From a marine gamma proteobacterium HTCC2089 (lineage in GTDB: Bacteria; Pseudomonadota; Gammaproteobacteria; Pseudomonadales; Azotimanducaceae), in the NCBI GenBank assembly GCA_905182905.1, contig CAJJDH010000025.1, forward strand, positions 1-64,000: a DNA stretch of 64,000 nt, read 5' to 3'. This document shows positions 1 through 64,000 of the stretch, in pieces; within the stretch, counting starts at the first letter, position 1, and each line of letters opens with the position of its first letter. The position numbers were made by a program, and so were the translations under genes. The notes beneath the pieces were generated by a model. The model saw nothing but the letters and a program-made list of their open reading frames with translations. It did no database searches and was not told the origin of the DNA.

Positions 1-2
1 GC

Positions 3-272
3 ACTAAGGCATTTGAAATTAATGAATGCAAAAAAGTATTGAGCGAAACCTTTGCCACCCAAGTGACTAGTTTTGCTTACCCCTTCGGCCACTACGGTGA
101 CGACGACGTTAAGCTGTGCGAAGCCGCCGACTTCAGCACGGCAGTAACAACAGACGAGGGCATAGATACGCAACCAAATGCTTTTCGACTAAAACGCATA
201 AAAGTTTCCGGCAAAGATAATTTTTTCGCCTTTAAAACCCGCCTACGCATTGGCTTCCGCGGACACATCTAA
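3..272 (+). CDS. Polysaccharide deacetylase, C-terminal part (truncated by window start)
   Basis: The frame is open from the first base of the window, so only the last 89 codons are present. The residue run SFAYPFGHYGDD followed by an AVTTDEG stretch is the typical late part of a NodB-fold polysaccharide deacetylase, which removes acetyl groups from N-acetylated sugars of surface or wall polymers. The catalytic Asp/His-His motifs would lie upstream and cannot be checked. The first ATG-like starts inside the window are internal. It ends 38 bases before slyX on the same strand. Confidence 0.7.
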   Translation, partial: TKAFEINECKKVLSETFATQVTSFAYPFGHYGDDDVKLCEAADFSTAVTTDEGIDTQPNAFRLKRIKVSGKDNFFAFKTRLRIGFRGHI

Positions 273-310
273 TTGCGCCGCAAACCACAATTCACATAGA
301 CAGATAAAAT

Positions 311-538
311 ATGACAACCACCGCGAATGACACAGAACAGCGCATAGCCGAACTTGAAACTAGGCTGGAGTTTCAAGATGAGACTATTACCGAACTCAAT
401 GACGAAATGGTGTTGTTACAAAAACGGCTATACACACAAGAAAAGAGTCTAAAAATGCTCACTGAAAAACTGCAGGCCCAAGGCCAAGAAGAGGAAGGCG
501 CAGAGCCGCAAATAGAGCCACCACCACCCCATTACTAA
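311..538 (+). CDS. slyX: SlyX family protein
   Basis: A 75-residue acidic protein that is almost wholly predicted coiled coil: residues 7-60 show heptad-like spacing of Leu and Glu (QRIAELETRLEFQDETI), then a Glu-rich linker and a proline-rich tail ending PPPPHY. Length, the ELETRLEFQ opening and the PPPHY end match SlyX, a small conserved proteobacterial protein of unknown biochemical role. It lies behind the deacetylase and converges on the methyltransferase gene with only 16 bases between stops. Confidence 0.88.
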   Translation: MTTTANDTEQRIAELETRLEFQDETITELNDEMVLLQKRLYTQEKSLKMLTEKLQAQGQEEEGAEPQIEPPPPHY

Positions 539-554
539 AACCACAACCATTGCG

Positions 555-1154
555 TTAACTGGTTTTCTTATACACAAGAGAAAAATTGTTGGCCGGCATC
601 GGCTTAATGCTAGTGCATTGCAAGCCGCTTTCAATGGCGGCAAGAGTCACTTCTTCTAAGTCTCGAATACCCCATGTTTCATTACGCGCCCTAAGGCTTT
701 GATCGAACTCCAGATTGCTCGGGCTAGTGCATTCGCCCGCCACTTTAAACGGGCCGTAAACGTGCACAATGCCGCCTGGCACCAGCACACTTGCAGCCCC
801 AGCCAGCAGACCCTGCACCGTCGTTACCGGCGATATATGTAACATGTTGGCAACTATCACCGCATCCACTGTGATATGTGGCCAAGGTTCCAGCACATCT
901 AAATTGATCGGCGCAGCTACATTATCCAGCGAGGCTTGGTCTATGATGTTTTGCAAGGGAACTCGATAAGACTCATCGGGTTCGCTAGGCAACCAATTAA
1001 GTTCCGGCATTGCCTTAGCAAAATGCATAACATGCTGTCCTGTACCACTGGCAATCTCTAGCACGTTACCTCTCTTAGGTAAGAACTCGCGCAACACGGC
1101 TAAAATGGCCTCTTTGTTACGTTCCGCCGAAGGCGAAAACTTGGCTTCAAACAT
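555..1154 (-). CDS. DUF938 family SAM-dependent methyltransferase-like protein
   Basis: A 199-residue protein with the class I methyltransferase nucleotide motif VLEIASGTGQH at about residues 31-41, preceded by the family opening FSPSAERNKEAIL. This matches the DUF938 group, whose substrate is unknown. It lies 26 bases downstream of the LLM oxidoreductase on the same strand, so the two are probably co-transcribed. A weak AAAGGG sequence precedes the ATG. The methyltransferase fold is well supported; activity and substrate are not. Confidence 0.82.
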   Translation of the reverse strand: MFEAKFSPSAERNKEAILAVLREFLPKRGNVLEIASGTGQHVMHFAKAMPELNWLPSEPDESYRVPLQNIIDQASLDNVAAPINLDVLEPWPHITVDAVIVANMLHISPVTTVQGLLAGAASVLVPGGIVHVYGPFKVAGECTSPSNLEFDQSLRARNETWGIRDLEEVTLAAIESGLQCTSIKPMPANNFSLVYKKTS

Positions 1155-1180
1155 AGCTAAAACCCTTTCGCCTACTATTG

Positions 1181-2086
1181 CTAATTACCCTTCAAGCTAC
1201 CAAGGAATTCCAAAGTCCGCGCATAAGCACCATCTTCGGTATCCATAATGGCCGCGTTAAAATCTGTAACACCCAAGTCTTCAAAACGCTTAATTTGACC
1301 ACGCAGTTGATTTTCATCTCCAACAATGGCGATATCGGCTGGGCCAGCAGCGCCCTCTCTATCCAACATGGCGCGGTAACTGGGCAGTTGGCCATACACT
1401 GTCAAATTTTCCGCTATGACAGATTTCGCCTTGTCTACGTTAGTGGTCAACACAATGGGCATGCCAGCAACAATGGCAGGGTCGGGCTTACCTGCGTCAC
1501 GAAAACTCGGAATTATGTGTTCCTCCATGGTCTTGGGACCGACCATCCATGTGTTAGTGCCGTCAGCCATTTGCGCGGTGAGTTTAATCATCAGCGGGCC
1601 AAGGGCAGCTACAACCACGGGTAAATCATTGCCACCAGGAATATCCAAAGTCAGGCCATGCACCTGAAACTCATCCCCATTGAAGTTGACCGTTTCACCT
1701 CGAATCAGCGGCATCAGTACGCTCAAATATTCCTTCATATGCTTTGCAGGCTTGTCATAGCTCATGCCATACATATTTTCAATAACCACCTTGTGCGACA
1801 AACCAATGCCTAAAGTGAAGCGGCCCTTTGACGCCGCCGCCGTAGTCATAGCTTGCTGTGCCAAGGCGCCGGGGTGTCGCGGATAGGTAGGGGTAACAGC
1901 TGTACCTACTCGAATGGTCGATGTTTCTCGCGCAATTAGGCCAAGGGTGGATATAGCATCGTAGGAGAAAATATTCGCCAACCACACGTGGTCAAGGCCA
2001 GCTTGCTCCATGTCTTTACCCAACTGGATCACTTCGTCTATTGAACTTTTAGTACCGTCTGCACCGATCATTGCCCCAATACGCAT
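1181..2086 (-). CDS. LLM-class F420-dependent oxidoreductase
   Basis: A 301-residue luciferase-like TIM barrel protein. It opens with RIGAMIGADG, then LDHVWLANIFSYDA and VGTAVTPTYPRHPG, and resembles the mycobacterial-type F420-dependent LLM subfamily rather than FMN monooxygenases. The start is placed at the ATG at 2086, with GGGAG six bases upstream; a GTG one codon earlier is less well spaced. It is divergent from npdG and the F420 biosynthesis genes, which supports use of F420H2 for hydride transfer. The substrate is unknown. Use of F420 rather than FMN is inferred from subfamily likeness and neighbours. Confidence 0.85.
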   Translation of the reverse strand: MRIGAMIGADGTKSSIDEVIQLGKDMEQAGLDHVWLANIFSYDAISTLGLIARETSTIRVGTAVTPTYPRHPGALAQQAMTTAAASKGRFTLGIGLSHKVVIENMYGMSYDKPAKHMKEYLSVLMPLIRGETVNFNGDEFQVHGLTLDIPGGNDLPVVVAALGPLMIKLTAQMADGTNTWMVGPKTMEEHIIPSFRDAGKPDPAIVAGMPIVLTTNVDKAKSVIAENLTVYGQLPSYRAMLDREGAAGPADIAIVGDENQLRGQIKRFEDLGVTDFNAAIMDTEDGAYARTLEFLGSLKGN

Positions 2087-2200
2087 CACTCACTCCCAAC
2101 TTGAAAAATTTCGAATAAACCCACTACTCAACTAAGGCTCACTTATGTCCGTAGTTAATTCAAGAAATAGTTCACAACGGCGCATTGAAAACTTGATTTA

Positions 2201-2224
2201 GGGCAAAACTGAGAAAATTTGCCC
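2201..2224. promoter_or_regulatory. Inverted repeat in the divergent LLM/npdG promoter region
   Basis: The 273-base gap between the two divergent genes contains GGGCAAA (2201-2207) and its exact complement TTTGCCC (2218-2224) separated by ten A-rich bases. The position between divergent F420 genes fits an operator for a regulator acting on both. A possible promoter for npdG, TTGATC then TACAAT with a short 15-base spacer, lies at 2251-2277. Both are visual calls only. Confidence 0.3.
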
Positions 2225-2359
2225 GACAAAGCAGGTGCAACTGCTCTTATTTGATCAATGTAGAACCAAAGTACAATCATGGGTGACAATTATGGACTTT
2301 TCATTTTCCAGTGAATAACGGCATAATCCTGCGCCCTAATTCATAGATCTGGTATATCA

Positions 2360-3022
2360 ATGTCTACAAAAGAAACAGTCGCTATTCTTGGCGGCACAGG
2401 TGACCTCGGTACAGGCTTGGCAATTCGCTGGTCAAAAGCCGGTTATAACATCGTTATTGGCTCAAGAACCTTAGATAAGGCCCAAGCAGCCGTTGAGGCA
2501 TTGCAAGCCATCAGCCCAGACACTCCAGCCCAAGCCATGGAAAATGGTGACGCTGCAGCTGCAGGCGACATTGTCGTCTTAACCGTTCCTGCCGCACACC
2601 AAATATCTACACTCGACGCTCTAAAGGATCACCTGAAAGGCAAAATCCTTATTGACGTAACTGTGCCATTGGTACCGCCCAAGGTTGGCACCGTACAGAT
2701 GCCTGAAGAAGGTAGCGCAGGTAAGCGTGCGCAAGATTTTCTTGGTGAAGAAGTACATGTAGTCAGCGCCTTCCAAAACATTGCAGCTCACTTGCTCCAG
2801 CAAGATGTTGTCATCGAGTGCGACGTTTTAGTTGCCGGTAACAGCAAAGATTCTCGCGCTAAAGTGATTGAGATGATCACAGAAGCGGGCATGACCGGCT
2901 GGCACGCTGGACCAATTGCCAACGCTGCAGCAGCCGAAGCATTAACTTCAATTCTGATCCAGATCAACCGCGGTGGCATTTTGTCCCACTCAGGTATCAA
3001 GATCATCGGTCAAGAGCACTAA
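2360..3022 (+). CDS. npdG: NADPH-dependent F420 reductase (F420:NADP oxidoreductase)
   Basis: A 220-residue protein with an N-terminal Rossmann motif GGTGDLGTGLAIR (about residues 11-23), then IGSRTLDKAQ, where the SR pair is typical for NADP(H) binding in this family. It reversibly moves hydride between NADPH and F420 and would supply F420H2. It is the first gene of the F420 cluster: cofE starts four bases after its stop. The family also includes archaeal Fno; the dinucleotide fold and neighbours make the assignment firm. Confidence 0.9.
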   Translation: MSTKETVAILGGTGDLGTGLAIRWSKAGYNIVIGSRTLDKAQAAVEALQAISPDTPAQAMENGDAAAAGDIVVLTVPAAHQISTLDALKDHLKGKILIDVTVPLVPPKVGTVQMPEEGSAGKRAQDFLGEEVHVVSAFQNIAAHLLQQDVVIECDVLVAGNSKDSRAKVIEMITEAGMTGWHAGPIANAAAAEALTSILIQINRGGILSHSGIKIIGQEH

Positions 3023-3025
3023 TCC

Positions 3026-3811
3026 ATGGCGCTCAGTTTCTCTGTCATAGGCGTGCCCGGCATTCCTATGGTGGAATCTGGAGATGATCTCAGCGAGATC
3101 ATCTGCGGCACTCTCAAGGCTCAAAATCTTACTCTTGAAGATGGCGATGTCCTTTGCCTAGCGCAAAAAATTATTTCCAAGGCAGAAGGCCAAACGGTCT
3201 CTCTAGCCAGTGTTGAAGCGGGGCCAGAGGCACTAGAACTCGCCGCTGCAACAAATAAAGATCCGCGCATGGTGCAATTGATTCTGAATGAGTCCAGTGA
3301 AGTCATGCGCCATAAACCCAATGTCTTAGTAGTGCGGCATCACCTAGGCATCGTTGGTGCTCACGCGGGCATTGACCAGTCCAATGTCGACCACAGCGAT
3401 GGCGAGCAGGCGCTCTTATTGCCGAAAGACCCCGACCATTCCGCAGCCCTTATCCGCAAGCAATTACAGCATCAATTCGGCGTGCAAATCGGTGTTGTTA
3501 TAACTGATTCACATAACCGAGCTTGGCGTATGGGGACCATTGGCAGTGCTATTGGCTGTGCGGGCATTACCGTTTTAGAAGATTATCGCGGCGGCGCAGA
3601 CATCTACGGCCGCTCACTACAGGCCACGCTGATCAACAGAGCAGACGCACTGGCAAGCACAGCCACCCTGATGATGGGTGAGACTACGGAAAAACTCCCA
3701 GTGGTGATTTTACGCGGCTTGCCTAAGGCCACTACGCTGACCAACGATGGCGACCCGGTACAAACTGCCCAAGACATTAACCGACCCTTAGAAGAGGATA
3801 TGTTCCGCTAA
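3026..3811 (+). CDS. cofE: Coenzyme F420-0:L-glutamate ligase
   Basis: A 261-residue protein that adds L-glutamates to F420-0 using GTP to build the tail. Family landmarks are VIGVPGIPMVESGDDL at the N-terminus, LAQKIISKAEG, GIVGAHAGIDQSNVD and VVITDSHNRAWRMGTIG. The length equals the stand-alone archaeal CofE; the C-terminal FMN reductase domain present in mycobacterial FbiB is absent. Its stop overlaps the cofD start by one base (TAATG), indicating translational coupling. Confidence 0.93.
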   Translation: MALSFSVIGVPGIPMVESGDDLSEIICGTLKAQNLTLEDGDVLCLAQKIISKAEGQTVSLASVEAGPEALELAAATNKDPRMVQLILNESSEVMRHKPNVLVVRHHLGIVGAHAGIDQSNVDHSDGEQALLLPKDPDHSAALIRKQLQHQFGVQIGVVITDSHNRAWRMGTIGSAIGCAGITVLEDYRGGADIYGRSLQATLINRADALASTATLMMGETTEKLPVVILRGLPKATTLTNDGDPVQTAQDINRPLEEDMFR

Positions 3812-4740
3812 TGGCCAAAATTCTTGCTCTGACTGGCGGTGTAGGCGGTGCAAAACTAGCCCTTGGCCTGTCAAAGATCCTCAGTCCAGAAGAACTTATG
3901 TTCGCGGTAAACGTGGGCGACGACTTTGAACACCTCGGCCTGCATATCTCTCCAGATATAGACAGCCTTACCTATGCCTTGGCTGGCGAGAACAACCAGG
4001 AATTAGGCTGGGGGCGCGCAGGAGAAACTTGGCAGTTTATCGAAACCTTGGGCGGTTTAGGCGGTGAGGCTTGGTTCCGTTTAGGCGACAAAGACCTTGC
4101 CCTGCATATGCGGCGCGCCCAGTTGCTCAAAGATAATAAGACGTTAAGCCAAGCTACCGCTGAAATAGCCGCTCACATGGGCATCGCTCACACCATGGCA
4201 CCCGTAAGCGATAACCCAATTCGCACCATGGTTAACACCAGCGAGGGTGAATTGGCGTTTCAACATTATTTTGTGCGCGAACAATGTAAACCGGCAGTAA
4301 CTGGATTTAGGTTCGAAGGTATTGAACAAGCCAAACTCAATCCTCTGATCGACGCTTGGCTACAAGATTGTGAGGGCATCATTATTTGCCCGTCTAACCC
4401 CTTCGTTTCAGTAGCGCCTATTCTTGAGGTGCCCGGTTTCAAAAAGGCCATAGCGCACCTGCCAATTATCGCTGTATCACCCATTGTTGCGGGCATGGCA
4501 CTGAAGGGACCTGCGGCAAAAATGATGCAAGAACTCAAAATACCGACCACTGCAAAAGCCATAGCCGACCAATATGAAGGTTTGATAGACGGCTTTGTAC
4601 TGGATGTAAGCGATGCCCAAAGCATAAGTGAAATAAAAATACCTGCTATCGCCACCCAGTCGGTCATGGTAACTTTAGAAGATCGTGTGGCTTTGGCCCG
4701 CGAATGCATAAGATTTTTGGACACGTTGCAGTCTAAATAA
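3811..4740 (+). CDS. cofD: 2-phospho-L-lactate transferase (CofD/FbiA)
   Basis: A 309-residue protein that transfers the activated phospholactyl-type group onto the deazaflavin Fo to make F420-0 (or its dehydro or 3-phosphoglycerate form). The glycine-rich TGGVGGAKLALGL sequence opens the protein, followed by NVGDDFEHLGLHISPDID and, later, ICPSNPFVSVAPIL and VSPIVAG, all characteristic of the family. The start overlaps the cofE stop. About 200 bases separate it from the cofC start, so cofC and fbiC may have an additional promoter. Confidence 0.93.
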   Translation: MAKILALTGGVGGAKLALGLSKILSPEELMFAVNVGDDFEHLGLHISPDIDSLTYALAGENNQELGWGRAGETWQFIETLGGLGGEAWFRLGDKDLALHMRRAQLLKDNKTLSQATAEIAAHMGIAHTMAPVSDNPIRTMVNTSEGELAFQHYFVREQCKPAVTGFRFEGIEQAKLNPLIDAWLQDCEGIIICPSNPFVSVAPILEVPGFKKAIAHLPIIAVSPIVAGMALKGPAAKMMQELKIPTTAKAIADQYEGLIDGFVLDVSDAQSISEIKIPAIATQSVMVTLEDRVALARECIRFLDTLQSK

Positions 4741-4943
4741 CAACGGAATTTTGCTGGGTCGATTGCTGTATAGGCATATTTAGTACCGACCGTATTCAGC
4801 TAATGCCGGTTAAGAACGGTTCGGCGAGTAAGTATACAAGCGGGCTACTGCAAAGTTCCAAAACGGTTACGACAACTCAGTTGCACAAAAAAGGGGTGCG
4901 AATAGGGGTCGAGGCCGGATTATTAACAAAACAGGAGATGCTG

Positions 4944-5615
4944 ATGTGGGCTATCGTTCCCATCAAGACTTTCGCCCGGGCGAAACAACGTCTGGCTAAC
5001 GTCTTAAACGAAGATGAGCGAAGGTCACTTATGCTGGCTATGGCACGAGATGTGCTTACCTGTTTGTCCCAAAGCGAAACCCTGACCGGGGTGTTAATAG
5101 TTTCTCGAGCAAGAGAAGCTGACGTACTGGCAGAAACATTTGCCACAGAACGCTTCGCCGAGAGTCCCAATGTAGATTTGGCTGGCGCTCTCACCCAGGC
5201 TGCCCAATATCTTGTTTCTCACTTTGCCGCACAAGGCGTATTCGTCGTACCAGCAGATGTGCCAGCAATTAGCACTGATGAAGTCGATCAGTTGGTACGT
5301 TCACACAGTCAAGTTACCGTGTTGCCAGATTCAGAAAATGTAGGCACCAATGGACTTATCTGCTCTCCGCCGCTCAATATTCCCTACATTTTCGACGGCA
5401 AAAGTTTCAAACCACATGTAGATGCCGCCTTCGCTAATGGCATAACCCCAAAGATTGTTCCCTCGAGTTGCTTTGCGCTAGACGTTGATACACCCAATGA
5501 CCTGATGGATCTGTATCAACAACAGCCGCGCAGCCAGACTGCAATTTATTTACATAGGTCTGGTATCGCTAGTCGACTCAGCGCCCACACCAATACAGCC
5601 AAGGATAGTTTATGA
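4944..5615 (+). CDS. cofC: 2-phospho-L-lactate guanylyltransferase (CofC/FbiD type)
   Basis: A nucleotidyltransferase of 223 residues that activates a three-carbon phosphoacid (2-phospholactate, phosphoenolpyruvate or 3-phosphoglycerate) with GTP for CofD. It begins MWAIVPIKTFARAKQRL, typical of CofC. The frame is open back to 4803, but AGGAG at 4932-4936 is well spaced for the ATG at 4944, so the upstream 47 codons are not included. The final residues overlap fbiC through ATGA. Sequence alone does not tell me which phosphoacid is used. Confidence 0.88.
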   Translation: MWAIVPIKTFARAKQRLANVLNEDERRSLMLAMARDVLTCLSQSETLTGVLIVSRAREADVLAETFATERFAESPNVDLAGALTQAAQYLVSHFAAQGVFVVPADVPAISTDEVDQLVRSHSQVTVLPDSENVGTNGLICSPPLNIPYIFDGKSFKPHVDAAFANGITPKIVPSSCFALDVDTPNDLMDLYQQQPRSQTAIYLHRSGIASRLSAHTNTAKDSL

Positions 5616-8089
5616 AGTTCCTACTAGAAAATGCAGTGGCTGGAACCTACCCGAGCAACGAAGAAGCTTTAACGCTTGCAGATGTTACAGACACTAAGGC
5701 TTTAGCTGACGCAGCGTCACAAATACGCGATCAAGGCTTCAGAAATGTCGTCACTTATTCACGCAAAGTCTTCATACCGCTCACCCACTTATGCAGAGAC
5801 GTTTGCCATTACTGCACCTTCGCCCAAGTGCCGCGTAAGGTAAAAGCCCCTTACATGACCATTGACGAGGTTTTAGAGGTGGCGCGGCATGGCCAAGCCA
5901 TGGGCTGTAAGGAAGCACTCTTCACCTTGGGTGAAAAACCGGAACTACGTTATAGAGCAGCCAGAGACGCACTGGCTGAAATGGGCTATGCGTCCACCAC
6001 AGAATATTTGTTCGCCGCAGCCAAAGCAGTGTTTGAAGAAACCGGCCTTTTGCCGCACCTCAACCCAGGCAACTTAGAACCCGAAGAACTCGCGGAACTA
6101 CATAGTGTATCTCCATCTATGGGCATCATGTTGGAATCTGTCAGTGAACGCTTATGCGAAAAAGGCATGCCGCACTACGGCTCGCCAGACAAAGTACCCG
6201 CAGTACGCCTGCAAACTTTAGAAAATGCCGGCATTGCCGGAGTACCTTTTACTACGGGCATTTTGATTGGTATCGGCGAAACTCGTCTTGAGCGGGTTGA
6301 AAGTTTGCTGGCGATACGTGACATTCACTTGCGTCACGGCCACGTGCAAGAAATCATAGTGCAAAACTTCCGCGCTAAAGCTGAAACCAAAATGGTCAAC
6401 GCGCCGGAACCAGATCTTGGTGAGTTACTTTGGACCATTGCTATTGCGCGGATTTTATTTGGCGCCACCATGAGTATCCAAGCGCCACCTAATTTGAGCC
6501 CGGGCGTGTTACCGCAAATTGTGCACGCGGGTATTAACGATTGGGGCGGTGTATCGCCAGTGACACCAGACTTTGTTAACCCAGAAGCACCTTGGCCTCA
6601 GGTTGAAGAACTAGCCCGCGAAACGGCATCAGCCGGTAAATATCTGACTGAACGCTTAACTATTTACCCTGCTTATGCCCAAGATATTCAGCGCTGGGTA
6701 CACCCAGATCTGCGTGAACGTGTATTAGAAATGATTGATACAGAGGGTATGCCCCGCATCGATGAGTGGTGCCCGGGAGATGTGGACATCTACCCTCCAG
6801 AAGAGATCATGAGCGCCATTATCAATCCTGCAAAGCATGTCTCGGCAGACGTTGCCGCAATCATAGCTGACGCAAAAAATGGCAAAGAACTTGCCGAGGC
6901 GGAAATTGTGCGTTTGTTTCAAGCACGCGGCGACGACTTCAGTGCGGTGGCGCAAGCAGCTGATGAACTAAGACGTAACACCAACGGTAACAGCGTCAGC
7001 TTTGTCGTTAACCGAAATATCAATTACACCAACATTTGTTACTTCAAATGTCAGTTCTGCGCATTCTCAAAAGGCAAATTGTCGGAGAATCTCAGAGGAC
7101 GACCTTATGACCTTTCCGACGAAGAAATTACCCGTCGCACAGTCGAGGCTTGGGACAGAGGCGCAACAGAGGTATGCATGCAGGGCGGCATACACCCTGA
7201 ATACACCGGTGACACCTATATCCAGATAGTGAAAACTGTCAAAGCCGCAGTGCCAGAAATGCACGTACATGCCTTCTCACCGCTTGAGGTCTGGCAAGGT
7301 GCAGCAACTCTTGAAATGGATCTAAAAACCTACTTAGCCAAACTTAAAGATGCCGGTTTGAGCACCCTACCCGGTACTGCCGCAGAAATTCTCGACGACG
7401 AAGTGCGAGCAATAATTTGCGCCGACAAAATCAATACCCAGCAATGGCTGGATGTGATGGAAGCAGCTCACGAAGTAGGTTTCAAAACCACAGCCACTGT
7501 TATGTATGGTCATGTTGAAAAACACGAGCACCTAGCCAGACACATATTGCGCGTACGCGCACTACAAGAAAAAACTGGCGGCTTTACCGAGTTTGTACCT
7601 TTGCCTTTCATTCATATGGAAGCACCAATGTATCTCAAGGGCAAAGCTCGCAAGGGTCCGACGTTTCGGGAAGCTGTATTACTACACTCCGTTGCACGCT
7701 TAGCACTACACGGCCAAATAGATAATATTCAAGCGAGCTGGGTGAAGATGGGTCATAAAGGTATAGAAGCTTGCCTCAACGCCGGTTGTAATGACCTAGG
7801 CGGCACCCTGATGAACGAATCTATCAGCCGCGCTGCGGGCACTCAGCATGGTCAAGAGACCTCACCGCGGCAAATGCAGACCATGGTAAGAAACCTAAAT
7901 CGCGACCCGCAGCAACGCTCCACAGTGTACGGGAGTGTGAGCCGCGAACGTATCTTAGCCGGAGATAAACAGGGTGAGTTATTAGAAATCATCAATACGC
8001 CCGCTGAAAAATACGAGCGCAAGCGACCTGCTGCTGAGTTAGTAAGAAATCCAGCACCCGCTGTGGTAACCAACACTAGATCGGCCTAA
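5612..8089 (+). CDS. fbiC: Fo synthase, CofG-CofH fusion (FbiC)
   Basis: An 825-residue double radical SAM enzyme that makes the deazaflavin Fo from tyrosine and 5-amino-6-ribitylaminouracil. The CofG half (about residues 45-390) has the cluster motif C61-x3-C65-x2-C68 (CRDVCHYC); the CofH half (about 430-800) has C476-x3-C480-x2-C483 (CYFKCQFC). This single-chain form is the one known from actinobacteria; archaea and cyanobacteria have separate proteins. It overlaps cofC by four bases and is the last gene of the cluster. Confidence 0.96.
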   Translation: MKFLLENAVAGTYPSNEEALTLADVTDTKALADAASQIRDQGFRNVVTYSRKVFIPLTHLCRDVCHYCTFAQVPRKVKAPYMTIDEVLEVARHGQAMGCKEALFTLGEKPELRYRAARDALAEMGYASTTEYLFAAAKAVFEETGLLPHLNPGNLEPEELAELHSVSPSMGIMLESVSERLCEKGMPHYGSPDKVPAVRLQTLENAGIAGVPFTTGILIGIGETRLERVESLLAIRDIHLRHGHVQEIIVQNFRAKAETKMVNAPEPDLGELLWTIAIARILFGATMSIQAPPNLSPGVLPQIVHAGINDWGGVSPVTPDFVNPEAPWPQVEELARETASAGKYLTERLTIYPAYAQDIQRWVHPDLRERVLEMIDTEGMPRIDEWCPGDVDIYPPEEIMSAIINPAKHVSADVAAIIADAKNGKELAEAEIVRLFQARGDDFSAVAQAADELRRNTNGNSVSFVVNRNINYTNICYFKCQFCAFSKGKLSENLRGRPYDLSDEEITRRTVEAWDRGATEVCMQGGIHPEYTGDTYIQIVKTVKAAVPEMHVHAFSPLEVWQGAATLEMDLKTYLAKLKDAGLSTLPGTAAEILDDEVRAIICADKINTQQWLDVMEAAHEVGFKTTATVMYGHVEKHEHLARHILRVRALQEKTGGFTEFVPLPFIHMEAPMYLKGKARKGPTFREAVLLHSVARLALHGQIDNIQASWVKMGHKGIEACLNAGCNDLGGTLMNESISRAAGTQHGQETSPRQMQTMVRNLNRDPQQRSTVYGSVSRERILAGDKQGELLEIINTPAEKYERKRPAAELVRNPAPAVVTNTRSA

Positions 8090-8183
8090 GCAAAACCCAG
8101 TGCTACTTGGTTGCAAATCTGCACTTATATGTAAGGGCAGGTTTGGCGCATTAACCTGCTACAGCAATGGGGCCGACCAATAA

Positions 8184-9647
8184 CTACCAAGTATGATTAG
8201 CCGTACGTTTAGCAATAGCTTGAGTCATTGCCTCTATCCGCTCAGCATATTTGCTCAGGGAAGATGCTGATTCACACAACAAATTGTGCGCCTCGTGCGG
8301 ATCCTCTTGTAAGTCATAAAGCTCACATGGGGTCTGGGTAGTAGTCTCTAAAGTCATACGATAACGAGCATCGCGAAGCGCCCTAAACGTAGGTCCTTCC
8401 TTAGATCGCGTCTGCTGCATAATTTCACTGAAAGAATAATCTCTGCCCACCGCCTCAGAATTTTTCGCCGCATCAGTAAAGGATAAAATGGAACGGCCCT
8501 GAGAATCAGCCAGAGCTGCAGCGCCTGCGGCATCCAACAGTGTAGGTCCTACATCGACCAGCTCAACCAATGCGTCAGAAACCTTGCCAGCACAACCACC
8601 GGGTGGTCTAACGATCAACGGAATTTGCACAGAACTGCGATAAAAACAAAACTTCGCCATTAAGTCATGGTCACCCAACATTTCACCGTGATCAGCGCTA
8701 TAAACGAGCATAGTATTGTCTAGCATATTCTGCTCTTCCAGCTGAGCGACAATTTTGCCTATGCTCTCATCAACAAGGGAAATCATTGCATAGTACTGAC
8801 GCGCACCGGCTAGAACGTATTCGTCATTAAGTAATTTACCGTTGGCGTGATGATCACACCAAGTAAGGTAGTTCTGCCAAATCTCTGGATGGGACTGCTG
8901 CACAAACTTTGCACCGCGGGAAATAGGCGCGTCAGCATAAAACGCTGACCACTCTGGATCACCCATTAGCGGTACGTGAGGCTGAACGTAAGACAACTGC
9001 AAAAAGAACGGCTGCCCTTCCTGCTGAGCGGCGAGCCACTGCTGGGCTTCCCGCGTCAAAAAACTGGTTAAATCCTGCTCCTTACTTATGGGACTGGTTA
9101 CGCCGTCCCAATGTTGTTCGGTCAACCGCCAAATGGATTTGACTTGATCTCGATAAGACTCAAATACGCCTTCGCCCTTTAAGTATCGGGTATAGGGCGT
9201 TGTAACACCGTCCATGGCATGCACGTAGCGATCGAACTCTTCGACATTATGATCAAAGCCGAAGGCCTTAACCTGCTCATCAAATTGCAGCATGTTGCCA
9301 TTGTCTTTATCCGGCTCGACCAAGCCTTCCGAATAATAGTGGGTTTTGCCAACATTGGCCGTGCGATAACCGGCTTGTTGCAAATGCTGCATAAAGGTTG
9401 GTCTATTGCTATCAAGGTCACGGCCAAAATTTCGCATGACCCCCAACTCATTTGGGTAAGCACTACTGATCATAGAGGCTCGAGAGGGCTGACAAATCGG
9501 CGACTGGCACCACGTATTAGCAAACCGCACACCCTCACCGGCAAGCCGGTCCAAATTAGGCGTTTGAATAATTTCGTTGCCCGCACAACCCAATGCATCA
9601 TGGCGATGCTGGTCGGCAAAAATGAAAATGATATTTGGCTTAGACAT
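8184..9647 (-). CDS. Sulfatase family hydrolase
   Basis: A 487-residue type I sulfatase. It starts MSKPNIIFIFADQHRHDALG, with metal-ligand Asp/Gln, and carries the activating signature C52-Q-P-S-R56, in which the Cys is normally converted to formylglycine. SADHGEMLGDH later in the chain provides further metal ligands. The start at 9647 has GGAGAGG a few bases upstream; the open frame to 9725 lacks such a site. No signal peptide is apparent, so it is probably cytoplasmic. Substrate (choline-sulfate-like or sugar sulfate) cannot be told. Confidence 0.9.
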   Translation of the reverse strand: MSKPNIIFIFADQHRHDALGCAGNEIIQTPNLDRLAGEGVRFANTWCQSPICQPSRASMISSAYPNELGVMRNFGRDLDSNRPTFMQHLQQAGYRTANVGKTHYYSEGLVEPDKDNGNMLQFDEQVKAFGFDHNVEEFDRYVHAMDGVTTPYTRYLKGEGVFESYRDQVKSIWRLTEQHWDGVTSPISKEQDLTSFLTREAQQWLAAQQEGQPFFLQLSYVQPHVPLMGDPEWSAFYADAPISRGAKFVQQSHPEIWQNYLTWCDHHANGKLLNDEYVLAGARQYYAMISLVDESIGKIVAQLEEQNMLDNTMLVYSADHGEMLGDHDLMAKFCFYRSSVQIPLIVRPPGGCAGKVSDALVELVDVGPTLLDAAGAAALADSQGRSILSFTDAAKNSEAVGRDYSFSEIMQQTRSKEGPTFRALRDARYRMTLETTTQTPCELYDLQEDPHEAHNLLCESASSLSKYAERIEAMTQAIAKRTANHTW

Positions 9648-9823
9648 TGCCCTCTCCGATTTAAAGCTGACGCGACCATAGCGAGAACTCTGGCGGATAG
9701 CCATAGGAGCTACGGGCTCCCTCAATGCTCACCCGTACACCAGCGCAGCAATTGAACCCGGCAACGCGACTTAATTCGCTGAAGAAAGACAATATCTAAG
9801 CACAAATGCGATCTATCAACCTC

Positions 9824-10108
9824 CTATACAAAGTGATCGTGGTACTGCAGAGCATTTCCAAAAGCTAAAAACCAACGGACAAAAAAGCTCGGCTCTGGCG
9901 GCACTTCAACAAGACCTAGCTGACCACCACTGCCCTTGATAAGTTTCAATTCATAGACCACTCCGGGCTTGCGCAACATTGTTGCAGCGCAAGCATTGTA
10001 GTGATCCAAAGACTCTTTCCTAAGAGAATCTTCCAAACCTTCGTCCAGATTTATCTCTCCTTCAGAGTTCGCCTGATTGTCCTCGGCCAACGTCGTCTTC
10101 GTTTGCAT
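9824..10108 (-). CDS. Small hypothetical protein coupled to the MFS gene
   Basis: A 94-residue protein that I do not recognise. The first 35 residues are acidic (NLDEGLEDSLRKESLDHY), the middle is mixed and the C-terminus contains an aromatic stretch, FFVRWFLAFGNALQYHDHF. Its ATG lies one base beyond the MFS stop codon with GGAG inside the end of the MFS gene, so translation is likely coupled. The tight linkage suggests an accessory to the transporter, but nothing shows a function. Confidence 0.6.
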   Translation of the reverse strand: MQTKTTLAEDNQANSEGEINLDEGLEDSLRKESLDHYNACAATMLRKPGVVYELKLIKGSGGQLGLVEVPPEPSFFVRWFLAFGNALQYHDHFV

Positions 10109-10109
10109 A

Positions 10110-11408
10110 TTAAGTCTCCTTTACCGTTAACGAATCCAAATCTTTTTGTTGTTTACGAAATACCCTGCCATCTGGCACCAAATACATAAGCGGACAAAGC
10201 ACAAATAGAAATAACACCGCGCTGAAAAAACCAAGGGCCAGGAGCACAACTTCCATACCCCATACATCAAACCCAAAACCCACCAACGGGCCCAAGAACG
10301 CAAAGGCCCCACGAAAACCAAAACTCGCCAGTGAGTTAGCGGTCGCGCGATACTCGCTATCAATACGGTTATTCAGCGCATCAGATAACAGCACTGTGCC
10401 CAGCCCTCTGATGAAAAAAAACACAGCAGCCATCAACAACCCCAGTACAAAGCCAAACTTTGCCAAGGCGATATAACCAACAACCGGCGCTATACCAATA
10501 AAGCCAAGCAAAATTCGTGGCCCAACTAGCGCTTCAATTCGATGACTGAACCTGGAAGACAGCGCCGTTATTAACGTCAGCACTGCCCACAGCCAGCCAA
10601 AGTGAATCAGGCTGATGTCTTGGTCTTGCCATATGCGTTGTAACAACCAAACAGCAAAAAAGGTTGTTAACGGCCACAAACACAGCGCCAAAAACACACG
10701 GCGCAACATTTGCGACTGCAACAACAACACCGCAATAATTTGCTGGAAGTTACGCCAGTGTGAGGTGCCCGCATTTTCAGATAGTTGTTGCCCCCGAGGT
10801 GCTTCCACTAAAAAGAACACAACACACAAAGGCCCCCAACCGATTAGCGCTTGTATCCAAACAACCTCAGTGATTCGACCGGTCAGCAACACTACGGAAC
10901 ACAAAGCCGCTGATATAGCTGCTGAGAAAGTACCAACACTGTATAACTTACCCACTACTCGGCGCTGCTTACTGACCCCTCTGTTAAGTGCTAACTCGGT
11001 GTCATATAGCAGCGCCAAATCTGCGCCTGAAAGCAGTGAAGCACCAATGCCTAAGGTAAACTCGTAAACCACCAAGGCAGCAAAACTATCGGCAAAAATG
11101 AGCTGGCTATGGCCTAATCCGGATACGATGGCACCAGCCAAAATAATATTGCGACGACCAAATACATCAGCAAGATAGCCAGAAGGCACTTCACTCACTA
11201 ACATCGCCGTGGCAAAAATAGTCTGTAGTGCAAAAATTCCCTGCATGTCTAAACCTTTGCTTTGGAATATAGGCACTATCAAGGGCATAACTATGGCAAA
11301 GACATAAAAAAATCTAAGCCACATAGAGCCGGCAATATTGCGTTGTAACAATCGCAACTGCTCCGCATTCATCTTTTGCTCTGCGCTCAAATTCATTGCT
11401 CTATCCAT
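10110..11408 (-). CDS. Major facilitator superfamily transporter
   Basis: An integral membrane protein of about 432 residues with roughly twelve hydrophobic segments. The MFS loop 2-3 motif is visible as GYLADVFGRRNIILAGA after the second segment, along with an Arg-rich central loop. Family likeness is to sugar/drug efflux-type carriers; substrate is unknown. The frame is open up to a TTG at 11480; I chose the ATG at 11408, though those at 11396 or 11372 are also possible. A terminator lies 136 bases upstream on the same strand. Confidence 0.8.
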   Translation of the reverse strand: MDRAMNLSAEQKMNAEQLRLLQRNIAGSMWLRFFYVFAIVMPLIVPIFQSKGLDMQGIFALQTIFATAMLVSEVPSGYLADVFGRRNIILAGAIVSGLGHSQLIFADSFAALVVYEFTLGIGASLLSGADLALLYDTELALNRGVSKQRRVVGKLYSVGTFSAAISAALCSVVLLTGRITEVVWIQALIGWGPLCVVFFLVEAPRGQQLSENAGTSHWRNFQQIIAVLLLQSQMLRRVFLALCLWPLTTFFAVWLLQRIWQDQDISLIHFGWLWAVLTLITALSSRFSHRIEALVGPRILLGFIGIAPVVGYIALAKFGFVLGLLMAAVFFFIRGLGTVLLSDALNNRIDSEYRATANSLASFGFRGAFAFLGPLVGFGFDVWGMEVVLLALGFFSAVLFLFVLCPLMYLVPDGRVFRKQQKDLDSLTVKET

Positions 11409-11543
11409 CTTTCCGTCTTGTCGTTCTCGCAACTTTGTTGCAAATCTATTTGTCTTTATGGGTGCTTTTGCGCTCTTCAATCACCGACTCCCTGATCTCT
11501 GCATGCCCAAAAGCTACCAACGCCTCGTGCGGCGTAGGCAAAA

Positions 11544-11579
11544 AAAAACCCCGAAGGCTTGAGGCTCTTCGGGGTTTTT
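11544..11579 (-). terminator. Strong intrinsic terminator upstream of the MFS gene
   Basis: A near-perfect hairpin: AACCCCGAAG on one side pairs with CTTCGGGGTT on the other, with about ten bases between. Read on the minus strand the stem is followed by nine T residues. It therefore ends a leftward transcript arising between about 11600 and 12100, or acts as an attenuator before the MFS gene. Confidence 0.8.
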
Positions 11580-11600
11580 GCATTCACTATGTGAACCAAA

Positions 11601-11717
11601 TTAACCAACCGAATTCCCCGGGTCGTAGAAAGTGGCGATGTTCGCGTTTTCTTGGGTGAAATATCTTTGAGACGACACTGGAGTTACCACATGCCACAGA
11701 CCACAAATCACAGCCAT
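11601..11717 (-). CDS. Possible small protein or leader peptide, 38 codons
   Basis: A minus-strand frame of 38 codons starts at an ATG preceded by GGTGAG eight bases upstream, and stops 21 bases before the strong terminator. It begins MAVICGLWHVV and ends FYDPGNSVG. The same frame is open to an ATG at 11774 (57 codons), which has no ribosome site. Position between a possible leftward promoter and a terminator ahead of the MFS gene would suit a leader peptide. No homolog is recognised; coding status is uncertain. Confidence 0.3.
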   Translation of the reverse strand: MAVICGLWHVVTPVSSQRYFTQENANIATFYDPGNSVG

Positions 11718-11772
11718 GACGCGCTCACCGCGTATTGCGCCGCAAATTGAATATTTAAGTGTGGATACGTTC

Positions 11773-11865
11773 ATGGGTTTTTCGATCTATCTCAAATGGG
11801 TTGATACTTTGGTTGATACTTTGGTTGATATTTTGACTGATACTTTGCTCGTTACTCAGCGCTAG
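11773..11865 (+). CDS. Possible 30-residue peptide encoded by the 12-bp repeat
   Basis: ATG at 11773 opens a 30-codon frame on the plus strand that reads through the tandem repeat, giving repeated V-D-T-L units (WVDTLVDTLVDILTDTLLV) and a TAG stop. The product would be a short amphipathic, acidic peptide. GTGGAT about nine bases upstream is only a weak ribosome site. It may be a chance effect of a 12-base repeat with no stop in this frame. Confidence 0.2.
   Translation: MGFSIYLKWVDTLVDTLVDILTDTLLVTQR
11799..11846. repeat. 12-bp tandem repeat, four copies
   Basis: Four consecutive copies of GGTTGATACTTT: two exact (11799-11810, 11811-11822), one with a single change (GGTTGATATTTT, 11823-11834) and one with two (GACTGATACTTT, 11835-11846). 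It lies in the 748-base non-genic stretch between the MFS and PhyH genes, upstream of the minus-strand small frame. The rest of that stretch, 11866-12156, is T-rich and shows no gene that I can support. Confidence 0.85.
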
Positions 11866-12156
11866 CTTTCTTGTGTTTTGCTTTTATGTGTTTTGTGTTT
11901 TGTGTTGTCTTTCCCAGCTTCGCTTTGGCCTGCTGAGAGTTTGTGGTGACGCTTGGGTTTTACCCATTAAATTTTCGCCGCCTCAATGCGAGGCTGCAAC
12001 TTATACCTTTCACCACACAACGCACCAGCGCCTTGATCAGCGGTATAATTTTTCAGACGCTTTGCATAAATCTAACAAACTTAGTAAGCACCTTTATTAA
12101 TAGGGCGTGAAAAAAGGGTTTGTTGGCACTTTAGTCCTAAGCGGCGCGGACAGGTA

Positions 12157-13035
12157 CTATTGCCCTTGCTGGTGCTCGAAGATCGACTTATGTCCTACCT
12201 TCGACCAATCTGGCGGCATTAACACTGGGCGAGGATCGAACTTCGCCCAACGAGCAGGCTTGCCGCGAACAATGGCTTCTGCGTACTTACCACCAGCTGT
12301 AAGGTTAGTAATCGGAATTGCATGAGCCGCAGAATAGGCACATAGCAACAGCGGTCTGGGTCTGGGACTTAAGTTGGGCGGAGAGCCATGGACGCTACGG
12401 CAGTTGTGCACTGTAATGGAACCGGCGCCACCGCCTAGGTACTTAGCACTGTCAGCATTGAGCTGAGGAATATCTCTTTCAGCAATATTTCCAGTCCATT
12501 GAGAAGAATCGTCATATAGATCATAAAGTGGTCCTTCATGACTGCCAGGAATCACTCCCATGGGCGCCATATTATCGGTAACATCGTCTAGGTAAACGCC
12601 AATGGTGATTACCTGATAATTGGTGTGCGGCCAAAACTGAATGTCCTGGTGCCACTTAACTTCTTCTCCACCGCCACCCCATTTGAAATTTAGTTTGGCG
12701 TGATGAAATTTAACATCTGGACCCAGCAGATCCTCAGCTACATCTACAAATGGTCCTTGGCTAGCAAATTCCCAGTAAGTCTCATGGTGATCTACCGGGG
12801 AATTAAGACGGCGAATACGAGGTGAGGAGGCGCTATGGTCGGGCTCTAAGTCAAAGCGCCGATCTTTGCCCTGTACACTGCGACTTATCTGAATAAATTC
12901 ATTGGTCACGGCATTTAACTTGTCTAGCCACTGTTGGCCCACCAAGCATTCTACGCCAATAAATCCATCGCGAAAGTAGCCTTCTCGCTGTGCTTGGGTC
13001 AAGGCCTTTGCTGGCCGTTGTAGAATATCTTGCAT
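12157..13035 (-). CDS. Phytanoyl-CoA dioxygenase (PhyH) family protein
   Basis: A 292-residue Fe(II)/2-oxoglutarate-dependent dioxygenase. The iron ligands are visible as H129-x-D131 in KWHQDIQFWPH and a distal His216 in RSVHGSPPNLSPRPR, where the following Arg would bind 2-oxoglutarate. The start at 13035 has AGGGGAGAG seven bases upstream; the ATG seven codons earlier does not. It is the last of three same-strand genes with the sugar-isomerase-like and Gfo/Idh genes, so it probably hydroxylates a compound handled by that pathway. Substrate is unknown. Confidence 0.88.
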   Translation of the reverse strand: MQDILQRPAKALTQAQREGYFRDGFIGVECLVGQQWLDKLNAVTNEFIQISRSVQGKDRRFDLEPDHSASSPRIRRLNSPVDHHETYWEFASQGPFVDVAEDLLGPDVKFHHAKLNFKWGGGGEEVKWHQDIQFWPHTNYQVITIGVYLDDVTDNMAPMGVIPGSHEGPLYDLYDDSSQWTGNIAERDIPQLNADSAKYLGGGAGSITVHNCRSVHGSPPNLSPRPRPLLLCAYSAAHAIPITNLTAGGKYAEAIVRGKPARWAKFDPRPVLMPPDWSKVGHKSIFEHQQGQ

Positions 13036-13091
13036 AACGTCACTCTCCCCTAACAAGCTATGAAAACCTTCGGCTAAAACCTCTATTGCAG

Positions 13092-14150
13092 CTAACTTTC
13101 CAAGCCCAATATTCGGCGGTTGGTTTTCTCATCTAGCCCACCTGCAGCAAAATCATCAAAAGCTTTATCTGTCACAGGTATAATATGTTGGCGAATGAAG
13201 TCTGCGCCCTCGCGCGCACCAACCTCTTGATGCTTTAGACAACACTCCCACTCTAAGACCGCCCAACCCGCAAAGTCATAGCCCGCCAGCTTACCAAAAA
13301 TACCTTTGAAGTCGATCTGACCGTCCCCCAAGGAACGAAAGCGCCCAGGCCTATGCAACCAATCTTGGAACCCACCATAAACTCCACTCCTACCATTGGG
13401 TTTAAGCTCAGCATCCTTTACATGAAACATTTTGATGCGCTCATGGTAGTGATCGATAAAGCTCAGATAATCCATTTGCTGCAAAGCAAAGTGGCTGGGA
13501 TCGTACAAAATATTTGCACTAGCGTGCTGGTCCACAGCGTCAAGAAAACGCTCAAAGGTGACACCATCGTGTAAGTCTTCACCGGGGTGAATTTCATAAC
13601 ACACGTTCACGCCCTCTTCAGCATACACATCTAGAATTGGCCGCCAACGTTTTGCCAACTCTGCGAACCCCTCCTCTACTAGCCCTGCAGGTCGTGGCGC
13701 CCAAGGATACATGTAGGGCCAAAGCAGCGAACCGGAAAATGTCGCATGTTCAGTCAGACCCAATCGACGACTAGCCTTTGCTGCTAACTTCACCTGCTCC
13801 ACTGCCCAGTGGCGGCGCTTTTCGGGGTTACCCCGCACCTGGGGAGCGGCGAAACCATCAAACATTTCGTCATAGGCCGGGTGCACGGCCACCAACTGAC
13901 CTTCAAGGTGGGTAGATAGCTCTGTGATTTGAACCCCATGGGCGGCGACCCTGCCTACCAGTTCATCACAATAGGTCTGACTTTGCGCTGCCAGCGCAAC
14001 ATCAATAAAGTTCGCATTACCAATAGGTACTTGAACTCCTACAAATCCCAATTGCGCAGCCCACTCTGCCATGGCATCAATAGAATTAAAGGGCGCATCA
14101 TCAGCAATAAACTGCGCAAGGAAAATGCCCGGGCCTTTAAGAGTTTTCAT
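13092..14150 (-). CDS. Xylose-isomerase-like TIM barrel protein (sugar phosphate isomerase/epimerase)
   Basis: A 352-residue AP-endonuclease-2-type barrel. Segments such as VCYEIHPGEDLHDG, LYDPSHFALQQMDY, MFHVKDAEL and AVLEWECC hold the usual Glu/Asp/His metal ligands of sugar isomerases and epimerases of this fold. AGGTGA precedes the ATG. It lies between the Gfo/Idh and PhyH genes on the same strand, with 36 and 56 bases spacing, which indicates an operon acting on a sugar or cyclitol. The precise reaction is unknown. Confidence 0.85.
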   Translation of the reverse strand: MKTLKGPGIFLAQFIADDAPFNSIDAMAEWAAQLGFVGVQVPIGNANFIDVALAAQSQTYCDELVGRVAAHGVQITELSTHLEGQLVAVHPAYDEMFDGFAAPQVRGNPEKRRHWAVEQVKLAAKASRRLGLTEHATFSGSLLWPYMYPWAPRPAGLVEEGFAELAKRWRPILDVYAEEGVNVCYEIHPGEDLHDGVTFERFLDAVDQHASANILYDPSHFALQQMDYLSFIDHYHERIKMFHVKDAELKPNGRSGVYGGFQDWLHRPGRFRSLGDGQIDFKGIFGKLAGYDFAGWAVLEWECCLKHQEVGAREGADFIRQHIIPVTDKAFDDFAAGGLDEKTNRRILGLES

Positions 14151-14186
14151 TTATCTATCACCTATCTAAATCCACTTAGTCTTTGC

Positions 14187-15314
14187 TTAAGTTAGGCGCA
14201 CCCACTGGGCACCCGCTTGCGCACTGTTCACCACGCTTTGGATAAATTGCATACCACGTACACCTTCCGCTATACCGGGGTAATTTACATTATCCGAGCC
14301 ACCCAAAAGATGATTGCAAAAATTGCGATAGACCTCGGCAAATGCCTCTAAATAACCTTCTGGATGACCTGGTGGTAAACGCGTTGCGGCAATAGAGTGT
14401 GGGTTTGTGCCTGCCCAGCCAGATCGCAAAACTTGCATAGGGCCGTCGGCATGCCGCACAACCAAAGAGTTGGCGTCATCCTGACACCATTCAATACTGG
14501 CGCGGTCACCAAACACTTGCAGTCTGAGGTCGTTTTCTTTACCTAGTGCAATCTGACTAACACTGAGAATACCTTTGGCACCCCCGGCAAAACGCAGCAG
14601 CACATTGCCATCGTCTTCTAATTGCCGACCCGGAACAAACGTCGTGATGTCCGCACACAGAGACTCTAAATGCAGGCCTGTTACGTAACTGATCAGATTT
14701 TCACCATGGCTGCCGATATCGCCAAAACACCCAGCTGCACCAGCACGCTGCGGGTCGGTACGCCAATCCGCCTGTTTATTATCGAGCAATGGTTGCGCCA
14801 GCCAACCTTGCAAATATTCACAGTTTACCCGGCGAATAGAACCTAGTTTGCCTTCTTCAATCATAGCCCGGGCCTGACGAATCATTGGGTAACCGGTGTA
14901 GTTGTGAGTCAGCGCAAAAGCTAGCCCTGAGGCCTCCACTTTGCGCTGTAGCTCAAGTGCTTGATCAAGGTCAAAAGCCACTGGCTTATCGCAGACCACA
15001 TGAAACCCTGCATCCAATGCCGCCATAGCCACCGGGTAATGCAGGTGGTTGGGCGTGGCAATGACCACAAAGTCCATACGCTGCTCTACTGGCAATAGAT
15101 TTTCTTGCGCAAACATTGCTTCAAAGGAGGCGTAAGCGCGTTCTTGAGGTAGGCGATAAATGCTTTGCGCTGAGTCTTTACTGCGCTCAGGGTCAGAGGA
15201 AAATGCGCCACAAACTAAGGTCGCCAAGCCATCCATTTCTGCAGCAATACGATGTACTGGTCCAATAAACGAGCCGATCCCACCACCAACCAATCCAAAC
15301 TTCAGTTTTCTCAA
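14187..15314 (-). CDS. Gfo/Idh/MocA family oxidoreductase
   Basis: A 375-residue NAD(P)-dependent dehydrogenase. The Rossmann motif [12 protein letters not shown] is at residues 7-18 and the family EKP-equivalent reads CDKPVAF; a second-domain [10 protein letters not shown] follows. The first in-frame ATG falls beyond the Rossmann motif, so the TTG at 15314 is the start that keeps the domain whole. It would oxidise a sugar, inositol or aminosugar. It heads the leftward operon and is divergent from a second isomerase-like gene. Confidence 0.9.
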
Positions 15315-15434
15315 TTTAATTTTTCAGCCTCTATTTGTTGATCTTTTATAGCTCTGCCCAAACCTTAATGCACGTTTTCTTTCTGGGTGTCAGATTACAA
15401 AGTACAGGTTAGGATACGGTATTGGGAGAAACTT

Positions 15435-16205
15435 ATGAGTACAAAAATAGTACCTATTTCGGTACAACTTTATAGCGTTAGAGAGGCCTCTGCCGAGAAC
15501 TTTGATCAAGTACTGGATATTATCGCGCGACTTGGTTTTAAGGGCGTAGAACCTTTCCACCTCTTTGGCAAAAGCCCAGCTGATTTTAAAAATCAGGTAG
15601 AGGATCTAGGCATGGAGGTTTCTTCCACGCACTTTCCTTGGGTAAATCGCAACCCTGACATTGGCCGAGTAGCGGACATTGTTAAAGAGCTGGGACTCAA
15701 CCGCGTACCCGGTGGCTATGGTCCCGATGACTTCAAAGATATGGACGCCGTTAATCGCACCATAGAAACCACACAGGCTTTTGTTGATCAGCTCAAACCT
15801 TATGATCTGGCTTTATTCCTGCATAACCACTACTGGGAATTTAACGAGATCGAAGGCCGCCCTGGATATCATTATTTGCAAGATGCCATCCCAGAGCTGA
15901 CCTTTGAATTAGATACTTACTGGGCAGCCAATTTTGGCAACAACGACCCAGCAGCGGAATTGACCCGCATAAAACAGCGCACGCCACTATTGCACATTAA
16001 GGATGGCCCGCTTAAACCAGACCTCCCCCATGTAGCAGTGGGCTCCGGCGCAATGGACATTCCTAAGGTTTTTGCCGCAGCAGACCCTGAAGTTTTTGAA
16101 TGGGCGGTAGTTGAACTAGATGCATGTGCAACAGATATGCTCACGGCAATAGCACGCAGCTACAAATATTTAACGCAGAACGGATTGGCGCAAGGTAATG
16201 TCTAA
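15435..16205 (+). CDS. Sugar phosphate isomerase/epimerase family TIM barrel protein
   Basis: A 256-residue barrel of the xylose-isomerase-like family, smaller than its divergent neighbour. It begins VPISVQLYSVREASAENF, the usual opening of the group, and has FHLFG, LFLHNHYWEF, TFELDTYWA and HIKDG, which hold candidate metal ligands. The start at 15435 follows GGGAG; the earlier in-frame ATG lacks a site. It overlaps the aminotransferase gene by eight bases. Together the pair suggests isomerisation of a keto compound and its transamination. Confidence 0.85.
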   Translation: MSTKIVPISVQLYSVREASAENFDQVLDIIARLGFKGVEPFHLFGKSPADFKNQVEDLGMEVSSTHFPWVNRNPDIGRVADIVKELGLNRVPGGYGPDDFKDMDAVNRTIETTQAFVDQLKPYDLALFLHNHYWEFNEIEGRPGYHYLQDAIPELTFELDTYWAANFGNNDPAAELTRIKQRTPLLHIKDGPLKPDLPHVAVGSGAMDIPKVFAAADPEVFEWAVVELDACATDMLTAIARSYKYLTQNGLAQGNV

Positions 16206-17352
16206 AATAAAATACGATTTCGGTAGTGGTCGTTCAGACCCCGCAACATTTCCAGTAGCTGCCTTACAGGCCGCAGCCACTAAGGTCATTGAAGAACAGG
16301 CGGAAGCTCTAACTCAATATCCAGGGAACTTGGGCCACGAGGGTATGCGCATAGCCATGGCGGAACGCGAGGCAGATCGCGAAGGCCTAAGTATTGATCC
16401 AAACCATCTACTATTAACCAACGGTTCAATGCAGGGGGTAACTCTTACCGCTGAGGCATTGCAGGACAACCCTGGCGATACGGTATTGGTAGAAGAGTAC
16501 TGCTACCCAGGCACGCTCAGTGCTTACCGCAGCCTAAAATACGACATGGTGGGCATTCCTTTAGACGAGGGTGGTATGTGCCCTGATGCGGTGGAAGCTG
16601 CACTTGCAAAGTTAGATAAAGAAAAGCGCCTGCCGAAATTTATTTACACCATTAGCACTTATCAAAACCCAACAGGCTTTGTAATGCCCAAGGCTCGGCG
16701 CCTACAAATTATTGAGCTGGCCAAGCATTACAATGTGCCTATTGTGGAAGACAATTGTTATGCGGACGTACATTACGATGGCCCACTGGAACCTGCCTTC
16801 TATGCCTTGGACGAAGATCCAAATCAAATCTATCTTTGTTCTTTATCGAAAATTTTGGCCCCCGGGCTAAGGCTTGGTTATATCTATGCTCGCCCGCCAA
16901 TGCTGGAAAAAATCATGGCACGCAGACACGATGCCGGCAGTAATTATTTGGCAGCAGCCATCGCTGCAGAGTTCTATAAAGAAGGCATCCAAGCTCACGC
17001 CAAAGCCACTAACCCTGTACTTAAAGAAAAGCGCGACCTAACCATAGCCGGTCTTGAAAGTGAGCTAGGTGATATCTGTGTTTGGTCCGAACCAGTTGGC
17101 GGCCTATTTATTTGGGTGCGCATACCCGAAGACGTAGACAGAAAAGCGTTAAGAGATATGGCATTAGGCGAAGGGGTGAACTTCCTGCCTGGCCAGTCCT
17201 TCCACTACCAACGCAAAGACGTAGCCTACTTACGTTTAGCATTTGGTCACTTAACCTTAGAACAGATCAGCGCCGGCATTCCAATACTCGCTAAGTGCAT
17301 CCAAAGCTGTCGCGGTAGTAACGAGCGCAGAGACTTCGACAGTCTGTTTTAG
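16198..17352 (+). CDS. PLP-dependent aminotransferase, class I/II (2-aminoadipate/MocR-like)
   Basis: A 384-residue fold-type I aminotransferase. Family features are YPGNLGHEGMRIAMAERE, TNGSMQGV, YQNPTGF, VEDNCYAD and the lysine motif SLSKILAPGLRLGY, where Lys forms the Schiff base with PLP. The layout resembles the aminotransferase half of MocR proteins and 2-aminoadipate transaminases. It starts within the end of the isomerase gene, so the two are coupled. Amino donor and acceptor are unknown. Confidence 0.9.
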   Translation: MSKIKYDFGSGRSDPATFPVAALQAAATKVIEEQAEALTQYPGNLGHEGMRIAMAEREADREGLSIDPNHLLLTNGSMQGVTLTAEALQDNPGDTVLVEEYCYPGTLSAYRSLKYDMVGIPLDEGGMCPDAVEAALAKLDKEKRLPKFIYTISTYQNPTGFVMPKARRLQIIELAKHYNVPIVEDNCYADVHYDGPLEPAFYALDEDPNQIYLCSLSKILAPGLRLGYIYARPPMLEKIMARRHDAGSNYLAAAIAAEFYKEGIQAHAKATNPVLKEKRDLTIAGLESELGDICVWSEPVGGLFIWVRIPEDVDRKALRDMALGEGVNFLPGQSFHYQRKDVAYLRLAFGHLTLEQISAGIPILAKCIQSCRGSNERRDFDSLF

Positions 17353-17384
17353 ACCCTAATCATTGCTTGAAAAAAGGAACAATA

Positions 17385-17867
17385 ATGACAAACAAGCTTC
17401 AACCAGGGGATATGTTTCCAGACATTACCCTCAACACGATAGACGGCGGAGAGATCAATCTACCTGCTGATCTAGATAGTCCATTTACGGCAGTGCTATT
17501 TTATCGCGGCCATTGGTGACCTTATTGCCGCCGACTGTTAGCCGGCTATGAAGAGCGCCGTGAAGCGTTTGCAGCACAAGGGGTATCAATCATTGCAGCA
17601 TCGGTCGATTCCTTGGGGAAGACAACCGAGGTGGCAGCGCCACTGGCGTTCCCCGTAGCATTTGGTGTGACAAGAAGCCAAGGCGACAGTCTGGGTGCCT
17701 GGTGGGATGAAAGCCGAGACTTTATCCAACCCAGTGAATTCTTGCTGACAAAAAGTGGCAAGGTCATGGCTTCCACCTACAGCAATTCACCGGTAGGACG
17801 AATGGATTCTGCGGAAACCCTCACGCTCATTGAATACATCAATGCACAGCGAACAAAAAAGGCTTAG
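17385..17867 (+). CDS. Peroxiredoxin-like (AhpC/TSA) selenoprotein with in-frame TGA
   Basis: A 160-residue thioredoxin-fold protein if the TGA at 17517-17519 is read as selenocysteine (position 45). Before it the frame gives TAVLFYRGHW and after it PYCRRLLAGYEERREAF, so the site corresponds to the first Cys of the W-C-P-Y-C motif normal in this peroxiredoxin-like family, giving U-P-Y-C. The frame stays open for 115 further codons with family-like content (IIAASVDSLGK, FPVAFGV). AGGA lies upstream of the ATG. It would reduce peroxides or act as a thiol oxidoreductase. Selenium genes selA, selB and selC are not in the window. A genuine stop (pseudogene) or base error are the alternatives. Confidence 0.82.
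17517..17551 (+). promoter_or_regulatory. SECIS-like hairpin directly after the in-frame TGA
   Basis: The bases after TGA can fold: GCCG (17527-17530) pairs with CGGC (17543-17546), then after one mismatch a C-G pair closes an eight-base loop starting with G at 17533, about 14 bases from the TGA. Outside, TTAT (17522-17525) can pair with ATGA (17548-17551), allowing one G-U pair. Bacterial SECIS elements lie just there and carry a G at the start of the apical loop. Recognised by eye, not folded by program. Confidence 0.6.
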
Positions 17868-17876
17868 GGCAGATTT

Positions 17877-17902
17877 AGCTAGCAGCTGGCTAGCTGCTAG
17901 CT
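17877..17902. terminator. CTAG-rich perfect hairpin between convergent genes
   Basis: AGCTAGCAGCT (17877-17887) is followed by four bases and its exact complement AGCTGCTAGCT (17892-17902). The hairpin begins ten bases after the selenoprotein stop and overlaps the stop codon of the convergent desaturase. There is no T-run, so it may terminate weakly in both directions or protect transcript ends. Confidence 0.5.
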
Positions 17903-18820
17903 AGGTACCGCCAAAGCCAATATTGCCTTATAACCTCTCTGAATCTCCATCTGCGCCTCATAACCCTTGTCGATCAGCATTTGATGCGCATCTTTGAGTT
18001 TGTAGTGAGGACAATTAACCACCAAGTGATGTTCTAAGTGATACTGGACATTGTATGGGGCAATCAACGCGCGCTCCCACCAGCTTGCAATAGTTGTTCG
18101 CGTATTGCGTAAACGGTCATCGTTATCCGGTACTACTGCATGCTCACCAATATTTCGCAAGCGCACTACAAACCGATTCCAAGTCAGCGCGGGTACCCAC
18201 CACAATAAGAAGTACATATACCAAACACCTGCTGCTGCAAAACCCGCCAAAAAGACCAAATTGATAACAATATTCGGACCGATGCGTCGCCATGCGTTGG
18301 CTAGACGAGCACCTAGCGTATCTCCTCTAAACGCCGCGCGAACGATACGCCCATACTGATCCCAGCCAGTTTGCCCTGTAAGGTCGCGGATCACCTTGCG
18401 TCGAAACGAAGTCTTGGTAATTGGAAAAGGTTTCGACAACGCAAGATCCGGATCGTTTTCTTGCTGAGTATGCAAATGATGTTGCACATGATATTTGCGG
18501 TAAGTGTCGATTTTTTCATCGGTGAAAGGGCGGTTGAGAATCCATTCGCAGACCCAGTCATTGACCTTACGGTTAGCGTATAACGCGCCGTGGGCGCCAT
18601 CATGGGTGAGCACAAAAAGTCCTAGTTGCCGAGCGCCAACAACCATAATTGCCAGCAGTACTGTCAGCGGATTAGTCCAAACACTGGCAATAACCCACGC
18701 GCCTAAAATAACCCCCCAGCAATGGACAATAGCCAATGTACTACGCCAGCTGGAAACACTGCGTAAATAGGTTATTTCTGCCGACGAAAAGAAATCGCCT
18801 GGACGTTGCAAATCACTCAT
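17897..18820 (-). CDS. Membrane fatty acid desaturase
   Basis: A 307-residue membrane-bound di-iron desaturase or hydroxylase. The three histidine clusters are present: HDGAH at about residue 75, HVQHH at about 112 and EHHLV near 262, and hydrophobic segments flank them (VLLAIMVVGARQLGLFVL, VINLVFLAGFAAAG). It would introduce a double bond or hydroxyl into acyl chains in the inner membrane. It converges on the selenoprotein gene and is separated from the CoA transferase by 94 bases on the same strand. Confidence 0.9.
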   Translation of the reverse strand: MSDLQRPGDFFSSAEITYLRSVSSWRSTLAIVHCWGVILGAWVIASVWTNPLTVLLAIMVVGARQLGLFVLTHDGAHGALYANRKVNDWVCEWILNRPFTDEKIDTYRKYHVQHHLHTQQENDPDLALSKPFPITKTSFRRKVIRDLTGQTGWDQYGRIVRAAFRGDTLGARLANAWRRIGPNIVINLVFLAGFAAAGVWYMYFLLWWVPALTWNRFVVRLRNIGEHAVVPDNDDRLRNTRTTIASWWERALIAPYNVQYHLEHHLVVNCPHYKLKDAHQMLIDKGYEAQMEIQRGYKAILALAVPS

Positions 18821-18914
18821 AAGGGCCTCGAGCGCACCAATCTAATTCTGATGGGCGAAAATATTACTCCCTCTCATGTGCCAATTCCACCACTTACAAT
18901 GGGACCCAAGACGG

Positions 18915-21242
18915 CTAGCGAATAGCGCCATCGGCCCTCAACTGGTCAATTTCCGGTGCTGAAAACCCCAGCTCATCCATCAGAGCGTCAGTGCTATCAC
19001 CCACCTCGCACGGCCCGCCAAGAGTTCGCTGTAAGTTTGGCCATTGGGACATTGCACCGTGACGCAGCCCTTCGCCATGTAGTGGATGAATAAAGTTCAC
19101 TACTAATTCACTATCCGAAAAATACTCCGTTTGCATTCGATCCCCGGGCGTAGGTCCATCCGCTTGAATACAACCTAACCCCATGGGTAGAAGCTTTTGC
19201 TGCCACTCTCCAGCACAAAAATTTACTAAATCCGTAAAATCGCCCACTACACTATGGAATTGCTCTTGTTCGATAGCAGTCACTAAGTTGACGAAAAGCC
19301 AGCCCTCTTTACAGGCGTAGAGTTGGTTGTAAGGACCTTTGCCTAAGTAATCAGCATCCAATGCAATACGGTTACTGCTGCCTTTTTTGTTGGCAGCACT
19401 TAGCTGCATAAAGTCATCGAAATTTGCATACGCATTAGCCCCAAACATATCCAAATAAATAATTTGACCCACGCCTAACCTGCGTGCGGCAAGCAAACCC
19501 ATGGCTCCAGCACTTGCCACGACAAAGGAAGTATTCGGATCTGGGTTCACCTCGTTGGCACGAAATAGCCGCCGACTAATGTCAAAAACCTGAGGATAGT
19601 CCTGAATCGTTGTAGGCAACTGGCCAAATTGATAAAGCACTCCCCCTAGAGCTGCCCCTGGTATTGGGTGGGTAGATGGTCGCAGAGCACCCGGACCTTT
19701 GGGGCCATATCCATTCACCGACATATAGACAAGTTTGGGGTTGTGTACTGACAAACTTGCGTAATCTAACCCCAATCGTTCAGGTACCCCTGGACGATAG
19801 TTATGAATAAATAAATCTGCATTTGCGACCAATGACTGGGCAATCTCCTGCCCAGACTGAGATTTAAGATTCAGAGCAATACTTTCTTTATCTGTATTGC
19901 ACCGAGCAGCACCTAGACCAAAGGCCATAACGCGAAAAGGGTCACCATCAATGGGCTCTAGCTTAATCACTCTAGCGCCAAGGTCTGCCAGCATACTGGC
20001 ACCAAAAGGCGAAGCAATAATCGCCGCGGCCTCGACCACGGTAACTCCCGCCAAGGGCAATGTTGCCTTTGTTGCAGTCCTCACACCTAGGTCTTGCTCT
20101 TGTTGTTCTTTAAACAACTCCTTTAGTTGAAGTGACGACATTTGAATAGGCACCGGGCCACCCGGAACCTGTCCAGGTGTGGCGGTAAAATCCCCCAGCA
20201 ACCCAAGCTGACTGAAACCATGGGACACATCACTGTGCCCATTGGTCAAAATATCCGCATCTTCTAGTGCTTCCTGAGTACTCTGATAGGGATGCGCTAC
20301 AACACCACCGTCGGCTAAAAAGATGTCCATCCACTCTTGTCGGCAGCGCGTCTGCATCTGCAGGCAAATACGTTGTCTGAAATCTTCGGTTATTGCCTCA
20401 CTTAAAGGCTGGGTTGCTAACTCTGCTTCGCGCAAAAGATCATCTAAACCTATCGCGCGGAGAAAATTTGCTTGCAGATGAGGAAGCAAATTGCCTAACT
20501 GCAACCACAGCCCATCTGCACATTGAACAGGCTGATAATTGAGCATAGGTAAGATTTTGTCCGGCTCTATGTAAGGTACGGGAGAAGGGTCCATTTGACT
20601 GGCACCCAAGCCCACTAGGTCATAAGCGGTCAGCGCACGCAGCATATTACTGCGCAGTAATTGCCCGTGATTGGAATGCTCGCGGTTGAACAGCTGTGCC
20701 AAAATTCCTGCTAGCATGGCTTGGCTGGCTCCATGGGTCCCCACCTTGAGCGCCGGATAAACCGGACCAGGACGCTCTGCCACACCTTCAAAAACCATCA
20801 TCCGACCAATGGCAGCAGCCACTAAAGATTCTTCCGCCGCGAACCTTTCACCATCTGCGGCTAGGTGACTAAATTTGTTGTTCTCGCCAAAACCGCTAAC
20901 CTGACCTTGAATCAAATCAGGGCGCACTGCTGTAAGGCTCGCTGCGTTCAGGCCCAAACGCAACAGAGTAGTCTCAGATAAATCCGTCAAAAACACATCA
21001 GCGGATGCCAAAATATGTCTACGTATGTTGTCAGCATCCGCGCATGTACTGCCCTGAGCCGGGCCTAAGCTGACGTTTATCCGCAGTTTGCCCCTCTGCC
21101 AAACTCGGTATTCACGCTCAGATTCTCCGTACTCAAACCAAACCACCTGAGCACCAAAGTCAGCCAGAACCATTCCCACCAACCCCGCGAGTGGCCCGTT
21201 GCTCACTTCAACTACGGTAATGCCGTCTAATATTTGCTTCAC
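18915..21242 (-). CDS. Tandem two-domain class III (CaiB/BaiF) CoA transferase
   Basis: At 775 residues this is about twice the usual CaiB/BaiF length, and the start motif of the family appears twice: ITVVEVSNGPLAGLVGMVLA near residue 8 and VTVVEAAAIIASPFGASMLA near 398. Each is followed by an LGA/FGAQV-type strand (DFGAQVVWFE; DLGARVIKLEP). It is thus an internal duplication or fusion forming an intramolecular dimer-like enzyme that moves CoA between carboxylic acids. The start is GTG at 21242 with GGGGGA upstream. Substrates are unknown. Confidence 0.88.
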   Translation of the reverse strand: MKQILDGITVVEVSNGPLAGLVGMVLADFGAQVVWFEYGESEREYRVWQRGKLRINVSLGPAQGSTCADADNIRRHILASADVFLTDLSETTLLRLGLNAASLTAVRPDLIQGQVSGFGENNKFSHLAADGERFAAEESLVAAAIGRMMVFEGVAERPGPVYPALKVGTHGASQAMLAGILAQLFNREHSNHGQLLRSNMLRALTAYDLVGLGASQMDPSPVPYIEPDKILPMLNYQPVQCADGLWLQLGNLLPHLQANFLRAIGLDDLLREAELATQPLSEAITEDFRQRICLQMQTRCRQEWMDIFLADGGVVAHPYQSTQEALEDADILTNGHSDVSHGFSQLGLLGDFTATPGQVPGGPVPIQMSSLQLKELFKEQQEQDLGVRTATKATLPLAGVTVVEAAAIIASPFGASMLADLGARVIKLEPIDGDPFRVMAFGLGAARCNTDKESIALNLKSQSGQEIAQSLVANADLFIHNYRPGVPERLGLDYASLSVHNPKLVYMSVNGYGPKGPGALRPSTHPIPGAALGGVLYQFGQLPTTIQDYPQVFDISRRLFRANEVNPDPNTSFVVASAGAMGLLAARRLGVGQIIYLDMFGANAYANFDDFMQLSAANKKGSSNRIALDADYLGKGPYNQLYACKEGWLFVNLVTAIEQEQFHSVVGDFTDLVNFCAGEWQQKLLPMGLGCIQADGPTPGDRMQTEYFSDSELVVNFIHPLHGEGLRHGAMSQWPNLQRTLGGPCEVGDSTDALMDELGFSAPEIDQLRADGAIR

Positions 21243-21402
21243 TTAAGTCCCCCGACTTGCTCTCCCTGACGCGCGGCTCCTGTTTAATCTCATAGCCTAA
21301 GCATTAAGAAACTAGCATAAAAGCTGATCCAGTTACCTGTATTGCAGATTTGATCAATGCAAGTGAGGCAGCATAGAAGACTACAGGCTATACTCTGCAG
21401 TT

Positions 21403-22533
21403 ATGAATATAGAAAACCAAAAAGAACAGACAGAAATTACATACCCGCTGACGGAAAGACCCGCGCCAGGTACAACCATGGAAGTGGCCCCGGGGGTGCG
21501 TTGGCTTGCTATGCCAATGCCCGGCTCCTTAGGTTTTATCAATCTTTATTTGCTTGAGGATATCGCGGGCTGGTGGATTGTGGACACTGGCCTGAATAAC
21601 GAACAAACCAAAGACCTTTGGGAAAAAATCTTTGCCGACGAACTGCAAGGCAAACCAGTCATAGGTGTCATATGTACGCATATGCACCCTGACCACATTG
21701 GTCAGTCACTGATGATCACCAACAAATTTCAATGCCCCCTATATATGACTCGAGGCGAGTATTACCAAGCACGAGCTTTTTCCAGCAGCGGTGGCTTTAG
21801 CCACAATAACTGGATCGGCAAGAAATTTTACAAACAAGCCGGCATGCCTGACGACTACATGGAACAGATCGAAAAGATGTGGTCCACGCGAGCCGCCGAA
21901 GGCATGACAATGCCAACCATGAGTGGCGGCTATGAGCGCCTAGAAAGTGGTCAGGTACTCACCATCGGTGACAACGACTGGCAAATAGTTGTGGGATCTG
22001 GGCATTCACCCGAACACGCTTGCCTTTATAGCCCGGCGCTAAAAGTACTGATCTCTGGCGACCAAATTTTGCCTATTATTACGTCAAATGTAAGCGTGCA
22101 CCCGTCAGAACCTAATGCCAACCCAATGCACGACTGGATGAACTCCCATGACTATTTTCTCAAAGTCATCCCAGACGATACTTTTGTATTACCGGCCCAC
22201 AACCTTCCGTTTTATGGAGTGAAAGCAAGGCTTCGTGACTTGATCAGCCACCATGATGATCGAATGCTAGCCATCGAAGAGGCCTGCATTGAAGCAAAAG
22301 ACGCTAAGGAACTGCTACCAGTACTGTTCTCGCGAGAACTTGGGCCGCCGCAAATGATGATGGCGCTGGGCGAGGCGATAGCCCACGTACATTTATTGAT
22401 GCATCGTAACCGGATAGAACGCCAACTTGATGACGACGGTGTTTATAAGTACCACTCAATAGACCCTACTTTGCCACGACGCGCCCACCCAAACGATCAT
22501 GACGCGCCGAACGACGCGCCAACCTACGTTTAG
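21403..22533 (+). CDS. Metallo-beta-lactamase fold hydrolase
   Basis: A 376-residue protein with the zinc motif H93-x-H95-x-D97-H98 (THMHPDHIG), a third ligand region GSGHSPEHACLY and LISGDQILP. The N-terminal strand MEVAPGVRWLAMPMPGSLGFINLYLL is the usual opening of the MBL fold. Length and C-terminal helical extension resemble MBL hydrolases involved in thioester or lactone hydrolysis, but substrate cannot be assigned. It is divergent from the CoA transferase, which hints at related metabolism. Confidence 0.88.
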   Translation: MNIENQKEQTEITYPLTERPAPGTTMEVAPGVRWLAMPMPGSLGFINLYLLEDIAGWWIVDTGLNNEQTKDLWEKIFADELQGKPVIGVICTHMHPDHIGQSLMITNKFQCPLYMTRGEYYQARAFSSSGGFSHNNWIGKKFYKQAGMPDDYMEQIEKMWSTRAAEGMTMPTMSGGYERLESGQVLTIGDNDWQIVVGSGHSPEHACLYSPALKVLISGDQILPIITSNVSVHPSEPNANPMHDWMNSHDYFLKVIPDDTFVLPAHNLPFYGVKARLRDLISHHDDRMLAIEEACIEAKDAKELLPVLFSRELGPPQMMMALGEAIAHVHLLMHRNRIERQLDDDGVYKYHSIDPTLPRRAHPNDHDAPNDAPTYV

Positions 22534-22546
22534 CGCACTAGATAAG

Positions 22547-22810
22547 ATGTCCGAACAAACACCCGCATTGAAAACTCGCATTGCGGGCATTTGCTACAGC
22601 GTTTTAAAATTTGCTCAAGACAGCTTGCCACCGGGCATTCGCAGTCTAGTGGGGCTGCTCTGCATGGTGGGGGGCGTTTTCGGCTTCTTACCGATACTCG
22701 GCTTCTGGATGCTGCCTTTGGGTGTGGCTCTGATTGGATTAGATATCCCCCCTGCCCGCAAACGCATTCAAGCCTGGATGGAAATGCTGAAAATTCAAAG
22801 TTCCGAATAA
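22547..22810 (+). CDS. Small membrane protein, possibly PGPGW-like
   Basis: An 87-residue protein with two hydrophobic segments in the middle (SLVGLLCMVGGVFGFLPIL and GFWMLPLGVALIGLDI) followed by a basic, amphipathic tail (PPARKRIQAW). The pattern is similar to small PGPGW-type membrane proteins, whose role is unknown. It starts 13 bases after the MBL stop; the frame is open to 22499 but that overlaps the MBL gene. Function unknown. Confidence 0.6.
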   Translation: MSEQTPALKTRIAGICYSVLKFAQDSLPPGIRSLVGLLCMVGGVFGFLPILGFWMLPLGVALIGLDIPPARKRIQAWMEMLKIQSSE

Positions 22811-22963
22811 GAACACCGAGTCCACGCAGGCAAACTAAGCAAATCTCCAACATCCAGCACTTAATCTGCCTACCTCTACACCGCCCACCTTGAAAATCAC
22901 AAATTAACCCTGCACAGTCAAAGCATAGTAAAGACACTAATCAGCACCTCGGGGGAGAGCACT

Positions 22964-24418
22964 ATGAGTGAACTAGCATTTCTTTCGGCTACACAGTTAG
23001 CTGCGAAAGTACGCAATAAGGAAATTTCAGCAGTCGAACTGCTCAATCACTATTTAGGACGTGTGGATCAATACAACGGTGACCTTAACGCGATCATTGT
23101 AGATATACGCGAACAGGCGCTGAAGGATGCAACTGAGGCTGACGCCATGTTGGCACGCGGCGATGCTTGCGGCCCTCTACACGGCGTGCCCATGACCGTA
23201 AAAGAATCCTACAACGTTGCTGGCACCCCGACTACATGGGGCAATCCAAACTGGACAGGCAATGTACCCAATGAAGACGCCGAGTCGGTGAAAAAACTGA
23301 AAAAAGCAGGCGTTACATTATTTGGTAAAACTAACGTGCCATTGTCTTTGGCAGATTTTCAAAGTTATAACGAAGTTTACGGCACAACTAATAACCCCTA
23401 CGATCACGAACGTATACCCGGTGGTTCTTCGGGTGGTTCAGCGGCTGCATTGGCAGCAGGTTTAACTGGCTTGGAGACCGGCTCAGATATTGGCGGTTCC
23501 ATACGCAATCCCGCCCACTTCTGCGGAGTCTTCGGCCATAAACCCACCCATAACCTGCTTTGGATGCGCGGTCATGCACCACCGGGTGATAATCGCGCAG
23601 GATCAGATATTTCCGTTATCGGGCCTCTAGCAAGATCTGCATTTGATCTTGAAACTGCAGTACGCGTTATGGCGGGGCCGGATGAAATTGCGTCCCGAGG
23701 TTTTAAACTTGACCTGCCTGAATTAGGCGATAGATCGCTCAAGGGCCTTAAAGTCGGGGTATGGAAAAACGAAGCATCCGCTCCTGTCAGCCAAGAAGTA
23801 GAAGCAAGGGTAGACCTTGTGGCCCAAGCCCTCAGAGACGAAGGCGCAATAATTGACGAAGACGCTCGACCAGATTTTTCCGTTGACCATGTGCAAGATG
23901 TTTACCGCAAACTACTGCACTCGACCATGGCAATGCGTATGCCCGATGAGGACTACGAGAACTTACTCAAATACGTGAAAGACCTAGATCCAAATGATGA
24001 TCGTGAAAGTTCTAAAGTGTTACGCGCCCAAGTTTCTAGTTTCAAACAGTGGGGAGAAGCTAATGAGGCTCGACACAAGTTGCGCTGGATTTGGCATGAA
24101 TTTTTCGGCAAATACGATATTTTGCTTACACCGATGATGGCAACCCCAGCCTTTAAGCATGATCAAAGGCCGTTTGCCGAACGTACGTTGCAGGTAGATA
24201 ACCAAGAGCGCCCTTACTTTGAACAAGTATTTTGGGCGGGACTGACCGGTGTTTCATTTTTACCCTCCACTGTTATTCCTACAGGACTGAACAAAGAAGG
24301 TTTACCCATTGGCGTACAAATTGTTGGGCCTGAGCTTGGGGATTTAATCACCATTGGCGTTGCGCAAAGACTGGAGCAAGCAGGCTTTGGTTTCACCCCA
24401 CCACCAGCCTACGGCTAG
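22964..24418 (+). CDS. Amidase signature family enzyme
   Basis: A 484-residue amidase. The Ser-cisSer-Lys triad is visible: Lys80 in MTVKESYNVAG, the cis-Ser in GGSSGGSAAA (about 153-162) and the nucleophile Ser179 in GSDIGGSIRNP. GGGGGAG precedes the start. It hydrolyses amide bonds of an unknown substrate, probably in the cytoplasm since there is no signal peptide. Two further amidases of the same family are in the window. A hairpin follows at 24458. Confidence 0.92.
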   Translation: MSELAFLSATQLAAKVRNKEISAVELLNHYLGRVDQYNGDLNAIIVDIREQALKDATEADAMLARGDACGPLHGVPMTVKESYNVAGTPTTWGNPNWTGNVPNEDAESVKKLKKAGVTLFGKTNVPLSLADFQSYNEVYGTTNNPYDHERIPGGSSGGSAAALAAGLTGLETGSDIGGSIRNPAHFCGVFGHKPTHNLLWMRGHAPPGDNRAGSDISVIGPLARSAFDLETAVRVMAGPDEIASRGFKLDLPELGDRSLKGLKVGVWKNEASAPVSQEVEARVDLVAQALRDEGAIIDEDARPDFSVDHVQDVYRKLLHSTMAMRMPDEDYENLLKYVKDLDPNDDRESSKVLRAQVSSFKQWGEANEARHKLRWIWHEFFGKYDILLTPMMATPAFKHDQRPFAERTLQVDNQERPYFEQVFWAGLTGVSFLPSTVIPTGLNKEGLPIGVQIVGPELGDLITIGVAQRLEQAGFGFTPPPAYG

Positions 24419-24457
24419 TGGTATAGACCAAGTCAACAATAACCGCCGCAAAAGATC

Positions 24458-24477
24458 CGGGCTGTGCTCACAGCCCG
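24458..24477. terminator. Hairpin between amidase and mevalonate operon
   Basis: CGGGCTGT pairs with ACAGCCCG around a GCTC loop, forty bases after the amidase stop. The run following on the plus strand is A-rich rather than T-rich, so efficiency as an intrinsic terminator is uncertain. It separates the amidase from mvaD. Confidence 0.5.
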
Positions 24478-24525
24478 CGAAGAAAAGGTAATCCCTAGGT
24501 TGATATGAGGTAATATTGCGCCGCT

Positions 24526-25482
24526 ATGCAAAATACTACCAAAGCCCAAGCGCATCCGAACATCGCCCTAGTAAAATACTGGGGCAAGCAAGACAAACAA
24601 GGCAACTTGCCAGCAACACCCAATCTGTCCATTACCCTGTCAAATCTGACTACGACTACCGAAGTTCAAAACAAGCAGAATGGAACAGCCGACGAATTCC
24701 ACCTTAATGGCGAGCAAGTAGAAGACGATAAACTCCATGGCTGGTTACAGACCTTGCGCAAACATTTCGACGTACCCGCAGTGGTGATTAAAAGTGCCAA
24801 CAACTTTCCAACCAGCGCTGGTCTTGCATCTTCCGCGTCAGGGTTTGCCGCGCTAATCACTGCAATCAATACACACTGCGACTTGGGCCTGAACGAGGAA
24901 ATGCGCTCAAATTGGGCACGCCAAGGTTCAGCAAGCGCTGCTCGTTCCATCCACGGCGGATTTGTTGCACTTGTACCGCCTCAATGGGAAGCCATGCGCC
25001 TTGCTCCTAGTGCCCATTGGCCGCTGGAGGTGGTCGTAGCCGTTACCAGCAGGGCCGCAAAATCCGTCAATTCCACCCAAGGTATGCAACGATCTAAACG
25101 AACCTCACCGTTTTATAATGCTTGGTTAAGAGGAGCGGCGGATGATTACAGCGCTGCCTCGGAAGCCATTAGCACACGCAATTTCACCCAACTGGCAGAA
25201 GTTGCAGAACTCAGCTGTTTGAAAATGCACAGCCTCATGCTTACTAGTATTCCAACCTTAAGCTATTGGACGCCAGCAAGCGTTGCCTGCATGGATTGCA
25301 TAAGAACCCTGCGCGACCAAGGTCATCAAGTATTTTTTACTGTAGATGCGGGGCCACAAATTAAAGCTGTATGCACAGCAGAAAGCCGAAGCGCAGTCAG
25401 CGCCGCATTAGCACAGGTGCCGGGTGTTCTAGAAATCATAGATTGCGGCCTGGGCGAAGGTGCGCGGATTATTGACCAGTGA
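24526..25482 (+). CDS. mvaD: Diphosphomevalonate decarboxylase
   Basis: A 318-residue GHMP-family enzyme that converts mevalonate 5-diphosphate to isopentenyl diphosphate with ATP. Diagnostic segments are AHPNIALVKYWGK near residue 10, NFPTSAGLASSASGFAAL (about 89-106), SAARSIHGGFV (about 139-149) and TVDAGPQIK near 276. It opens the mevalonate operon; its stop overlaps the next gene as GTGA. Most gammaproteobacteria use the MEP pathway, so the set is unusual. Confidence 0.95.
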   Translation: MQNTTKAQAHPNIALVKYWGKQDKQGNLPATPNLSITLSNLTTTTEVQNKQNGTADEFHLNGEQVEDDKLHGWLQTLRKHFDVPAVVIKSANNFPTSAGLASSASGFAALITAINTHCDLGLNEEMRSNWARQGSASAARSIHGGFVALVPPQWEAMRLAPSAHWPLEVVVAVTSRAAKSVNSTQGMQRSKRTSPFYNAWLRGAADDYSAASEAISTRNFTQLAEVAELSCLKMHSLMLTSIPTLSYWTPASVACMDCIRTLRDQGHQVFFTVDAGPQIKAVCTAESRSAVSAALAQVPGVLEIIDCGLGEGARIIDQ

Positions 25483-26429
25483 TATTTAGCGCGCCGGGAA
25501 AAGTGGTTTTATGGGGAGAATACGCAGTTCTTGCGGGCGCTCCAGCAGCAATTATGGCCGTGGATACAGTAGCTCAGGTGCGCATCGAAGAACGCCAAGA
25601 CAACACTTGGCATTTCAGCAGCACAGGTTTTGACAGCCCTAGCGCAATGGTTACAAACAGTACCCTGCCTAGTGAACCCACCGCCGCCTTTACAGCTAGT
25701 ATTTTGCAGCACTGGGGACTAGTGCGACTCAGCGACGTATGCTCAGGAGCGGACTTACATACTGACAGTGCAGATTTTTTTGCCGAAGGCCACAAGCTGG
25801 GTTTGGGTTCATCAGCAGCAGTATGCAATGCAACCTACGCAGGGTTGTGCCAGCTTTTGCACAAAGTACCTTCGTTAGCTGAAGCGCAGCTCATCCATCG
25901 CAACTGGCAAGGCGGCAAAGGTAGTGGCTTAGATGTGGCAGCGTCATGGTTTGGTGGCGTAATACGCTATCAAAACGGTCAAGCGGAAACCTACAGTTGG
26001 CCCAAAGATTTACACTGGCAACTTGTGTGGACCGGAAAAAGTGCTAAAACCGTTGATCACATTACCAGCTTTGATACTTGGCGGAGCCAAGACCAATCCA
26101 GCCTCCTCGATGACCTGTCCCAACTCAGCAGTCAACTCTTTGACCAACCTGGCGAAGACAATTTGCTTAACGCTTATCAACACGCATTATTCGCATTGGA
26201 TCTAAGCGCACAACTAAATATTTTTACCACAGAGCACCGCTCCTTGGTTAAACTAGCGGCCTCACACGGCATTACCTATAAACCTTGTGGCGCCGGTGGC
26301 GGCGATATCGGTATTGCGTTGAGTACCGATACAGACGCACTAGAAAAATTTCGTAGTGCGGTTTCAGATAACGATTTTTTGTTACTCGATTTGGAGATGG
26401 CCGAACATGGCATCACAGTCAAAGACTGA
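25479..26429 (+). CDS. mvaK2: Phosphomevalonate kinase
   Basis: A 316-residue GHMP kinase starting with GTG inside the mvaD stop. Motif 1 is SAPGKVVLWGEYAVL (residues 4-18), the ATP loop GLGSSAAVCNATYAG near residue 109 and GKGSGLDVAASWFGG near residue 147, which is the pattern of phosphomevalonate kinase; motif 3 is CGAGGGDIG near 270. Phosphorylation of mevalonate 5-phosphate is inferred from these and from the neighbours, which supply the other steps. It overlaps the next gene by 23 bases in another frame. Confidence 0.85.
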   Translation: MIFSAPGKVVLWGEYAVLAGAPAAIMAVDTVAQVRIEERQDNTWHFSSTGFDSPSAMVTNSTLPSEPTAAFTASILQHWGLVRLSDVCSGADLHTDSADFFAEGHKLGLGSSAAVCNATYAGLCQLLHKVPSLAEAQLIHRNWQGGKGSGLDVAASWFGGVIRYQNGQAETYSWPKDLHWQLVWTGKSAKTVDHITSFDTWRSQDQSSLLDDLSQLSSQLFDQPGEDNLLNAYQHALFALDLSAQLNIFTTEHRSLVKLAASHGITYKPCGAGGGDIGIALSTDTDALEKFRSAVSDNDFLLLDLEMAEHGITVKD

Positions 26430-28659
26430 GCAAGACCAACAGGGATCTTCGCGGATTCCGAATTTCTTCCGTTTAAACATCAACCAGCGAATTGCGGCAC
26501 TACATGAACGCGGCTTGCTGTCTCAAGAAGATGTTCAACAACTCTCTACTGGCAGCCACCAAGTACAGCTTAATGTCGCGGATAAGATGATAGAAAACGT
26601 AATCGGCGTTTTTGGTCTGCCTATGGGTGTAGCCCTGAACTTCCTTATCAACAGTCGTGACTATGTAGTCCCCTTAGTGGTAGAGGAGCCCTCAATTGTT
26701 GCTGGGTTGTCCGGCGCTGCCCGTTTAGCTCGTTTAGGCGGTGGTTTTGTCGCTGAGGAAGTCACGCCAATACTCATTGGCCAAGTTCAAGTTGTCATTG
26801 ATAGTGACCCTGAGGCTGCAAAATCAGTACTGCTCGAAAATAAAGAACAAATATTAGCACTGGCGAATAGCCTACACCCAAAGATGGTGGCCCGCGGAGG
26901 TGGTGCATTAGATATAGAAGTATTCGACTACGAGGCTGAGCAGGATGGACGCCTAATGGTTGTTTTGCATTTACTGGTAGATACCCGGGATGCAATGGGT
27001 GCAAATCTTGTCAATACTATGTGCGAGGGCGTGGCTTCGCTTGCTGAGACTCTCACCGGCGGTAAAGTTTTCTTACGCATTTTATCCAACCTCACTGATC
27101 GGGCAGTGGCTCGAGCTAAGGTGCGCATTCCTATCCAAAACTTGGCAGGTAAAGGCTATACCGGCGAAGAGGTCAGAGACGGCATTGTACTTGCTAACGA
27201 TTTAGCACTGGCCGACCCCTACCGTGCAGCAACGCACAACAAAGGCATCATGAATGGTGTCGACGCCGTTGCTATTGCCACCGGCAATGACTGGCGAGCC
27301 ATTGAAGCTGCAGCCCACGCCTATGCTGCGCAAAGCGGACGCTATAAAGCGCTGACTGTATGGCACAAAAATGAACCGGGTTATCTTGTTGGAGAAATAG
27401 CAATCCCGATGAAAGTCGGCACCGTAGGTGGGTCACTCGAGACCAACCCGAGCGTTAGAATTAACCATAGACTGTTAGGTTCACCCAACGCCTCGGAGCT
27501 CGCGGGCATCATGGCAGCCATAGGTCTGGCGCAAAACTTTGCAGCACTACGTTCTCTCGCTACAGATGGCATACAACAAAACCACATGAACTTACATGCA
27601 CGTAGCGTGGCGAGTTCCGCAGGTGTCTCAGACGAGCACTTTGAAACAGTAGTCGAGGGCCTAATTGAATCTGGCGAGATTAAAGTCTGGAAAGCTCAGG
27701 AGATTGCCAAGAATCTAGCACGTAAAATTGTTCAACCAGACGTTGCCGAGCGCCAGTCCGCTTGCGGCAAAATCATCCTCTTGGGCGAACATGCCGTAGT
27801 CTATGGCAGGCCTGCTATTGCGCTACCTATTCCACTGGCTGTGGAAGCAGCCATTCGTAAAGCCGGCGAAGGTATAAATGTAGTTATTCCACGTTGGGGC
27901 GTTGAGCAGAAAGTACGTACAACCAATCCAGGGTTTACGGGAATTATTGCAAAACTGTTAGAACAACTAGACCTAGACAAAGAGAACATGACAATTGAGG
28001 TATTCCCTCATATCCCAAGAGCTATGGGACTGGGAGGATCTTCAGCTTTGGCTGTAGCCATAATCCGCGCCATCAACCATACCTATAAACTTGGCCTTAA
28101 AGATGGGCGGATTAACGAGCTAGCTTTTGAATGTGAAAAAGCCGCCCACGGCACGCCATCGGGTGTGGACAATACCGTTGCAACCTACGGCTCGGCCTTG
28201 TACTACCAACGCAAAGATGATCAACCATTGTTCAGTGCACTGACGCTCGGGCAACCGTTAGAACTTGTTATCGGCATGACCGGCAAAGAGAGTTTGACTG
28301 CGGACACGGTAGCTAGAGTAAGAGCGTCTTGGCAACAATACCCAGAGCGTTACGAAACAATTTTTGATCAAATTGGACAACTCACAATGTCAGCTTTTGA
28401 GGCAGTAAAAACTGGGCAGTTAGATGAGTTGGGCGAACTGATGAATCTATGTCACGGCTATCTCAATGCCTTGCAGCTTTCCACACCGGAGCTAGAAGAG
28501 ATGATTCACGTGGCAAGACAAAATGGCGCGGTGGGCGCCAAACTAACTGGCGGCGGTGGTGGCGGGTCTATGATCGCCCTTTGCCCGGAAAGCTCAGCTC
28601 CGGTAAAAGCTGCAATCGAGGCAGCCGGATATTCAACGCTTGCGATCACTCTAGATTAG
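26407..28659 (+). CDS. mvaA: Fusion of class II HMG-CoA reductase and mevalonate kinase
   Basis: A 750-residue bifunctional protein. Residues 1 to about 435 are a class II HMG-CoA reductase: ENVIGVFGLPMG, EEPSIVAGLSGAARLARLGG, DAMGANLVNTMCEG, GTVGGSLETNP and the catalytic-His segment NHMNLHARSVA. From about residue 450 a mevalonate kinase follows: ACGKIILLGEHAVVYGRPAI, GLGGSSALAV, HGTPSGVDN and KLTGGGGGGSMIAL. No stop or frameshift lies between. The enzyme would reduce HMG-CoA to mevalonate and phosphorylate it. The start at 26407 is chosen over 26356 because the N-terminus then aligns with class II proteins and the overlap is smaller. Confidence 0.93.
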   Translation: MASQSKTEQDQQGSSRIPNFFRLNINQRIAALHERGLLSQEDVQQLSTGSHQVQLNVADKMIENVIGVFGLPMGVALNFLINSRDYVVPLVVEEPSIVAGLSGAARLARLGGGFVAEEVTPILIGQVQVVIDSDPEAAKSVLLENKEQILALANSLHPKMVARGGGALDIEVFDYEAEQDGRLMVVLHLLVDTRDAMGANLVNTMCEGVASLAETLTGGKVFLRILSNLTDRAVARAKVRIPIQNLAGKGYTGEEVRDGIVLANDLALADPYRAATHNKGIMNGVDAVAIATGNDWRAIEAAAHAYAAQSGRYKALTVWHKNEPGYLVGEIAIPMKVGTVGGSLETNPSVRINHRLLGSPNASELAGIMAAIGLAQNFAALRSLATDGIQQNHMNLHARSVASSAGVSDEHFETVVEGLIESGEIKVWKAQEIAKNLARKIVQPDVAERQSACGKIILLGEHAVVYGRPAIALPIPLAVEAAIRKAGEGINVVIPRWGVEQKVRTTNPGFTGIIAKLLEQLDLDKENMTIEVFPHIPRAMGLGGSSALAVAIIRAINHTYKLGLKDGRINELAFECEKAAHGTPSGVDNTVATYGSALYYQRKDDQPLFSALTLGQPLELVIGMTGKESLTADTVARVRASWQQYPERYETIFDQIGQLTMSAFEAVKTGQLDELGELMNLCHGYLNALQLSTPELEEMIHVARQNGAVGAKLTGGGGGGSMIALCPESSAPVKAAIEAAGYSTLAITLD

Positions 28660-28683
28660 CCTTCCACCTCGAGTAGCCAACCT

Positions 28684-29916
28684 TTAGTCAGGCTCAGAAG
28701 TTGCTGGCGAGACGCCAACAACCTTGGTTATTAGGTAAGAATTGCTCGTCCCCTGTACAAGCAAGCTAAACAATACGACACCAAAAACCATAGATTGAAT
28801 AGTCCACCAATAAGGTAGGCTAGTGGGCAACGACAAAACTAAAGCTATGGCTATTGCTCCGCGCAAACCGCCCCAAACCAGCAGCCCCTGCCAAGGCAAA
28901 GAAACAGGTTCGCTCAATGGCCTTGCAAGCAAACAGCTAACGCCAACTCCTACTACCCGGGCAACAACAGCCGCGCCTATAGCAATCAGCATCGCCAACC
29001 ACTGGTCGCGGAACATAGCTAACGTAACCACCAGCCCCATAATGGCAAACAAAACACTGTTAAAATAAGTTCCCAACCACTCCCATGTGCCCGCAATACC
29101 TTCGGTAACCGAAGCTTGGACTTCGCGCAACATAACCCGCGTAACGATAGCTGTCATCATCACTGCCAAAATACCTGAGATATGCATTAGGTGTTCGGCG
29201 ACATAAAAGCTGGCAAAGGCTGAAAAAACCAAAATGAATCGGCTAGCTACGGACGAACCAATGAGCAATAACACTGCGCTCACCACTAAGCCCGAAACAG
29301 TGCCAAAAACTAAGCCACCTACCGCCACCATGAAAAAATAGGCAAAGTAGCTGTCACCAGCTGCGTCTACACTATTTGTTGCAAGCCCTATGACAATACT
29401 GAAGAGCACTACCGCGGTGGCATCATTAAATAGGCTTTCGCCCTCAAATATTGTAGTGAGGTCTGCCGATACTTTAGCAGCGCGCAATTGCGCAATTACT
29501 GCCACAGGATCAGTTGCAGCAAGAATAGCTCCGGTAATGAGTGCAGCGATCCAAGGAAAACCCTCGGCATGACCAATACCTGCATAGATTAAACCCGCGG
29601 CAATAAATGTACAGGTCAGTACTCCGAGAGTGGCCATCAACAAAATTGGCAGCAGCCACTTTTTCAGCAATGCTGGCTTAAGCTCCCACGCCGCCTCAAA
29701 AATTAGTACCGGTAATATTACGAAAAACACCAGATCGTGTAAGTTACTTGCTCTGATACCCGTATCAAAACTGGTAAACTCTATGCCCAGCCCAGCGACA
29801 AAGCCGACCAACAAACAAGCCAGAGTAAGCTCAATGCGCAACGCGCGCTGAACCATTAAACCAACAACCGCCAAGGCGCTGACCGCCAGAACTTGGCCCA
29901 CAATTATGCTTACCAT
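28684..29916 (-). CDS. Sodium/proton antiporter, CPA1 (NhaP) type
   Basis: A 410-residue membrane protein with about 11-12 hydrophobic segments. CPA1 motifs are clear: ATDPVAVIAQLR, GESLFNDATAVVLFSIVIG and VWGGLRGAIAIALVLSLP. The Asp residues in the first two would carry the cations. It exchanges Na+ or K+ for protons across the inner membrane and supports pH and salt balance. GAGGA precedes the start. It converges on the mevalonate operon with 24 bases between stops. Confidence 0.9.
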   Translation of the reverse strand: MVSIIVGQVLAVSALAVVGLMVQRALRIELTLACLLVGFVAGLGIEFTSFDTGIRASNLHDLVFFVILPVLIFEAAWELKPALLKKWLLPILLMATLGVLTCTFIAAGLIYAGIGHAEGFPWIAALITGAILAATDPVAVIAQLRAAKVSADLTTIFEGESLFNDATAVVLFSIVIGLATNSVDAAGDSYFAYFFMVAVGGLVFGTVSGLVVSAVLLLIGSSVASRFILVFSAFASFYVAEHLMHISGILAVMMTAIVTRVMLREVQASVTEGIAGTWEWLGTYFNSVLFAIMGLVVTLAMFRDQWLAMLIAIGAAVVARVVGVGVSCLLARPLSEPVSLPWQGLLVWGGLRGAIAIALVLSLPTSLPYWWTIQSMVFGVVLFSLLVQGTSNSYLITKVVGVSPATSEPD

Positions 29917-30037
29917 CAGTATGATCCTCTTTAGCTGAAAAAAATCTCGCCTGCTAGTGCCCGTACATATCGACCTTCTTACCTATTATCTCTACGCCTT
30001 TTTATTTTTTTGTCTGTAGTTTTATTTTTCTCTCACG

Positions 30038-31564
30038 CTAAGCAGACGGCGGCAGTTTAATCTTTTGCCTAGCCACTGGTTCTGGATACTGCTGAACCAG
30101 CGATACCGATAATCCGCCGGGTTGGATAATACGAACATGATGACGCTGCAAGTCCCGGGGCTGCGAGACCCCGCAAGAATGAGCAATAGTACCTACGTCG
30201 TAAACTATCTGGTTAGCAAAGCTAGCGACCCGCAAGGATTTCTCCGCTGGCACCAATCCTCGTTGCAGTTCCTTTTGATGAGTCGTAATGCCTGTTGGAC
30301 AAGTGTTTTTATTGCACTGAAGCGCTTGTATGCAACCTAGCGCAAACATAAAACCACGTGCCGAGGTGACAATGTCAGCACCACAAGCTAGGGCCCAAGC
30401 CACCTTTCCCGGCGTTATAAGTTTGCCGGAGGCGATGACTTTTATACGTTCGCGCAAACCGAATTCAATCAGCATGTCTACAATCATCGGCAAACTTTCA
30501 CGCAGCGACAACCCAACATAGTCCATTAATGGTTGAGGCGCAGCGCCTGTTCCGCCGTCGGCGCTATCTAGTGTAATAAAGTCAGGCGCGCTAAAGGCTC
30601 CGCGGCTGTTAATCTCAGTAAATAGATCATGAAAAAAATCCAGCTGGCCAACTACCATTTTAAATCCGACAGGCTTCCCAGTGACCTTGCGCACGTTGAC
30701 AATCATGTCGAGCAAATCAGAGACCGATCTAATATCTTCATGGCCATTGGGGCTGATGGAATCTTCTCCCACTGCTATGCCGCGAACCTTTGCAATACTT
30801 GGAGTCACCTTCCCTCCAGGCAAAATACCGCCCTTACCCGGCTTAGCACCCTGACTTATTTTTATCTCGAACATTTTCACTTGAGGGTGAGCGGCAATCT
30901 CGGCAAGTTTAACCGGGTCTAACTGGCCTTCAGGTGTACGTACACCGTACTTGGCGGTGCCAATTTGAAAAACCAAATCACAGCCACCTTCTAAATGATA
31001 AGCCGACAATCCGCCTTCGCCGGTATTCATCCAAATACCCGCAGCGGCGGCGCCCTTTGATAAAGCGCGGACAGCGGGTTTAGATATAGCGCCAAAACTC
31101 ATACCGGATATATTGATCAATGACGTGGTTGTATAGGGGTGCAGGCAACTATCATCGCCAAAGGAGATTGTACCGGCATCTGCACTGTCGCTAGAAAGCA
31201 CAGGAAACGCGCTGTTAAGAAAGATCACATCTCCAGGTTGGTCTAGTGGGCGAGTAGAGCCGAAGGCGATAGTGGTATCAACATTTTTTGCCGCACGGTA
31301 CGCCCAAGAACGCTCTGCTCTATTAAAGGGAAGTTCTTCCCGATCCATGGCAAAAAAATACTGGCGAAAAAACTCACCAAAATGTTCGAACAAGTACCGT
31401 AACCGACCGATCACCGGATAGTTACGGCGAATCGTATGTATCTTCTGAGTTTTGTCTACGAGGTATAGTACAAACACCCATAGCAGCCCCACGCCTAGGG
31501 CGAACAAAAATAACAGCGCCCCCCACTGGATGACTGTTTGCGCAAGTTCTTGTAGCTGATCCAT
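30038..31564 (-). CDS. FMN-binding glutamate synthase-like protein
   Basis: A 508-residue protein. An N-terminal membrane segment (about residues 10-33, VIQWGALLFLFALGVGLLWVFVLYLV) is followed by a glutamate synthase FMN-domain barrel: MSFGAISKPAVRALSKGA, NTGEGGLSAYH, KISQGAKPGKGGILPGGKV, LDSADGGTGAAP and CNKNTCPTGITT. It lacks the amidotransferase and reductase parts of GltB/GltD, so it is a membrane-linked GltB2-like oxidoreductase of uncertain reaction. The start at 31564 follows AGGAG. Confidence 0.88.
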   Translation of the reverse strand: MDQLQELAQTVIQWGALLFLFALGVGLLWVFVLYLVDKTQKIHTIRRNYPVIGRLRYLFEHFGEFFRQYFFAMDREELPFNRAERSWAYRAAKNVDTTIAFGSTRPLDQPGDVIFLNSAFPVLSSDSADAGTISFGDDSCLHPYTTTSLINISGMSFGAISKPAVRALSKGAAAAGIWMNTGEGGLSAYHLEGGCDLVFQIGTAKYGVRTPEGQLDPVKLAEIAAHPQVKMFEIKISQGAKPGKGGILPGGKVTPSIAKVRGIAVGEDSISPNGHEDIRSVSDLLDMIVNVRKVTGKPVGFKMVVGQLDFFHDLFTEINSRGAFSAPDFITLDSADGGTGAAPQPLMDYVGLSLRESLPMIVDMLIEFGLRERIKVIASGKLITPGKVAWALACGADIVTSARGFMFALGCIQALQCNKNTCPTGITTHQKELQRGLVPAEKSLRVASFANQIVYDVGTIAHSCGVSQPRDLQRHHVRIIQPGGLSVSLVQQYPEPVARQKIKLPPSA

Positions 31565-31902
31565 TGTTATTATTCTCCTACTAATCTGCCTATCCACTAA
31601 TGTAGTTATAGTGGCTTTTTGCTCCCAGTAATACCTGTCGACTCAGCAGAGAAATACAGTGCACTGCCTAACTAAAGGTACTACCACTCACTAGATTTTT
31701 TTGTACCGCCACCCTTCAAGGCTCTTGGTAAAAAGGGCTCTTCACAAAAAAAGGAAGCTTTTAACAAAAACAGTAACTTTTGGTATACACAAATCCGCTG
31801 AATGGTAGTTTCTTTCAGACTCACGCACGTAATCCGAGCATTGCAATCCAGAACTTTGTTCTTCAAGCAGGGTAATATCAATTAAGACAATAAGGGGCGT
31901 TA
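31565..31902. other. Divergent intergenic region without a supported gene
   Basis: A 338-base AT-rich stretch between the leftward glutamate-synthase-like gene and the rightward NUDIX gene. It should hold promoters for both. I see several A- and T-runs but no convincing promoter pair, hairpin, tRNA or gene; a 66-codon minus-strand frame at 31681-31881 has no ribosome site and an unlikely composition. Confidence 0.6.
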
Positions 31903-32529
31903 ATGGAATCTAACTGGCTTACCTACGCAAAGAGAATTCAAAGCATTGCAGATACCGGCATGACCTTTGCGGTAGATGACTTTGATAAGGAGCGATACCA
32001 AGAACTCGCCGACATTAGCAGTAAAATGCTGGCCGACTTAAGTAATATTCCAATCGGGCGGATTGAAAATTTATTGGGTCCACTGGGCCAAGGCTACGCC
32101 ACACCCAAAGTAGACGTGCGCGGCGCTGTTATCGCCAACCAGAAAATCTTATTGGTAAAAGAAAAAACCGACGGCCTATGGTCTCTTCCAGGTGGTTATG
32201 CCGATACAGGACTATCGGCCTCAGAAAACGTCATAAAGGAACTCAGTGAAGAAGCCCAGATTGATGTTTGCGTTGTGACCTTGTATGCACTGAAGCATAA
32301 GGCCAAAGGCGGCTACGATGAAGACATTAGGGATTTCTACAAACTGTTTTTTTTATGCGAGTGCATTGATGAAAACATTGAAGTACAGGCGGGCATGGAA
32401 GTATCTGATGCTGCTTTCTTCGCAATTGACGAACTACCACCGCTGTCCACGGGCCGGGTCAATCTTCATGACATTGAGACAGCCTTTGCCGCCAGCGCGG
32501 GCCAGCTGACTAAAGTGCTATTCGACTAA
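31903..32529 (+). CDS. NUDIX hydrolase with N-terminal helical domain
   Basis: A 208-residue protein. The first 65 residues form a helical extension typical of one NUDIX subgroup (YAKRIQSIADTGMTFA, YQELADISSKML). The NUDIX box follows as GGYADTGLSASENVIKELSEEA (two parts: GGY then E-x7-KELSEE), with Lys in place of the usual Arg in the REL-EE part. It hydrolyses a nucleoside-diphosphate-linked compound, perhaps ADP-ribose. Convergent with the GST gene. Confidence 0.88.
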   Translation: MESNWLTYAKRIQSIADTGMTFAVDDFDKERYQELADISSKMLADLSNIPIGRIENLLGPLGQGYATPKVDVRGAVIANQKILLVKEKTDGLWSLPGGYADTGLSASENVIKELSEEAQIDVCVVTLYALKHKAKGGYDEDIRDFYKLFFLCECIDENIEVQAGMEVSDAAFFAIDELPPLSTGRVNLHDIETAFAASAGQLTKVLFD

Positions 32530-32573
32530 CCGGATATACTGGACCACCAAATATTGCAGCGCCGAGCATTAGC

Positions 32574-32590
32574 GCAGGGGCAAGCCCTGC
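32574..32590. terminator. Hairpin between convergent NUDIX and GST genes
   Basis: GCAGGG (32574-32579) and CCCTGC (32585-32590) form a six-pair stem with a five-base loop in the 79-base convergent gap. No T-run follows in either direction, so it is a weak or Rho-assisted terminator at best. Confidence 0.45.
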
Positions 32591-32608
32591 ACCGCTACTG
32601 AATACAAT

Positions 32609-33226
32609 CTAACTGGCGCTAAAACTTGCTCTAGCATCCATTTGATTCTTCCACCGAGTGAGATTTTCCAACTCAGGCATCTCAAGCACTTTAACCATGT
32701 TGGCGAAGTCGATGCTCACACCTAATGTGATATCGGCAATGGAGAAAGAATCGCCTGCCAAGTACTCACTTTTCCCAAGCTGAGTATCAAACATATTTAA
32801 CGCCTTGGGTGCACGCTCAGCGCACACTGCACCCCATTCCTTAACGCAGGTTTCGCGGTCTTTAAAAACCCCAGTAAGGTTACGGAATGCCCCAGCAAGC
32901 TCGAGCAAAAAGTTAAACTCAACACGGCGCTGCCACATATCAATTTGCGCTTTAGCCAAACCATCATCACCAAACAACTTTGGCGCGCCAGTGCTAGGCG
33001 CAATAGATTCCAGATAGCGGCAAATAGATACAGATTCTCCGATATAGGTGCCATCATCTAGCTCCAAAACCGGCACACGACCACCCGGGTTCTTGGCCAA
33101 AAATTCAGCGGAAAGATTTTCTCCACCGCGAATGTCCACTGCAACGCGCTCACATTCCATGCCTAGTTCGGACATAAATATGTGCACTCGACGAGCATTT
33201 GGTGAGGGGGCTTCATGTAATTTCAT
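32609..33226 (-). CDS. Glutathione S-transferase family protein
   Basis: A 205-residue two-domain GST. The thioredoxin-like N-terminal domain (residues 1-80) has MKLHEAPSPNARRVHIFMSE and NPGGRVPVLELDDGTYIGES, where the cis-Pro and the Glu-Ser pair bind glutathione; the C-terminal helical domain includes FSIADITLGVSIDFA. The start at 33226 is preceded by AAGGA; an upstream in-frame ATG to 33283 has none. Role is conjugation or reduction of an unknown electrophile. Confidence 0.88.
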   Translation of the reverse strand: MKLHEAPSPNARRVHIFMSELGMECERVAVDIRGGENLSAEFLAKNPGGRVPVLELDDGTYIGESVSICRYLESIAPSTGAPKLFGDDGLAKAQIDMWQRRVEFNFLLELAGAFRNLTGVFKDRETCVKEWGAVCAERAPKALNMFDTQLGKSEYLAGDSFSIADITLGVSIDFANMVKVLEMPELENLTRWKNQMDARASFSAS

Positions 33227-33436
33227 CTTTATTCCTTGTTCGTTATGGATGTAGGCGCACTTAGTGAAGCTACATCTAAGCATTGCACACCGCCGTATTT
33301 GCTAGCGCGACTAATGCCGAATAATGGCACAAACAATGACTTATTCCTTGGACTTTTCAGTTCATTTCTTTGCGCTAAGCACTCGCGCAAATTTTTCAAG
33401 CAAGGTAAATTAAGAACGATATACAGGAGAGATATT

Positions 33437-34534
33437 ATGGGAACACAAGCACGTGTCGTGGTTCTGCCACAAGACAGCTCTACGCTGAGAATTGAAAACA
33501 TCGAACTACCCGATCCAGCGCCACACCAGGTGGTGGTGCGCCAGTTCGCTTCAGGCATTTGTCACTCCCAGCTCCATCAAATGCACGCACCACGAAATAA
33601 CCCAGTTATCCTTGGTCATGAATCCACAGGTATTGTGCTCAAGGCAGGTAGCAGTGTCAGTCACGTAGTCGAAGGCGACATTGTCATGGTCACTTGGGTG
33701 CCGCGCGACAGTGAGGCCGCAGACGGCCCGCCGGAAGCGGCAAACTTACAGGTTAGCGATGGCCTAGCCACCTCCCAGAATGTTTTTACCTGGGCCGACC
33801 ACACCATTGCAGATCAGCAATACGTGGTGAAAGTGGACCCAAACATAGAGAAAGATGTCACTGCCATCATTGGTTGCGCGGTTATGACTGGTGCTGGCGC
33901 GGTCATCAATACAGCCAACGTACAAAAAGGCGAGAGCGTTGCCATCTTTGGTGTGGGCGGTGTTGGCCTGTCAGCGGTAGTGGGCGCAAAGATGGCTGGG
34001 GCGCACCCAATTATTGCCGTGGACTTAGATGACGGTAAGCTCGAATTTGCAAAAACCTTTGGCGCCACCCACTGCATAAACGCCAGCAAAGAAGATCCGG
34101 TAAAGGCAATCCATGCCCTTACCCCAAAACCTGGCCAATTCAATATTTCAAGGCAGCCGGTATCTGGCGTTGACTATGCATTCGACTGCATTGGTATAAA
34201 GCAAACTATGGAGCAGATTGTTCCTGCCTGTAGAACAGCCTACTTCGGTGCGAAAGAAGGAGGTACGGCAGTATTGGTGGGCGTTCCGACTACGCCGGTA
34301 GAACTGAGCGCGATAGACGTATTAATCAATGAAAAACGTTTCGTCGGCAGCATTGGCGGCTCATGCGCCCCAGACCGCGACTTTCCCCGCTTTCTTCAAT
34401 GGCAAAATACTGGCGACCTAAACCTCCACGGCATGGTCACCGCAAGGTATAAAATCGACCAAATAAACGAGGCAGCACAAGCACTTGAGAACGGTCAAAT
34501 CACGGGCCGCGCCATTTTAGAATTCGATCACTAA
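33437..34534 (+). CDS. Zinc-type alcohol dehydrogenase lacking the structural zinc lobe
   Basis: A 365-residue MDR protein. Catalytic zinc ligands are Cys42 (SGICHSQ), His61 (GHES) and Cys147 (IIGCAVMTGAG); the NAD(P) motif is GVGGVGLSAV. The four-Cys structural zinc segment of class III enzymes is missing, being replaced by residues about 85-120. The start at 33437 has CAGGAGA upstream; the frame is open for 67 codons before it but that overlaps the GST promoter region. Substrate unknown. Confidence 0.88.
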   Translation: MGTQARVVVLPQDSSTLRIENIELPDPAPHQVVVRQFASGICHSQLHQMHAPRNNPVILGHESTGIVLKAGSSVSHVVEGDIVMVTWVPRDSEAADGPPEAANLQVSDGLATSQNVFTWADHTIADQQYVVKVDPNIEKDVTAIIGCAVMTGAGAVINTANVQKGESVAIFGVGGVGLSAVVGAKMAGAHPIIAVDLDDGKLEFAKTFGATHCINASKEDPVKAIHALTPKPGQFNISRQPVSGVDYAFDCIGIKQTMEQIVPACRTAYFGAKEGGTAVLVGVPTTPVELSAIDVLINEKRFVGSIGGSCAPDRDFPRFLQWQNTGDLNLHGMVTARYKIDQINEAAQALENGQITGRAILEFDH

Positions 34535-34707
34535 TAGCGTTCACAGTAGACCCCACAAAGGCCCTTGGAGCTGAAATACAGTGGCCAAGTAGATGACGAT
34601 GCTATGACTGGCACCGTGACTACTCCACGAGGCGAGAGAGCCTTTACTGGGCAGCGCCAGTAGTCTCAGTAGAGCCGGCGGGGAACTCGCCCCTTTAGAG
34701 ATGTTTC

Positions 34708-35190
34708 TTAGTGCGCTAAAGCTTGCTCGAATAATTCAAATGCAGCCGCTGTAAATGCCCACATATTTTTTTCGCGATCATTACTGCCAGTGACAACTGT
34801 CATAGTCATAGGTTGAGGCCCATCTACAGCAATGACACTGGTGCCCGCGTCAACCCCATAAGGTGCACCAGTAGGCCCCGCAATACCCAACTCAGCCACT
34901 GACCATGTTGTCCCAAGCTGGGCCCGCGCAACCTCGGCAAAACGCAAGGCCATGGCTTCGGTCATCGGCTCCAAACCCTCAACCTGGGCGCGGTTGATCC
35001 CTAACAACACCTTGCGAGATGCCATGGTGTAAATCACAGAACCACCTGTGTAGTAAGCAGAGGCACCCGGTACGGCTAATAGTGCAGAAGAGATGAGTCC
35101 GCCCGTTGACGTTTCTGCAACGGCTACAGTTTCACCGCGCTGTTTAAGCAAGTTTGCCACTATCGCGCTCATATCGGTCAATGTATGCAT
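34708..35190 (-). CDS. CinA C-terminal domain family protein (NMN amidohydrolase type)
   Basis: A 160-residue protein equal in length to stand-alone CinA-C/PncC enzymes that deamidate nicotinamide mononucleotide in NAD recycling. The family segments are VAVAETSTGGLISSALLAVPGAS and YTGGSVIYT, then ELGIAGPTG. GGAG precedes the ATG with five-base spacing. NMN amidase function is inferred from the family; not all members are active. It converges on the alcohol dehydrogenase across 173 bases with G/C-rich short repeats. Confidence 0.82.
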   Translation of the reverse strand: MHTLTDMSAIVANLLKQRGETVAVAETSTGGLISSALLAVPGASAYYTGGSVIYTMASRKVLLGINRAQVEGLEPMTEAMALRFAEVARAQLGTTWSVAELGIAGPTGAPYGVDAGTSVIAVDGPQPMTMTVVTGSNDREKNMWAFTAAAFELFEQALAH

Positions 35191-35258
35191 GGGTACTCCA
35201 GTTGCAAAGATAACTACTCACTAGGCAGAGAGGCTTTAAACCGCTCTGGAAAAAATAT

Positions 35259-36275
35259 TTACAGCGCCTGACAACCCTCACCCATCAACATGCGCTCAAA
35301 GTCGTTCATTTGAGAAGCACTCAAATCGCGCTCACTCCACCATTTTACATGGGTGTCTGGCTGTTCGGGCGTGACCGTAATACCCCACATAGCGGCGACC
35401 TCATTAGGCAAAAAACTGTAGCGCATATCAATGACATGTCCCGCGGCATTAACCGCCAAATAGTCATCGGAAAACCAGCGAAACCGTTCAATATCAATCC
35501 GTTGCTGGCTGTCTTGAGCGAGAGTAGGAAATTCTCTGTCCACATTGAACTTAGCAATGTCCTCGCCCGCACACCACTGGCCTTGCCCAAAGACCCGCAC
35601 TGCGTCTACATAGTAGTCTTCTTCAAACTCGTAAATGACCTTCCACAAAATCAAATTAGCGAAGCTAGGCTTAACAGTAAGTCGCTGCGGAACATGCCCT
35701 CGTTGCGCTGCTACGGTGTGACCTGCGGCAATTGCGCGGTCCATTTGCACCCACCCGAAACTCAGATAACTCAAAGCCCACAGGCAGGCAGCAACGGCAA
35801 AACCACGCCTACGCTTATAGCCTGCCAATACGACTAAAACTAACAAAGGTATGGTAAATAGCGGGTCGACAATTGATGAGTTATTCCAAGCGAACCGTTC
35901 ATCACTAAAGGGCCAGAATAATTGAGTGCCATAAGACGTACAGGCATCTAAAAGGCCGTGAGTAGCATAGCCCAGTAAACAAAACAGGTAGCTCTCACGA
36001 AACGACAAATACTGCTGAAAAAAACGCACCTGCAACTTAAACAGGGGCCAAGCTACCAATAGCGCGCCAATGGGAATAAAGATCAATGCATGGGTAAACT
36101 GCCGGTGGAATTCTAAGAACAAGAGCGGATCCGCAGGCGACTGAATCAGAACATCTAAATCTGGCGCCATGCCCGCCAGCGCGCCAAACCATGCCGCAGC
36201 AACAATTTTTTCTTTATTTTTTGCTGCCGCCTGAGCGAAGGACGCACCTAGCACGCCCTGACTAATAGGATCCAT
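35259..36275 (-). CDS. Membrane-bound metal-dependent hydrolase (YbcI/DUF457 type)
   Basis: A 338-residue protein with several hydrophobic segments in its first 200 residues. It begins MDPISQGVLGASFAQAAA, then APDLDVLIQSPADPLLFLEFHRQFTHALIF and ATHGLLDACTSYGTQLFWPFSDERFAW, which hold the His/Asp residues typical of this group. It is thought to be phospholipase/hydrolase-like, but biochemistry is unknown. The start at 36275 has a GGGG site; the ATG seven codons earlier is also possible. It is divergent from the GMC oxidoreductase. Confidence 0.82.
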   Translation of the reverse strand: MDPISQGVLGASFAQAAAKNKEKIVAAAWFGALAGMAPDLDVLIQSPADPLLFLEFHRQFTHALIFIPIGALLVAWPLFKLQVRFFQQYLSFRESYLFCLLGYATHGLLDACTSYGTQLFWPFSDERFAWNNSSIVDPLFTIPLLVLVVLAGYKRRRGFAVAACLWALSYLSFGWVQMDRAIAAGHTVAAQRGHVPQRLTVKPSFANLILWKVIYEFEEDYYVDAVRVFGQGQWCAGEDIAKFNVDREFPTLAQDSQQRIDIERFRWFSDDYLAVNAAGHVIDMRYSFLPNEVAAMWGITVTPEQPDTHVKWWSERDLSASQMNDFERMLMGEGCQAL

Positions 36276-36341
36276 GGATACCCCAAAAATTTGCAAAGGC
36301 CAACTCTACAGCCTTCCTTACCGTGGGTAAATTTGTGTGTA

Positions 36342-36351
36342 TGACCGGTCA
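36342..36351. promoter_or_regulatory. TGACCGGTCA palindrome in a divergent promoter region
   Basis: A perfect ten-base palindrome sits at the centre of the 144-base gap between the membrane hydrolase and the GMC oxidoreductase. Short GC-centred palindromes of this type are often bound by TetR- or GntR-family repressors. No regulator gene is adjacent, so the assignment is only positional. Confidence 0.3.
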
Positions 36352-36419
36352 CTACTGCGGCGTTTTCTTTTCCTCAGAACATAGGCATTCTTGCAGGCCT
36401 TATTACAGAAAGTTCGGCT

Positions 36420-38018
36420 ATGCAGAAGTACGACTATATTATCGTGGGCGCAGGATCCGCTGGCTGTGTGCTGGCTAACCGCCTCAGCACATTACCAAAT
36501 ATTTCAGTGTGTTTACTGGAAGCCGGTGGCGGCAACGCCTCTCCCCTTCTTCATGTGCCTGCCGGTTGGGCAGCAACTTTCAATAACAAAAAATTCGATT
36601 GGGGCTACGAAACTGAGCAAGAGTCAGAACTCGACAACCGCAAAATTTATTGGCCAAGAGGAAAAGTACTCGGCGGGTCCAGCTCTATCAATGGCATGGT
36701 TTACGTGCGCGGTGTGCCATTAGACTTTGCCTCTTGGTCTCAGGCCGGCGCTAAGGGTTGGGCATGGGAAGATGTACTACCATATTTCAAAAAGGCCGAA
36801 AAACAACAAACCCATAGCGATGATATGCACGGTGCGGATGGACCACTGTATGTCGAAGATGTGCGGGACAAGAGACCCATACACGATATATTTTTGTCTG
36901 CAATGAATGCAGCAGGCATTCCCAGCAACCCGGACTTTAACGGCAATGATCAAGCTGGCTGCGGCTACTATCAATTTACTCAGCACAATGGCCGCCGCTG
37001 GAGTACCGCCAGCGCCTACCTCAGCCCTGCACGGAGTCGTAAGAACCTAGACATCATTACTCATGCCCACGCCCAGCGCATACTATTTACAGGCAAAAAT
37101 GCCCACGGTGTAGAAATACTCAGGGGTAAAGAAAAGCAAGAAATCTATGGCCAGCATATCATTTTGTCAGCCGGCGCCATTGCCTCACCACAACTGTTAG
37201 AAGTCTCCGGCATAGGCGACGGCACTCGACTCAACACTTTAGGTATAAACGTTGTCCATGACGCTCCGGATGTTGGCGAACACCTACAAGATCATATTCT
37301 CAGCAAGGTGGTATATGCCACAAACGACAAAGATTCTATCAATCGCGAGGTCCAAGGCTGGCGTATCATAACAGCGGCTATGCAGTGGTTCTTCCAGCGT
37401 CAGGGGCCCCTGACAACAGGGTCAGCTCCGGTAGGTGGATTTTGGTATACAAAGCCGGGCTTGGAAGCGCCGGATGTACAATTTCACTTTGCCTCTGGAG
37501 CAACGCTTTACAATGACGAAGGTAAGATTCGCGCGTTAGAACAACCGGCCATGACTGCTATCGTCAACCAGAGCCGCCCGGAATCTAGAGGATCAATTCA
37601 TATTCAAAGTGACGACATTAATGATGCGCCAATAATTAGGGCAAACTACTTAAGCACCCCGTTAGATAAAGAAACCATTGTGGCGGGCATGCGAATACTG
37701 CTAAATGTTTTTGACCAGAGTCCGCTTGGACCCTACCTGAAGGGCCGTCTGGCACCGGCAGCGGACATCAATTTGGATAGCGACGAAGAACTTCTAAATT
37801 ACATTAGGGCAGATGCCTCGACAGTTTATCATCCAACCAGCACCTGTAGTATTGGCAAGGTCGTAGACGAAAATCTCAATGTCATGGGCGTTAATGGCCT
37901 TTCCGTTATGGATGCCTCAGTAATGCCGTATGTGGTCTCCGGCAATACTAATGCGGCCACCATAATGCTCGCTGAGAAAGGCTCAGATCACCTATTAGCT
38001 GCAAGACAGCAAAACTAA
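36420..38018 (+). CDS. GMC family flavoprotein oxidoreductase (choline dehydrogenase-like)
   Basis: A 532-residue FAD enzyme of normal length for choline or alcohol dehydrogenases. The FAD motif is YIIVGAGSAGCVLANRLS (residues 6-23), followed by WPRGKVLGGSSSINGMVYVRG and ILSAGAIASPQLLEVSGIGD; the catalytic region has YHPTSTCSIG with His and VSGNTNAATIMLAEK with Asn. It oxidises an alcohol to an aldehyde. It lies 16 bases before a YtcJ-like amidohydrolase and may be in one operon with it and the CobW gene. Confidence 0.93.
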   Translation: MQKYDYIIVGAGSAGCVLANRLSTLPNISVCLLEAGGGNASPLLHVPAGWAATFNNKKFDWGYETEQESELDNRKIYWPRGKVLGGSSSINGMVYVRGVPLDFASWSQAGAKGWAWEDVLPYFKKAEKQQTHSDDMHGADGPLYVEDVRDKRPIHDIFLSAMNAAGIPSNPDFNGNDQAGCGYYQFTQHNGRRWSTASAYLSPARSRKNLDIITHAHAQRILFTGKNAHGVEILRGKEKQEIYGQHIILSAGAIASPQLLEVSGIGDGTRLNTLGINVVHDAPDVGEHLQDHILSKVVYATNDKDSINREVQGWRIITAAMQWFFQRQGPLTTGSAPVGGFWYTKPGLEAPDVQFHFASGATLYNDEGKIRALEQPAMTAIVNQSRPESRGSIHIQSDDINDAPIIRANYLSTPLDKETIVAGMRILLNVFDQSPLGPYLKGRLAPAADINLDSDEELLNYIRADASTVYHPTSTCSIGKVVDENLNVMGVNGLSVMDASVMPYVVSGNTNAATIMLAEKGSDHLLAARQQN

Positions 38019-38034
38019 TCCCGGAGCCACACGC

Positions 38035-39693
38035 ATGTTAACGCTATATCCAGCCCGCTCGATTATTACTATGAACGATTCCATGCCCCGAGCCAGTGCG
38101 GTGCTTGTGCGGGATGGTTTGATTATTGAAGTAGGCGAGCGCGAGAATATGCAGCCGTGGCTAGATCGCGGAGAATATCAAGTTGATGAGCAATTTTCTG
38201 ACAAAGTGATCTGCCCTGGCTTTATTGATCCGCACTTACATCCAAGTATGGCGGCGGTTTTATTGCCTATGGAATTTGTTACTGCAATGCGCTGGAAACT
38301 GCCTTGGGGCACAGTAGAGCCTACCACCAGCCCAGCGGCCTTTGATGCACGCATGCAAACTCTCCATGCTGGCAAAAACGATGCTGATGAGTCACAGCCA
38401 GACCCACTATTTATTTGGGGCTTTCATCAGTTATGGCACGGCTCGATGAGTAAAGATCGCATCAGCGCCATAAGTACGACTCGCCCGATAGTTGTCTGGC
38501 ATCGCTCATTCCATGAGCTGTATATGAACGATGCGGCCATGGAAATGGCAAGTATGAACCCTGACGAGATCAAACAAGGTGATCAAATTGATATTGAAAA
38601 TGGTCACTTCTTTGAGAACGGTCTAGGCTATGCCATCAAACACCTTAACCCTTGGATACTTGCGCCTGACGTTTATGCCGCAGGGTTAGAGCGCCTGAAA
38701 CAAGTCGTTCATCACGGTGGGCACACTACCATTGGCGACCTCGCCACTGGGTTGTTTGATTTCGAAACCGAAGCCACCACGCTGGCGCATTTACTCGAAG
38801 GCGATAGCGTACCCTTCCGCACTCGTCTTGTTGCCCACTCTGCAAGAATGAGCGGTGGCGGTAGAACATTAGAGCAAGCGGTTGAAAAAGCCGAAGGCTT
38901 GGTTGAGCGCAATAGCCACCGGCTTCACTTTGGAAAACATATAAAAATGTTTAGCGATGGTGCTTTCTTCAGCGCGCTCGCGCAAATGCAGGCACCCGGC
39001 TATATAGACGGGCATCATGGCGAATGGTTGATGCCACCGGAAATTTTAGAAACAAATGTTCGCGCTTATTGGCACGCGGGTTTTCAAATCCATGTGCATG
39101 TCACCGGCGACCTTGGCTTAGAGCTGGCCATAGATGTATTAGAAAAAATGCAGTTTGAGCGACCTAGATTCAACCACGGCTATACCTTCGAACACTTTGG
39201 CATGAGTACCCCAGAGCAGATCAAAAGAATTAAGGCACTAGGCGGACAAATATCCGCAAACGCCTATTACCTGCACGAGTTATCAGACATCTATGCAAAG
39301 GACGCAGTGGGCTATGAACGCGCATCTCAAATGGCGAGGCTTGGCACATGCTTCAGAGAAGGCATCAACACCACACTCCACTCAGACTTCACGATGGCTC
39401 CGGCGGAGCCATTGAATAGTGCGTGGGTAGCCGTTAATCGAATCAATGCTGAAGGCGACATTATGTGTCCTGAGGAGTGTCTTAGTGCTGAACAGGCTCT
39501 GCAGGCCATTACCATTAACGCTGCCCATGTTCTTGGCATGGCGGATCTAACGGGTAGTATACGCGCAGGGAAAAATGCTGACTTTACGGTGTTAGATGAA
39601 GATCCGTTAACCTGCGACCCGATGCAACTGCGCGACATCAATATTCACGCCACAGTTTTCGAAGGCAAAGTGTTTCCAATATCCCAAGCATGA
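38035..39693 (+). CDS. YtcJ-like metal-dependent amidohydrolase
   Basis: A 552-residue amidohydrolase-superfamily protein. The first metal motif is CPGFIDPHLHPSMAA near residue 60, with later ligands in FQIHVHVTGDLGLELAID and the Asp in TTLHSDFTMAPAEP; the end AGKNADFTVLDEDPL is typical for the family. GGAG lies eight bases before the ATG. Its last four bases overlap the CobW-type GTPase gene. It may hydrolyse a cyclic amide or ester; the substrate is not evident. Confidence 0.9.
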   Translation: MLTLYPARSIITMNDSMPRASAVLVRDGLIIEVGERENMQPWLDRGEYQVDEQFSDKVICPGFIDPHLHPSMAAVLLPMEFVTAMRWKLPWGTVEPTTSPAAFDARMQTLHAGKNDADESQPDPLFIWGFHQLWHGSMSKDRISAISTTRPIVVWHRSFHELYMNDAAMEMASMNPDEIKQGDQIDIENGHFFENGLGYAIKHLNPWILAPDVYAAGLERLKQVVHHGGHTTIGDLATGLFDFETEATTLAHLLEGDSVPFRTRLVAHSARMSGGGRTLEQAVEKAEGLVERNSHRLHFGKHIKMFSDGAFFSALAQMQAPGYIDGHHGEWLMPPEILETNVRAYWHAGFQIHVHVTGDLGLELAIDVLEKMQFERPRFNHGYTFEHFGMSTPEQIKRIKALGGQISANAYYLHELSDIYAKDAVGYERASQMARLGTCFREGINTTLHSDFTMAPAEPLNSAWVAVNRINAEGDIMCPEECLSAEQALQAITINAAHVLGMADLTGSIRAGKNADFTVLDEDPLTCDPMQLRDINIHATVFEGKVFPISQA

Positions 39694-40622
39694 AAAACAT
39701 TCCTATCACCATTATTGGCGGATATTTGGGCGCAGGGAAAACTACGCTAATCAATAGAATTTTAACCAGCGACAACCCTCCGGCAAACTTAGCAGTGCTA
39801 GTCAATGATTTTGGCGATATCAATCTAGACGCACAGTGGATAAAGGAGAAGTCTCCGGACGGAAAAATCATCGGGCTAACTAACGGCTGTATATGCTGCA
39901 CTATTGGCGATGACTTAAGCGAGGCTCTGGAAAATCTGCGAGAGCAAGCTAGCGAACACATAAATACAAGCTCGGTAGAGCACATTTTACTCGAAGCCAG
40001 TGGTGTTGCTTCACCCAAAAAACTACAGAAACAGTGTCAGTACCCCGGCTACTACCCTAGAGTCACATTTGTTCTAGTTGACGCCTCCCGTCACGCCAAG
40101 CTTTGCCAAGATAAGTTTGTAGGTTATCTCGCCAAGCAACAGGTGGAAGAAGCCGATTACATAATATTATCTAAACAAGACCTAGCACCGGATTTTAAGT
40201 TAAGCACAGGCGAAGCAGCTAAAGTGTTAGTCGACCCCAACATCCTTGCTGCACATTATGACGGTCGCGGGCCACACAGTTCCGGGAAAAAGCCTGCTTT
40301 AAGCCCGGAAAAAACACATTATCATAAACATGACTTTACTAGCTGCACGCTAACGCAGACTGGCCGAACAGACCTATCCTCTGTAAAAAAGTTATGTGCT
40401 GACCTGCCCCTTGAGGTGCATCGGGTCAAAGGCTACGTGACAACAGACCAAGGTTTGCAGCTACTGCAACAAGTCGGCCAAACATTGGCAATGGAGCAGG
40501 CTGAGAAAGAATCGGAGCACGAGATAAACCAAGGTTATCTAGTATTCATCTATCTAGAGCATAAGGCAGCCCAAATAGAACAACACCTAAAGCTGAACTG
40601 GGAAGACTGGCGGCTAGGCTAG
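39690..40622 (+). CDS. CobW/G3E-type GTP-binding metallochaperone-like protein
   Basis: A 310-residue G3E GTPase. The P-loop is GGYLGAGKTTL (residues 10-20), the Zn-binding C-x-C-C motif is NGCIC-C with Cys67, Cys69 and Cys70, and LSKQDL serves as the base-recognition NKxD-like motif. The family delivers zinc or other metals to target enzymes. Overlap of its ATG with the amidohydrolase stop strongly suggests that it serves this metalloenzyme. The C-terminal domain is shorter than in YjiA. A CTAG-rich segment at 40613-40634 covers the gene end. Confidence 0.9.
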   Translation: MKNIPITIIGGYLGAGKTTLINRILTSDNPPANLAVLVNDFGDINLDAQWIKEKSPDGKIIGLTNGCICCTIGDDLSEALENLREQASEHINTSSVEHILLEASGVASPKKLQKQCQYPGYYPRVTFVLVDASRHAKLCQDKFVGYLAKQQVEEADYIILSKQDLAPDFKLSTGEAAKVLVDPNILAAHYDGRGPHSSGKKPALSPEKTHYHKHDFTSCTLTQTGRTDLSSVKKLCADLPLEVHRVKGYVTTDQGLQLLQQVGQTLAMEQAEKESEHEINQGYLVFIYLEHKAAQIEQHLKLNWEDWRLG

Positions 40623-40662
40623 ACAGGGCTAGACTGGACACAAATCTAATCCATTGTCTGTT

Positions 40663-41481
40663 TTAATAAAAAACCAACGTGCGTACTTCAATACTCTGTC
40701 TACTGGGCAGCGGCTCATCATCTAAGGCCACGGGAAGTTCAAATGCACTATGAGCCGTAAATCGTCCAGGCACGCTCTGGTCTGAGTCAAAACACTTCAA
40801 CAACATAACCTCTTCGTGCTGCATTTCGGACAGGTATAACCAGCGGTGCTTTGGATTATTTTGCACCATATAGATTTGCCCAACCCGATCGCTGTAGACC
40901 AAATCAATTGGAATAAAATCCTCTTTGCTAATACTACCGGCGTCTATTACAGCAAAAGGCGTTTGTAGGACCGGGCCCACAATAGGACGCCATACGTTGA
41001 TCATGGCAAAGCGGCGGTTCACCAGTTCCTCGGCGCGTTCTGGCAAAAAGTCTCGCACACGCTGAGGCCCAGAAACTTCTGTGTAGTCGTTGTGCACTGA
41101 TTTCACTGGATTTTGCACCGCTGCGCGTTGGGCGGTTTGATCAGAACCTGCCAACTCTTTACTGCGCACGTTATGATCAAAAACAAAAACCTCTTTAGCC
41201 CCAGTTTGCGCCATGACCAAATCTTGAACTTCTGGATAATAGGTATTGCGCACTTCTTCGTCATCGTAAAAATCAGCGGTAGCCGATTGTTGGCGCACAA
41301 AGGCTAAACCCTGCTGGTCAATGCTAAGACTTTCCATGTAATCACGTACATCGGCTACATGATGTTGTTCCGGCACTCTGCCTGGATCACGTTTGTGAGC
41401 ATCTGCTGGCGGCGGACACAAAAAGTACGCGGGGTCCTTTACCGTTGGGTCGGCGTAATAAAAAGTACCTTGTTGATCCAT
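40663..41481 (-). CDS. CmcJ/NvfI family oxidoreductase-like protein
   Basis: A 272-residue protein with the segments VFVFDHNVRSK, VKSVHNDYTEVSGPQRVRDF, RRFAMINVWRPIVGPV and PFAVIDAGSI that mark the CmcJ/NvfI family (named from cephamycin 7-alpha-hydroxylase helper CmcJ and the fungal NvfI). The H-N-D triad in VHNDYT resembles the HxD ligand pair of Fe/2-oxoglutarate enzymes. GGAG precedes the start. It lies before an amidase and a BCCT carrier on the same strand. Bacterial function is unknown. Confidence 0.8.
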   Translation of the reverse strand: MDQQGTFYYADPTVKDPAYFLCPPPADAHKRDPGRVPEQHHVADVRDYMESLSIDQQGLAFVRQQSATADFYDDEEVRNTYYPEVQDLVMAQTGAKEVFVFDHNVRSKELAGSDQTAQRAAVQNPVKSVHNDYTEVSGPQRVRDFLPERAEELVNRRFAMINVWRPIVGPVLQTPFAVIDAGSISKEDFIPIDLVYSDRVGQIYMVQNNPKHRWLYLSEMQHEEVMLLKCFDSDQSVPGRFTAHSAFELPVALDDEPLPSRQSIEVRTLVFY

Positions 41482-41569
41482 CGATCACTCCTTATTAAAA
41501 ATCATTCGGACAGCCTAGTATCGAGTCAAGCAAGCGTACTTCGAACCTTGGCATACTATTTGTGCAGAC

Positions 41570-42988
41570 TTACACGAGTTCGGGATATGCGATCTTAGGC
41601 GAGTTTTGTTCGATCATATGCCCTACTTTAAGCAAATTAGCCTCATCCAAGTTCTTAGCCACCAACTGAAAGGACAATGGGCGGCCCTTAGCATTTAGAG
41701 CAGACGGCATGGTCAATGTCGGATGACCGGAATAGTCGAATGGCGCGGTAAACGTCAAAAAGCCCGCCTGACTTTCTTCGGGTTGAATACCCTCAGCCAT
41801 AGTCAACTGATCCGGTGTAGCTATAGGCATGCATGGACTAATCATTACATCGACTGCTCTTAGTATATGTTCCATTTGATCAGTAAAATCCAGCCGAATA
41901 CCCTCTAACTGAGCATAGTCCGCGTCGGATACGCGCAAGCCTAAATCAATAAGCGCCGCCAAATCTGGACCATATAGGGCCTTTTGTTGGGGGTAAAACT
42001 CACTGTGTGCCTTGGCACATTCCACGCCAGTGGTGGCGACCCAACTACTGGCCAAAACTTTATAGCTTGCCGGCATTGTTACAGGAACAATTTCAGCACC
42101 TAACTCACTCAGTGCCTTGGTGGTAAAACGGATTACTTCACTGACCTCAGGCTCTACACCACCAGTCACATAGTCCCAATCAACACCAATTCGAATACCG
42201 TTAAAATCCTGAGAATTTTCAGTCGTCAATGCGGACATATAATTAGGTACAGGAGCGTCCAATGAACCAGGATCCTGAGCGTCATAACCAGCAATAACAC
42301 TGAGCATTCGAGCAGCATCTTCAACACTACGGGTCATCGGCCCAATGTGATCTAAGCTGCCAGCTAAGGGGAATGCACCATACAAGCTCACTCGCCCATA
42401 GCTGGGCTTTAGCCCTACCAATCCACAGCTAGCCGATGGAAAGCGAATGCTGCCGCCTGTATCTGAACCAAGAGACGCAAACGCTAAACCTGCGGCAACA
42501 CTGACACCAGAACCGGAGGATGAAACGCCACTCCATGCTAGTTTGTCCCAGGGATTTATGGGTGCTGTAATAGACGGATGATGATGCCCGAAGGCACCCT
42601 CTGTTAGCTGGGTTTTACCAATAATGACGGCACCAGCGTTTTCTAATAGCGTCACAACCGTTGCATCAAATGTTGGAAGAAAATCTTGCATGACCAATGT
42701 GCCGGAGGCGGTCGCTATGCCTTTGGTATACAGCAAGTCCTTTATAGCAATAGGGACGCCATGCAGTGGACCTAGCGGCTGACCTTGGGCTTGCGCAGCG
42801 TCTCGAGCGGCGGCGCTGCTTAAGGCTTGCTCTTTGAGTAGACGCGCAAAGCTTAAGGTCTGTGCATCTAAACTATGGATACGCTCAAACATATATTCGG
42901 TAAGAGCAACACAAGACAGCGCACCGCTTTTTAGCTGCCGACAAATATGCGATAGCGATTGAAAATGTACTGGCTGATCATCGGTCAT
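41570..42988 (-). CDS. Amidase signature family enzyme
   Basis: A 472-residue amidase. The triad is in VPIAIKDLLYTKG (Lys near residue 83), SGVSSSGSGVSVAAG (cis-Ser) and GSDTGGSIRFPS (nucleophile Ser). GGGGAG precedes the start. It is about one third identical by eye in the core to the other two amidases of the window, so it probably has a different substrate. Ordered BCCT transporter, amidase, CmcJ-like on one strand suggests import and hydrolysis of an amide or betaine-like compound. Confidence 0.9.
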   Translation of the reverse strand: MTDDQPVHFQSLSHICRQLKSGALSCVALTEYMFERIHSLDAQTLSFARLLKEQALSSAAARDAAQAQGQPLGPLHGVPIAIKDLLYTKGIATASGTLVMQDFLPTFDATVVTLLENAGAVIIGKTQLTEGAFGHHHPSITAPINPWDKLAWSGVSSSGSGVSVAAGLAFASLGSDTGGSIRFPSASCGLVGLKPSYGRVSLYGAFPLAGSLDHIGPMTRSVEDAARMLSVIAGYDAQDPGSLDAPVPNYMSALTTENSQDFNGIRIGVDWDYVTGGVEPEVSEVIRFTTKALSELGAEIVPVTMPASYKVLASSWVATTGVECAKAHSEFYPQQKALYGPDLAALIDLGLRVSDADYAQLEGIRLDFTDQMEHILRAVDVMISPCMPIATPDQLTMAEGIQPEESQAGFLTFTAPFDYSGHPTLTMPSALNAKGRPLSFQLVAKNLDEANLLKVGHMIEQNSPKIAYPELV

Positions 42989-43034
42989 GTATTTTTCTCC
43001 CCAACAAAATATGTATGGCTTTTTGACTAGAATC

Positions 43035-43069
43035 AGCTAGCACATCTGGCAAGAGCTAGCTTGCTAGCT
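43035..43069. repeat. CTAG-rich inverted repeat between BCCT and amidase genes
   Basis: AGCTAGC occurs at 43035-43041 and 43054-43060, and its complement GCTAGCT at 43063-43069. Two alternative hairpins can form. It lies 14 bases after the BCCT stop on the minus strand, so it may terminate or process the BCCT transcript. The motif type recurs in other gaps of the window. Confidence 0.55.
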
Positions 43070-43082
43070 ACACGCTCAGAGG

Positions 43083-44648
43083 CTAATCAGCACTTTCTAA
43101 CTTGGCAGCCAAAGGCAAGGCCTGATCTTTTTCAGCCTGCTTAATAGATTTCCACATCGATAGAGTAAGCAGCACAATCACCGCGTATAAAGGCACTGAG
43201 ACTAATGTAACAGCAGATTTCAGAGGATCTAAACCGCCAAGGTAAACCAAAGTAATAGGCAATACGCCTAACAAAAACGCCCAGAAAACACGGTGCCAAC
43301 GCGCTGGGTGCTCATCAGAATCTAAAGACTGGGTAGCAGATGCCGCCAGAGTATAAGAGGCCGAATCATAGCTTGTAGCGGCAAAGATCACGCACACCAA
43401 AGTGAACACGAACAAGATAAGCGAGGACATAGGCAATGTTCCCAACACCGCAACGATTAGCGTGGCTGGACCTTGGCTCTCCAAGGTATCTAAAACCGGA
43501 TAGAGATCATTAAGCTCTAAGTAAGCTGCGTAATTACCTAGAATTGAAAAGAATAGGAAACAGCCGAGTGTGCCAAAACAAACACACCCTAATATAAGTT
43601 GCTTAAGCGTACGGCCCTTGGAAATTTTGGTAATAAAGATGCCCATATAGGGGCCTAGGGCTAACCACCAAGCCCAATAGAAAACCGTCCAAGACTCGAC
43701 AAAATCGGACGTTCCAAGTGGGTCAGTCCAAGTACTCATACGGACAAAGTTCTGCACCATATGGCCAAGGGACTCCACCCCCATTTCCACCATAAATAAC
43801 GTAGGGCCAACAATGAGAATAAACGCCAATAACAGTATTGCCATTGTGACGTTGAGGTCGCTAAGGCGCTTAATACCTTTTTCAAGACCTATCCAAACGC
43901 TGGTAGCAAAAATACAGGTGACAACAAATATCACTATGAGATCTAGGCTAAAGCCCCAAGCTTCGCGATCTAAGGACAACAACTCTGCTACAGACATGCC
44001 TATCAAGGGTACCGACAGAGCTATACCAGTACTGCACGCGCCAACTAACCCCACCACAAAAAGTAAATCAATCACACGCCCCAGAGGACCTCTTGAGTGC
44101 TTGCCAATAACCGGCTCACACGCGTCGCTTAAGCGCAGAGATTTCACTCCACGAACATAATAACTATAGGCTATTGCCACCCCTGGCAAACAATAAAATG
44201 CCCAACCCATAATGCCCCAGTGGAAAATAGGATAGCTACCAGCCCAGCGTAACGCCTCCTCACTCTCAGCCACCACGGAATAAGGTGGGGATTGAAAATA
44301 ATAGGCCCACTCAACGGTGCCCCAATAAAGCACACTGGTGCCAATACCGCCGCAAAAAAGCATCGCAAACCAACTGGCGGTGGAAAAATCTGGAGCGTCA
44401 TTACCCAGCCGAATTGCTCCATGGCGGCTAAATGCGATAAAGCCTAAAAATGAGATGGTAGCAATAGAGCCAACGATGTAAAAAATACCAAAGCTCTGGG
44501 TCAAGTAATTGAACGCCGCGCCCAAGAGTTCAGCACCTTGCTCAGGAAAAAGAGCTAAAGGAATGCAAAGAGAGAAAATGATTAGAACACTGCCGAAGAA
44601 AATAAGACGATCCAAATTTTGATTCTGGACGTCGTTAGAGATACTCAT
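43083..44648 (-). CDS. BCCT family betaine/carnitine/choline transporter
   Basis: A 521-residue membrane protein with about twelve hydrophobic segments. Family marks are FCGGIGTSVLYWGTVEWAYY and the strongly conserved WTVFYWAWWLALGPYMG in the substrate-gate region. It imports a quaternary ammonium or related zwitterion driven by Na+ or H+. The long osmosensing C-terminal tail of BetP-type carriers is not evident: only about 25 residues follow the last segment, so it is probably for catabolism rather than osmotic stress. Confidence 0.9.
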   Translation of the reverse strand: MSISNDVQNQNLDRLIFFGSVLIIFSLCIPLALFPEQGAELLGAAFNYLTQSFGIFYIVGSIATISFLGFIAFSRHGAIRLGNDAPDFSTASWFAMLFCGGIGTSVLYWGTVEWAYYFQSPPYSVVAESEEALRWAGSYPIFHWGIMGWAFYCLPGVAIAYSYYVRGVKSLRLSDACEPVIGKHSRGPLGRVIDLLFVVGLVGACSTGIALSVPLIGMSVAELLSLDREAWGFSLDLIVIFVVTCIFATSVWIGLEKGIKRLSDLNVTMAILLLAFILIVGPTLFMVEMGVESLGHMVQNFVRMSTWTDPLGTSDFVESWTVFYWAWWLALGPYMGIFITKISKGRTLKQLILGCVCFGTLGCFLFFSILGNYAAYLELNDLYPVLDTLESQGPATLIVAVLGTLPMSSLILFVFTLVCVIFAATSYDSASYTLAASATQSLDSDEHPARWHRVFWAFLLGVLPITLVYLGGLDPLKSAVTLVSVPLYAVIVLLTLSMWKSIKQAEKDQALPLAAKLESAD

Positions 44649-44829
44649 ATACGTTCGCTTAAACTTAAGAGGGCACCTACACTAGAGCACGCTGAGCAAT
44701 TTGCAAGTTGCACCGCAGGCCCACGAGTGCTGATTATCGACAAGGCCGCAGAACACACCGGCACTGACATGACCTTCAAACACCGTGCTCACGAGCAATT
44801 TTCTAACCACCGAATAAAGGGCATAAACC

Positions 44830-45420
44830 GTGAAAGATGTTTTGTTCGACAAAGCCTACTACGAAAAATTTTACCTCGATGCCAAAACACAGGCGGTATC
44901 TACCCAAGAGCAAGAACGGCAGGTCAACTTGATCCATGCGTACGTAAATTACCTACAAGTTGAAATCAGGAGCGTGCTAGATTTGGGCTGTGGATTAGGA
45001 GTTTTCCTACAGTGCTTGAAAGCTGCAATGCCAAATGTGGACACTACAGGAGTAGAGATCAGCGACTTTCTTTGCCACCAACACGGCTGGAGTAAAGGCA
45101 GCGTAGTGGATTTTGGCATTGATAGTGAGCAACAATATGACTTGGTGATTTGCAACGATGTGTTGGCCTATCTGAGTAATGCCCAGTGCGCCAAAGCGAT
45201 AAAAAATATCGCCAAATTGACCCGCCAATGCCTATATTTAAGCGTCTTAACAGAGGAGGATCTGCCGATCTGTGATCAACAATCTACTGACATGCGGCAG
45301 CAAATACGCTCAAGCCAGTGGTACAAAAAACAACTCGCAAAAGACTTTTGCAATGTTGGCGGAGGACTATTTATACGTAAACCCCTCTCAGTGCCTGTTT
45401 GGCAACTAGAACAAATTTAA
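44830..45420 (+). CDS. Class I SAM-dependent methyltransferase
   Basis: A 196-residue protein with the SAM motif VLDLGCGLGVFLQCLK near residues 41-56, an acidic residue on the following strand (TTGVEISDFL) and DLVICNDVLAYLS as the post-motif strand. It starts with GTG, with AAAGGG about nine bases upstream. Substrate is unknown. The 181 bases before it, shared with the divergent BCCT gene, show no clear promoter or hairpin. It lies 24 bases before the alpha/beta hydrolase on the same strand. Confidence 0.82.
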   Translation: MKDVLFDKAYYEKFYLDAKTQAVSTQEQERQVNLIHAYVNYLQVEIRSVLDLGCGLGVFLQCLKAAMPNVDTTGVEISDFLCHQHGWSKGSVVDFGIDSEQQYDLVICNDVLAYLSNAQCAKAIKNIAKLTRQCLYLSVLTEEDLPICDQQSTDMRQQIRSSQWYKKQLAKDFCNVGGGLFIRKPLSVPVWQLEQI

Positions 45421-45444
45421 ATTGATAGCGGGTGAAATTAACCA

Positions 45445-46368
45445 ATGACAGAACCATTTTTTCTGCGGCGCAAAGGCCACCGTATCAATGTCCGCCACTG
45501 GACCTGCGATGAGGCTAAAGCAAATATTCTTATTGCCCACGGTATGGGCGAGCATAGTGGTCGCTACACAGCACTAGGGGAACTATTGGCGAGCAAGGGT
45601 TTTAACGTACTAGCCCATGATCAACGCGGTCATGGCGGCAGTATTTTTGGCTCTACGCAACCTGGGGATATGGGGTACAACGGCTGGAATGAAACTTTAG
45701 AGGATCTTAAATTTCTCCAAGACTGGCTTAAACAAAAGTACACAAAACCCACTGTCCTTATTGGCCACAGTATGGGTGCAATGCTGGCACAACAGTACTT
45801 TTATACATACGGTCAATCTCTAAAAGGCATAGTTCTAAGCGGGTCAACCGGGCACATACCAACCGTTATCAGCTTCATAGCCCAAACTATTGCCAAATTT
45901 GATACATGGCGCTTCGACCCGGCGGCCCAAAGCCCTTGGCTGAGTAAAAATTTGTTTAGCGCAAACAACCGTTCCTTCGCGCAAGCCGGAGACAGCAACG
46001 GCGGATTCGCTTGGCTAAGCCGAGATAAACAGGAAGTAGCCAAATACATCGCCGACCCATATTGCGGTGCGATACTTAACGCCGACGGACTTGCAGGCAT
46101 GTTCAGTGGCCTAAGCAAAAGCACGCAAAAAGCCAACATAGCCTGCATCAATAAAGATGTACCCGTCTTAATCATTTCTGGCGAAGAAGACCCTGTACAC
46201 AGTAAAGGTCGCGGCATTAAGACGCTAAGCAAACGCTACACCAAAGCGGGGATCAAAGTGACAACAAAAATCTATTCCGCAGGACGGCATGAAATGTTTA
46301 ACGAAACAAATCGCGATGAAGTCTATGCTGACCTCCTACATTGGTTGGATGGCCTAAACTATGACTGA
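45445..46368 (+). CDS. Alpha/beta hydrolase (monoacylglycerol lipase-like)
   Basis: A 307-residue serine hydrolase. HGMGEHSGRY (oxyanion region, residues 32-41), HDQRGHGGS, the nucleophile Ser109 in IGHSMGAMLAQQ, Asp in ISGEEDPVHS and His in AGRHEMFNE form a complete triad in the order usual for Hydrolase_4/monoglyceride lipase proteins. It cleaves esters, possibly monoacylglycerols or lysophospholipids. GGGTGA precedes the start. It overlaps the following amidase by eight bases. Confidence 0.9.
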   Translation: MTEPFFLRRKGHRINVRHWTCDEAKANILIAHGMGEHSGRYTALGELLASKGFNVLAHDQRGHGGSIFGSTQPGDMGYNGWNETLEDLKFLQDWLKQKYTKPTVLIGHSMGAMLAQQYFYTYGQSLKGIVLSGSTGHIPTVISFIAQTIAKFDTWRFDPAAQSPWLSKNLFSANNRSFAQAGDSNGGFAWLSRDKQEVAKYIADPYCGAILNADGLAGMFSGLSKSTQKANIACINKDVPVLIISGEEDPVHSKGRGIKTLSKRYTKAGIKVTTKIYSAGRHEMFNETNRDEVYADLLHWLDGLNYD

Positions 46369-47797
46369 CACCACGCAAATGCCTGAACCTATCTGGGACG
46401 ATGCAATTTCGCTCTGTGCAGATCTGCAAAGTGGCGTTGTTGACGCTGTAACCGTTATGGAAAACGTCTACGCGCGTATTACGGCACTGAACCCAAAGCT
46501 CAATGCCATAGTCAACTTACTCGACTACGATGATGCACTAGCACTAGCACGCCAAGCAGACACAGTACCTATTGCTGTCAGAGGCATACTGCATGGATTG
46601 CCTATGGCATTGAAAGATGCTGTTGCTACCAAAGGCTTTCCCACAACGTGGGGTTTTAAACCGTTTGCAGATCGAATTGAAAGCAACGATGACGCCTTAG
46701 CCAGTCGGCTACGCGAAGCCGGGGCAATCTTTATTGGTCATACCAACATGCCCGAGTTTGGCTTTGGTTCTAGCACCTTCAACTCGCTATTTGGGACCAC
46801 TTTAAATCCCTACGACACAAGCAAAACCGCCGGCGGTAGTAGTGGTGGTGCCGCAGTAGCCTTAGCAGCGCAAATGCTACCTCTGGCAGATGGTAGCGAC
46901 TTAGGTGGCTCCTTGCGTAACCCAGCTAGCTTTTGCAATGTAGTTGGCTTTAGGCCGTCCATTGGGCGTATGCCATTTAACAGAAATTATGCTTGGTACG
47001 GGCGTATGGTCACCACTGGCCCCATGGCCAAAACTGTCAAGGACACCACACTGCTATTTACAGCTATGGCAGGACCAGACGACATTGACCCTTTAACCTT
47101 ACCTGAACCAGGGCATAGCTTTTTCGACGCATTAAGCGCAACTCAAGATCCAAGTAAACTCAAAATCGCATTAAGCACTGACTTAGGTTGTCTGGAGATA
47201 GACCCAGAGGTTGCCCAAATTATTGAATCTGCCGGGCAAGCTTTTAGCGCCCTTGGCGCAACGGTTAACAAAGATGAGCCCAACTTAGAAGGCGCTATGG
47301 AAGCCTTCCAAGTCCAGCGTGCGGCCGGTCTGCGCCCGCTAGGGCAGAATCTGGAGGCAAATTTCCCTAACTGGAGAGAGCACGCTAAAGATACCGCCAT
47401 CTGGAATATTGAGAAGGGAGAGCAGCTTAGCGCCGATGAAATCATGCAGGCGGAAACTACGCGGACAAAAATTTACGCTCGAGCAGTGAGCTTTTTTCAA
47501 CGCTACGATGCCCTTATTCTACCTGCAGCTCAGGTGCCACCTTTTAACGCAGATGAGCAGTGGGTAAAAGAAATCAACGGCGTAACAATGCAAACCTACC
47601 TGGACTGGATGTCGGTTTGTTGCATGATCACGGTAACAGGCTTACCGGCAATATCCGTACCCGCAGGCTTCACAAAAAACGGCTTACCCGTAGGCGTGCA
47701 AATTGTTGGTAAGCCCCGTGGAGATCTTGCATTGCTACAAATTGCGCAATTGTTTGAGGACGCAACAAAACACTATCTAAAAGCGCCATCACTGTGA
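46361..47797 (+). CDS. Amidase signature family enzyme
   Basis: A 478-residue amidase with the triad in GLPMALKDAVATKG (Lys near 83), AGGSSGGAAVALAAQ (cis-Ser) and GSDLGGSLRNPAS (nucleophile). It starts inside the alpha/beta hydrolase gene. Its core is closer by eye to the amidase at 22964 than to the one at 41570 (both read GSD-x-GGS-x-RNPA). Together with the upstream esterase and the downstream PIG-L deacetylase it forms a hydrolase group that may act on one N-acyl substrate. Confidence 0.9.
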   Translation: MTDTTQMPEPIWDDAISLCADLQSGVVDAVTVMENVYARITALNPKLNAIVNLLDYDDALALARQADTVPIAVRGILHGLPMALKDAVATKGFPTTWGFKPFADRIESNDDALASRLREAGAIFIGHTNMPEFGFGSSTFNSLFGTTLNPYDTSKTAGGSSGGAAVALAAQMLPLADGSDLGGSLRNPASFCNVVGFRPSIGRMPFNRNYAWYGRMVTTGPMAKTVKDTTLLFTAMAGPDDIDPLTLPEPGHSFFDALSATQDPSKLKIALSTDLGCLEIDPEVAQIIESAGQAFSALGATVNKDEPNLEGAMEAFQVQRAAGLRPLGQNLEANFPNWREHAKDTAIWNIEKGEQLSADEIMQAETTRTKIYARAVSFFQRYDALILPAAQVPPFNADEQWVKEINGVTMQTYLDWMSVCCMITVTGLPAISVPAGFTKNGLPVGVQIVGKPRGDLALLQIAQLFEDATKHYLKAPSL

Positions 47798-47835
47798 AAT
47801 TAGCGCTCCAATAACTGCCCAATAGGTCGACGAAA

Positions 47836-48612
47836 ATGGCACCTAAGCGAAAACTTCTATTTGTCGCCGCCCACCCCGATGATGCGGAATTCTGTGCTGG
47901 AGGGCTGATCAGTGCATGGAGTGAAGTAGGACATCTAGTAAAGATCCTTTGCCTAACCAATGGCAATGCCGGTCACCATAAGACCCCACCAGATGAGCTC
48001 GCCAAGCGCAGAGCGGAGGAAGCCAAATCATCTGCCGATATAATTGGCGCAGAATTAGAGATTTGGGATCAGCCAGACGGCGAGTTAACACCTAGTGTTG
48101 AGCTCAGAAAAAAACTCATCGGTTGCATTCGCTCATTTGCACCGGATCTTATCGTCACGCACAGAGTTGCAGATTATCACCCTGACCATCGTGCAACGGG
48201 GCAACTAGTACAGGACTCTGCGTATCTACTACAGGTACCCGCCATAGAACCAAACTTCCCTGCTATGCGGCAAATGCCAGCAATTTTACTCGCCTATGAT
48301 CGTTTTCAAGATCCGCGCCCCCATCGTTTAGACTGGGTCATCGATATAGCCGCGCAACTCGAAACCGTGCTGGAAATGCTGACGTGCCATCAAACCCAAG
48401 TATTTGAGTGGCTGCCCAGAATAATGGGCAAAACCGTAAACGCTGAAAATAGACAAATCTGGCTGCGGGAGTTTTATTCAGCTAAACCAGAAGCGGTAGC
48501 AAAACTTGCAAGAAAAAATTCAGGTATTGCAGATTTAGCTTTTGCTGAAGGCTTTGAAGTATCAGAATATGGCGGGCGCTTTAACTCAGCTGATTTCAAC
48601 TTTCTAAATTAA
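47836..48612 (+). CDS. PIG-L (LmbE-like) family N-deacetylase
   Basis: A 258-residue zinc deacetylase. The metal motif AAHPDDAEFCAGG (residues 12-24) and the later His in DYHPDHRATGQL are as expected. Family members remove acetyl from GlcNAc-containing compounds, including BshB in bacillithiol and MshB in mycothiol synthesis. There are no other bacillithiol genes here, so a catabolic role with the neighbouring amidase is as likely. It lies 38 bases behind the amidase and 10 before a small membrane protein. Confidence 0.9.
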   Translation: MAPKRKLLFVAAHPDDAEFCAGGLISAWSEVGHLVKILCLTNGNAGHHKTPPDELAKRRAEEAKSSADIIGAELEIWDQPDGELTPSVELRKKLIGCIRSFAPDLIVTHRVADYHPDHRATGQLVQDSAYLLQVPAIEPNFPAMRQMPAILLAYDRFQDPRPHRLDWVIDIAAQLETVLEMLTCHQTQVFEWLPRIMGKTVNAENRQIWLREFYSAKPEAVAKLARKNSGIADLAFAEGFEVSEYGGRFNSADFNFLN

Positions 48613-48622
48613 GCACACCACT

Positions 48623-49090
48623 ATGACCGATAATAATTCATCACCTAAGCAGTTACCCCAACTCTACTCCTTACCCGCTATCGGCGTAGCCACATTCTTT
48701 GGCTCGCTCTTAGCTGGCGGCTACCTGATAAGCGAAAACTATCGGGCTTTAGGTATGCGGCAACTCGGTTATATCACCCTAGGCGTTACTTTTGTTGCTT
48801 TCTGCCTGAGCTCAGTTGCGGTAGCTAATCTGATTGAACCTGCGATAACTCAGGAAGGCGAGATAGTCAGCCTGGACCTAACAATTCCTTTGTTAGTTAA
48901 TATCGCACAAGTGGTAGCCCTCATAGTTATCACAAATATAGTCCAAGGCAGTATGCTGGCAACCTTCACCCAGATGCAGGGGCGCTTTCATTCCTTTTGG
49001 CGGGCGGTGGGCATGGGGCTTGTGGCCTACTTAGTCATGGCCACTGTCGCATTTGTAATCTTAAATACGCTTGGTTTAATCCAAGCCTAA
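48623..49090 (+). CDS. Small integral membrane protein of unknown function
   Basis: A 155-residue protein with four hydrophobic segments at about residues 17-36 (IGVATFFGSLLAGGYLI), 47-68, 86-107 and 125-149. The pattern is not one I can assign to a family. It sits ten bases after the PIG-L gene on the same strand and may be co-transcribed. It ends in a stretch with five CTAG sites. Confidence 0.7.
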   Translation: MTDNNSSPKQLPQLYSLPAIGVATFFGSLLAGGYLISENYRALGMRQLGYITLGVTFVAFCLSSVAVANLIEPAITQEGEIVSLDLTIPLLVNIAQVVALIVITNIVQGSMLATFTQMQGRFHSFWRAVGMGLVAYLVMATVAFVILNTLGLIQA

Positions 49091-49091
49091 G

Positions 49092-49131
49092 CTAGGCGGC
49101 CTAGAAGCCTAGGTAGCCTAGGTAGCCTAGG
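49092..49131. repeat. CTAG array with 9-bp repeat at a convergent gene end
   Basis: Five CTAG tetramers lie in 40 bases. The last 26 bases consist of AGCCTAGGT twice followed by AGCCTAGG, each unit holding the palindrome CCTAGG. The array fills most of the gap between the membrane protein and the convergent sulfotransferase. It may act as a bidirectional terminator or protein-binding site. Confidence 0.7.
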
Positions 49132-49152
49132 CTGTAAGTTTGCTACAAGACC

Positions 49153-49788
49153 TTACTTAGTCCAGCGCCGGTTGAAGTCTTCAGTAGAGTTAACCCGCGG
49201 ATAATCCGCAGAAGGAACGGGTTGTTGTAAAAATTCACAAAGTGGCTCCCAGCCATCACCCGGTCGATAGACTAATAAATTATTTGGGTCCACTGTGTCT
49301 ATTACTTCTTCATTGTGTTGCTCGTAACAGGCTATGACATGATCTTTGTCGTCCATGCGCCCACCAAAGACACCATCCCAAATAACTTCGTAAACCATTG
49401 CGGAGCGAGCGAGAGCTTCTACATCTTTTCTATTTTCAGCGTCTAAGCGCGCACGCTCTGAGGCACGCCAAATAGTGTTCATTACGCTTGCATACCACTT
49501 ATCGGAATCGCGTAGTGACAAAATCACTCGTGCCTCAGGGTACGCTTGCATTTGCTCTCGCCAATAATTTGAGGACGGCCAGTCAACAGAAGCCTTGTAA
49601 CCTGCAAAAAGTTGCTCCCAATCGACCCTTTGACCTTCCGCTATTTTAGTCCACAGCTTACTGTGAGATGGATTTAGCGGCACTTCCATCATGTGATAGC
49701 ACTTATCAAAACCCAGTGTTTCTAGGGCAAATTTGAGCGACAAAGTGCCCGTGCGACCGAACCCTGCACCAATTACTTCTATAGCCAT
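49153..49788 (-). CDS. Sulfotransferase family protein
   Basis: A 211-residue P-loop protein. It begins with the PAPS-binding motif GAGFGRTGTLSLKFAL (residues 7-22), and VILSLRDSDKWYASV near residue 88 gives the 3-phosphate-binding Arg and Ser. The group is the DUF-type sulfotransferases common in eukaryotes and marine bacteria, of unknown acceptor. AGGGA precedes the ATG. It stands after the amidohydrolase on the same strand with a 91-base gap. Confidence 0.88.
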   Translation of the reverse strand: MAIEVIGAGFGRTGTLSLKFALETLGFDKCYHMMEVPLNPSHSKLWTKIAEGQRVDWEQLFAGYKASVDWPSSNYWREQMQAYPEARVILSLRDSDKWYASVMNTIWRASERARLDAENRKDVEALARSAMVYEVIWDGVFGGRMDDKDHVIACYEQHNEEVIDTVDPNNLLVYRPGDGWEPLCEFLQQPVPSADYPRVNSTEDFNRRWTK

Positions 49789-49879
49789 ATTTCCCTACTT
49801 GCTTGTTTTACTGATTGATAACTGTCTTATAACAGGGAGTTATCTGCTAAATACAAACTTGTTTATTGAAACCACTTAG

Positions 49880-50889
49880 CTAGATCAACCGATAAGCTTG
49901 ACTAGCGGCATCATGAAACAGCCATTGCTGATCTGCTTGAGTGTATTTCTGTGCAATTTTTTTAAACGCATTCCAAAGCACATGGTATGAGCAACTTTGC
50001 TTATCAACTGGAAAGTTGCTTTCAAACATACAACGCTCTGGGCCAAATACTTTTATGGCATAGTCATGGTAGCGCCCCGTAGTGGCAACTATTTCGTCTG
50101 ACGAAGGTGGCATATCTCGTTTGTGCAATCCAAAGCCGTTTATAGGCATTACTATGCCACCTAGTTTGGCAACCACATTAGGACATGTGGCTAACTGCGC
50201 TACATCTTTTTGCCATTGATTGAAGATCTCCTCGCCCTTACCTGAGTAAGGTCCAATACCCAAAGGTCCGCCGAAATGGTCGAATACAATGGTTACCTTT
50301 GGGAAGGCCTTGGCTAAAACGGTAAGGTCTGTAATTTGCGGGTGATACAACCAAGCATCAAAACTCAGGCCACGCTTTTCTAGTTGTGCAAAACCTCGCT
50401 GAAATTTTTCCTCAAGGAACAAGTTTTCTGTAGGTTTGGTATGAGAATTACGTATAGCTTCGCTAGCATCCCAACCTGCCGCATGACGAATACCCCGAAA
50501 TCTTGGAGATGCGACTATGTGCGCATCTAAGACGGGGCCCACATCGTCGCCTAATGTCAGATCAGCGTAGCTGACAATTCCAGCACAAAGTTTTGCAGGT
50601 CCGTACTGACCCGACGCTGACATTGCGGCTATGCCATTAACGAACTCAGTTTCTCCTACGGGCGCCATCGCTTTGTCCACGCTTGCGTTGTACATGGAGC
50701 CGCACTCGACAAAAACCGTGCTCACCACATTATGTCCCTGACCAATATCTGCTAACAGCTCTGGCAATAAATAGGCGTTAAGGTCATGGTCCCACAAATG
50801 ATGGTGGGGGTCGCAAATCTCGCGCTCGGCATCAATTACATCCTCGCGGAGTTGATCAAGCCATAGATTTATCTGTGCCGAGGCAGGCA

Positions 50890-50890
<1 letters not shown>
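49880..50890 (-). CDS. Amidohydrolase family (TIM barrel) protein
   Basis: A 336-residue amidohydrolase-2 type protein. The motif EREICDPHHHLWDHD near residue 20 is the first metal or substrate motif, and VFDHFGGPLG and MFESNFPVDK hold further ligands. This type contains lactonases and decarboxylases, such as 2-pyrone-4,6-dicarboxylate hydrolase. Its ATG overlaps the preceding dehydrogenase stop by one base (TAATG), so the two are translationally coupled. The pair may handle an aldehyde-derived lactone; substrate unknown. Confidence 0.87.
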
Positions 50891-51999
<1,109 letters not shown>

Positions 52000-52304
52000 C
52001 TAACTTCCTCTTTTGGCTGCAGCCTTATGCTGCGACCTACTAACTAATAGGTTCCAGACCGTACTACAGATCTTACAGCTCCAAACGACACTGACGATAA
52101 ACGCAGGCACCCTCAGACCTCGCACTACATTTAGGCTCAATGTCTAAACCAGCTTAATTGGGCCTTGATCTACTCCTTATAACCCAAGTCAGTTTTATTA
52201 TGCAATGTACAAACTGAGCATCAATAAACCTATGACTACTGCTAAACTGCATCGATGATTTTTCTTGCCAGCCACAAATTTCGTAACAAGTCTTTGGTCA
52301 CTCT
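52000..52304. other. Divergent intergenic region
   Basis: A 305-base gap between the leftward formaldehyde dehydrogenase gene and the rightward SulP carrier. It must contain promoters for both. I see short AT-rich tracts but no persuasive promoter pair, no hairpin of note and no small gene. Confidence 0.6.
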
Positions 52305-54080
52305 ATGCGGCTAGGTATGCGTATTGCACTTAGCCTACGAAGCTGGCGAAACTTTGTACCCCTAATTGGTGTACTCACCCACTATCGCCGACATGATCTG
52401 AGCCATGACCTACTGGCGGGGTTAGTTGTTGGAATGGTGACAATACCTCAGGCGGTAGCTTACGCTTACTTGGCCGGCGTACCGCCTCAGTCGGGGCTGT
52501 ATGCGTGTCTACTACCTATGGTGATCTACGCCATTTTCGGCAGTTCTAAACAAATGGTAGTCGGCCCGGTAGCAGTGGCTGCTTTGCTAGTAGCTGCCAC
52601 CGTCAGTGAATACGCGCCCAAATATAGCGATGCCTACTTAGCCATCACCTCAGTTTTGTGTCTGCAAATTGCGGGAATTTTATGGTTGCTTAGACTTTCC
52701 CAAATGGGCGGTCTGGTGAACTTACTTAGCCACCCGGTGATTACAGGATTTGTAAACGCTGCCGCCATACTAATTATAGTCAGCCAGCTGCCCGGTTTAA
52801 GTGGCATAGCGCTAGGAGATGCTGAAAGCCCGTTGGCTGATTTAGCCAATCTAATTGGCGCCGTCGACCAGTTAGAGCCCTTAACTCTAGCATTTGGGCT
52901 GAGCACTCTGGCCTTCCTTGTCGCCAGCAAAAGAATAATTGCCAAATGCCTAACATTGATCGGCGTGGAAGAAACCCAAGATCATCCCGCGACACGAACC
53001 GGACCAATGTTAGCCGCTGTCATAAGTATTATTTTAGTCAGCTTTCTGGGGCTAAATGGCAACCTACAGACTGTTGGCTTTGTACCGGCTGGACTCCCTA
53101 CTCTTGTATGGCCGAACTTTGACCTAGCATTATGGTTAAACCTCATGCCTGCGGCAGCGATAATCGCAATCATTACTTACGTAGAAAGTTATTCTATTGG
53201 TACAACACTTGCTGCAAAACAGCAGACACGCATAAATCCTCACCAAGAATTATTCGCCTTAGGAGCGGCTAACATGGGCGCGGCAATAACTGGTGCGTAT
53301 CCGGTAGCCGGTTCTTTTTCGCGCTCCAGTGTCAATTACTCAGCAGGCGCGCGAACACCACTGAGTTCACTGTTCTGTGCACTTGTGGTGGTTCTTACAC
53401 TGACCTTCCTCACAGGCCTATTTGCCAACCTACCCAAAGCGGTATTGGCTGCAATTGTCATTGTCTCAGTGATCGGTCTAATTGACTTCAAGAGCTCGCG
53501 TAAACACTGGTCCGTTTACCGGCACGACAGCTGGACAGAATTAGCCACCATGTCACTGGTGCTTATTTTTGGGGTGGAAGTTGGTCTACTTGCAGGCGTG
53601 GGCATATCAATTGCGTTATTTATACGCAGTTCTAGCCAACCTAATATCACTCAGGTTGGTCGCCTTGATGACTCTGAACATTTTCGATCAGTGAAGCGCT
53701 TTGAAGTCACAACTTACCCAAACATTCTGGCGCTCCGCGTAGACGAAAACATTTTCTTTGCCAACGCTACACAGATAGAAGATAGATTGCTCAGACGCGC
53801 ACTAAGGCGCAAAGACACCAAACATCTTGTTGTCGTGTGCAGTTCGGTGAATATGATCGATGCCACCGGTTTAATGATGCTGTACCGACTTAACAGTCAC
53901 CTGGCTGAGGCGAACATTTCGCTGAGTTTGAGCGACGTCAAAGGCCCGCTGATGAAACAGCTGAGTAATACAGATATTACTCAATCCATTAGCGGCGAGG
54001 TTTTCTTCAACACTGACCAAGCGATTAAGCAGCTAGCGCCAAATTCTCAATTAGCAGATCAGCCGCATGAAAATACTTGA
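52305..54080 (+). CDS. SulP family anion transporter with STAS domain
   Basis: A 591-residue protein. About eleven hydrophobic segments cover residues 45-440, including DLLAGLVVGMVTIPQAVAYA, the standard SulP segment with the amphipathic entry helix. A STAS domain follows at about 465-575, with VVVCSSVNMIDATGLMML holding the usual loop where regulation occurs. It imports sulfate, bicarbonate or a carboxylate. The gene overlaps lptG by 14 bases. The ATG at 52317 is an alternative start. Confidence 0.92.
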   Translation: MRLGMRIALSLRSWRNFVPLIGVLTHYRRHDLSHDLLAGLVVGMVTIPQAVAYAYLAGVPPQSGLYACLLPMVIYAIFGSSKQMVVGPVAVAALLVAATVSEYAPKYSDAYLAITSVLCLQIAGILWLLRLSQMGGLVNLLSHPVITGFVNAAAILIIVSQLPGLSGIALGDAESPLADLANLIGAVDQLEPLTLAFGLSTLAFLVASKRIIAKCLTLIGVEETQDHPATRTGPMLAAVISIILVSFLGLNGNLQTVGFVPAGLPTLVWPNFDLALWLNLMPAAAIIAIITYVESYSIGTTLAAKQQTRINPHQELFALGAANMGAAITGAYPVAGSFSRSSVNYSAGARTPLSSLFCALVVVLTLTFLTGLFANLPKAVLAAIVIVSVIGLIDFKSSRKHWSVYRHDSWTELATMSLVLIFGVEVGLLAGVGISIALFIRSSSQPNITQVGRLDDSEHFRSVKRFEVTTYPNILALRVDENIFFANATQIEDRLLRRALRRKDTKHLVVVCSSVNMIDATGLMMLYRLNSHLAEANISLSLSDVKGPLMKQLSNTDITQSISGEVFFNTDQAIKQLAPNSQLADQPHENT

Positions 54081-55137
54081 CGGCTATCTAACGCGAGTTG
54101 CCACCTTAGCAGTATTCCTGACGCTATTATCTTTGGTCAGTATCACCAGTCTTTTTGCGCTTTTTGAAGAGTTGGGTGAAAGCCAAGCTACATATGGTTT
54201 TCTTGACGCGCTTGTCTATTTGGCGCAAACACTGCCGCGAAGAATCGACGAGCTACTCATCTATTGTGTATTCCTTGGCTATTTGCTTGCCCTCGGCGCT
54301 CTTGCCGAGAACGGAGAATTGACCGCTGCCAGAGTCGCTGGCGTATCGCCAATGCGCCTATTGGCCGGGCTGCTACCGTCACTGACAATCTGTCTCATTG
54401 TAAGCTTCAGCTTGAGCGAATATCTGGCACCAACGGGAGAGCAAGCAGGTGAGCGCGGCAAACAACAGGCGCAGTATGGGGAAAATGCACTCAGCCAAAG
54501 CGGTGGTTTATGGTTTCGCGATGGCGGCGAATACGTGCAAATTAGTAGCCTTGAGGCGAATGGCGATCTCGCTGGCGTTGTACGTTATTCGGTAAATGAT
54601 GCACATCAGCTCACCCAAAGCCTTAAAGCTGAATCAGCAAAGTATGATGAAAGTGTTAGCGCGTGGACTCTCTATAACGGCACCGTTACGCAGCTCGGCG
54701 ATGTCACTACGCAAACAGTAGAATTCGAAAAAATGTCATGGCAGACCCCCATGACCCCAGAACTTTTGGCTAGCCAAGCATTTTTAGAACCGCGCAAGAT
54801 GCCGTTATTAGGTATTCATAAGCAAATAGCATTCTTGGAACAACAGAGTTTACCTGCTACCGAATACAAACTAGTTTATTGGTCGCGAATACTAAAACCT
54901 CTGACTTTCTTTGGCATGGCGCTATTAGCCCTAGCTATTGTCATTGGACCACTCCGCAGCTCAGGCATGGGTCAACGTTTGACCATTGGGATATTTGTTG
55001 GACTAGGCTTCAAGTACTTACAGGATCTTTTTGCCCCCACAGCCATAGTCTTCGGCGTTCCGGCTATCATTGCCGTAGCACTACCAACGATTATTTTTGC
55101 GCTGGCAGCACATTCGCTGATTAGGCGTTACGCCTAA
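54067..55137 (+). CDS. lptG: LPS export permease LptG (YjgQ) family
   Basis: A 356-residue LptF/LptG-type permease. Two hydrophobic segments at the N-terminus (VATLAVFLTLLSLVSITSLFAL and YCVFLGYLLALGALAENGEL) with the conserved segment ELTAARVAGVSPMRLL contacting the ATPase, a periplasmic beta-jellyroll in the middle (residues 130-260) and a third group of segments at the end. It pairs with LptF and LptB to extract LPS from the inner membrane. Its usual partner lptF is not next to it; it follows sulP with a 14-base overlap. Confidence 0.9.
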   Translation: MKILDGYLTRVATLAVFLTLLSLVSITSLFALFEELGESQATYGFLDALVYLAQTLPRRIDELLIYCVFLGYLLALGALAENGELTAARVAGVSPMRLLAGLLPSLTICLIVSFSLSEYLAPTGEQAGERGKQQAQYGENALSQSGGLWFRDGGEYVQISSLEANGDLAGVVRYSVNDAHQLTQSLKAESAKYDESVSAWTLYNGTVTQLGDVTTQTVEFEKMSWQTPMTPELLASQAFLEPRKMPLLGIHKQIAFLEQQSLPATEYKLVYWSRILKPLTFFGMALLALAIVIGPLRSSGMGQRLTIGIFVGLGFKYLQDLFAPTAIVFGVPAIIAVALPTIIFALAAHSLIRRYA

Positions 55138-55168
55138 CCCGTACGACCGGACGCCTATATTCTCGCAC

Positions 55169-56347
55169 CTAGGCTGCCTTGATAGGCGCCACATCGTGCA
55201 AACTTGGGTCCAGTCCCGCACCCATCATCTGAATAAAGTTATCCCGATAAAAAAGCTGCTGGGTTTGTTCGTCTATTCCCTCTAAAGCTTCACCAAATCG
55301 CTTCAATGGGTTTCTGCCACCTTCCACATGCGGAAAGTCAGAGGAGAAAAGGCACATTTGCGGTGCTGAATTTTCAATAATCCAATTTGTTGGTTCGTGG
55401 GGATAAGGAGTAACTTTGAATTGTCGCTGGGCAATTTCACTTGGCCTTGCAGACAACTTCTTCAATCGGTCTTCACCTTTAGTAAATGCAGCCACACCGG
55501 AGTCGATAGAACGCATCCAACTGGGTAACCATGAAGCACCTAGTTCGATGGCTGCGAACTGCAAATTTGGAAAGCGGTCGAAAACACCGTCAATGATGAG
55601 CACAGACAACGTTTCCCAAAGGGAAAGCGGAATAGTCATATAGCTGGTAGAAGTAAAATTTTCGGCGCCGCCATGGAAATCTAAGGTCCGTCCCAAACCA
55701 TTTTCGTGGTACGGGGCGATCATTTGATCTTCACCACCAACATGAAAAATAATCGGCAGGCCCGCTTCTTGGACTAGCCCCCAAAGTGGATCAAGACCAA
55801 TATGACTTGGGGAATGAGTTGGTGGGCAACGTGAAGGAATCATAATTGCCTTACAGCCCATATCTATGGCTTCGCGGGCTATTTTCGGTGCCTGCTCCAT
55901 ATCCAATAAAGGCACGTATCCGGTGGCTAGTAACCGCGGATCTACCGAGCAAAAATCACTCATCATGCGGTTATGGGCTCGAGCGGATGCCAGCGCCAAG
56001 CTATTCGTACGCCCTGTTTCTAGGCCATAGTTAGCGAGGGCGGCGGAGGTGAAAACTAGTTGGCTGGCAAAACCAAGATAGTCCAGGGTGCGGACCCGGT
56101 CTTGGTTGTTAAATGCACCCACGGAGTCGTGGCCTTTGCGCAGCATCAACTGGCTTTCTTCATCGGCTCGAAACTGCGGATCAGTGTGTTTACGTTGTAT
56201 GTCGCGAAGCCAGTTCTCATCGTGTGGAGGAATAGCATCTAGTAGGCCTTGGCGATGTTCAGCCTCAACGTATTGCAAAATAGTGTGGGGCAGCTCCATC
56301 ACGTGGCTGTCCGCATCATGAATTGTCCTTCCTGTTACATATGGCAT
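55169..56347 (-). CDS. Amidohydrolase-2 family protein
   Basis: A 392-residue TIM-barrel amidohydrolase. The N-terminal DADSHVMELP motif replaces the usual HxH, and FHVGGED, AIELGASWLPSW and SSDFPHVEGGRNP hold the remaining metal or substrate residues. This branch contains decarboxylases and hydrolases of aromatic or ring-cleaved acids. GAGG precedes the start. It lies 109 bases after an enoyl-CoA hydratase-like gene on the same strand, in keeping with aromatic or cyclic acid catabolism. Confidence 0.85.
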   Translation of the reverse strand: MPYVTGRTIHDADSHVMELPHTILQYVEAEHRQGLLDAIPPHDENWLRDIQRKHTDPQFRADEESQLMLRKGHDSVGAFNNQDRVRTLDYLGFASQLVFTSAALANYGLETGRTNSLALASARAHNRMMSDFCSVDPRLLATGYVPLLDMEQAPKIAREAIDMGCKAIMIPSRCPPTHSPSHIGLDPLWGLVQEAGLPIIFHVGGEDQMIAPYHENGLGRTLDFHGGAENFTSTSYMTIPLSLWETLSVLIIDGVFDRFPNLQFAAIELGASWLPSWMRSIDSGVAAFTKGEDRLKKLSARPSEIAQRQFKVTPYPHEPTNWIIENSAPQMCLFSSDFPHVEGGRNPLKRFGEALEGIDEQTQQLFYRDNFIQMMGAGLDPSLHDVAPIKAA

Positions 56348-56456
56348 GCTAATCTTTACCTCTACCTTTACTCACTTTTTGTACCTGATACTGCCTATCA
56401 AGCTAACATGACCGACTAAGACAGTCACATCGGCACTGGCTATGCCTGCAGGACAG

Positions 56457-57302
56457 CTATTTTGTTTGGGGTTTGCCCAATGCCCCTGCAAGCTCACCAA
56501 CTTGCAGCTCACCTTCTCGCGTTTGTCCTCCAATCTGCAAAAATTCTCGCATATTGTGCTGAGCTGAATCTGTTCTGAGCAAACGTGCAAACAAATAGGC
56601 TTCTTCTTGCAGACCTTGAGCCAAAGGCAAGTCTGCTGCAGAAACCGCAGCTTTACCTAAGCGTACAGCTTCCACGGGAAAACTGGCAATACGGTTAGCT
56701 AGAGCCGAAACCTTTGCCTCAATGTCCGCGGCCGCATAAATACGGTTGAGGTAACCCCACCGCTCTGCCGTTTCTGCATCTAAATCATCACCACCCAAAA
56801 CGATTTCCATAGCACGGGCGCGGCCCACCAAACGCGGCAACCTTTGCGTGCCGGTACCGCCTGGTAAAATACCCAATGGTATCTCCATCTGATTGATGAT
56901 GGTTTTATCCTTAACGCCAAAGCGCATATCCATACTAGAAACCAACTCGCTGCCACCACCGCCAACTCGACCTTCGATTTGGGCAATAGTCACCTTATCC
57001 ATGGTACGCAGGCGCTCACACATCAAATGATAGGCACTTAACTCAGTAGCCCGTTCAGCGTCGCCCTCAATAGGAAATTCCAAAATAGATGACACGTCAA
57101 AGTGTGCCAAAAAGAAGTCTGGGTCTGCGCTCTTAAACACCACCACCGTCAAATCAGGGTCATTTTTTAACGCTCCCACCAGATCACGCAATTCAGCAAA
57201 AAGCTCTTGGGTAATTAAATTGATGGGTGGGTTATCTAAGGTCACCGTTGCTACGCGTCCAGCTACCGCTACTTTTATCAATTCATACTTCGTGTAAGTC
57301 AT
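56457..57302 (-). CDS. Enoyl-CoA hydratase/isomerase family protein
   Basis: A 281-residue crotonase. The oxyanion-hole segment is IEGRVGGGGSELVSSMD and the second catalytic region QMEIPLGILPGGTGTQRLPRLVG; Glu119 and Glu140 stand at the positions of the two catalytic Glu of hydratases. The start at 57302 has GAGAGGGG upstream, whereas the ATG eight codons earlier does not. It hydrates a 2-enoyl-CoA or isomerises it; substrate unknown. A 241-base gap separates it from the divergent ChaC gene. Confidence 0.88.
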   Translation of the reverse strand: MTYTKYELIKVAVAGRVATVTLDNPPINLITQELFAELRDLVGALKNDPDLTVVVFKSADPDFFLAHFDVSSILEFPIEGDAERATELSAYHLMCERLRTMDKVTIAQIEGRVGGGGSELVSSMDMRFGVKDKTIINQMEIPLGILPGGTGTQRLPRLVGRARAMEIVLGGDDLDAETAERWGYLNRIYAAADIEAKVSALANRIASFPVEAVRLGKAAVSAADLPLAQGLQEEAYLFARLLRTDSAQHNMREFLQIGGQTREGELQVGELAGALGKPQTK

Positions 57303-57543
57303 TTTGTTTCCCCTCTCCCACTGCATAGTCTTTTCATGCAGTATAAATTTATAAGCTTCATTTCCCCGAACTACCCCTTGAATCTACCCCAAGCAAAATT
57401 TTCGAGCAAACTAAGGTCATGGGCAGACCACAAGAAAGCCGTCCCTGCACTTTATTTAGAGCTGAAAGCTAACACCTGAAGTAGAATTCGACAGTTGCGG
57501 CTACACCAACTCAGCCGACTATTTAGCAGTTAGGAAACAACAA

Positions 57544-58164
57544 GTGACAGTAAATACTCAGCCCGGTTCCCAAGCGCAAAGTCAGAATTCACAACCACTC
57601 CCAGCAGATGAGCAAGCATCTACATGGTTATTTGGATATGGATCACTAATTTGGAAACCCGAGCTACCTTTTATCCGCGCTCATCCAGCCAGGGTAGATG
57701 GATACGTAAGGCGTTTCTGGCAAGGATCTGAGGATCACAGAGGCACGCCTGAGTCTCCGGGACGCGTAGTTACCTTAGTCCCCGACTACCAAGGCCAGTG
57801 TTTTGGTGTGGCGTACCTAGTGAGCAACATAGAAATTGAGCAGACCTTTGCCCAGCTAGATCACCGCGAGAAAAACGGCTATACCCGCCTCACTCTAGAT
57901 TTGAATCTTGGTTCAGATGCCGTCCTAACCGACGAAAAGGTGGTTGCAGGGATTACCTACATTGCTGACGAGTACAACGAAGCGTACCTAGGCCAAGCAC
58001 CGATTGCGCAAATTGCCAAAGAAATTTTCCACAGCGTGGGCCCTAGTGGAACAAATACCGAGTACTTACTTGAGTTGGCTCAAGCCCTTCGCGATAGGGT
58101 CATCGATGACCCCCACGTTTTTGCTTTAGAGACTGAGATCCGAACGCTTTTAAATCAAAGTTAG
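57544..58164 (+). CDS. Gamma-glutamylcyclotransferase (ChaC family)
   Basis: A 206-residue protein with the substrate-binding motif FGYGSLIWKPELPFI near residue 30 and GYVRRFWQGSEDHRGTPESPGRV, both characteristic of ChaC proteins that cut glutathione into 5-oxoproline and Cys-Gly. The catalytic Glu is in LDHREKNGY. Start is GTG at 57544 with AGGA upstream; there is no ATG nearby. It links glutathione turnover with the GST and formaldehyde dehydrogenase in the same window. Confidence 0.9.
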   Translation: MTVNTQPGSQAQSQNSQPLPADEQASTWLFGYGSLIWKPELPFIRAHPARVDGYVRRFWQGSEDHRGTPESPGRVVTLVPDYQGQCFGVAYLVSNIEIEQTFAQLDHREKNGYTRLTLDLNLGSDAVLTDEKVVAGITYIADEYNEAYLGQAPIAQIAKEIFHSVGPSGTNTEYLLELAQALRDRVIDDPHVFALETEIRTLLNQS

Positions 58165-58176
58165 TAGGCCACAAAA

Positions 58177-58196
58177 AAAGAGCCTAAAGGCCCTTT
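58177..58196. terminator. Bidirectional hairpin between ChaC and ClpP-like genes
   Basis: AAAGAGCC and GGCCCTTT pair with one internal mismatch around a TAAA loop. An A-run precedes it and a T-rich run follows, so it can terminate transcription from both convergent genes. Confidence 0.6.
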
Positions 58197-58265
58197 CTTC
58201 TATGATCAGCATTTCTCAGCTTAAGACTTTAAGCACACTGCTATGGCTATCTGCGACATCAATGT

Positions 58266-58865
58266 CTAACCAATTTCACCAATGTCACTGATGATTTTAC
58301 CCACCAGCCCGTATTCAACAGACTCTTCTGCACTCATCCAATAGTCACGTGCAGTATCTTCAGCCACGCTCTCCAATGTTCTACCTGTTTGAGACGCGAT
58401 AATGCCGTTGATGCGTTCGCGAGTTTTTACAATCTCTCGAGCGTGAATTTGAATATCGGTAGCATCGCCACCAAATCCACCGCTAGGCTGATGAATCAAA
58501 AATCTGGTGTTAGGCAGAGCAAAACGATTCTCTTTTTCGCTGGCCAGATAGATATGCGTAGCAATACTGCCGACCCAACCTGTACCTACAGTTCGTACCA
58601 CCGGCTTAATAAAACGAATCATATCGAAAATGGTATCTCCAGATTCTACATGTCCGCCGGGCGAACCAATATAAAGTGTAATTGGTTCGTCTGACTCAAA
58701 GGCCAAAGCCAGAAGTTTTTCCGCTGTACGCCGAGCAACATCTTGGTTTATTTCACCAAACAATGTCAGCGTTCGGTTCTTAATCAACACATTGTCCAAC
58801 ATGTTGAAACTCTTGGCTGCTTCCGCTGCTAACTTTTCATCCTGCTCGCTGTCTAACCGTGTCAT
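58266..58865 (-). CDS. ClpP-type serine protease, isolated paralog
   Basis: A 199-residue protein with the full ClpP catalytic triad: Ser100 in GWVGSIATHI, His125 in RFLIHQPSGG and Asp174 in ARDYWMSAEE. The usual QAASMGA around the Ser is replaced by WVGSIAT, so it is a divergent member. The N-terminal 28 residues differ from the axial loop region of standard ClpP. There is no clpX or tig nearby. It may form tetradecamers with a Clp ATPase partner or mix with the main ClpP; this is unknown. GGAG precedes the start. Confidence 0.88.
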   Translation of the reverse strand: MTRLDSEQDEKLAAEAAKSFNMLDNVLIKNRTLTLFGEINQDVARRTAEKLLALAFESDEPITLYIGSPGGHVESGDTIFDMIRFIKPVVRTVGTGWVGSIATHIYLASEKENRFALPNTRFLIHQPSGGFGGDATDIQIHAREIVKTRERINGIIASQTGRTLESVAEDTARDYWMSAEESVEYGLVGKIISDIGEIG

Positions 58866-59047
58866 CGGTTCACTCCATTAAATCTAATTCTGGCCGGTTT
58901 CATCTTAACTCTAAACTCGGGTCTAAGGCATCTTTCTCGTTCAATTTGCGCACCACCATGCACCTGAGGGACGCTACTATATAGTGTTCTTATACGCTTT
59001 AGTGTAGCTTCGACTCACCTATTTTTGGGACGAGAGGAGAAATTTCA

Positions 59048-59974
59048 ATGGCACTAGCACCAGAATATCAAGCCATGTTTGATCAATTGGCAGAAAACGG
59101 CCCAGCTCCGGGCATATCAGATCTACCGGTACCCGACGGCAGGAACGTTTACCGCACTATGCGCCCGGTAAACCCTGAACTACCTGTACATAAAATAGAA
59201 GATCTCAACATTGATGGTCCGCTTGGAGAAATTCCAGTACGCGTATATCACCCTGCAGGGGATGGACCCTTTGGTGTTCTAGTTTATTTTCACGGCGGCG
59301 GCTGGGTCATTGGCGATATCGACACTGCGGACTCGGTCTGCAGAGAATTGTCCACCTTGGCAAGCCTGGTGGTGGTGTCAGTAGACTATCGTTTAGCACC
59401 CGAGCACCTTTATCCAGCATCAGTTGTAGATTCGTATGCCGCCGTTTGTTGGGTTGGCGAGAATCAACAGCGACTTAACGGTAACGGCAAAATTGGCGTT
59501 GCGGGCGAAAGTGCCGGGGGCACTATTGCGGCAGTCATGAGCCAAATGGCTAGGGATGAAAACGGTCCAGCTATCGCTTTTCAATGTCTACTTTACCCTG
59601 TCACCGATGCGGATATGAGCCGCGAGTCGTATGCTTTGAATGGCTCAGGCTATTTGTTGGAAACTGCCACTATGAAGTGGTTTTGGGACACTTATTGCCC
59701 GGATGAGGCAGCGCGAAAGAATTCCAATGCATCGCCAATACAAGCTGAAAGTTTAGCTAACTTGGCACCTGCGCTAATTATGACGGCAGAATTTGATCCG
59801 CTGAGAGATGAGGGTGAAGCCTATGGCGCAGCAATGAATGCAGCCGGCAGCACGGCGGAAGTTGTACGCTGCGCAGGCTTAGTCCATGACTTTTTCAGCA
59901 CAGCAGCCGTATTTGAATGTTCTCGAGCACCATTCCTATCAGCTGTTGAAAAACTTAAAGCCCACTTAAACTGA
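59048..59974 (+). CDS. Alpha/beta hydrolase, HSL-type (HGGG) esterase
   Basis: A 308-residue esterase of the hormone-sensitive lipase family. HGGGW at residues 82-86 forms the oxyanion hole, Ser155 lies in GESAGG, Asp in EFDPLRDEGE and His in GLVHDFFSTA. DYRLAPEH is a further typical segment. AGGAG lies well placed before the ATG. It hydrolyses short-chain esters in the cytoplasm. It precedes YciI and SDR genes on the same strand with a hairpin between. Confidence 0.92.
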   Translation: MALAPEYQAMFDQLAENGPAPGISDLPVPDGRNVYRTMRPVNPELPVHKIEDLNIDGPLGEIPVRVYHPAGDGPFGVLVYFHGGGWVIGDIDTADSVCRELSTLASLVVVSVDYRLAPEHLYPASVVDSYAAVCWVGENQQRLNGNGKIGVAGESAGGTIAAVMSQMARDENGPAIAFQCLLYPVTDADMSRESYALNGSGYLLETATMKWFWDTYCPDEAARKNSNASPIQAESLANLAPALIMTAEFDPLRDEGEAYGAAMNAAGSTAEVVRCAGLVHDFFSTAAVFECSRAPFLSAVEKLKAHLN

Positions 59975-59984
59975 ACTAGGTTGC

Positions 59985-60061
59985 GAGGCCTCAATGAGGC
60001 CTCAACCCGTTGACCACAATGTCTAGATTGACCCCTAGACTAGCGATTACACAAGACCTAG
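59985..60061. repeat. GAGGCCTC hairpin and CTAG cluster after the esterase gene
   Basis: GAGGCCTC occurs at 59985-59992 and again at 59996-60003, separated by AAT; the unit is palindromic, so the two pair perfectly as a hairpin. Four CTAG sites follow between 60023 and 60061, two of them within TCTAG and CTAGA inverted arms. There is no T-run. The hairpin could end the esterase transcript before the YciI gene. Confidence 0.55.
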
Positions 60062-60108
60062 ATCCAGACCAGTTTCCATACCCATTGAAAATTTCATAGG
60101 AGCCCACA

Positions 60109-60390
60109 ATGCTTTTTGTTCTTATCTGCCAAGACAAACCTAACCATAGTGAATTAAGACAGAGCATTCGACCCAAACACCTTGAGTATTTGTCCACACA
60201 AGACGTGCGCTTCGCAGGGCCGATGCTCACTGATGATCAAAGCCAAATGGTCGGCTCCATCGTTTTCATAGTTGCCGAGGATTTAGCTGCAGCTAAATCC
60301 ATTGCTGACAACGACCCCTACTATCTCGCGGGCCTGTTCGAAAGCGTCACCGTTCACCCTTTTAAACAAGCAATACCAGCGGAGTCTTAA
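60109..60390 (+). CDS. YciI family protein
   Basis: A 93-residue protein of the ferredoxin-like YciI fold. It begins MLFVLICQDKP, has RPKHLEYLS with the conserved His, GPMLTDD and NDPYYLAGLFESVTVHPF, all usual for the family. The conserved His and Asp suggest a small hydrolase or lyase, but function in most members is unknown. AGGAG precedes the ATG. It lies two bases before the SDR gene, so the pair is an operon. Confidence 0.9.
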   Translation: MLFVLICQDKPNHSELRQSIRPKHLEYLSTQDVRFAGPMLTDDQSQMVGSIVFIVAEDLAAAKSIADNDPYYLAGLFESVTVHPFKQAIPAES

Positions 60391-60392
60391 CC

Positions 60393-61106
60393 ATGAAAAA
60401 AGCCATCATTAGCGGAGTTGGACCTGTTGAAGGTTTGGGTGCACAACTTTGTATACGCTTCGCCAGCAAGGGTTTACACGTTCTTGTGGCAGGTCGAACA
60501 CAAACTAAACTCGACGCGGTAGTAAATGTCATTAAGGACAATGGCGGCAGTGCCGAGGCCGTTGTAGCAGATTCCACAAGTGAAGCCGATACTAAAGCAC
60601 TGTTCGATCTAGCAGGCTCAGACTTAGATCTAGCCATCTATAACACTGGCAACAATACCCCTGGACGTATAGCCGATATGTCTGCCGAGTATTTTGAAAA
60701 CAGCTGGCGTGTGTGCTGTTTTGGCGGCTTTTTGTTTGGTCGAGAAACAGTAAACCGTTTCGCAGGTAACGGGGGTACTTTGCTGTTTACCGGTGCCAGT
60801 GCTTCACTCAGGGGCAGAGAAAACTTCGGCGCCTTCAACTCATCGAAAGGTGCGCTGCGCAATCTGGCACAAGCAATGGCTAAGGAATACGGGCGCGACG
60901 GTGTTCACGTGGGTCATATAGTTGTAGATGGCCCCATCGGTGGCGAAAAAATTAAGACGCACTTCCCTGAATACGCAGAAAAGTTGGGTGACCAAGGCAT
61001 GATCTCAATAGATGGCATTGTTGATGGTTACGAATACTTGTACAACCAACCACAACGGGCATGGAGCTTTGAAATAGACGTTCGTACGTCAGTAGAGAAA
61101 TGGTAA
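60393..61106 (+). CDS. SDR family oxidoreductase with Phe replacing the catalytic Tyr
   Basis: A 237-residue short-chain dehydrogenase. The NAD(P) motif is an unusual SGVGPVEGLGAQL (residues 7-19), AGRTQTKL follows the second strand with Arg for NADP, and FTGASAS holds Ser. The Y-x3-K position reads F148-N-S-S-K152 in GAFNSSKGAL, so the general acid Tyr is missing. It may still bind cofactor and reduce by another mechanism, or be non-catalytic. It follows YciI by two bases. Confidence 0.85.
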   Translation: MKKAIISGVGPVEGLGAQLCIRFASKGLHVLVAGRTQTKLDAVVNVIKDNGGSAEAVVADSTSEADTKALFDLAGSDLDLAIYNTGNNTPGRIADMSAEYFENSWRVCCFGGFLFGRETVNRFAGNGGTLLFTGASASLRGRENFGAFNSSKGALRNLAQAMAKEYGRDGVHVGHIVVDGPIGGEKIKTHFPEYAEKLGDQGMISIDGIVDGYEYLYNQPQRAWSFEIDVRTSVEKW

Positions 61107-61150
61107 CCCTAAACTAGGCAGGGCAAAATAAGCTCGAAACGCAAGAAGAA

Positions 61151-61170
61151 AGGGAACCAAGCGGCTCCCT
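61151..61170 (-). terminator. Intrinsic terminator for the MaoC genes
   Basis: AGGGAACC and GGCTCCCT pair around AAGC with one mismatch. On the minus strand the stem is followed by a T-rich run (TTTCTTCTT), and it lies 39 bases beyond the MaoC stop. It also lies between convergent SDR and MaoC genes. Confidence 0.6.
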
Positions 61171-61208
61171 AACTCCTACAGCTTCGCGAAAGAAACTTGC
61201 CCTAAAGA

Positions 61209-61616
61209 CTAATCTACTCGAGCAGCCGCGTAACCTGATAGAACAACTGTGCCATCTTGATTAGTTGTTTCAACTTTAAGATTGACGATTCCATCTGTCA
61301 CATCTTCAACGGTTGCTGTTGCATTCAATGAATCTCCAGGCCAAACCTGACTAGTGAAACGCACACCGAACTTAGTCAATCGACCATCACCTACATAGTT
61401 TGTAAGCATCGTTCCAGTCATACCCATAGTGAGCATGCCATGGGCAAAAACTGAGGGGTATCCTGCCAATTCTTTGGTGAACTTCTCATCCGTATGGACA
61501 GGGTTGTAGTCCCCTGATGCCCCTGCATACATAACGATCTGCGTACGTTTTAAATCTTCTACCAGAGACTCCGTATAGGTGTCACCGGCATTCAAATTGC
61601 TTGCTGAAAGTGCCAT
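61209..61616 (-). CDS. MaoC-like dehydratase/hydratase, catalytic hot-dog subunit
   Basis: A 135-residue hot-dog protein. YAGASGDYNPVHTDEKF carries the Asp-x4-His hydratase dyad of R-specific enoyl-CoA hydratases, followed by FAHGMLTMGMTG. GGGAG precedes the ATG. It follows a FAS1-like dehydratase subunit by 11 bases, so the two form a two-subunit hydratase like mycobacterial HadAB, with this one carrying the dyad. Confidence 0.9.
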   Translation of the reverse strand: MALSASNLNAGDTYTESLVEDLKRTQIVMYAGASGDYNPVHTDEKFTKELAGYPSVFAHGMLTMGMTGTMLTNYVGDGRLTKFGVRFTSQVWPGDSLNATATVEDVTDGIVNLKVETTNQDGTVVLSGYAAARVD

Positions 61617-61627
61617 ATAATTTCTCC

Positions 61628-62125
61628 CTATTGGTCCACTGGTCGTTCAGTTCTAACACCTACGCCACGCGCAGTTATCACCAACTCACCGTTTTGATCA
61701 TGATATTCTGTAATGGTTTCAGAGAAAATTAACTTACCTGAACGCTTACCTTCCTTTTCCCACCCTTCGCCTTGCTTCACCGTTGCGGTCAGAACGTCAC
61801 CAGGACCAATATGGCGGTGATACTCAAAATGCTGCTCGGCGTGCAAACCGCCACCGCCGCCTCCGCCACCACCGCTACCTGGCTCTTTCTTAATGCCAGT
61901 GGCTTCTTTACCTGATCCGAACCAATCGGCACCGGGTTTGGGACGCAAAAAATAATCCGGGTCAAATTGCGCACTAGACTGAGCAAAGGTTGGTGGTGCA
62001 ATAACACCGCCGGGCTCAGTACCTTTAGCGTACTCATCATCATAATAAATTTGGTTATCATCACCGACAGAGCGGGCAAACATCATGATATGACTGCCTT
62101 CTACTGGGAACTTATCTACGGCCAT
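61628..62125 (-). CDS. FAS1-like dehydratase / MaoC N-terminal hot-dog subunit
   Basis: A 165-residue protein: FPVEGSHIMMFARSVGDDNQIYYDD and VIAPPTFAQSS are typical of the N-terminal MaoC half, which lacks the Asp/His dyad. A run of glycines (nine or ten in a row) occurs at residues about 84-93, before LHAEQHFEYHRHIGPGD; this run is part of the loop where substrate binds in relatives and is longer than usual. GGGGAG precedes the start. It lies upstream of the catalytic subunit gene. Confidence 0.88.
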   Translation of the reverse strand: MAVDKFPVEGSHIMMFARSVGDDNQIYYDDEYAKGTEPGGVIAPPTFAQSSAQFDPDYFLRPKPGADWFGSGKEATGIKKEPGSGGGGGGGGGLHAEQHFEYHRHIGPGDVLTATVKQGEGWEKEGKRSGKLIFSETITEYHDQNGELVITARGVGVRTERPVDQ

Positions 62126-62298
62126 TTTTCTCCCCTCTTGAGCATTAGTTGTGTCCCAGAGTATCCACTAGGAACCACTTAAGGTACAAGCCCTTGCCGT
62201 TAGATGCGAAAAAAGTAGAGCCGCGATCGTAGAGAAATATGTGGAAGGTAGATGCAGAGCAACTAAGCAATAAGAATATAGTGAGTAAATCGGGCGTT

Positions 62299-62317
62299 GC
62301 CCAGCACTGCGCTGGGC
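62299..62317. terminator. Hairpin after the second enoyl-CoA hydratase gene
   Basis: GCCCAGC and GCTGGGC pair perfectly around a five-base loop, 19 bases beyond the crotonase stop on the minus strand, in a 210-base gap before the MaoC pair. No T-run follows, so termination strength is uncertain. The rest of the gap shows nothing definite. Confidence 0.5.
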
Positions 62318-62335
62318 GTCAGTAGTACGCTGTGG

Positions 62336-63112
62336 CTATTTACCCTTGAACTCAGGTTTTCGCTTTTCCAAAAACGCACTAATGCCTTCGGCCTTATCCT
62401 CGGTTTGCACCAGTGCACCTTGCGCATATTTTTCAAACATCAGTGCACCAGCCAAACTAGCCTCCATACCAAAATGCACCATCGCCTTCATCGTTCGCGG
62501 TACAAAAGGAGCAAAACCAGCGAGGTGCTCGGCCATGCTAGCTGTATGTGCTATGAGATCTTCAGACTCAACTAAACGTGTGACCAAGCCAATTTGCAAA
62601 GCCCTGTCTGCATCCATTGGCTCGCCCATTAACAGCATTTCCATACCCCAGCCACGACCAACAATACGCGGTAATCGCGCAGTGGCACCGCCACCTGGAA
62701 TAATTCCAAGCTTACCTTCTGGGGTCGCAAACTTTGACTTTGGTGTGGCAATGCGCAGGTCACAGCCTAGTGCGACTTCCAAACCGCCACCCATACAGAT
62801 GCCATCGATCGCCGCAATAGTTGGTTTGGGCGTGCGCTCCAGCTTATCAGCTAAACCTTGAACAATAGGTTCTAATGCCTTTTTGAAATCTCTGTGTATG
62901 ACTTCAGACAAGTCTGATCCGGCGGCAAACGCCTTGCCACCCGCACCGGTAATGGTAATGACCCGAACATCGTCATCCCAAGCTGCTGCATCTACTGCTG
63001 TATGCAAATCTTCTAAGGTAGCTAGGGAGATGGCATTGTGTTTTTCCGCGCGATTGATCGTGATCAATGCCATAGGTCCGCGAACTTCGTATAGAACATT
63101 GTCTAATTGCAT
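62336..63112 (-). CDS. Enoyl-CoA hydratase/isomerase family protein
   Basis: A 258-residue crotonase. The oxyanion segment is AIDGICMGGGLEVALGCDLRIA and the second TPEGKLGIIPGGGATARLPRIVG; Glu112 and Glu132 occupy the two catalytic positions of hydratases. The start at 63112 has GAAGG upstream; an ATG four codons earlier is less well placed. It probably hydrates a 2-enoyl-CoA in acyl degradation, with the MaoC pair downstream as an R-specific partner. A terminator and structured leader lie upstream. Confidence 0.9.
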   Translation of the reverse strand: MQLDNVLYEVRGPMALITINRAEKHNAISLATLEDLHTAVDAAAWDDDVRVITITGAGGKAFAAGSDLSEVIHRDFKKALEPIVQGLADKLERTPKPTIAAIDGICMGGGLEVALGCDLRIATPKSKFATPEGKLGIIPGGGATARLPRIVGRGWGMEMLLMGEPMDADRALQIGLVTRLVESEDLIAHTASMAEHLAGFAPFVPRTMKAMVHFGMEASLAGALMFEKYAQGALVQTEDKAEGISAFLEKRKPEFKGK

Positions 63113-63209
63113 AACTTCCTTCACTTCACTTATCTAAAGGCCGTTATCCTTGATGAAAGCTTGTGAAGACGCAAGCGCCAGCTACGACAATATCTACTTA
63201 GATTTAGGA

Positions 63210-63410
63210 GAAAAAGAAAGCCGCCGACCTGGAGAGTGAGCCGGCGGCTTAATAGTCGATCTTGGTTGCTTATATGGTGCTGCAGCAGCTCTTTTTTCTG
63301 AACTGGCCTGCTTAAAAACCAGCTCAAAAGAGCGTTTCCAACCTCACCCAAGATCTAAGGGGAGAGATGTTGTCCTAAGACAACAACCCTAATATCACCT
63401 AATAGGGTTT
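63210..63410 (-). ncRNA. Candidate structured RNA or leader with terminator
   Basis: On the minus strand, three consecutive hairpins precede a terminator: AACCCTA/TAGGGTT at 63385-63409, TTGTC/GACAA at 63370-63383, and a long one at 63289-63332 with two seven-pair stems (CTCTTTT with AAAAGAG; GAGCTGG with CCAGTTC, including one G-U pair). That G-U pair would be an A-C mismatch on the plus strand, which favours leftward transcription. The RNA would be about 200 bases, and could be a small RNA or an attenuator of the crotonase gene. No known family is recognised. Confidence 0.35.
63218..63250 (-). terminator. Intrinsic terminator, minus strand
   Basis: AAGCCGCCG and CGGCGGCTT form a nine-pair stem around a 15-base loop. 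On the minus strand the stem is followed by TCTTTTTCT. It is about 105 bases upstream of the crotonase start, and there is no protein gene immediately upstream that would need it. The remainder of the gap to 63607 holds AT-rich sequence with no supported gene. Confidence 0.75.
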
Positions 63411-63607
63411 CTGAAGGATGTCGCTACCCCGAAACTTTGTGACATTTTGTTTCATTGAGTGAGTATCTGTAGGGCTTCAAGACCCACGCTTGAGGGAAAG
63501 ACGCCGCTAAAATTTTCACAAAAGGCTTAATCAGACGCCACACCATCTGCTGGAGAACTGGCTAATATTACAATTAAATCAATAACTTAAAGGTATTATG
63601 TTGCCGG

Positions 63608-64000
63608 CTAAGTATATTTCAGCGTGAACTTTGCGCCACCTGTGGCAGCATCATCAACCGCAATCTGCCAGCCGTGGGCCTGACATAATTGCTGCACAAT
63701 GGCTAAGCCAAGACCGCTACCGCCGGTGGTAATGCTGCGAGAGGTTTCTAGGCGGAAAAATGGTTGGAAGATCTCTGTCCTGGACTCTTTGGCAATACCG
63801 GGACCGTTATCCGAGACTGCAATTTCCCCTGCACCGATATGCAGTGACACCTGTCCGCCGTGATTGATGCCATTAGAAACAAGGTTGGTCAGTACCCGAG
63901 CGAAGGCATTAGGCGCAACCACGGCACTTGCGCTATTTGCGAGATCAGATGAGACAGTTATGGCTTGGTCATAGGTTGCAACAATACCTTTTACAAACTC
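63608..64000 (-). CDS. Sensor histidine kinase, C-terminal ATPase domain (cut by window end)
   Basis: The frame is open to the last base, giving the final 130 codons. It shows the HATPase_c boxes in order: N box VLTNLVSNGINHG, G1 DNGPGIA, F box FQPFFRLE and G2 GGSGLGLAIVQQ. The end TGGAKFTLKY is typical of the last strand. The His phosphorylation site and sensor region lie outside the window. It is a two-component signalling kinase; input and partner regulator are unknown. Confidence 0.92.
   Translation of the reverse strand, partial: EFVKGIVATYDQAITVSSDLANSASAVVAPNAFARVLTNLVSNGINHGGQVSLHIGAGEIAVSDNGPGIAKESRTEIFQPFFRLETSRSITTGGSGLGLAIVQQLCQAHGWQIAVDDAATGGAKFTLKYT

Follow-up and report, generated by a model that had tools for sequence, protein, structure and literature searches.

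Two candidate SECIS hairpins, proximal and distal, in a peroxiredoxin-like UxxC selenoprotein gene of a marine gammaproteobacterium

Peroxiredoxin-like (Prx-like) selenoproteins with a UxxC motif have been described from bacteria, for instance the Prx-like 1 class of pfam00578, for which 225 sequences are known from the GOS data (PMC2398784), and the class also appears in PMC13188914. The protein class discussed here is therefore already known, and a sequence-only reading of the locus had rightly placed it among the UxxC Prx-like proteins of marine bacteria. Recognition of bacterial SECIS elements is described by a model that requires a spacing of 16-37 nt, although some elements do not fit (PMC13188914). 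What is new here is the presence of two SECIS versions, one proximal and one distal, in one selenoprotein family. No report of SECIS relocation was found in the literature searched, coverage of which was partial, and a search on selenoproteins in OM182, K189A and HTCC2143 yielded nothing.

The window, that is, the whole stretch of 64,000 nucleotides that was analysed, includes the following features:

16198-17352, + strand: aminotransferase-like gene (named from sequence alone), a conserved upstream neighbour that adjoins the homolog in 16 loci
17385-17867, + strand: predicted Sec-containing Prx-like gene, 160 amino acids, stop codon TAG (from the TGA-read translation, PF00578, TGA homologs and an AlphaFold2 model)
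17517-17519, + strand: TGA (UGA) codon predicted to be read as selenocysteine (Sec), the U of U-P-Y-C, residue 45 of 160 (from TGA homologs and Cys-type relatives)
17526-17528, + strand: TGC codon for the second Cys (C48) of UxxC, invariant in a 34-row alignment
17530-17546, + strand: putative proximal SECIS hairpin H1, GCCGACU-GUU-AGCCGGC, with one A.C mismatch (from conservation and pair changes)
17553-17570, + strand: distal hairpin H2, GAGCGC-CGUGAA-GCGUUU (from conservation in clade B)
17897-18820, - strand: convergent fatty-acid-desaturase-like gene (named from sequence alone), a conserved downstream neighbour that adjoins the homolog in 15 loci

The frame at 17385-17867 is interrupted by a single internal stop, the TGA at 17517, in the context LFYRGHW-U-PYCRRLL, and when this codon is read through, 115 further residues follow, as the sequence-only reading had stated. 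The same reading had warned that gene callers would start at 17613, and a listing of ORFs under the standard code does yield just an 84-amino acid ORF (17613-17867) here. The sequence AAAAAAGGAACAATA upstream of the AUG at 17385 is a plausible Shine-Dalgarno sequence. In comparisons of the window gene with its three nearest relatives, the region after the TGA has a dN of 0.07-0.10 and a dS of 1.6-2.0, giving a dN/dS of ~0.05, and thus the downstream part is translated and under selection. In the same comparisons, 13-15 of the 15-16 same-residue codons among the 17 that follow the TGA are identical, versus about half elsewhere. The genes of the region 15387-18820, comprising isomerase-like and aminotransferase-like genes, the Sec protein gene and the convergent desaturase-like gene, are kept together across many relatives.

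To collect homologs, an alignment of four of them was used as the query in a pattern-based scan that covered 84,980 species genomes. Among the best 80 of 360 confirmed matches, a non-random sample with identities of 50-86%, all 80 loci carry TGA at the codon equivalent to 17517, and no other internal stop was seen except for one late TGA in each of two loci. These best 80 of 360 include metagenome-assembled genomes (MAGs) of the K189A and OM182 clades, Pseudohongiella and the isolate HTCC2143, and some carry the label Myxococcota or Deltaproteobacteria, which may be due to binning errors. Each of four matches of >50% identity from a separate homolog search also has one TGA. In the nearest Cys-type relatives (~25-38% identity), the motif reads YRGxHCPxC or YRGxWCPxC and the Sec position is occupied by Cys in 26/26, so the in-frame TGA does stand where the first Cys of a W-C-P-Y-C motif had been expected, and alignment of the Prx-like homologs finds either TGA or Cys at this position. 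A scan of viral_contigs did not find a relative of the Sec Prx-like protein.

With the U entered as C, the protein matches PF00578 (AhpC/TSA) at 65.1 bits (cut-off 26). An AlphaFold2 model built with 34 homologs (pLDDT 92.6) has a peroxiredoxin fold in which residue 45 immediately precedes helix 46-57, with U45 at the N-terminal end of the active-site helix and C48 as its partner; its best PDB match is Bcp4 (3hjp, Z 21.4), with Prx4, BcpB and AhpE as further matches. When FYRGHWUPYC is set against the Prx TxxC motif, C48 appears to fall at the place of the peroxidatic Cys of TxxC peroxiredoxins and U45 at that of the Thr. Because U45 would replace this Thr while C48 takes the peroxidatic position, UxxC redox chemistry is favoured, and the protein is most likely a thiol/selenol redox enzyme, a reductase or peroxidase, that uses selenenyl-sulfide U-x-x-C chemistry.

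The genome that was searched (2.83 Mb, 94% complete) encodes SelA (467 bits), SelB (413 bits) and SelD (256 bits), with selA and selB adjacent on contig C113. The expectation that selA, selB, selC and selD lie elsewhere in the genome is thus borne out for all except selC, as a search of the assembly with a tRNA-Sec model returned ordinary tRNAs only, with no selC above the cut-off. In the nearest relative, G180, selB is followed by a dienelactone-hydrolase-like gene and then by tRNA-Sec (TCA anticodon, 71.4 bits). Contig C113 aligns to this block and breaks off within the final codons of the hydrolase gene, ~200 bases before the place of tRNA-Sec, and for this reason the absence of selC very probably represents a contig gap. 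Of the 58 relatives that were searched, about half have a tRNA-Sec above the cut-off, in many cases at the end of a contig, and contigs of several congeners stop near selC. The order selA-selB-hydrolase-selC could be assembled from two genomes (L019:2-4112 and L065:46-1634). SelD (L020:3452-5650, G000:C61) carries an oxidoreductase-like domain at its N-terminus, a fusion of the Ndh-SelD type reported in PMC2398784. In the proposed pathway, SelA and SelD would make Sec-tRNA-Sec, which SelB would carry to UGA 17517, with guidance from a SECIS hairpin that closely follows the codon in the same frame.

Counting offsets from the U of UGA as 0, H1 spans offsets 13-29, with the loop GUU at 17537-17539 (offsets 20-22), 17 nt after the UGA, and a stem of 4 bp, the A.C mismatch and 2 bp. 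In group A, defined as the 26 rows without the H2 core, the loop is GUU in 26/26, even where Leu-Leu becomes Gln-Leu, and the group A form, GUU with CGA CTG TTA, is present in the window gene and in each of its four closest relatives (5/5). Synonymous third-base changes are absent from codon 51, which lies in H1, and in group A the five columns of 51 with the least such change all fall within codons 49-56. At three pairs of the stem both sides have changed, which supports pairing.

Folding of the window sequence by itself is ambiguous. Folded alone, the H1 stretch (41-49 nt) reaches -8.1 kcal/mol in a register other than H1, no better than shuffled sequences (z +0.4), and the bare H1 register gives -6.2 kcal/mol versus -6.6 kcal/mol for the minimum-energy register, the 8-nt loop of which begins with G; the corresponding term of the SECIS model is a minimum free energy of -7.5 kcal/mol or lower. 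In longer contexts the pairing probability of the window H1 is low, and a clear fold into H1 plus H2 (0.96/0.95) is obtained only for the 48-nt stretch between +12 and +60. A fold test with synonymous recoding gave modest means of -1.1 (codons +3 to +12) and -0.75 (codons +9 to +18). As the minimum-energy fold of H1 alone carries no signal, it was excluded from the evidence, and the case for H1 as a real structure rests on comparative data, which indicate that the register favoured by evolution is 17530-17546 with the loop GUU rather than the minimum-energy register. Thus, the sequence-only reading was correct in placing a hairpin with a G at the loop start at SECIS distance, in that such a hairpin exists with GUU 17 nt after the UGA, but the minimum-energy register with its 8-nt loop is not the one that evolution seems to favour, and the unremarkable statistics of the isolated fold had been missed. 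H1 lies within the 16-37 nt spacing, has a G in the first two loop positions and has an upper stem within 4-16 bp, and is most likely the working SECIS in the window species.

A second conserved hairpin, H2, had also been missed. H2 spans offsets 36-53, with its loop at 17559-17564 (offsets 42-47), 39 nt after the UGA and hence 2 nt beyond the published range of 16-37 nt; like H1, it has a G in the first two loop positions (CGUGAA, with CGT invariant). It is conserved in clade B, comprising 44 rows defined on the protein tree, one version of which included the residues of the H2 codons. Here CGC CGT xxx GCG is invariant in 44/44, the loop is CGUGNN, and codons 58, 59 and 61 (CGC, CGT and GCG) show no synonymous changes in the 44 rows, as compared with 11 for the median column. 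Since CGT lies in the loop, pairing alone does not account for its conservation. Cells at H2 are paired in 99.7% of cases, and the H2 core is also found in six rows outside clade B. The clade B counts are not motif-chosen, whereas circularity affects the z-scores of codons 58, 59 and 61, since the motif itself had served to pick the initial group B. The H2 motif has a single match in the window genome, and it occurs once per genome in five genomes and not at all in five others; this count of 0 or 1 match per genome led to the rejection of H2 as a repeat or uptake motif of genome-wide occurrence.

That UGA 17517 is decoded as Sec has to be weighed against two other readings of an in-frame TGA. 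The gene could be a Cys peroxiredoxin in decay, with the TGA as a genuine nonsense codon or an error of sequencing, as might be supposed from the lack of selC in the assembly and from Cys homologs at ~35% identity; however, the same TGA is common to all of the best 80 of 360 homologs, which come from different records, and purifying selection continues past it in a genome that has sel genes, making decay or error the least credible of all explanations. The missing selC would equally suit decoding of UGA as Trp or Cys, through an altered genetic code or an unusual tRNA. Against this, eight long open frames in the window end in TGA, SelA, SelB and SelD are encoded, the nearest relative G180 has a standard tRNA-Sec with a UCA anticodon, and SECIS-like conservation lies downstream of the UGA, such that reassignment is very improbable, if a shade less so than decay. 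The gene at 17385-17867 is accordingly assigned to the Prx-like (AhpC/TSA, UxxC) selenoproteins, with Sec at UGA 17517, at a probability of roughly 0.95.

A more substantial question is whether H1 alone serves as SECIS in every member, with the conservation of H2 reflecting some other RNA or DNA signal or a codon constraint. Two observations are in keeping with such a role for H1: its stem is mostly retained in clade B, where 91.9% of cells are paired, and its spacing, in contrast to that of H2, agrees with the published range (PMC13188914). Yet in 21/44 clade B rows the first H1 loop positions lack a G, versus 0/26 in group A, and neither the silence of codons 58, 59 and 61 at synonymous sites, including a CGT in an unpaired loop, nor the restriction of the H2 motif to one copy per genome in five genomes, with none in the other five, is what an exclusive role for H1 would predict. 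An H1-only family is thus unlikely. H2 would probably be the SECIS in clade B, with its CGUG loop, and the H1 stem of this sister clade is possibly a spacer that brings the H2 loop nearer the ribosome. For the window species, use of H2 as SECIS is conceivable but somewhat doubtful.

Comparison of the best 80 of 360 homologs suggests that the SECIS hairpin may have moved along the gene during evolution, with the window gene carrying both the old and the new element. Of the window gene and the four relatives closest to it, 4/5 have H2, and in the fifth (L094) it is degraded. In a tree built from syntenic neighbours and the Sec protein, with the trait columns left out and rooted on L138, which has H1 only, the H2-bearing L095, L096 and L108 split off, and nine H2 genes form the sister group of the window group. 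This tree is compatible with H2 having been gained once and H1 having then decayed in two lines, and equally with H1 having been regained in the window group. A single clade of all H2-bearing rows is not rejected (p-AU 0.34), and the tree offered too few pairs for independent-pair tests. The full scenario, in which the SECIS moved from 17 to 39 nt in one lineage, the old hairpin became a spacer stem, the window gene represents the state with both elements, and SelB accepts a spacing of more than 37 nt, is judged slightly better than an even bet.

Other selenoproteins in the window genome and its relatives provide a context for these hairpins. A second selenoprotein in the window genome (L185, G000:C65:22385-23215, minus strand) has FYRGFW-U-PPC in a 374-amino acid open frame, with TGA in nearly all relatives found; its hairpin, GCCUCG-AGUUA-CGAGGC, places GUU at the same offset as the H1 loop, and relatives keep a hairpin of the same kind. 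In a third family (WUPYCVAEL), UCGCCG-AGUUR-CGGCGA is present in 12/13 members, the exception being that of the congener G040, a clade B genome (L172, G040:C71:5927-6388), where the proximal hairpin is lost and GAGCUUC-GGUC-GGAGCUC lies 40 nt after the UGA. This gene looks like a second instance of the same outward shift, albeit a single case, and its distal hairpin could be partly a product of its Glu-Leu codons. A genome-wide shift in SelB spacing was ruled out, as the UPPC selenoprotein of G040 retains a proximal SECIS, and any shift would therefore have proceeded gene by gene. AhpC/TSA-like frames with an in-frame TGA in UPAC or UPYC were also seen in L088 (G134:C14), L090 (G138:C40) and L091 (G158:C45), and in the latter two CAGCU-CGUGC-AGCUG lies 20 nt after the UGA, with a loop like that of H2.

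The selenoprotein itself adds one case to a known class, the members of which come out shortened from ordinary gene callers. As the SECIS model confines the loop to the first 37 nt, clade B genes that lack a proximal loop G could fall outside its criteria. The family offers a natural series of proximal only, both, and distal dominant hairpins, by which the spacing rule and SECIS turnover are open to direct test.

In comparison with known systems, H1 agrees with the bacterial SECIS model (PMC13188914, Fig 2) in having G first in the loop, a 17-nt spacing and a short GC stem, whereas H2 differs from it by the 39-nt spacing and by the conserved stem upstream. In fold, the protein is similar to the Bcp/PrxQ and AhpE peroxiredoxins (3hjp and 1xxu), with Z of ~19-21 across ~150 residues at an identity of 14-17%. 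It has its Pfam domain in common with the Sec-peroxiredoxins (PF00578, TxxU); these have Sec at the peroxidatic position and Thr three residues before it, whereas the UPYC of the window protein would place Sec at the Thr position of TxxC and Cys at the peroxidatic place, and so lacks TxxU. The closest likeness is to the Prx-like 1 and Prx-like thiol:disulfide oxidoreductase selenoproteins, which share the AhpC/TSA domain, the UxxC motif, the occurrence in marine bacteria and the existence of Cys homologs, with membership assigned by Pfam domain and motif rather than by direct sequence comparison; within Prx-like UxxC, the window gene belongs to a subgroup distinguished by TGA in every one of its best 80 of 360 matches.
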